IMG/VR virus record: IMGVR_UViG_3300031772_001238 | Location: 1-26,396 of that record | DNA length: 26,396 nucleotides | Origin: a virus | Direction: 5' to 3' (one strand) | Position numbers and translations under genes: made by a program | Shown here: piece after piece, positions 1 through 26,396 of the stretch | How the letters are laid out: each line of letters opens with the position of its first letter | Position numbering within the stretch: position 1 is the stretch's first letter | The notes under the pieces: model-generated | Told to the model about the DNA's origin: nothing | Database searches by the model: none | The model's input: only the letters and a program-made list of their open reading frames with translations

Positions 1-993
1 ATCATCAATTACGAGAGTTTGCACCTTGTAGCTAACCAACAGCGTTGGGACTTTGTTGTCTTGGATGAGGCGCACTCAATGGGCGCCTTTCCAAAGCCAA
101 GTCAACGCGCTATAGCTATTAGGGATATCCTGCGCAGATGTAACCCAAAAGTTATCCTGTTATCAGGGACGCCAACGCCTGAGTCGTACTCGCAGATGTA
201 TCACCAAGTATATGGTATACATAATAATCCATTCAGAGAGTTTCCAAACTTCTATAGGTTCTGCGATAGGTATGTTAAGCTCAAAGAGAAGAAGATTAAC
301 GGACTATTCATTAAAGACTATTCTCAGGGCCTAGAAACTATTGTAGAGGCTATTAAGCCTTATACCATTAACTACACTCAGAAAGAGGCAGGATTCAACG
401 CTGAGACCACTGAGGAGATACTAGAGGTTACATTAAAGCCATCAACGTATAAATTAATCGAGAAGCTGAAGAAGGATTTGGTAATTGAAGGTAAGGATGA
501 GGTTATACTTGCGGACACGCCTGTAAAACTGATGATGAAGGTTCATCAGTTATTCTCAGGTACGGTTAAGTTTGAGAGCGGCAACTCAATGGTATTAGAC
601 ACCACTAAGGCTGACTTTATAAAAGATCACTTTACAGATTGTAAGATTGGCATTTTCTATAAATTTAAAGAGGAGCTAAACGCCTTACAAGAAGTATTTG
701 GCAAACAGATCACTACAGACTTAGATGAGTTTAACGAAACAGATAAGAATATCGCCCTTCAGATTATATCAGGGCGTGAGGGTATATCGCTTCGCAAAGC
801 TGACTATTTGGTTTACTACAACATTGACTTCAGTGCTACAAGCTATTGGCAGTCAAAAGATAGGATGACTACTAAGGATAGGCTACAGAACAATGTGTAT
901 TGGATATTCTCAAAAGACGGCATTGAGCACGATATCTATAAGTCCGTAACTAAAAAAATGGATTACACGTTAAATCACTTTAAAAAAGATTAA
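1..993 (+). CDS. SNF2-type DNA helicase/ATPase, C-terminal part (5' end outside the window)
   Basis: The reading frame is open from base 1, so the gene begins upstream; the TTG at 19 is not a real start. 330 codons are visible. In order they show an INYESL segment (codons 2-7), a Walker B / motif II DEAH box (codons 22-25), motif III as LLSGTPTPE (about 53-61), and a C-terminal RecA-like domain with SGREGISL (motif V, about 255-264) and QSKDRMTTKDR (motif VI, about 280-293). This is the layout of superfamily 2 helicases of the SNF2/DEAD-like group. Such proteins are common in the replication modules of Bacteroidota phages and use ATP to move on or remodel DNA. The substrate cannot be told from sequence. 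Lysine codons are about half AAG, unlike the methyltransferase gene downstream. SF2 membership is nearly certain; the SNF2 subgroup is likely. Confidence 0.88.
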   Translation: MINYESLHLVANQQRWDFVVLDEAHSMGAFPKPSQRAIAIRDILRRCNPKVILLSGTPTPESYSQMYHQVYGIHNNPFREFPNFYRFCDRYVKLKEKKINGLFIKDYSQGLETIVEAIKPYTINYTQKEAGFNAETTEEILEVTLKPSTYKLIEKLKKDLVIEGKDEVILADTPVKLMMKVHQLFSGTVKFESGNSMVLDTTKADFIKDHFTDCKIGIFYKFKEELNALQEVFGKQITTDLDEFNETDKNIALQIISGREGISLRKADYLVYYNIDFSATSYWQSKDRMTTKDRLQNNVYWIFSKDGIEHDIYKSVTKKMDYTLNHFKKD

Positions 994-1104
994 TTATGAA
1001 AACAGAATTAGAATTATACAACTATTTAAATTAAATCAAAGCGTGACAAATTGTAACGGGTTGGTCGCAAATTTAGTAGATATTTGGGACAGAACTATTA
1101 AAAA

Positions 1105-1140
1105 ACTACACAGAAAATTACACAGAAAACTACACAGAAA
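1105..1140 (+). repeat. Three tandem copies of a 12-bp unit
   Basis: The unit ACTACACAGAAA occurs at 1105-1116 and 1129-1140, with the variant ATTACACAGAAA between them at 1117-1128. The period is four codons. A short frame open at 1043-1156 (GTG start, 37 codons) would read it as repeated Leu-His-Arg-Lys, but nothing else supports translation there. The repeat lies in the loosely coding stretch between the helicase and the methyltransferase. Confidence 0.9.
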
Positions 1141-1167
1141 ACCTAAACAACCTTAAAAATATTAATT

Positions 1168-1287
1168 ATGTTAGCAGCTATTTACATCACAAGGTTTGCA
1201 ATAATCCTTACAATTTGGTCAGTTGCCTATTTATTAGAGAAAAAACTTATAGAGATTAAAAAAGAATTAGAAAAATTAAAACTTTAA
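1168..1287 (+). CDS. Predicted 39-aa single-pass membrane peptide
   Basis: An ATG with the leader AATATTAATT opens a 39-codon frame. Residues 3-23 form a hydrophobic helix with a central Trp. The remainder is a Lys/Glu-rich amphipathic tail (pattern like LIEIKKELEKLKL) that could form a short coiled coil. This hydrophobic-then-charged layout is typical of real tiny phage membrane proteins and is not expected from random AT-rich DNA. Function unknown. The flanks (994-1167 and 1288-1374) hold no gene I can support: the first contains the 12-bp repeats, and the second a short open frame at 1291 (18 codons) and a GC-richer stretch with a 5-bp inverted repeat at 1325-1341. Confidence 0.5.
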   Translation: MLAAIYITRFAIILTIWSVAYLLEKKLIEIKKELEKLKL

Positions 1288-1374
1288 ATTATGCACAGTC
1301 GTAGTATTGCCTGTAACGTTATCTCGCTTGGCGAAGAAGCGGATTAGAATTACTAAACTTTCAATTTAAGACAA

Positions 1375-2142
1375 ATGACAAATAGAATTACAGAACTTGA
1401 ACATAGCACAGAACCCGCTTTTTTGCCAAACGAGTGTTACCCGCAGTTTTTTCTCGGAGATATTCAGATTTACAACGGAAATAACATAGATGTTTTGCAA
1501 AATTTAGGATTGGATTTATCGAAGTGTATTTTTGTAAGCGACCCACCATTTAATATTGGCTACCATTACGACCAATACAATGACAAAATGAATGAGGACG
1601 ATTACTATAATTGGTTAGCTGATATTTTCGGCACACAAAAACAAGTGATTATTCATTATCCTGAATACTTGTATAAGCATAGTTTTAATATTGGTTTATT
1701 TCCTGAAAAAGTAGTGAGTTGGGTTTATAATTCAAATACTGGTAAACAGCATAGAGATATTGCGTTTTTTGGTGTAAAGCCTGATTTTAGAAAAGTAGGA
1801 CAAGATTATAAAAACCCAACTGATAAACGAATAGCCAAAAGAATAGCTGATGGCAAAACAGCAAGGCTTTATGATTGGTGGGAAATAAACCAAGTAAAAA
1901 ATGTTAGTGCCGAAAAAACAGCACATCCTTGTCAAATGCCGTTGAAAGTAATGGAAAATATTATTGGAGTTTTACCTGATGATTACATTATTATTGATCC
2001 ATTTTTAGGAAGCGGGACAACGGCATTAGCTTGTCAAAAATATAACCGTAAATTTATTGGAATAGAATTAGACACTAAATATTTTAAGATTGCAAAACAA
2101 CGGATTTTCAATTCAGCAGGGTTGTTCCAAAATTGCGGGTAG
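1375..2142 (+). CDS. Beta-class adenine-N6/cytosine-N4 DNA methyltransferase
   Basis: 255 aa. It transfers a methyl group from S-adenosylmethionine to a base in DNA. The catalytic motif IV is DPPF at residues 56-59 near the N-terminus. The SAM-binding motif I (DPFLGSGTT, 208-216) and the following acidic GIELD (229-233) are near the C-terminus, with an HPCQMP motif just before (184-189). This order (IV, recognition region, then I) defines the beta class (N6_N4_Mtase family). Residues 60-180 hold the target recognition region; specificity cannot be predicted. No cognate restriction gene is adjacent, so it is an orphan enzyme that may protect phage DNA from host restriction or act in regulation. 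Codon use differs from neighbours (about 4 of 23 Lys codons are AAG, against about half in the helicase), suggesting separate acquisition. A hairpin follows at 2166-2195. Confidence 0.92.
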   Translation: MTNRITELEHSTEPAFLPNECYPQFFLGDIQIYNGNNIDVLQNLGLDLSKCIFVSDPPFNIGYHYDQYNDKMNEDDYYNWLADIFGTQKQVIIHYPEYLYKHSFNIGLFPEKVVSWVYNSNTGKQHRDIAFFGVKPDFRKVGQDYKNPTDKRIAKRIADGKTARLYDWWEINQVKNVSAEKTAHPCQMPLKVMENIIGVLPDDYIIIDPFLGSGTTALACQKYNRKFIGIELDTKYFKIAKQRIFNSAGLFQNCG

Positions 2143-2165
2143 AGAACAATTAAAACAACTATAAC

Positions 2166-2195
2166 TTGGCATTAAAATGAGTTTTGCGCCATTTT
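2166..2195 (+). terminator. Candidate intrinsic terminator after the methyltransferase
   Basis: TGGC (2167-2170) pairs with GCCA (2188-2191), and AAAA (2174-2177) with TTTT (2182-2185), around a TGAG loop, with one mismatch, one wobble and one bulge. Four T residues follow (2192-2195). The stem is imperfect and the T-run short, so this is only a candidate. If real, it closes the methyltransferase as its own transcription unit. Confidence 0.4.
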
Positions 2196-2208
2196 ATAGT
2201 AAGTTTAA

Positions 2209-2251
2209 AAGCTGACAAAATACAAAAATAGTAAACCTACAAGCTGACAAA
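2209..2251 (+). repeat. Direct repeat of 11 bp upstream of the sigma factor gene
   Basis: AAGCTGACAAA is present at 2209-2219 and again at 2241-2251. The second copy ends 13 bases before the ATG of the sigma-factor gene and the copies start 32 bp apart, about three helical turns. This arrangement would suit an operator or activator site, but no binding protein is known. The surrounding 2143-2264 stretch has no gene and no clear TAnnTTTG box. Confidence 0.6.
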
Positions 2252-2264
2252 TAAAAGCCAATTA

Positions 2265-2726
2265 ATGAACGAGCAGGATTACATAAGAGGTAGGTTTAGG
2301 ATAATGACAGACGACAGGAACCTCTGTGATGAACTCGTTCAGCTCACTAACATTATAATTTTTAAAAGGAAGTACACTTGGACTAATGACTATAGCTTTA
2401 AAAAGCTCATCAACTCAATAACAAAGTCGGTGTATATCGACTACTACAGATCTAAAAATAAAAAGAACAAAACAATATTTGAGCTACTAGATGACGATAT
2501 GAGCTCTTCTTATAATGCAGATGATAAGCTAAATAAAAAAGAAACAGATAAGTTGATAGCAAAGCTTTTAGATAAGCTCACGGAGCCTCAGAAAGACGCT
2601 GTTATACTTAGATACTTCTTTGGCTTGAACTATAAGAAGATAGCAAAGCTTATGAACTGCCCATTTAACACAGCACTAAGTCACATCTACTACGCTAAAA
2701 AAAAATTAAAAACAATACTATGGTAG
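2265..2726 (+). CDS. Sigma-70 family RNA polymerase sigma factor (phage-encoded)
   Basis: 153 aa, about the size of small ECF-type sigma factors. Residues 45-66 (FKKLINSITKSVYIDYYRSK) resemble the end of region 2, with the typical Ile-Asp-x-x-Arg pattern. Residues 101-152 are a clear region 4: LTEPQKDAVILRYFFGLNYK, then a helix-turn-helix with recognition helix around residues 134-147. It would bind host RNA polymerase and direct it to selected promoters, most simply the phage middle or late promoters. The N-terminal region 2 is short and divergent, so melting of DNA by this protein alone is uncertain. The final codons overlap the next ATG by 7 nt (2720-2726), suggesting coupled translation. 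No Shine-Dalgarno sequence is present. Confidence 0.8.
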   Translation: MNEQDYIRGRFRIMTDDRNLCDELVQLTNIIIFKRKYTWTNDYSFKKLINSITKSVYIDYYRSKNKKNKTIFELLDDDMSSSYNADDKLNKKETDKLIAKLLDKLTEPQKDAVILRYFFGLNYKKIAKLMNCPFNTALSHIYYAKKKLKTILW

Positions 2727-3028
2727 AATGTATATGCATTAACGACAGCAATAGACCTGTCGAAGTACCTGCTAGAAAGTGGGTTAAAAAAGGAAACAAA
2801 TACAATGTTATCTTTACGCTTACGGTGATGCCCCAAAAAGTATTAGCGTTTCACTTAGCTGAAATTAATCTCGATGAGTCTTGCAAACCATACGAGTATT
2901 TCTTGGCTAATCGTTTCGCGTTTACTCAGGAAGGCATACGTCAGCTGATGCAGTTGATAGCCGACTGTGAAGATACCGAGTTCTCTTTGGAAGAACTGAT
3001 GGAACAAACACAATTAGCTGAACTATAA
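2720..3028 (+). CDS. Conserved phage protein of unknown function (102 aa)
   Basis: Starts inside the end of the sigma-factor gene (ATGG TAG overlap). The protein begins MVECICINDSNRPVEVP, then has a lysine-rich beta-type segment (WVKKGNKYNVIFTLTV), an ANRFAFT motif near residue 67, and an acidic C-terminal tail rich in Glu (about residues 84-102). This layout, with W-V-K-K-G-x-x-Y and a later ANRF, resembles a group of small proteins I associate with Bacteroidota phages and prophages; none has an assigned function that I know. Tight coupling with the sigma factor hints at a shared transcription role, but that is inference only. Confidence 0.65.
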   Translation: MVECICINDSNRPVEVPARKWVKKGNKYNVIFTLTVMPQKVLAFHLAEINLDESCKPYEYFLANRFAFTQEGIRQLMQLIADCEDTEFSLEELMEQTQLAEL

Positions 3029-3038
3029 AATTTATACA

Positions 3039-3326
3039 ATGCAAAGTAAAAGAAACAGAATGGCAGGCAAACACCCCTCTTACGATAAGTTGGGTATGTC
3101 AAAAGAAAGAATCGCAAAGAAGCTTGAGTACGATAAAGAATATCAATCTAGCGAAGAAAGAAAAAACTACAGAGTGTCTCTGAACAAAGCCAACCGTACC
3201 AAAGGAACCTACGGCAATGGCGATGGTAAAGATATGAGTCACACCAAAACAGGAGGGCTCAGGCTGGAGTCTCAAAAAAGAAACCGAGCTCGAAATGGGC
3301 ATAATGGTCGCTCAACAAAAATGTAA
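3039..3326 (+). CDS. Small basic protein, likely nucleic-acid binding (95 aa)
   Basis: Strongly basic, rich in Lys, Arg, Asn and Gly, with few hydrophobic residues. A central KEYQSSEERKNYRVSLNKAN segment is followed by GNGDGKDMSHTKTGGL and an arginine-rich end (NRARNGHNGRS). The pattern of a charged helix, then G-D-G-K-D-x-x-H, then a basic tail resembles small basic proteins found in many aquatic phage genomes; their function is not established. The G-D-G-K-D-x-x-H piece recalls an HNH-like zinc site, but the remaining HNH residues are not evident, so I do not call it a nuclease. The stop overlaps the next start in TAATG (3324-3328). Confidence 0.6.
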   Translation: MQSKRNRMAGKHPSYDKLGMSKERIAKKLEYDKEYQSSEERKNYRVSLNKANRTKGTYGNGDGKDMSHTKTGGLRLESQKRNRARNGHNGRSTKM

Positions 3327-3580
3327 TGAGAGAACAGCAGATACAGTCTAGGAAGATAAAAGAGCTTGAGGCTCAGGGATACTACGTTATCAAGTTAACT
3401 ACCACCAACAAGAATGGTATCCCTGACCTTATAGCTATACCTGCTAACTCAGATGTATTATTTATTGAGGTTAAAGGGCCAACAGGAAAGTTAAGCAAAC
3501 TACAAGAGTACAGGATAAAAGAATTAAATCAACACGGAATAAAAACAGAAGTATGTCGAGAATCAAATCAGAAAAAGTAA
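3326..3580 (+). CDS. Stand-alone VRR-NUC domain nuclease
   Basis: 84 aa, the whole length being one VRR-NUC fold (a PD-(D/E)XK nuclease family). Visible catalytic pattern: an N-terminal helix with Gln/Glu (residues 3-14), GIPDL at 31-35 with the metal-binding Asp34, FIEVKGP at 46-52 giving the E-x-K pair (Glu48, Lys50), and the conserved Lys-Leu-Ser-x-x-Gln stretch (55-60). Stand-alone viral VRR-NUC proteins are known as structure-specific nucleases, some acting on Holliday junctions, so a role in resolving replication or recombination intermediates before packaging is likely. It shares one base with the previous stop and overlaps the next gene by 28 nt, so it sits in the replication cluster. 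Confidence 0.88.
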   Translation: MREQQIQSRKIKELEAQGYYVIKLTTTNKNGIPDLIAIPANSDVLFIEVKGPTGKLSKLQEYRIKELNQHGIKTEVCRESNQKK

Positions 3581-4074
3581 AATCAGAAATGCAGGAGTTG
3601 CATACCATTGTAGAAGATGTATTTAAAGTGAGTCTGATGAATAAAAAAAGGTTAATGACTTTAGTAGATGCAAGAATGGTATTCTCAAAGATACTCAGAG
3701 ATAGGGGTCATACTCTTGTTAGCATAGCAAGCTATTTAAAAAAAGACCATACCACTATAATGAATTATATGGAGAAGGTGGTATATTTGTTAAAGCAAGA
3801 TGAAAAGTTATTTCAATCGTATATGATTGCAAAGGATTTGTTTCTTGAGAATAGAGAAGAACTTATTGATGAAATCAAAGATAAAGACTTGCATATGAAA
3901 ATTGCTCGCGTCAATCATCAGCTAGATAAGTTCATAGCTGAAAGGAATCAAGTGTTTGAGATAGACAGAAAGAATACAAGATTTAGGTACATCATAGACC
4001 TACTAAATAAAAGAGTCCCTGCAGGCAAGGAGGCTTACATTGGAAACAAGATAATGCAATTACTAAATGAGTAA
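3553..4074 (+). CDS. DnaA domain IV-like DNA-binding protein without the ATPase
   Basis: 173 aa. Residues about 18-86 match the C-terminal DNA-binding domain of the bacterial initiator DnaA: an Ala-Arg-x-x-Phe helix (40-47), a helix-turn-helix, and the diagnostic DHTTIMNYMEKV at 65-76, equivalent to the D-H-T-T-V signature that contacts DnaA boxes. No AAA+ ATPase (Walker A/B) precedes it. Residues 87-173 are helical and charged (for example LFLENREELIDEIKDKDLHM) and match nothing I know. It may bind an origin-like site in phage DNA or occupy host DnaA boxes; either would serve phage takeover of replication. The start overlaps the VRR-NUC gene by 28 nt; the ATG at 3553 keeps the whole domain. 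Confidence 0.8.
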   Translation: MSRIKSEKVKSEMQELHTIVEDVFKVSLMNKKRLMTLVDARMVFSKILRDRGHTLVSIASYLKKDHTTIMNYMEKVVYLLKQDEKLFQSYMIAKDLFLENREELIDEIKDKDLHMKIARVNHQLDKFIAERNQVFEIDRKNTRFRYIIDLLNKRVPAGKEAYIGNKIMQLLNE

Positions 4075-4258
4075 TTTCGCTAGCGAAAACGAAAGAGCAA
4101 GTCGTTTAGCCTTAAGAATTAATGAGAACCACTTATTATTAGCTAACGTATATGAGAACTTAGTTGATAGAGACTTTGCCCGTGTAGATAAAGACATCAA
4201 AGTAATCATACTTCAGCTAAAACTTATCTTAAAATCAATGGAAGATGACGATTTTTGA
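4067..4258 (+). CDS. Small helical protein of unknown function (63 aa)
   Basis: Not recognised. It starts 8 nt before the end of the DnaA-like gene and ends 14 nt inside the next gene, so it is locked into the cluster. The predicted product is almost entirely alpha-helical, with heptad-like Leu/Ile spacing (SRLALRINENHLLLANVYE, then KVIILQLKLILKSM) and an acidic end (EDDDF). That suggests a small coiled-coil or partner-binding protein. No transmembrane segment, metal site or enzyme motif is visible. Confidence 0.6.
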   Translation: MSNFASENERASRLALRINENHLLLANVYENLVDRDFARVDKDIKVIILQLKLILKSMEDDDF

Positions 4259-4670
4259 AACCGAAGAAGATTTAAAAAGAGAGAAGAAAGCAATAGAAAC
4301 ATTCGTGAATACCTTCGGAGGCTCTTATAAAAAGTTAGACCCACTTGACGTTGACTACAAAATATTCGATAAGAACGACAACCTAATAGCATACGCAGAA
4401 GTCAAAGGTCGTATCCGAAATATTCGAAACGCTTATCCTCTACCCATATCAATAACCAAAGTAGCGAAGCTTATAGACAAGAGGCTAGCGCCTGTAATCA
4501 TATGGGCGTGTGATGATGGCATCATCTATGGCATTGCAAGCAAGTTAGAAGGTCATATAAAATTTGGCGGACGTAAGCCAAGAGAAAGCTCCTATAGTGA
4601 CGAGGAGATGATGGCTTACTTTGAGAAACAAAAGGAATTGAAGTACGTTAGGTTTGATTTACAATCTTAA
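4245..4670 (+). CDS. Probable PD-(D/E)XK nuclease-like protein (141 aa)
   Basis: After an N-terminal helix (residues 6-22, with a possible early Glu), the protein has LDVDYKIFD (34-42) followed by AYAEVKGR (49-56). An acidic residue on one strand (Asp35 or Asp37) and a downstream Glu-x-Lys pair (Glu52, Lys54) form the core of the PD-(D/E)XK nuclease and restriction-endonuclease-like fold. The following beta strands (APVIIWACDDGIIYGIA) also fit that fold. This would be the second small nuclease of this superfamily in the cluster after the VRR-NUC gene, perhaps for DNA end processing or host DNA breakdown. The assignment rests on one motif, so function is tentative. Its last 23 bp overlap the opposing metallopeptidase gene. 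Confidence 0.65.
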   Translation: MTIFETEEDLKREKKAIETFVNTFGGSYKKLDPLDVDYKIFDKNDNLIAYAEVKGRIRNIRNAYPLPISITKVAKLIDKRLAPVIIWACDDGIIYGIASKLEGHIKFGGRKPRESSYSDEEMMAYFEKQKELKYVRFDLQS

Positions 4671-5010
4671 ATTCATTCTTATATATATGCTTGTACATAA
4701 CATCAGTTAGATATCCCATAAGCCAAGCCTGAGACTCTTCATCAACAATGTCTCTATCCTCAGTAACCTTAACGACAGCGTGATATATTTCGTGAGCGAT
4801 TGTATTATGGCTTAAATAAAACTCATCAAGTATAATGTAGTAGTTGTCAATATCAAATGTGAACACAACGCCTTCAGCTTCATCAGAAAACTTTTCGTCC
4901 TGATTAAACTTTTTATATATAGAATTTACCTTAGCATTTAAGTCGTCTGTGATTATTATTATCACACTACAGCTGTAGGTAGGGAGTTTTATTTTTTTTG
5001 TTTTACTCAT
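4648..5010 (-). CDS. Small HExxH zinc metallopeptidase-like protein (120 aa)
   Basis: The centre carries IAHEIYHAV, giving the zinc-binding HExxH motif (His73, Glu74, His77), with a nearby acidic run VDEESQAW (89-96) that could supply the third ligand, and a helical YLTDVMYKHIY end. This plan, a small beta-rich start then HExxH and an E-E-x-x-A-W/Y helix, matches a type of minimal metallopeptidase-like protein frequent in phages of Bacteroidota; the substrate is unknown. It is the only - strand gene left of the hairpin at 5063, and its 3' end overlaps the + strand nuclease-like gene by 23 bp. No TAnnTTTG box lies upstream on its own strand, so it may be expressed by read-through from the virion operon. 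Its start codon sits inside an opposing promoter-like site. Confidence 0.7.
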   Translation of the reverse strand: MSKTKKIKLPTYSCSVIIIITDDLNAKVNSIYKKFNQDEKFSDEAEGVVFTFDIDNYYIILDEFYLSHNTIAHEIYHAVVKVTEDRDIVDEESQAWLMGYLTDVMYKHIYKNEFKIVNQT

Positions 5011-5024
5011 TTTCTGTATATTTG
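4998..5024 (+). promoter_or_regulatory. Bacteroidota-type promoter-like site at the convergence point
   Basis: TTG (4998-5000), a 16-nt spacer, then TATATTTG (5017-5024), matching the TTG / TAnnTTTG pattern of the Bacteroidota primary sigma factor, though the spacer is slightly short. The 12-mer TGTATATTTGTA (5015-5026) recurs exactly in the - strand promoter at 25163-25174, which has the same 16-nt spacer. It faces rightward and no + strand gene follows; the only thing downstream is a hairpin and T-run. It overlaps the start codon of the opposing metallopeptidase gene. Confidence 0.5.
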
Positions 5025-5030
5025 TATTGG

Positions 5031-5089
5031 ATTAATTTTACAGTTTTTCATAGTAATCGTTCGACCCTCGTTTCTACGGGGGTCTTTTT
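5031..5089 (+). ncRNA. Candidate small RNA of about 60 nt
   Basis: Starting about 7 nt after the TATATTTG box, transcription would run roughly 30 nt of unstructured AU-rich sequence, then a hairpin (5063-5084) and U-run (5085-5089). That is the standard layout of a short intergenic regulatory RNA with an intrinsic terminator as its 3' end. No open frame of useful length lies inside. The evidence is only the promoter-like box and the terminator; the hairpin alone could instead just end early transcription. Confidence 0.3.
5063..5089 (+). terminator. Intrinsic terminator between the convergent arms
   Basis: GACCCTCG (5063-5070) pairs with CGGGGGTC (5077-5084), 8 bp including one G-U pair, around a 6-nt loop, followed by TTTTT (5085-5089). 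The T-run is on the + strand only, so it acts on rightward transcripts. Its last bases overlap the stop codon (5088-5090) of the opposing phosphoesterase gene. In the leftward direction the stem is not followed by T residues, so the virion operon may read through. Confidence 0.78.
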
Positions 5090-6095
5090 ATAATATCCTA
5101 CCATTAAATATCCTCTTGTTAAAGAACTCATAGTCTCTTCCGTTGCTATCTAACTCAACCATAGCACAGCCCCAATTCCATTTGTTCAGTGGCATATACG
5201 CAGGATGCAATTCGGACAGACAACCGATACTCCAAGTGGTTGTTATCTTCCCATTCATATCAGTCTCAGAGTGCTCACTTGTAGAGTGGTTATGTCCTTG
5301 AAAAGCTGACACCTTACCCCTCATATAAAGACCACGTGCTACGTTTACCGGAGCAGAGATACCACCAATGTACTCGTGTCCGTGAATGCCGTTAAGCTCG
5401 TTGAGTTTCATAAACCTATTTGAGCTTATCACATCTATACCATTGGCTCTAGCCTTTATGATATTCTCAAACTCAAACTCTTCAACGCCTCTGAGCTCGT
5501 GAGCCTTCTCTAATAAGAACTTCTCGTATCTAGCCTCGTGGTTGCCTATCTTAAATAATACTTTGCATCCTAATTGCTTGTCAAGTACATTCATAAAAGA
5601 CTTAAGCGTATCCAACTCATATTTGAAGTCTCTCTTCTTCGGGTCCTTCACAAACCTTGACAACTGATGGAAGTCAAGTGTGTCTCCGTTTAGTAGCAGG
5701 GCGTCTACCTTCTCGTTCTTCAGGTACTTGATAGCACAGGTGAGCGCCTCAATGTTATGGTACGGTAGGTGTACATCTGATAGGATACCAACCTTTTTAA
5801 ATCCCTTGATGATAAATGGCTCATACACAGTTTCATCAGACTCAGGTAAGCTGTATGGGTTTCTAGGTCTTTCTTCTTCTCTGTAGAACTCAGTATTAAC
5901 TACTGCCGATTTTACTTTTTTAGCGCCTATCTTCCCTTCTATGTATCTAAGTGTTGACCTAGCGTCTTCTACATCTTTAAATACAAGGCTGTTTTCGCTA
6001 TATATTATTCTTGCTAATTTTAATGTTGGCATCTCAGGATGTTTTCTCCTGTACTCTCTTGCAACATCTGACTTTGGCGACAGTTTTTTAGGCAT
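5088..6095 (-). CDS. Calcineurin-like metallophosphoesterase at the end of the virion operon
   Basis: 335 aa. Residues about 101-275 hold all the metal-binding motifs of the calcineurin-like phosphoesterase superfamily in order: SDVH (106-109), NGDTLD (136-141), GNHE (184-187), HGHE (238-241) and GHNH (267-270). These coordinate two metal ions and hydrolyse phosphoester bonds. The substrate could be DNA, RNA, a nucleotide or a modified phosphate; sequence does not decide. The first 95 residues are extra, basic and helical (REYRRKHPEMPTLKLARIIY), possibly a DNA-binding or docking part. The ATG directly follows the stop of the giant gene, so it is the last cistron of the structural operon. No signal peptide. 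Confidence 0.9.
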   Translation of the reverse strand: MPKKLSPKSDVAREYRRKHPEMPTLKLARIIYSENSLVFKDVEDARSTLRYIEGKIGAKKVKSAVVNTEFYREEERPRNPYSLPESDETVYEPFIIKGFKKVGILSDVHLPYHNIEALTCAIKYLKNEKVDALLLNGDTLDFHQLSRFVKDPKKRDFKYELDTLKSFMNVLDKQLGCKVLFKIGNHEARYEKFLLEKAHELRGVEEFEFENIIKARANGIDVISSNRFMKLNELNGIHGHEYIGGISAPVNVARGLYMRGKVSAFQGHNHSTSEHSETDMNGKITTTWSIGCLSELHPAYMPLNKWNWGCAMVELDSNGRDYEFFNKRIFNGRIL

Positions 6096-9000
6096 TTACC
6101 ACTTTTTTGTTTTCTTGTATGAACGTATTACATTTCCTTGTGCATCTCTTACTGTTTTTGTATAAGAAGAAGAGCCACCATAATCCCAAGACTTTTTAGA
6201 TTTCTTCTTTCCTTTTATATATCCTTGCTCTTTATCTTCTTTCTCTTTTAATATGCTATTAAGTTGCTTTTCAACTTCAATCTCAAACATATGCTCTTTA
6301 TAATACTTTGAGTCTTCCCCGAAGTTCTTTTCATATTTATCAGGAGCATACCTCTTCATATCCTCTCTGTTGTCGTACCCTTCAAGAAGCTTATCCATCT
6401 CTTCCTTATCTTCACGTATCTCTTGCTTTCTTGCTTCTGCATCATATTTCTCATCCTCAGCTGTCTTAGACAGCTCATATATCATATCTCTTATGGCTGC
6501 TTTCTTTTTAGGATTACCTGTAGACTTCAATAGCTTTTCAAGAATATCAACCTTATCGCTTTTAACTCCTTCTGCCTCCTGCTTATTCTGCTCTGATTCA
6601 TACTTCTGCTCAGCCTCATTATATATATCTTCCTCACTCTTGCCCCCTTCTTTTGTAGAGGCATTCTTTTTTGCATAGCTAATAGCATTTCTTGTGATAG
6701 CATTTGCCTCTGCAGGGAGCAATCCAAAATTACTAACAAATGATACCAACCCTATTGTCTTAAGAGCTTCCTGATCAGGCTGAGAGATATACTTATCTCT
6801 ACCATACTCATCTTTAAAATTACCTGTAGTAGATAGTTTTATTATATTGACTAAGTCATTTGCTTTCCCTGCGGCTATACCTAGCACTCCTAATGACTTA
6901 ACCATATTAGCTACCGCATCTGAAGATGATTTTGCTCTTGTAAATAAACGAGCCTTATCTTCTTCTGCAACATCAAATAGGCTTTGACCTAAATCTATAA
7001 CCTTATCTACAGCGTAAACAGTTGGGTAATCTAAAATAGGTATAGGAGAAAACACATCTGATACAGTACCTGTTACCTGTGACTTTATTGCATTTGCTTT
7101 TCTTTTTTCATATTCTTCCTCTGTCTCATCTTCACCCATTAACGCCTTAGTAGCTGAGCCTAATAACATAGAAGCTCCTGTTGCAATAAATTTAAACGCT
7201 GCTATTTCAACTCCAAATCCAACCAAAGATTTAGCTGCCGAAGCTCTATCTTCCGCAGACGCTGTCTTACTTGTGAAGGTTGTAATATCAGACATCATCC
7301 TCATACTTTGATTCATTCTGAAGTTAGCAAAAGGCATCAGCACCTTTGATATCAATTGGTCTTTCGTATCCTTACTTCTAAAAAACTTTCCTTGAAGGTC
7401 TTTGTCGGATACGTTCTGCTGTCTATCAACCATACGTTGAGCATATTCTGCAGCATCAGCATCCACTTCGTGTTTGCTATAGTCTATATTCTTTGCATCT
7501 TTCCCTTGCTTTTTAAGACCTGCTTCATAATAGCTAAGCCAAGACGCTCTAGCTATCCATCTATCAGGTTTTTCTAAAAATGTTCTTAACCAAAACTGAC
7601 TCGCTTTTTCAATTATCTCTAGCCCTTTTTCAGGAGTTGTTTTTGACGCTAACTCTGCAACCTTATTAAGAGATTGAACATCAGCCAATGATTGAGCTCC
7701 TCTTACAGATATACCATACCCTATCTTATTTAAAAAATCTATTTTATCTTGATTGAAATGATATAGTAAATCTAGTTTCCCTTTTGTATTTATAAGCGTA
7801 TTGAAAGCTACGCCAACTGTTTGTTTTGGAATTTGCAAAACTCCTCCAAGTGCAGAGGCTACACCAATAGAAGAAACCGAGTTTAGCTTTCTAGCAAACT
7901 TTGTAATCTCATCAGAGTTTACAACTTGCTTGTTTCTTGCATTTCTAACTAAGTCTTGCACTGATTGAAATAATATCTTTCTGTCTTCTGTCTCCGGTAT
8001 AACCTTCTTTAAATCTTTTGATTTAAAAAAAGACTCCATCCGTCTTGTTAATCCTGATGTGTTAATATCCATAAGCGCATCCTGCATAGCATTTACTTGA
8101 CTCTTATCAAAAGAAAAGTCTCTATACATAGTAGGCTCTCTATCGTCATTCATTGGGAGTTCATCTGATGGTCTAACTTTCTCAAGTACGCCTGTCTTTT
8201 TCTTGTACACGTACTCGTTATTATTACCAAAAAACAAGGATTCACCTAATGGTATTTCTGTTTGCGTTCCGTCTTCTGATAACTTAGAATACTTTCTAGT
8301 AGTGTAGTCTAACTCCTTATCTAATATTTCATTGTGAACATTTTCAGAAACATCTTTTAGTTGATCATATATGCTATCCCACTTTTTTACCCACCAATCA
8401 ACAGCCTTAACATTATTGTTGTCTGATTTTTTAAGAACATCATTGATGTCCTTAGACTTATCTACAATCTTATCATATACTTTTTGGTATATCTGTGCTA
8501 ACTTTTGTTCTTTTTCATTTCCGTTTTCAAGGGCTTTTATACTTTGCTCTATTATCTTTTTCTTTCTATTAAACTCTGCTTGTTGCTGTTCATTAGAGCC
8601 AACTACATTTCTTTTTAAATCAGCAATCATTCCTCTTTCAACAATGTTTGCTTGAGACCTAAAATCTTCGCCATTTGTTTTTGTTTTATAAAAAGATTTT
8701 GAGTAGTCATTAATTATTTTGTTAATTACAGTTTGAACATATGTTTTCTTGTTTTTAAATTCAGTTATACCTGAAGCTTTTGAAAACTCTCTGCTCTTGC
8801 TTTCTCCTTTGAACATTTTATCCAATAGGATATTTTCATTTGTAAACTGCTGACCAAATAACTTTCCAAAATACTTACTAAAGAATAACTTCAAAGGCTT
8901 TGCTATAACCTTTTTATTTTCAGACCTTTTATTGTTTTCTTTAACTAAGTTTTCTATATTCTCTTTACCTGTATAAGCCTCAACAACCTTCTCCATTCTA

Positions 9001-12000
9001 GATGTAGAACCATTCTGAATAAAATTCATAAGCGAGTCTACCGTATTCAATGCGTCTTTAGCTTCAAGTTTACTCACATCCATATTCATAAACTTCTTCA
9101 GTAGTTCTTTCTTTGAATCAGATACATCAATAGGATCTCCAGTAAATGGATCTGTTCCCTTAGTTATGATATGGTCTACTATTGCAGAGTAAGAGTTAAA
9201 CATTCTTTTGATAGCATCTCTGATGATAGTTTCTTTTTCTTTCTTTTTAGTTTCATCCCCTTCCTTAGTGCTTTCCATAAGCTCAACTAATTCCTCATAA
9301 GTTATTCCTGTAAGGTCTGTGTTAAAAGCCTCATTTGCGGCAGCTAGTTTTTCATCATAAACCTTTTGCCTTTGAGTTTGCATCACATCATCTATGTATT
9401 CGTTGACATCTTTTATAGATACCATTTCAGCCTGCCTAATACCTTCAGTTCCTCCAACAATCTTAGAACCTTTTAATGACTCTTTAACTTTTGAAGCCAT
9501 ATCATTATAGGCGTCTATATCGTCAACCATTGATGGCTTGATATTTGCAAACTTTGTAGCTAACTCTTTTAAGTAAGGATCTTTGATTTCGCTTTTAGAT
9601 AGTTTAATTAAACTACTTCTTAAATCATTTGCTTTAGTTAACTTGTTATCATATTCAGCATCAGCAAATACTTTTTCAGCATACTCAATAACTTTCTCCA
9701 TTTGCTCATCGCTTTCAACATTAACTTTATTAATCTTATTAATTAATGCATCAGCTTGCTTTGTTGTTATACTCCCTGACTTCTCAATGTTCTTAATAGC
9801 TGCTGCAAATACTTTTCTTCTTTCATCTAGGCTCTTTTTAGACGCCTTCAGCTCCTTCATTGTATTCCTAAGTATTTTTGCTTGGCTTATTTCAATGGTA
9901 TCTGTCTTAGCATTGTCAATAACATCATTTATTTTGTCAACCGCTTTGTCTAAACTCGCCTCAGTTTCACCAACGTTAGACATTATCTTTCTGATTTTAT
10001 TCAAATCTTTTCTTGTAAGATTGCCGTATTCTTTTACTGATTGGAAATAGTCCTCTATCTTTTTTGTGGCTTCAGCTATTCTATCTTTAACTGACTTAGC
10101 TCCTTGCTTGGCAGCTTTAGAGATTTCAGTCATATACTTTTTGATGGTAGTCTTTATCTCTTTAGAGTTTTTCTGACCTAATAATTTCTCAGGAGATGGC
10201 GCTTTCTTTTCTTTAATATCAAATCTTTCTCTTACGTCTCTAACTAATTCCTCTTTTTCTATGCTATTAGCGTTCTTATATACATCGCTATCCTTTAATT
10301 TATCAATAGCATTGTCTATATTACCTTGCTCTGTATCACGTTCTGCTTTAGCTTCTTCTATCTTTTTTTTGTACTCAGTATCCTTTGCATCTCCTTTTTT
10401 ATATTTGTCAGTTTCTTTATATTTATCGTGACTAGCAGTCAATTCCACAATCCTATCTTCCCAAAGTTTTTTTCTTCTACTAGCAAAGTCAACATCTTCT
10501 TGTAGGCCTTGCATAGCTTCTTTATACCCTGATATAAAACCTGCTTTTATTTCACGCTCATATTCTTTAGCGTCAAACTTACCTTTATGATTAGCCTCAA
10601 TGTATTTTATTCCGGCTTTAATTGCATCACCTAATGACTTGCCTGCCTCAACAGTCTTAGCAACTAATTCAACGCTACCATCCCATATTGCTACAGGAAT
10701 ACCAAGTATAGCATCAAACGCTTTACCTTTGCCAACTTTGGCTGTTCTTATCTTATCAGCTAATGATTGAGCTTCAGGAGATGCAGGCTTTGATTCTATT
10801 TTTTTTAATTCAGAATCTCTTAAATCTTTTACCGTTGTAGTTATAACTTCATTTCCATCTGTTAATGTAAGAGTAGCTTTTTTGCCATTTACATCAACCG
10901 AAAGCATACGAACTTTATACTTTCCACTACGCAAATCAGGCATAGTATCATCTTGTGATATATTTACATCACTTAAATCGATTTCTTCTCCTTGTTTAAC
11001 TGTTTTACCATCAAAAGTAATACTATCAGCCTGCCCTCTTTTACCTTGAAAAGTAATTTCAGGAGCAGGTTCTTTTAAGGATTGTTCTATTTTATTCCTT
11101 TCGTCTATTAAAGCATTAGTCTTATCTTGTAATTCATTTAACTTGATTTCATTTTCTGATTTCGGAGTGCCTATTTTTCTATCTTCATTGTTTACAATAT
11201 CTGCTAATGAATTATACTCATCATCAAAAGAATCTATTTCATCATTTAGTTTTTTTATTTCTGCTTTTTTCGCTTCTACTTCTTTTTCCCCTTCAGTAGT
11301 GATGACTTCTTCTCCGGTAGTGACTTCAGGTTGGGTGTCTCCTTCGTCCACTTCTTGCAGTCCCAATTCGGGTTGTTCGCTGAGTAGCACGCTTTCATTT
11401 GACTTTTGCTTTTGAATGGCATCTTCGTTTGCTTTATTGGTTATCAATTCAGTTAGCTGATTGTTCAAATCCTCTAGCTCTTTTCTTTTATTATCTACAT
11501 CTATCTTTGCCTTTATTCTATCTGATGGACTCTTTAAGTTAGTGAACACCTCTGCAGAATCATCCAATTTCTTTTGAGCCTCATCTATCTTGGTATTCAA
11601 CTCTCTTTTCTTTACAGCAAATTCAGACATGTCGTAATTGTCTGCAATAGCATTAATCTTATTTATAAAAAACGTCTTCTGCTGATCAGATAAATCATCT
11701 TGCTCATTTATTCTAGATACAATAAAATCTTTATCTTCTACTATACTTTGTATGTTGTTATGAGCATCCAATTGGTTTTGTATCTTAACCGCCTCATTAC
11801 CCAACATCTGCTTCTTCTTCAAGTCAGGCTCTCTAAGTATTGCCTTCTTTATCTCATCTCTTGCTTCTTCTAAATCAGCTACTTTTTCAGGAGTCAATTC
11901 AGGATTATATGCCAAATCTAAATTAGATTTAGTCTCGTTTAAAACCCTGCTAAATGAATATTGCTTATCGTCATTTAAGACATTCTCATAATAGTGATTG

Positions 12001-13355
12001 GCTTCGTTATGAGTATCAAATTGGCTTTTAAGATGCAGCAAACTAAATCCAGCACCTGTACCTGCCTCCATAGCTACTTCTTCAGCAGTAAGAAATCTTT
12101 GTTCGGTAGCCGCCGTCCTCAATGCCTTTGCTGTAGTGAACACCCCTGCATTAGAAAGAGGAGAAGCTATAGCTGTAGCTATAGCGCTATTAATGCCTGA
12201 CTTAGATATAAACTTTGATACCGGCTTTGTAACTTCACCTGCAGCCATACCAAGCCCGTGCATATACATACCCTCTACAGTTCCTTTTGCAGCTCCTTCT
12301 ACGCCATTCCAAAACACATTCTCGCCTTCCTTAGTATCAGCCATAGATTTTACGGCGTATCCGGTTGCCATTATTTTAGTAAATGGAGCAACAATTGACT
12401 CCTCTAAAACTTTAGCTGCCTTTGGCGCATTATCTCTTATAAAAGGAGTAGCTTTCTCAGTAGCCTTTTTTGTCCATTCTGCCGCTTTTGATTCTGCTGC
12501 TGCAGGTCCTGCCATCTTACCTGCTAGAATCAACTCAGGAGCCATCCCAATTATATTCTTTGCTATCTCTGTAGGTATATTTTTAGGGAGTGTTTTTTCT
12601 TGATAAGCCTCTACCCTTATAACATCAGATTGGATATTGTTTGATGCTATCGCTAGTCTATTTATTATTTCATTTCTTTGCTTCTCAGGTAGTGCCGAGT
12701 TTATAACCTTATTGGCAATAGTAGCTATGCTACTAATAATTACTCTTGGGTCTAATGGAGATTCTCCTTTTGTTTTTGCTTTTTCAAGTTGCTGTTTTAA
12801 TGCATCAGATATAGGCTTATCTGTTTCAGGCATATCTTCATCAAAGAATCCTCCTTGCTTAAGCATATTCTTTTCAGCATTAACTATATTGTCTGATGTT
12901 TCAAGAAACCATTTCCATGCACTTGAAGCTAATCCTGTTGTTACGTCTGCAGTTTTCTTTGCAGCTAACATTGTTGCTGATTGAGCTTTTAGTGCTGCAT
13001 TTCCAATTTTAGATAACACACCTTCTTCTTCAGGTTGAGGAATCTTTTTAGGTTGTACTTGAGGAGTTTGTTCGGTAGGCAAACCCAAAGAAGTATCTTC
13101 CGAACGTGATACCGTAGTAGCGGATTGTCCTTTTTTTTTTACATCTTCAGGAGTAGCAGGAGCAGTTGCATTTTTTCCTACAAGAGAAGCAAAATTATTT
13201 TCATCTTTTTGGTATCCATTAGTTTTTACATAAGAATACATATCGTTAAAAACTTGAGTATCATTATGCAAAAGTTTAATAAACTCATCTCTACTTTTTG
13301 TATACCCTTGACCTTTTGCTCTATTGTATAAATCATCAATTACTTGTTCGTCCAT
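6096..13355 (-). CDS. Giant gp16-like internal virion / ejection protein (2,419 aa, polyvalent)
   Basis: The position, directly after gp14-like and gp15-like genes, matches T7 gp16, the large ejection protein that crosses the cell envelope with the DNA. Layout: two copies of a 24-residue motif D-x-Y-x(3)-K-x(2)-GY-x-K (7-30 and 37-60); hydrophobic or Ala/Gly-rich segments near 263-286, 346-376 and 386-406; long Lys/Glu coiled-coil regions (about 430-760 and 925-1600); a small beta segment near 770-850; an Ala-rich helical segment near 872-922; hydrophobic helices near 1825-1850, 2041-2069 and 2149-2172; and a charged C-terminal tail with Tyr/Gly/Ser. The part before 2040 (DRWIARASWLSYYEAG, then PFANFRMNQS) resembles the C-terminal domain of large polyvalent phage proteins. 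I see no clear lytic transglycosylase motif, unlike T7 gp16, and no polymerase aspartate motif. An A10 tract lies at codons 72-75. Confidence 0.75.
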   Translation of the reverse strand: MDEQVIDDLYNRAKGQGYTKSRDEFIKLLHNDTQVFNDMYSYVKTNGYQKDENNFASLVGKNATAPATPEDVKKKGQSATTVSRSEDTSLGLPTEQTPQVQPKKIPQPEEEGVLSKIGNAALKAQSATMLAAKKTADVTTGLASSAWKWFLETSDNIVNAEKNMLKQGGFFDEDMPETDKPISDALKQQLEKAKTKGESPLDPRVIISSIATIANKVINSALPEKQRNEIINRLAIASNNIQSDVIRVEAYQEKTLPKNIPTEIAKNIIGMAPELILAGKMAGPAAAESKAAEWTKKATEKATPFIRDNAPKAAKVLEESIVAPFTKIMATGYAVKSMADTKEGENVFWNGVEGAAKGTVEGMYMHGLGMAAGEVTKPVSKFISKSGINSAIATAIASPLSNAGVFTTAKALRTAATEQRFLTAEEVAMEAGTGAGFSLLHLKSQFDTHNEANHYYENVLNDDKQYSFSRVLNETKSNLDLAYNPELTPEKVADLEEARDEIKKAILREPDLKKKQMLGNEAVKIQNQLDAHNNIQSIVEDKDFIVSRINEQDDLSDQQKTFFINKINAIADNYDMSEFAVKKRELNTKIDEAQKKLDDSAEVFTNLKSPSDRIKAKIDVDNKRKELEDLNNQLTELITNKANEDAIQKQKSNESVLLSEQPELGLQEVDEGDTQPEVTTGEEVITTEGEKEVEAKKAEIKKLNDEIDSFDDEYNSLADIVNNEDRKIGTPKSENEIKLNELQDKTNALIDERNKIEQSLKEPAPEITFQGKRGQADSITFDGKTVKQGEEIDLSDVNISQDDTMPDLRSGKYKVRMLSVDVNGKKATLTLTDGNEVITTTVKDLRDSELKKIESKPASPEAQSLADKIRTAKVGKGKAFDAILGIPVAIWDGSVELVAKTVEAGKSLGDAIKAGIKYIEANHKGKFDAKEYEREIKAGFISGYKEAMQGLQEDVDFASRRKKLWEDRIVELTASHDKYKETDKYKKGDAKDTEYKKKIEEAKAERDTEQGNIDNAIDKLKDSDVYKNANSIEKEELVRDVRERFDIKEKKAPSPEKLLGQKNSKEIKTTIKKYMTEISKAAKQGAKSVKDRIAEATKKIEDYFQSVKEYGNLTRKDLNKIRKIMSNVGETEASLDKAVDKINDVIDNAKTDTIEISQAKILRNTMKELKASKKSLDERRKVFAAAIKNIEKSGSITTKQADALINKINKVNVESDEQMEKVIEYAEKVFADAEYDNKLTKANDLRSSLIKLSKSEIKDPYLKELATKFANIKPSMVDDIDAYNDMASKVKESLKGSKIVGGTEGIRQAEMVSIKDVNEYIDDVMQTQRQKVYDEKLAAANEAFNTDLTGITYEELVELMESTKEGDETKKKEKETIIRDAIKRMFNSYSAIVDHIITKGTDPFTGDPIDVSDSKKELLKKFMNMDVSKLEAKDALNTVDSLMNFIQNGSTSRMEKVVEAYTGKENIENLVKENNKRSENKKVIAKPLKLFFSKYFGKLFGQQFTNENILLDKMFKGESKSREFSKASGITEFKNKKTYVQTVINKIINDYSKSFYKTKTNGEDFRSQANIVERGMIADLKRNVVGSNEQQQAEFNRKKKIIEQSIKALENGNEKEQKLAQIYQKVYDKIVDKSKDINDVLKKSDNNNVKAVDWWVKKWDSIYDQLKDVSENVHNEILDKELDYTTRKYSKLSEDGTQTEIPLGESLFFGNNNEYVYKKKTGVLEKVRPSDELPMNDDREPTMYRDFSFDKSQVNAMQDALMDINTSGLTRRMESFFKSKDLKKVIPETEDRKILFQSVQDLVRNARNKQVVNSDEITKFARKLNSVSSIGVASALGGVLQIPKQTVGVAFNTLINTKGKLDLLYHFNQDKIDFLNKIGYGISVRGAQSLADVQSLNKVAELASKTTPEKGLEIIEKASQFWLRTFLEKPDRWIARASWLSYYEAGLKKQGKDAKNIDYSKHEVDADAAEYAQRMVDRQQNVSDKDLQGKFFRSKDTKDQLISKVLMPFANFRMNQSMRMMSDITTFTSKTASAEDRASAAKSLVGFGVEIAAFKFIATGASMLLGSATKALMGEDETEEEYEKRKANAIKSQVTGTVSDVFSPIPILDYPTVYAVDKVIDLGQSLFDVAEEDKARLFTRAKSSSDAVANMVKSLGVLGIAAGKANDLVNIIKLSTTGNFKDEYGRDKYISQPDQEALKTIGLVSFVSNFGLLPAEANAITRNAISYAKKNASTKEGGKSEEDIYNEAEQKYESEQNKQEAEGVKSDKVDILEKLLKSTGNPKKKAAIRDMIYELSKTAEDEKYDAEARKQEIREDKEEMDKLLEGYDNREDMKRYAPDKYEKNFGEDSKYYKEHMFEIEVEKQLNSILKEKEDKEQGYIKGKKKSKKSWDYGGSSSYTKTVRDAQGNVIRSYKKTKKW

Positions 13356-13365
13356 TTTTTATAAA

Positions 13366-15210
13366 TTATTTTGTAGAATAATCAGGTTTACCTTCAGTTA
13401 CAGTCTCAGGTCCTATAGCTGTTTCTTTATACTCAGGATCTATTGATTGCAAGAATTTTTTTACTATTTCAGCATTAGCTTTAGCTTCCTCATCTGTACT
13501 TTGATTTGTATTTACCTTTATAGATTTAGGCAGTCCTTTTTTAGGAGTATATGTTATTTCAAGATCATTAAAACCTGTAGTCTCAACTGTTACTCCGGGA
13601 GTATCTCCTATTACCTCAATAAGTTTAGGTGCTGCATATACATTATCTAATTTTTTAAATATAGTATATCTTACTTTATCAACAACCTTATTTTTGTATT
13701 CTCCTTCCACATCTCTAGGCGCTACTGTTCCTTTTATCTCTCCTGAAGGCTTACTGAATGCTTTACCCATAAATCTAGGGAACTTATTGATTATCATTTC
13801 ATCAGGAATATCTACTCCCGTTGCAGTTTTCAACGCTCCAATAATTGACTTTCCTTGATCCATTGGATTTCCTATTGGCTCAAATCTAATCATCTCTCCT
13901 GATGCGTTTTCAATATACACACCTTTGCCTTTACCTATAGGGTCAACTACTACATTAGCTTTTTTACCTGTAAAATATTTAACTGCATCTGCTTTTTGTG
14001 CAGGGGTTCCTGTTAATAAATATGACGTTTGACGTGAGAAGTTTTCAGCTTCTCTTAAGTCTTTTTCTTCACTAGCTTCTACTTCACTTTTTGATCTAGG
14101 TTTTTCAAGTTGTCCTGTAACTTGCGTTTTCTCCTCATACTTATATTTAGGTCTAGTCATATTGCGAACAAAATCATTAGAGTCTTTCTTTTGCTTATCG
14201 CTAAATACAAGATTTGGCTGTTGTGTACTTGGATTTATCTCCTCATAGATAGCCTCAGGATTGGCTGCTGCGTCTGCCTTATCGTGAGTTCTTCTGTATG
14301 CCTTTTGCGTAGTTGGCTCAAATTGTAAATGATCCATAAGTACAGAGCCTCTAGCATACGGATTAGATAACGAGCTATCTATCCATTGGTTTTCTGCATT
14401 ATAAAAATTAAATATCTCTTGCCTTTCTCCATTGCTTAATTTTAACTCATCAGCTCTTCTAGTTATATCATCAATAGTAACAACCTTGCCTTGCTTCCAT
14501 AGTCCTGCTGCGGCTGACATTGCTGCATCAGTTTTTATATATACCCCCATTTTAGAAGACCAATCGTCAGATATCTTTTGAACGTCAAGCTTATCAATCT
14601 TTCTTTTTGTAATACCCATAATCTGATTCATACTATAGATATCATTCGGATTGTCGGATATAGACATTACCTCTTTACCATCAATAGTCTTCTTCTGTGT
14701 TTTAGCAAGATTAAGAACGCCATTAACAGGATTGATAACAAACTGAACGCCACCCCAATCTCCTCCAATCTCATCAAGTTTAGCCCAATCTTGTACTTGC
14801 ATTATAGATGCCGTTCCATTTCTATATGCATCCATTGATTCTCCGTATCCCTTTTGGTATGACTCAAGAGCATCGAATGACCTAGTGATATCGTCTTTAA
14901 GATTCTGAGTATTTATAAGATAGTCTCTAAGTTTTAACTTGCCCGACTTCAACAACTTCAACTGCATATTCTTGTACTGCGTAGCGTCATCTGCAAGCTT
15001 GAGCGCAGCTGTTCTAGCATTGGCATCCTGACCTTGAGGGTACTCAGATAGCGTCATACCAAGTTGCCTTGAGTCCTCGTCAATAGCCGCCTTCTTCTCT
15101 TTACGAATCTTATTCTCATTGGCGAGCATATCGCTCATATTCTTACCTATCTCCGCCCAATTGACAAAGTCGGTAGCATCTCTCTGTACATATTTATATC
15201 CTAATGGCAT
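13366..15210 (-). CDS. gp15-like internal virion protein (614 aa)
   Basis: No motif identifies it directly. It begins MPLGYKYVQRDATDFVNWAEIGKN and is mainly charged alpha-helix through residue 130 (KIRKEKKAAIDEDSRQLG), with mixed helices and linkers after that, and ends with a proline/threonine-rich tail. There is no signal peptide or strong membrane helix. The assignment rests on gene order: between a gp14-like small hydrophobic-N-terminal protein and a giant gp16-like protein, where T7 has gp15, and on its size (T7 gp15 is of the same order). It would be part of the internal core that forms the ejection channel. It is separated from the giant gene by 10 nt and from the gp14-like gene by 12 nt. 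Confidence 0.6.
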   Translation of the reverse strand: MPLGYKYVQRDATDFVNWAEIGKNMSDMLANENKIRKEKKAAIDEDSRQLGMTLSEYPQGQDANARTAALKLADDATQYKNMQLKLLKSGKLKLRDYLINTQNLKDDITRSFDALESYQKGYGESMDAYRNGTASIMQVQDWAKLDEIGGDWGGVQFVINPVNGVLNLAKTQKKTIDGKEVMSISDNPNDIYSMNQIMGITKRKIDKLDVQKISDDWSSKMGVYIKTDAAMSAAAGLWKQGKVVTIDDITRRADELKLSNGERQEIFNFYNAENQWIDSSLSNPYARGSVLMDHLQFEPTTQKAYRRTHDKADAAANPEAIYEEINPSTQQPNLVFSDKQKKDSNDFVRNMTRPKYKYEEKTQVTGQLEKPRSKSEVEASEEKDLREAENFSRQTSYLLTGTPAQKADAVKYFTGKKANVVVDPIGKGKGVYIENASGEMIRFEPIGNPMDQGKSIIGALKTATGVDIPDEMIINKFPRFMGKAFSKPSGEIKGTVAPRDVEGEYKNKVVDKVRYTIFKKLDNVYAAPKLIEVIGDTPGVTVETTGFNDLEITYTPKKGLPKSIKVNTNQSTDEEAKANAEIVKKFLQSIDPEYKETAIGPETVTEGKPDYSTK

Positions 15211-15222
15211 ATCTATTAATTA

Positions 15223-15990
15223 TTATCCTCTTTTATATAAATAAGGGTTATTTAAAAATCCAAATGGATCATATTGTTCTTCCATTGGAGCTGTACTCAT
15301 AGGTTTTAGTTTTAAAGAGCTTTCAGGTATGCCTTTAAATGGAGCAGAAATCTTCTGAGCAGGCTCCGCATTTTTTGCATTCTTTATCATTCTTTTCTCA
15401 ATTCTTTTTTGCTGACGAGCTTCTTTTCCTCCTCCGCCTCCTACATACAATGGAACCAATTGTAATGCCTGCTGACCCATACTTGTAACACCCTGCCACC
15501 CTTGTTGCGTAGCAGCAGTAGCAGCAGCCTGTGCATCTGCAGCCATTTGTTGTTGGCCTGCGACCTCTTCCAAATCTAACTGAACACCAACGTCACGAAG
15601 CCTGCTTTGTTCTTGCACTTTTAATTTCTCAAGGTCAGACAACTCCTTGCCCATTGCTGTCCTTATATCTCCCTGCATTTCGTTCTGAGCCATCTGGACT
15701 CTACCTGCTGTAGCCGCAGCTCCTCTCTCTTGCTCTCTACCTGCCTGTATAGCCTCAGCTCCTTGCACAAGAGCAGCCTCTCTCGCTAATTCGTAAGGTT
15801 CTTTTTGAACAGCTAACTTATCCATATAGTTAACCTCAAGCTTTTTACGAGCCTCAGCCATCGCCTTCTCTGCATCTCTTTGAGCCTGTGCTGCATTCTT
15901 TTCCTGATTAGCAGCCTGAACGAATGACGATGCAGTACTTGCTGCACTTAACGCCAATCCGCCTACCGCTATCGCTGTTGCTACTCCCAT
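15223..15990 (-). CDS. gp14-like internal virion protein (255 aa)
   Basis: Residues 3-27 are a small-residue hydrophobic helix (GVATAIAVGGLALSAASTAS). This is followed by a long Ala/Gln/Glu/Lys-rich helical stretch (about 28-165, for example QAQRDAEKAMAEARKKLEV) and a glycine run near residues 185-188 (VGGGGG). T7 gp14 and its relatives in many podoviruses have just this form: a membrane-inserting N-terminus and an alanine-rich coiled body, building the outer-membrane part of the ejection channel. It directly precedes the gp15-like and gp16-like genes, as in T7. It follows the acetyltransferase stop by 1 nt. Confidence 0.7.
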   Translation of the reverse strand: MGVATAIAVGGLALSAASTASSFVQAANQEKNAAQAQRDAEKAMAEARKKLEVNYMDKLAVQKEPYELAREAALVQGAEAIQAGREQERGAAATAGRVQMAQNEMQGDIRTAMGKELSDLEKLKVQEQSRLRDVGVQLDLEEVAGQQQMAADAQAAATAATQQGWQGVTSMGQQALQLVPLYVGGGGGKEARQQKRIEKRMIKNAKNAEPAQKISAPFKGIPESSLKLKPMSTAPMEEQYDPFGFLNNPYLYKRG

Positions 15991-15991
15991 C

Positions 15992-16405
15992 TTATAAAAT
16001 TTTTATCATTTCGCCTACATAACTATCTCCCTTAGTATAACCAAGTTCTTTATATATATTTACGAGGCTTTGGTTTTTAATTAAGGCATAACAATACTTA
16101 CTTCCTGAGTTTTTACAAACATTTGTAAGCGTCTCAATAAGCAAGTTAATAGCCTCTTTTCTTTGTGGCTTTTTCCTGTATGTTTTACTAGAAATAATCC
16201 AATCTACCCAAGCAACCTTTGAGTTGGTAACGTATGTAAACCCTGCACATACAGGCTCATCACCATCCATAATCATAAGACCACCTTTACCATCCTCAGG
16301 GAGAAAATCCTTTGCAGGCGCTTCCCATTTCCAATCATTCCACCAACCGACAAGGATTTCTTGATAGTCAGTATCTTTTAATAATCTTATATCTAATGAA
16401 TCCAT
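15992..16405 (-). CDS. GNAT-like N-acetyltransferase (137 aa)
   Basis: A compact GNAT-like fold: beta strands with GLMIMDGDEPVCAGFTYVT (42-60) and VAWVDWIISS (64-73), a helix starting around QRKEAINLLIETL (81-93), and the C-terminal segment IKNQSLVNIYKELGY (109-123), matching GNAT motif B in which Tyr118 is the common acid residue. The acetyl-CoA loop R/Q-x-x-G-x-G/A after strand 4 is replaced by YRKKPQRKEA, so the cofactor site is degenerate. The target is unknown; candidates are a virion protein or a host protein. Genes of this kind are recurrent next to ejection-protein genes in aquatic podoviruses. A TATCTTTG box just upstream could give it separate expression. Confidence 0.72.
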   Translation of the reverse strand: MDSLDIRLLKDTDYQEILVGWWNDWKWEAPAKDFLPEDGKGGLMIMDGDEPVCAGFTYVTNSKVAWVDWIISSKTYRKKPQRKEAINLLIETLTNVCKNSGSKYCYALIKNQSLVNIYKELGYTKGDSYVGEMIKIL

Positions 16406-16411
16406 ACACTA

Positions 16412-16419
16412 CAAAGATA
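16412..16419 (-). promoter_or_regulatory. Promoter -7 box in front of the acetyltransferase gene
   Basis: On the - strand TATCTTTG, followed by TA, fits the TAnnTTTG consensus. It lies in the 20-nt gap between two genes and not in coding sequence. The ATG is 6 nt downstream, so a transcript would be almost leaderless. No good TTG stands 16-20 nt upstream, so only one of the two promoter elements is present. Confidence 0.45.
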
Positions 16420-16425
16420 TTGAAT

Positions 16426-17223
16426 TTAAGGAAAACTTTTCATAACTTCAGAATTAACCGTAAACAACTCAATCTTACCGCTTGAATAGTTCTGCATAGT
16501 GAATGTCATATAGTGACCAAGCACTCCATGAGACTCCGCAACCGAGTTCTTAATATACAAGAAGTAGTTCACATCTCCCGGTATAGCAACAGTTCCCGGA
16601 GGACTCGTATCTATCACCAATCTGTTTACACCTGCAGGATAGTTAACAATTATATTCTGAACGATACCTGCCCAATTTAACTGAGCGGCATCAAAATAAA
16701 TAAAGTCACCAATACTTATGATACCACCTATTGCAATAAGTGGTTTTATAGAGAAATTAACGGTATTACCACCTGTAACAGTCAAACTATCACCAATTCC
16801 GTTTACACTCCTTAAAGCCAACTGCCCCTGAGAATTGTTTCTTACAATCGCAAAGTATGACGCTTCCTTCTTCTCAAAGAACCCTGCATCTACATATCCT
16901 GAGTACTGAAGGTCTGTTTGTAATTGCATACTCCAAGTGTCATCTCCTTCTAGGTTTATAGTCTTAAACAACTTGTTCTCAAGCGGAGAATTGTTTATAA
17001 CACTTTGCAACTGTGTTGCAGTAAATGCAAGTTCAGGATGATTTTGCCTATCCCACCAATCATAATAAAATGTATTTCTCGCATCGCTTACATTGTGCCT
17101 GTATAGATTACCTCCCTTGAATGTATATAGGTAGTTATTCATCCCCAATATGTAATCAGGATTGTACGAGTAAAATGAAGGCCACCCTTCAACACCGGGA
17201 CTATATGTTATTGTATATTGCAT
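16426..17223 (-). CDS. Tail-associated structural protein (265 aa)
   Basis: Predominantly beta, with an aromatic-rich N-terminal half: GWPSFYSYNPDYILGMNNY (13-31), then YTFKGGNLYRHN (33-44) and RNTFYYDWWD (49-58). Phrases of the type W-x-S-x-Y-S-Y and F-x-x-G-x-L-Y-x-H-N occur in tail proteins of Bacteroidota podoviruses, sometimes near the tail stabilisation protein. Later residues form regular short strands (for example NTVNFSIKPLIAIGGIISIG). It lies in the tail part of the operon, 1 nt after the 313-aa gene, so a role in the tail hub or receptor contact is likely. I cannot name a specific function. Confidence 0.6.
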   Translation of the reverse strand: MQYTITYSPGVEGWPSFYSYNPDYILGMNNYLYTFKGGNLYRHNVSDARNTFYYDWWDRQNHPELAFTATQLQSVINNSPLENKLFKTINLEGDDTWSMQLQTDLQYSGYVDAGFFEKKEASYFAIVRNNSQGQLALRSVNGIGDSLTVTGGNTVNFSIKPLIAIGGIISIGDFIYFDAAQLNWAGIVQNIIVNYPAGVNRLVIDTSPPGTVAIPGDVNYFLYIKNSVAESHGVLGHYMTFTMQNYSSGKIELFTVNSEVMKSFP

Positions 17224-17224
17224 A

Positions 17225-18166
17225 TTAACAAGTTTGTGATATTGATACTACTACCCCATTCTGTACCTCTATGGTATCATATGGAATTGGCAAAAAGTTT
17301 GTTTTGTAATATCCATTAGCTAATTTATTCTCACCATAAGCATCAGTAAATATCCAATCGTAAATGCCAACAAAAGGGTTAGCGCCATTTACAGGAGCTA
17401 CATAATAAGTTTGGTTAGTAGGTAATGCACATCTTATAATGTTATCATTTTCTTCCGTTGACCCTGTAAATGAACGAAGAAGAGCAGGGCAAAATACAAA
17501 TATATTGGAGCCGTCCGAATCAGGTTCGCATGGAGTAGCTATGCGTATCGTCATTGAATTAAACGAGTTGTCTAACTTAGGAATGACCATTATGCATTTG
17601 TCAGGATTAGCTAATGTAAGCAGGTTTGATGTAGAGGGTGATGTTACGGTTAAATCTCCTCCCGTTGGAAGAAAGTTAACCCCATCGTACCCGTATACAA
17701 GTAAATCTTGAGAAAGTCCACTCCCCACAAATCCGCAATTATCAGCAGCGTCTCCCAAATAGGTAAAGTCAGATATCGTTGACGCCGCTAAGTATCCAAA
17801 GGTTTCAGAGCTAACTTCATTATAATAAGTTCCATTAAAATCAACTGATATACCATTAGGGACATAATTTGGATAAAACTCAATAATTATTGCTCCTACA
17901 TCAGTAGGATTTGTTCCTGTATTTACATCTATAACATACACCCCTATATCAGCATTTGTAGTTACGTCAAACAATGGAATGCAATCTTGGCCACAGGGAG
18001 GACAGCTCTGCTGAGGCAATAACGAGCAGCCCACTTGCTCTCTTGTTATTAATCCATCGCTATAAAAACCATCAGCAGCGCATGCCGTCAAGGCTGCATC
18101 GTAAAATACAGCTGTAGCGGATCCAAGTGATGGAGCGTTTAAATAAAATGTTTGCTGTATCGGCAT
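17225..18166 (-). CDS. Cysteine-containing tail protein, receptor-binding candidate (313 aa)
   Basis: The N-terminus TFYLNAPSLGSATAVFYDAA (6-25) followed by DGFYSDGLITREQVGC and a cysteine cluster (Cys29, Cys47, Cys55, Cys58, Cys62; the run CPPCGQDC at 55-62) resembles a short beta module that recurs in Bacteroidota phage tail proteins. The rest is Thr/Asn/Ser/Gly-rich beta sequence without enzyme motifs, ending in Cys. The C-P-P-C spacing could bind a metal or form disulfides. It sits directly after the 1,683-aa tail protein, which also ends in a cysteine-rich region, so the two may assemble together at the tail tip. Function is inferred from composition and position. Confidence 0.6.
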   Translation of the reverse strand: MPIQQTFYLNAPSLGSATAVFYDAALTACAADGFYSDGLITREQVGCSLLPQQSCPPCGQDCIPLFDVTTNADIGVYVIDVNTGTNPTDVGAIIIEFYPNYVPNGISVDFNGTYYNEVSSETFGYLAASTISDFTYLGDAADNCGFVGSGLSQDLLVYGYDGVNFLPTGGDLTVTSPSTSNLLTLANPDKCIMVIPKLDNSFNSMTIRIATPCEPDSDGSNIFVFCPALLRSFTGSTEENDNIIRCALPTNQTYYVAPVNGANPFVGIYDWIFTDAYGENKLANGYYKTNFLPIPYDTIEVQNGVVVSISQTC

Positions 18167-18182
18167 AACTTGTTTTTAATTA

Positions 18183-21100
18183 TTAACAATTTGAAAAATC
18201 AACACATCCGTCATATGGCTCAATGGTACAATTTCCAAAAAGTTTATTTGGATTAAACCCTGTACGAACACAAATATACTTTGTTGTACCTGCTAAAAAA
18301 TTATCATTAACCTCTTGATTGCTGCAATTAATCCAAGCAATAAATGAATTTGTTATTGCTACAACTTTCCATTGAGTACAAAGATTATATTCGCAACATT
18401 TGCAAGTATTTGTCAAATAAAGATTGCTAATATCTCCAATATCTACTTCAGGAACTGTCCCAAACTCACAGCAAAACTTTTTATTAGCTCCAGATGCTAT
18501 ATTTATCGATACCTCTACCCCTGCCGTACAATCAAAATACTTAACTACAGAAGCAGGGTTTCTATTTGGATTAACATAAACGTAAGTAGAACATTTTGCG
18601 CATTCGGTTAATGATATATACGCATTCCCTTGTGTTACTTCATAGTCGGTACCGACCTCTACGCAAGTTTCATATACCTCGTCAGGATCTAGCTCTATTG
18701 TAAATGGAGCACTAGCGCATTTTCCACCCTGCGTAACTCCGATATCTACAATTGCAATTGTTGTAGAAGATAGATTTGTAATAGTAATATTTACGCAATC
18801 TGTAGTACACGTTTCGCAATTGCAACATACTTCTTTTTTGGGTTCTATAGATGTACTTTCTGCATAGCATAATTCAGACGCTATAGCATCTCTCATATCC
18901 CAAATTAAATACAGTATATCTCCCAACGTCTTATCAGGAACGTTAAAGTTTGCTTGGTATATTGGAGAGCTTCCTGTTATCGGACTAGCAACACTTGACA
19001 GCCCTATTGCAGTCAATATACTTGCAGGCGTGTTTGGATATAAAGTATTTGTTCTCAAATATCTAAACCTATCGTTCAATGGGTTGAATATAAAGTCATC
19101 AGGGAATATCTTATTCGTCTGTAAAGACATAGTGCTAAACTCAGGAGGGAATGCCCCTGCGCCCACATTACCTGTAGTTACATTGTATCTTGATACCAAT
19201 GGGTTAGCAGTTCCGCTAGCAAATGTCACTAAATTAGATTGCAATCCAGAGATGTAAGTCCCATTTGTATATCTATATTGAGTATGTATCTGCTGCCCTG
19301 CTTCTGTATTATTGCCAACTACTATCTCTACTATAGTCAACACCTCAGGCACCGGGCACTCTGCAGTTATCTGCAATACTAAATTGCCATTAGATGGTGT
19401 TATTGTTATAACAGCAGTCTCAACAGATATTGAGTTTTTGTAAAAAGTTATTTGACCATCGCCTGTAACAAGCCCTGAGCTATATGTATTTGTATTGTAT
19501 TCTACAGAAACCTCAAAATCATCTCCTGTAAAGCTAACAACAGACCAAGAGATTGTTGTTTGTCCTACAATTGAGTTCAAGTCAACGCAATAGGTAAGGG
19601 GCTCTGAAATAGATATCGTTTGAGTAATACCGCAAGCTAAACACTGTGGATTACTTGGTATAGGCGTGTCGTTTGTAACCAAAACGTACTCGTTCATATA
19701 TGGATCAAATCCGCCTAGCTTCTGAGTGCTGAAGGAATCGTTAAACATATCTCTAAACCACGTTCTCATATTTTGCTCAGAAATAATTTTTATCTGATCG
19801 CTTGAGTATGAGTCTCCCATTAATTGAAGCACAGCGCCACGCTTGACGTCAGTAAAGTATCTGCTTGCTCCCCATTGAACATAACTCTCAGGATTAAAAC
19901 TAATACCATATTTCTCTGTACGAGCAATCTGCGTACCTAACACCTCAGGCACTGAAGATATCGCCCCTCCGCCTGTTGAGTCTGATAATAAGTTCTTCCC
20001 TGCTAGTACATAAGATATCTTATCTTCTTGTAAAACAAGAACGTCAGTCTCTCTGCCGTCTAATTTATATATTGGACCAAATGATGTCTCTAGGGTTTTA
20101 AAATTTAAAAGGCCTAGATTAAATTCATTAAGTTTATTTACATTAGTCTCTGCGTTATACACACCGCTATAGGTAATGTCCGCAAACCTATCTGCTTCCT
20201 TATATTCCTGTGCTGCAACAACATTTACTCTTTCTCCTAAGTTGAAGCTTCTTCCAATTATAGAATCTCTTATCTTATAACCCTCTGCACCATTGCCAAA
20301 ACAAAAGCAATTAAAAAATTCAGTATCTACAACACCTGCTATGCCACCTGCAATATCTTGGTCAGTTACGTTTCCCATATGGTTCCCGTCATCATCTATA
20401 GAAAATGATAAGTTATTCTCATAAAACACATCGGGCAAGGCATCTTGCGGTTCTGTTTCAAATATTATAAGACCAACTGCTCTGTATACTTCTATTCTAG
20501 CATCTACACAATATGCTCTACTATTTGAATAATTCGTACCGGGACAACTAAGTCCTGTTGTTAAGCCTAGCGTTAATTGGTTATTTGATGTATTTCTAAA
20601 AAACTGAAAATAACAAGTATCAAAGCTATCAGGACCAAATGCAAAGTCTGTCCTTAATGTAGGTAAAAATGTAAGCGTAGTTACGCCATCCAAGCTGTAC
20701 CCTGTATTTAAAGTTAATGCTATATTATCTCCTATAAACCACTCATACATATTATCATAATTCGAAGTAGATATATACGTTTTTTGAAGAACATACCCTC
20801 TTCTTTCGCACTTTCTTCTCACGCCTACGCGCTCAAACTTTATATCAAATATCACTCTACTACCTGCAGGAATAGAGTAGTCTATATACGCACCCGGACT
20901 GCTAGGATCATCAATATTTGCAGGATACTGCAATCTATTGGAGTATCCTCCTTGCCAATCAGATATGGCACATACGCCTCTAACTCCATAATCTACATAT
21001 GAATTAACAACAGAAGCTACTGAAAAGCTATTTGCTTTCATTTTCATATACACACCTGCAGGGATGCTTCCTGCAACAGCAGGATTTATTATAAAATTCG

Positions 21101-23234
21101 AAATTTTAGAGTCTTTTTCTAATACTGTAGCGTATTCGCAATTTGGCAATGCGCCATTTGTATCCGCTTTAACTATATACCTATCTCCAACCTCAACCTT
21201 TCTTATATTTTCTCCTTCCAAAAGAAAATATGTAGCATTGGTGTCTTTATCTGTAAAAAATAAACTTGTATATATTATCTCATAATTTTCTGCATCAGGC
21301 TTTACAACAAACTTGTATCTCTTTGCCCAAGATGGAGCTATCTGTGTTGTAGGTATAGTAACACGTATTTGATTTTGATAAATAGAAAATCCACAAGGGA
21401 CGTGCACTGTGTCATTTAAATTGCTAACTAATGCAGTAGATGATCGGTTAAACTCATCCATATATACTATACCAACTTGATACCCTCTATTGCTGTGTAA
21501 ACTTCTTGGTGTAGATATTTTTTGATAAATCGCATCTGCAAATAATATCTTATAATACTCGTAATAATAATTTGTAGGAGTATTCAAATTGTCAACAAAT
21601 TGCATTGAAATAATTTGAAGCCCTATCTCGTCACTTCCCGGAGATGTTATTATTTCTATAGCTTGTTCTATATTAGATATTCCACTTGCGTACTTTGAAA
21701 CTGTACCAAGATTCAGAATACTACAATTTATTTGATCCGTAAAAGTTGATCCGGAACAAGACGTTTGTACTCCTAATATAGGGCTATATACAGGCTTTAT
21801 ATTTCCTGAGGGCAAAGATGTTCCAATAAATTGCTGAAACTCAACGCTAGTAGCTAATTGATACACTGATGTGTAGTCTTGACTCAATATAAATGTAAAA
21901 GAGCCATCAACAAGACCTGTATTCGTTGTGGGATTGGGGCTTGGTAAAGCTCCCCAAGCAGAATGTGTTATTCTTAAATCTAAAGATATAGACGCACCTT
22001 GCGTTAAAGGGAGCCCGTTTAAATCTAAATATACAATAGAGTCTACTATAGTAACAGGAAGCGCAGGTTGTATACTATAATATCCTGACGCAAGACGCGT
22101 AGGAATACTCTCATCTCCAACACTTGTAGTTATAAGCTCTGTTGTGTACTCTAACTTTGTTGGGTTGTCATTCTTGTCTTTTAAATCATACCCTTCCATA
22201 TAATTACCATACATCAGCCTGTTGCCCATAATTGTTTGAGCTTTAGCGTAACGCGGAACGTTATCATAAAGCCTTAAAAGCTCATTAGAAGAAAGTATGG
22301 TAAATATCTTGCTATCGCTAAATGTATATTGTACATCAGCGTAGTTTGATGTTTTTTCAAAAGTATCTATTACTTTTATTATATTATTATTTGCTTGTTT
22401 AAATAACAAATCAATAGCAGTAACTAAAGGTCCGCCTGTATTATATGTAACAACAGCCGTATTAAATTGGTTTGCCATTCCCTCATTTAAAAACGAATCA
22501 ACACTAAAACTAAAATTATTCGGAGAAAATGCTATATCAGACCATTGCGATGTAGCTGAATACTCTCCATCCGCATATCTATACCTATAAGCAAAAGATA
22601 TAAATCTTGTTTCTAAAAAATTTGATTGACCTGCAGTATTAATAAGACTTATTGTAGGAGACTCACTAGGGGGCTTCTTTATGACAAGCAACTCCTCTGC
22701 TGTAACCTCATCTATATCGCCAATAGGATTGGCGTAGTTCTTTTTTGAATTTATAAATCTAGGAGCGTTATAATCATCAGTAAAATACAAGAAATCACCT
22801 ATGACATTCACTCCTGTGATTAAATATAAGTCATTAAAATTAAGAATGGTATTAACGCCACCTCCATCATCTATGCTAATAACGTGATAAGCAAGTATTC
22901 CTGTAAACACGTTAAATGATACAATCATATCCAACTTGCCTGTTGCGCCTACGGTAAAAGCAGAGTCGTGTACAAACCAATATATAGTTTCATTTGCGCT
23001 ATCCTCAATGGCTCCTATACACTTAGCGGCAATACTCAACTGAGTGCCATCTATATATCTCAATTCAGTTAATGGTATATTTCCTTTAGTATTCTCTATA
23101 ACACCAACCTCAGACTGCTCTGTTGAGCCCATCCTTACGTTCATAGCGTCTACATACTCACCTTCAGGTAATAAGCGTTGGTCTACTACCTTATTCATTC
23201 TACCTGCTATGAAGTTCCTTGAAAATTTTGCCAT
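18183..23234 (-). CDS. Large tail stabilisation / tail-tube B-like protein (1,683 aa)
   Basis: The N-terminus (residues 7-52: NFIAGRMNKVVDQRLLPEGE, then YVDAMNVRMG and GVIENTKGN) is the characteristic opening of tail stabilisation proteins of crAss-like and related Bacteroidota podoviruses, similar in role to P22 gp10 and T7 gp12. Most of the protein is beta strand, as in a propeller-type tail hub, including a predicted tail-platform region up to about residue 1150. Around 1165-1250 an Ig-like insert begins after CLACG. The last 214 residues (1470-1683) contain 21 cysteines arranged in three repeats. Proteins of this group are usually shorter, so the C-terminal part looks like an added receptor-binding or adhesin section. 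It follows the tail-tube gene by 1 nt. Confidence 0.82.
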   Translation of the reverse strand: MAKFSRNFIAGRMNKVVDQRLLPEGEYVDAMNVRMGSTEQSEVGVIENTKGNIPLTELRYIDGTQLSIAAKCIGAIEDSANETIYWFVHDSAFTVGATGKLDMIVSFNVFTGILAYHVISIDDGGGVNTILNFNDLYLITGVNVIGDFLYFTDDYNAPRFINSKKNYANPIGDIDEVTAEELLVIKKPPSESPTISLINTAGQSNFLETRFISFAYRYRYADGEYSATSQWSDIAFSPNNFSFSVDSFLNEGMANQFNTAVVTYNTGGPLVTAIDLLFKQANNNIIKVIDTFEKTSNYADVQYTFSDSKIFTILSSNELLRLYDNVPRYAKAQTIMGNRLMYGNYMEGYDLKDKNDNPTKLEYTTELITTSVGDESIPTRLASGYYSIQPALPVTIVDSIVYLDLNGLPLTQGASISLDLRITHSAWGALPSPNPTTNTGLVDGSFTFILSQDYTSVYQLATSVEFQQFIGTSLPSGNIKPVYSPILGVQTSCSGSTFTDQINCSILNLGTVSKYASGISNIEQAIEIITSPGSDEIGLQIISMQFVDNLNTPTNYYYEYYKILFADAIYQKISTPRSLHSNRGYQVGIVYMDEFNRSSTALVSNLNDTVHVPCGFSIYQNQIRVTIPTTQIAPSWAKRYKFVVKPDAENYEIIYTSLFFTDKDTNATYFLLEGENIRKVEVGDRYIVKADTNGALPNCEYATVLEKDSKISNFIINPAVAGSIPAGVYMKMKANSFSVASVVNSYVDYGVRGVCAISDWQGGYSNRLQYPANIDDPSSPGAYIDYSIPAGSRVIFDIKFERVGVRRKCERRGYVLQKTYISTSNYDNMYEWFIGDNIALTLNTGYSLDGVTTLTFLPTLRTDFAFGPDSFDTCYFQFFRNTSNNQLTLGLTTGLSCPGTNYSNSRAYCVDARIEVYRAVGLIIFETEPQDALPDVFYENNLSFSIDDDGNHMGNVTDQDIAGGIAGVVDTEFFNCFCFGNGAEGYKIRDSIIGRSFNLGERVNVVAAQEYKEADRFADITYSGVYNAETNVNKLNEFNLGLLNFKTLETSFGPIYKLDGRETDVLVLQEDKISYVLAGKNLLSDSTGGGAISSVPEVLGTQIARTEKYGISFNPESYVQWGASRYFTDVKRGAVLQLMGDSYSSDQIKIISEQNMRTWFRDMFNDSFSTQKLGGFDPYMNEYVLVTNDTPIPSNPQCLACGITQTISISEPLTYCVDLNSIVGQTTISWSVVSFTGDDFEVSVEYNTNTYSSGLVTGDGQITFYKNSISVETAVITITPSNGNLVLQITAECPVPEVLTIVEIVVGNNTEAGQQIHTQYRYTNGTYISGLQSNLVTFASGTANPLVSRYNVTTGNVGAGAFPPEFSTMSLQTNKIFPDDFIFNPLNDRFRYLRTNTLYPNTPASILTAIGLSSVASPITGSSPIYQANFNVPDKTLGDILYLIWDMRDAIASELCYAESTSIEPKKEVCCNCETCTTDCVNITITNLSSTTIAIVDIGVTQGGKCASAPFTIELDPDEVYETCVEVGTDYEVTQGNAYISLTECAKCSTYVYVNPNRNPASVVKYFDCTAGVEVSINIASGANKKFCCEFGTVPEVDIGDISNLYLTNTCKCCEYNLCTQWKVVAITNSFIAWINCSNQEVNDNFLAGTTKYICVRTGFNPNKLFGNCTIEPYDGCVDFSNC
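18204..18719 (-). repeat. Coding region for three cysteine repeats in the tail protein
   Basis: Residues 1506-1677 of the tail protein contain three copies of the spacing Cys-x(17-18)-Cys-x3-Gly-x7-Gly-x(8-10)-Cys. The copies start at Cys1506, Cys1569 and Cys1637, with middle cysteines at 1524, 1588 and 1655. The period is 64-67 residues. The DNA copies are too diverged to show as nucleotide repeats, so the duplication is old or the pattern is held by selection. Confidence 0.7.
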
Positions 23235-23235
23235 A

Positions 23236-24159
23236 TTATTTAATTACTTTGTCCATACCTCTTAGATTCATTAATAATCTTCCCGGATGGATATTACTGA
23301 TTCTTATTTTTGCATTTCTAAGTAACGAAGACTTGTCTTTTCTAGCACGATTTACAACATACTCTTGAGTGTTAAACTTTGAGTTAAGCAACTCGTATTT
23401 GATAGCAGCATAAACGTAATGCTCAAACAGCTTATTTACAGATACCAAAGACTCATCTCCATTCTCCATACCATCTGATATATACTCAAGTATGCAAGAC
23501 TCTCCTGACATACTTGAATCAAAGTTAATCACCCCTGCCTTCTTGTCAATATTGAATGTAGGGTTGAAATTAGCCGTTTCTGTGTTCAATCCAAAGCTTG
23601 CACCTATTGAGCAGTCAAAATACCAATTTCCGTCTACATTCCATCCCGACTGCCCATTAAACTGATTCCCTTGATTAAGGTAAATACTTTTCTTTGTGTT
23701 ATGTAGCCTATCGTAGTCTATCTCTGAGTTTTGCGGCTGAAGTATATTCCCATTCTGATCAAACAAAATGTTCCCTTTGTTGTCCTGCAAGTAAGCATTT
23801 GATGAAAGCGTTTGAATGTTCTCAGTCAATGGTCTTAATAAACCATCCTTGTATAAAGATATCCTAACCCAATTCACAAAGTCAGAAGGAAGAACATATC
23901 TTAAAGAATCGGCTACAGATAACTGCAATACTTTAATTTCTTTGAAAGCATCATAGTTCAATTCCTGTATCGCTCTTTTAGCGTGGAACAATATCTTGTA
24001 CCTCTCTTCATTATTAACTAACGAATGATTACCAGTGTGCATCAACAAGAAGTTGGTTACAATATCTTGTAAACTTACATATTGGTATGAGCCCCAATTG
24101 GCATCCTGTGGGGCAACCCCATTATTGTCATAATACTCGTATTGTGATATATAAGCCAT
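23236..24159 (-). CDS. Tail tube protein A / adaptor-like protein (307 aa)
   Basis: The first 120 residues have the T7 gp11 / P22 gp4-like plan: YVSLQDIVTNFLL (27-39), then ERYKILFHAKRAIQELNYDA (52-71), a pair of helices, a VLQLSVADSLRYVLPSDFV segment (75-94), and the WVRISLYKDG strand that follows. The middle carries aromatic beta strands (GWNVDGNWYFDCSIG). The C-terminal helices (LFEHYVYAAIKYELLNSK) fit docking on the portal ring. Its position between the 325-aa gene and the large stabilisation protein agrees with the head-to-tail connection. The name follows from sequence pattern and order, not from a specific catalytic or binding residue. Confidence 0.7.
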   Translation of the reverse strand: MAYISQYEYYDNNGVAPQDANWGSYQYVSLQDIVTNFLLMHTGNHSLVNNEERYKILFHAKRAIQELNYDAFKEIKVLQLSVADSLRYVLPSDFVNWVRISLYKDGLLRPLTENIQTLSSNAYLQDNKGNILFDQNGNILQPQNSEIDYDRLHNTKKSIYLNQGNQFNGQSGWNVDGNWYFDCSIGASFGLNTETANFNPTFNIDKKAGVINFDSSMSGESCILEYISDGMENGDESLVSVNKLFEHYVYAAIKYELLNSKFNTQEYVVNRARKDKSSLLRNAKIRISNIHPGRLLMNLRGMDKVIK

Positions 24160-24174
24160 AAGGTAATATATTTA

Positions 24175-25152
24175 TTACTGTTGCATACTGAATGTAGGCT
24201 GTTCGTGTTGCTGCTGAGCAGTACCAAACTGAGATATCTCAATTTCACGAATAACAATACCACAGTATTCTAAAATCTTTGTTACTAATTTATACTCATC
24301 CTCTGTAGGCAACTCAAAATCTTGATAGTCAGGTTGTGATTGGTTGAATACAGGATCTCCGCTTGAAAGTGTGCTGTAAGTCCATTTTGGAACTTTAGGA
24401 TACCTGAAATAGTCGCATCTTATAGCTCCATACCCAACAATACTACTTGGGAATACAGATATAGCATCGCCATTTAGTGAGTAAGATGGATATAATAAAG
24501 ACGGGGCCGTAAGTAATGAGTTGTTTAAAAGAGAAATGCTTGCATTTGAAACCTTATCAACTTCAGCATACTTCTTTGATGAATATATAAAGTAATCTTC
24601 AAAAGACGCAGGGTCTTGAAATATGTCATCATACAAACCAAGTACAGTAATGCTAACTACAGTTTCAACTACAGAAGACTTAAATGTCGTAGCGTTTACA
24701 ACTATATCTCCAACCTTAACTCCACTAGCTATAAAGTCAGCCGTAGAATCCTCTAGCCCAAACGCTATTGTGTTGTCTGTAAACCCTGAAGTTAACTGAT
24801 TGGTGTAAGCGATAACCTTATTAATCATATATGACAAATTCCCTGTTGTAGTAAGGGATGGCGTATAGAAGTTATTGACATCTGCGCCTGAAGCTGTTTG
24901 TCTTGGGATTAAAAAGTCGCTAACTAAAAACTGCTCTAATACCTCAGCCATTGGCTTTTTCACATCGGCATACTCTGTGCCTGAAGTTCTAGTATTCTCG
25001 GCATTTATAACCTTATTATAATTGCTATAATACTCTTCGTATAGCTCCATCTGAGCATTTTGTGCAAGCAGATTAAAATCAGATGGCGATATATATCCGT
25101 AGTTATTCTTATTAAGAATAGTAAGTACGGTATTTCTTACTGAATTTATCAT
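24175..25152 (-). CDS. Head-tail connector/adaptor candidate (325 aa)
   Basis: N-terminal helices NNYGYISPSDFNLLAQNAQM (16-35) followed by ELYEEYYSNYNKV, and near the end FELPTEDEYKLVTKILEYCG with IVIREIEISQFG, are patterns shared by structural proteins adjacent to the tail-tube gene in aquatic Bacteroidota podoviruses. The protein between is mainly beta with Ser/Thr-rich loops, and the last residues are Gln-rich. The gene is the first of the tail operon: a terminator and promoter lie just upstream, and the ATG (25150-25152) is 12 nt after the TATATTTG box, so the leader would be only a few nucleotides. Exact role (adaptor, connector or scaffold-like) not proven. Confidence 0.6.
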   Translation of the reverse strand: MINSVRNTVLTILNKNNYGYISPSDFNLLAQNAQMELYEEYYSNYNKVINAENTRTSGTEYADVKKPMAEVLEQFLVSDFLIPRQTASGADVNNFYTPSLTTTGNLSYMINKVIAYTNQLTSGFTDNTIAFGLEDSTADFIASGVKVGDIVVNATTFKSSVVETVVSITVLGLYDDIFQDPASFEDYFIYSSKKYAEVDKVSNASISLLNNSLLTAPSLLYPSYSLNGDAISVFPSSIVGYGAIRCDYFRYPKVPKWTYSTLSSGDPVFNQSQPDYQDFELPTEDEYKLVTKILEYCGIVIREIEISQFGTAQQQHEQPTFSMQQ

Positions 25153-25164
25153 CTCTTTTTTTTA

Positions 25165-25191
25165 CAAATATACAAAAAAAAGAAGGCACAA
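25165..25191 (-). promoter_or_regulatory. Promoter of the tail operon, Bacteroidota type
   Basis: Read on the - strand: TTG (25191-25189), a 16-nt spacer, then TATATTTG (25172-25165), then TA, and the ATG 12 nt further on. Both elements match the TTG / TAnnTTTG consensus and the location directly before the first tail gene is ideal. The spacer contains the T-run of the terminator of the preceding gene. Confidence 0.7.
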
Positions 25192-25202
25192 TTTGCGCCT
25201 TC
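25174..25202 (-). terminator. Intrinsic terminator after the 246-aa gene
   Basis: On the - strand GAAGGCGCA (25202-25194) pairs with TGTGCCTTC (25190-25182), 9 bp with one G-U pair and a 3-nt loop, followed by eight T residues (25181-25174). It is a strong Rho-independent terminator about 30 nt after the stop codon of the 246-aa gene. Confidence 0.85.
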
Positions 25203-25232
25203 CCTCAATCATTAATCAATCACAAATCAAAA

Positions 25233-25973
25233 CTATGATAACAATGCTTCAAGCATTTTTAATGAATCTATACCCTCATCGCTCTGCAAGAATCTTGCTA
25301 CTGCATCATAAGGCTCTTCATTAAAAGGAACTGATAGCATCTTTTTCTTATTAGTTGCGGTATTAAACCAAACCTCTTTGCTATTGTTCTTCAAAGTTAA
25401 TAACTTATTCTCAAAGAATAAACGAACTTTTGCCTGAAATTTCAACTCAGGGTCATTCAATATGTTTAAGAACTCACGAGGCTCGCTCTTAGCAAATACC
25501 AAGATGTCTCTCTTAAGCTCTGATGTAGACACTGTTGATGGGTCCTTGCCAAACATTACTCTTGTAAGCATTTCTATTTGGTCTATTGTCAATTGACGAG
25601 CTTCAATTAAAGCATCAACTTCAATATTTAATTCTGATACCTCCTGTGTAGCATCTTTTTCTCTATCTACTTCAGAAAACACCGTACCATTCAATGGATG
25701 GTAGTGCAAAAACTCTTGTAGCACGGGGTTATTTTTTGGAACAGTCAAGAACCCGTCTTCAAATACGATTGGCTCTATAATTGAATTTCCGTCTTGCTCG
25801 TCTTCAAAAGGAGTCTTTTGGTTTACCGCATATCTCAAAGCGCGGTTAGTATTATTCTTCTCATCATACCACATCAAAGGGAATCTAGGATGATTACGCG
25901 ATGCTAATGTGTAAGAAAGTGGAGAACCTGACTTTAACTTGTAAACTTTACTTGTAGCTATTTTACTTGCCAT
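25233..25973 (-). CDS. Conserved capsid-adjacent phage protein of unknown function (246 aa)
   Basis: Located directly downstream of the major capsid gene with a terminator on each side. Typical stretches include LRYAVNQKTPFEDEQDGNS (46-64), PIVFEDGFLTVPKNN (68-82), LQEFLHYHPLNGTVFSEVD (85-103), and in the C-terminal half ELKRDILVFAKSEPREFLN with FENKLLTLKNN. I recognise this as a family that accompanies the capsid gene in many aquatic Bacteroidota phage contigs. Its N-terminal part is beta/loop-like and its C-terminal half helical. Possible roles are head completion, decoration or assembly. No enzyme motif is present, and the large amount of charged, soluble sequence argues against a membrane role. 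Confidence 0.6.
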   Translation of the reverse strand: MASKIATSKVYKLKSGSPLSYTLASRNHPRFPLMWYDEKNNTNRALRYAVNQKTPFEDEQDGNSIIEPIVFEDGFLTVPKNNPVLQEFLHYHPLNGTVFSEVDREKDATQEVSELNIEVDALIEARQLTIDQIEMLTRVMFGKDPSTVSTSELKRDILVFAKSEPREFLNILNDPELKFQAKVRLFFENKLLTLKNNSKEVWFNTATNKKKMLSVPFNEEPYDAVARFLQSDEGIDSLKMLEALLS

Positions 25974-26007
25974 TTTAATATAATTTAATTTGATTTAAAA
26001 TAATTTT

Positions 26008-26037
26008 AAAAAAGCAGGGGATTTTTAGGCCCCCTGC
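26008..26037 (-). terminator. Intrinsic terminator after the major capsid gene
   Basis: On the - strand GCAGGGG (26037-26031) pairs with CCCCTGC (26020-26014), 7 perfect G-C-rich pairs around a 10-nt loop, followed by six T residues (26013-26008). It lies 20 nt after the capsid stop. The following 34 nt before the 246-aa gene are almost only A and T and show no TAnnTTTG box, so partial read-through or a non-consensus promoter must feed that gene. Confidence 0.85.
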
Positions 26038-26057
26038 ATTATTTATTAACCTATCGA

Positions 26058-26396
26058 CTATCCATAACGGAACAATACGAAGTTGTTTGCACCTAAAGTA
26101 CATACGCAACGCTCAGAAAGGAAGTTAACCTCCATTGCATCCAAATCGCTTGTAGCAGCACCGCCTGCAGAACCTGTAATCCAAGTTTTGTAGCGTCTGT
26201 CTTCAGCTTCAGAAGCTCTGTAACGAACGTGTAAGAAAGGACGCTTAGCGTTCTTGCCCATAATTTGGTCATACACTGAAGTAGAACCTGCAGGAACAAG
26301 AAGACCTGTGATTGTACCTGTTGCAGAAGCAGCAGTTCCGTTCAATCCACCTCTCATTGTAGGATCGTTTAGGTATTTCCAATCAGACTTGTAGAA
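26058..26396 (-). CDS. Major capsid protein, C-terminal part (5' end outside the window)
   Basis: 112 codons are visible; the frame is open to base 26396, so the ATG at 26355-26357 is internal. The visible protein starts FYKSDWKYLNDPTMRGGLNG and continues with LLVPAGSTSVYDQIMGKN, KRPFLHVRYRASEAEDRRYK, TWITGSAGGAATSDLDAMEV and NFLSERCVCTLGANNFVLF. These phrases (WKYLND near a Met-Arg-Gly, V-P-A-G-x-x-S-V-Y-D, R-P-F-L-H-V-R-Y-R) are those of HK97-fold capsid proteins of aquatic Bacteroidota phages, and the ending GANNFxLF is typical of them. It forms the icosahedral shell. It is the first visible gene of the leftward virion operon and is closed by its own terminator. Confidence 0.85.
   Translation of the reverse strand, partial: FYKSDWKYLNDPTMRGGLNGTAASATGTITGLLVPAGSTSVYDQIMGKNAKRPFLHVRYRASEAEDRRYKTWITGSAGGAATSDLDAMEVNFLSERCVCTLGANNFVLFRYG

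Follow-up and report, generated by a model that had tools for sequence, protein, structure and literature searches.

The muzzle of the phage crAss001 is a hexamer at the end of the tail that forms the cargo gate, and its distal part has been proposed to contact the cell surface (PMC10172136). In the same phage, the tail barrel and the fiber hubs are reported to be stabilized by disulfides, and parts of the tail are joined by inter-protein disulfide crosslinks (PMC10172136). Small modular domains encoded by Bacteroidota phages have been shown, in another setting, to be adhesins (PMC13370021). Here we describe a muzzle encoded in a viral DNA stretch of 26,396 nucleotides (IMG/VR record IMGVR_UViG_3300031772_001238, positions 1 to 26,396; hereafter the window), the relatives of which infect Flavobacteriaceae. 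The muzzle, a gatekeeper of the tail, is split into two chains, one of which ends in three copies of a four-cysteine module.

A muzzle split into two chains

The ORF at positions 18183–23234 of the window (minus strand) encodes a protein of 1,683 aa with 38 cysteines, which a preliminary description made from the sequence alone had taken for a tail hub protein. We identify it instead as chain A of a crassvirus-type muzzle (nozzle) because it is homologous to gp25 of phage elemoA, which itself bears PF25729 (crAss_MUZ_C); PF25731 (crAss_MUZ) matches neither the 1,683-aa chain nor elemoA gp25. Chain A also matches phrog_14478, annotated as a virion structural protein (E 7.9e-213), and the named proteins most closely related to it are virion structural proteins from Cellulophaga phi13:2 and the Flavobacterium elemo phages. 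Two genes downstream of chain A lies the ORF of what we term chain B, in which PF25729 is found at window positions 16429–17223 (38.9 bits against a cut-off of 27) and which shares 31% identity with the C-terminal 233 residues of elemoA gp25, a fused muzzle (E 9e-31). The homology of chain B to the C-terminus of elemoA gp25, together with its PF25729 match, indicates that the muzzle is split into chains A and B. The parts of the split muzzle are as follows:

19665..23234, minus strand: core of muzzle chain A (residues 1–1190), homologous to elemoA gp25 and phi13:2 gp120
18873..19664, minus strand: slot region with the upstream accessory domains of chain A (residues 1191–1454), past the end of the elemoA gp25 alignment
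17225..18166, minus strand: accessory slot ORF, 313 aa with 11 cysteines
16426..17223, minus strand: muzzle chain B, a 265-aa protein that corresponds to the C-terminal part of a fused muzzle

Chain A aligns with elemoA gp25 as far as its residue 1185 (elemoA residue 1215), and chain B resumes the alignment at elemoA residue 1237. Read by sequence, the corresponding stretch of the PhicrAss001 muzzle protein gp44 consists of two consecutive strands, DVYFTYKDH and then LCYSELINQFTSF; the muzzle seems to have been split at the turn that separates these adjacent strands of its C-terminal part, at about gp44 residues 1181–1200. In every relative for which both chains were identified, 75 of 75, they are separate ORFs. 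Within the slot region, residues 1234–1279 give a weak match to Big_15 that lies below the cut-off, and the N-terminal 58 aa of the slot ORF match a 183-aa ORF of the uncultured podovirus MW202828 (E 7e-14).

Several neighboring genes of the window merit description. Three adjacent proteins encoded at 6096–15990 (2,419, 614 and 255 aa) are free of cysteine, contrasting with the cysteine-rich tip, and are possibly ejected through the tail, which would explain why they have none. The large cysteine-free protein is followed by a metallophosphoesterase-like protein (5088–6095; phrog_221, E 3e-34). At 15992–16405, within the tail gene cluster, lies a 137-aa acetyltransferase-like gene (phrog_17252), the MW202828 counterpart of which is annotated as an N-terminal acetyltransferase subunit and of which elemoA gp24 looks like a counterpart by sequence.

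A family of four-cysteine modules

Our recount places 21 of the 38 cysteines of chain A within its final 214 residues, in agreement with the preliminary description, and the pattern that was proposed there, Cys-x(17-18)-Cys-x3-Gly-x7-Gly-x(8-10)-Cys, matches exactly at residues 1506, 1569 and 1637 (window 18204–18719, minus strand). The starts of the pattern are spaced 63 and 68 residues apart rather than at the claimed period of 64–67. Among 20,000 shuffles of the 214-residue tail, none matched the pattern three times, whereas 38 matched it once and 2 twice. The proposal of a tandem repeat holds in that one cysteine-defined module recurs three times; it falls short in giving the unit three cysteines, since the first of four had been overlooked. 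In particular, comparison of the three segments with one another, with those of an orthologue and with the single copy that MW202828 carries at the corresponding site revealed four invariant cysteines, C1 to C4, the first of which lies ~18–26 residues ahead of the first cysteine of the earlier pattern, such that the units start one cysteine earlier, at residues 1480, 1548 and 1619. The C-terminus of chain A is therefore laid out as follows:

18807..18872, minus strand: cysteine clasp LCYAESTSIEPKKEVCCNCETC (residues 1455–1476), just before the modules
18600..18797, minus strand: four-cysteine module 1 (residues 1480–1545; C1480, C1506, C1524, C1545)
18402..18593, minus strand: four-cysteine module 2 (residues 1548–1611; C1548, C1569, C1588, C1611)
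18204..18380, minus strand: four-cysteine module 3 (residues 1619–1677; C1619, C1637, C1655, C1677)

Conservation of the cysteine spacing in homologues, which the preliminary description had singled out as a check, is borne out. The orthologue L005, which is 81% identical to chain A in the best segment, keeps 38 of 38 cysteines despite an identity of only 57–64% in the tail (87% in the core), and when seven tails with modules are aligned, almost every cysteine of the modules and the clasp is invariant. These findings confirm the three-copy tandem of a cysteine module at the C-terminus of chain A.

We define the module as a unit of ~60 aa with the form C1..[YW]-x-[DN]-C2-x-G..C3..C4 and a match to the module profile, and all three window units have both. 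The family was initially searched for with a seven-unit profile, run iteratively on the open reading frames of every viral locus that had been fetched, which yielded 247 domains in 131 ORFs; a stricter cut-off left 127 ORFs, corresponding to 106 distinct proteins from 102 loci, with one to four copies of the module per protein. By BLAST, 28 of the 106 are muzzle chain A and 1 is chain B, a further 11 are similar to the slot ORF, and the remaining 66 are other proteins. Because these 66 are neither muzzle nor slot ORF, the module is not specific to the muzzle site. A 1,591-aa protein encoded at L143:1948-6720, for example, combines DUF5122 beta-propeller repeats (E 1e-52) with two four-cysteine modules.

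Could the modules be cysteine-rich, low-complexity sequence with convergent spacing rather than a homologous domain? Many loci were obtained with a DNA pattern for YTDCDG, so that the search itself selected this motif and how often C2 occurs in them is uninformative; a profile-supported module is present in 69 of the 120 loci found by the pattern, and the remainder are mostly chance-like. When a profile trained solely on modules from the YTDCDG loci, a set that includes some muzzle proteins, was run on the window as a test of independence, it placed units at residues 1480–1545, 1548–1611 and 1619–1677 that together scored 37.6 bits, although the single units, at 8.8–18.9 bits each, are weak after such training on distant members. 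However, none of 4,999 shuffles in which the cysteine positions were fixed reached this score (the best had 14.7 bits), and a profile blind to cysteine still recovered 187–198 modules.

The predicted structure likewise argues against convergence. A model of module 3 built with an alignment of 50 modules is confident (mean pLDDT 96.4, pTM 0.79) and has six β strands, at module residues 2–8, 12–17, 23–28, 33–38, 45–48 and 51–56, with the cysteines at 1, 19, 37 and 59. A Foldseek search of predicted viral proteins (BFVD) found the same fold in the phage protein A0A6J5M7Y7 (TM 0.90 across the module, E 1.1e-3) at 23% identity, as well as in other unnamed phage proteins. A model of the whole tail from seven sequences is poor (pLDDT 69, pTM 0.36), and a fold search made with it was left out as evidence for that reason; in this model each of the three segments nevertheless has about six strands in equal order, as predicted for segments that share a fold. 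Taken together, these results largely refute the convergent-spacing reading, which we regard as very improbable.

Searches of the PDB with the module fold returned nothing significant and no match that implies a function. On a second look, the PDB matches were TRAP and small double-stranded β-helix proteins, with Z at most 5.6; TRAP, cupins, Ena1C and an archaeal virus turret protein, all at Z below 6, were set aside as sharing a common arrangement only. Sequence searches of Pfam, PHROGs, NCBIfam and the PDB returned no family for the tail or its modules. Direct tblastn of the tail against phage records gave no match, nor did a peptide scan of viral contigs with the tail; we attribute these empty single-sequence searches to the module diverging too fast. 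Named phage records likewise gave no match to the consensus of the profile or to a protein with three modules. The module is thus a compact β module that is widespread in uncultured phages, was unnamed in the family libraries used here, and is now defined.

Variation of the slot and its modules

Between chains A and B, the relatives range from a 3-base overlap (L262–L264, in which chain A has just 1,106 aa) to a gap of 2.8 kb with three ORFs. Within the slot, of which the C-terminal end of chain A is a part, four-cysteine modules, further cysteine-rich domains and the clasp follow one another in an order that differs among relatives. Counterparts of the slot ORF carry one or two modules in some of these (L189–L195, L200, L202, L208), in L070 it is the N-terminal end of chain B that carries modules, the slot of phi13:2 contains Big_9/cadherin-like domains, and the module is missing altogether from many split muzzles (e.g. 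L235–L264). On a tree of the chain A core, the presence of the module requires at least nine changes, six of which are forced by supported branches; the number was still nine when truncated rows were set aside and L006 and L051 were counted as bearers. These data show that the history of the module is independent of that of the core, that the muzzle is split, and that the slot is variable.

The clasp motif occurs in one to five copies in 39 of 43 proteins from relatives, and is a conserved end point or boundary motif among them. In the chain A C-termini of L035, L014 and L020, a clasp of the form LCYSxxDxxDACCGC recurs up to five times around a small domain with the motifs YYLNGP...VFTD...CPGC, and by this arrangement repeated clasps could be seams for module exchange.

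Comparison of the window with L005 indicates that the tail is under purifying selection. Synonymous differences per site are 0.85–0.88 in modules 1 and 2 and 0.50 in the core, values for which exact rates are unreliable because synonymous sites are nearly saturated. The raised synonymous difference of modules 1 and 2 would be expected if they had been exchanged separately from the core. Modules 1 and 2 (window 18402–18797) are near synonymous saturation while module 3 is core-like, at 0.52, as if the first two had been exchanged without the third.

Proposed cysteine pairing and role, and known systems

Leaving alignment shifts out of account, a module has either the full set of four cysteines or two of them: C3 and C4 are absent in L081 and L170, and C1 and C2 in L006 and L051. 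Apparent losses of a single cysteine (xCCC, CxCC and one CCxC) proved to be alignment shifts when the sequences were read, with one L081 unit being ambiguous. In the model of module 3, the first hairpin lies between residues 1 and 19. The paired losses, few in number, and this placement fit pairing of C1 with C2 and of C3 with C4 and do not fit a single metal site formed by four cysteines, and each module probably contains two such disulfides, a reading drawn from a few exceptional lineages and from the strand order. The preliminary description had held disulfides and zinc to be both possible; the paired losses tip the choice toward disulfides. Its remark that disulfides would be unusual in such a protein does not apply to this group, the tail of crAss001 being described as disulfide-stabilized (PMC10172136).

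Binding of zinc by the four cysteines of the module, or by the CxxC-rich linkers, would suit folding in the cytoplasm ahead of lysis, and the modeled strand order may put all four cysteines near one end of the domain; the linkers also offer C-x2-C pairs at 1473/1476 and 1545/1548. We nevertheless consider zinc quite unlikely. Successive cysteines within the module are about 17–25 residues apart, with no CxxC of the kind that marks a zinc ribbon or knuckle; natural variants have lost two of the four cysteines and kept the other two, a change incompatible with zinc bound by all four; and no metal-binding family scored above its cut-off. CxxC is limited to the clasp and linkers, which could bind metal through these pairs.

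The reading that we favor, and think more likely than not, is that the tail tip displays exchangeable modules stapled by disulfides, which are probably adhesive, a reading for which we infer the disulfides, the exposure, the hexamer and the adhesion. Three small β modules would hang on the C-terminus of chain A, each held by intramolecular C1–C2 and C3–C4 disulfides, and the split point of the muzzle would be a slot where exposed accessory domains are inserted and swapped. If the muzzle is hexameric as in crAss001, 18 modules would be displayed per tip, and these would most likely contact the cell surface at a surface glycan, the capsule or an outer-membrane component. The disulfides would form after lysis in an oxidizing environment, so that the tip would withstand conditions outside the cell. 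We suggest contact with the surface because the modules are variable, fast-evolving, putatively stapled, and located in the slot of a crAss001-like muzzle; the adhesin precedent of the Bacteroidota phage domains (PMC13370021) is an analogy only.

Alternatively, the modules may be mainly structural, the cysteines of the module, or those of clasp and linkers, crosslinking neighboring subunits or partners without any binding to the outside. The position of module and clasp exactly between the two muzzle halves fits this proposal, as do the inter-protein crosslinks of the crAss001 tail, but the split does not need the module, given the many split muzzles that lack one, and the module is also present in other proteins. 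Moreover, cysteine is absent from chain B of the window, which excludes a disulfide between chains A and B there, and we judge a mainly structural role to be rather unlikely. With similar reserve we raise the possibility, doubtful in our view, of a host-range cassette carried on the split muzzle and not on the tail fibers, with a strand-turn slot for swappable stapled modules that would be armed by oxidation after exit. If the display modules do bind host surfaces, the muzzle would join the tail fibers as a site where crAss-like phages change host contact, an idea that can be tested directly with cultured phages from related lineages, which infect Cellulophaga and Flavobacterium.

Known domains resemble the module in part. 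HYR_4C (PF23237) is by name a four-cysteine β domain, and touches just 2 of 51 modules (best E 0.013). A0A6J5M7Y7, from an uncultured Caudovirales phage, has the predicted fold of the module in a protein that is unnamed. The Ig-like and BACON adhesin domains of Bacteroidota phages (PMC13370021) are likewise small, modular and encoded near structural genes, whereas the modules are defined by their cysteines and match no Ig-like Pfam family above the cut-off.

The muzzle can also be compared with described muzzles. PhicrAss001 gp44 (PDB 7qok), which bears PF25731 and PF25729, is like the window muzzle in being a virion tail-tip protein and in its crAss_MUZ_C part, found here on chain B, and length variation by insertion is already known in its family. 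However, gp44 is one chain of 1,371 aa in which we found no four-cysteine module, whereas the window muzzle is encoded by two ORFs with accessory material between them and its chain A is unmatched by PF25731. Flavobacterium elemoA gp25 is a fused muzzle, unlike the split muzzle of the window. The proteins gp120 and gp121 of Cellulophaga phi13:2 (Pachyviridae) also form a split muzzle, with chain A extended at the corresponding place; there the extension consists of Big_9/cadherin-like domains, and in the window of four-cysteine modules.
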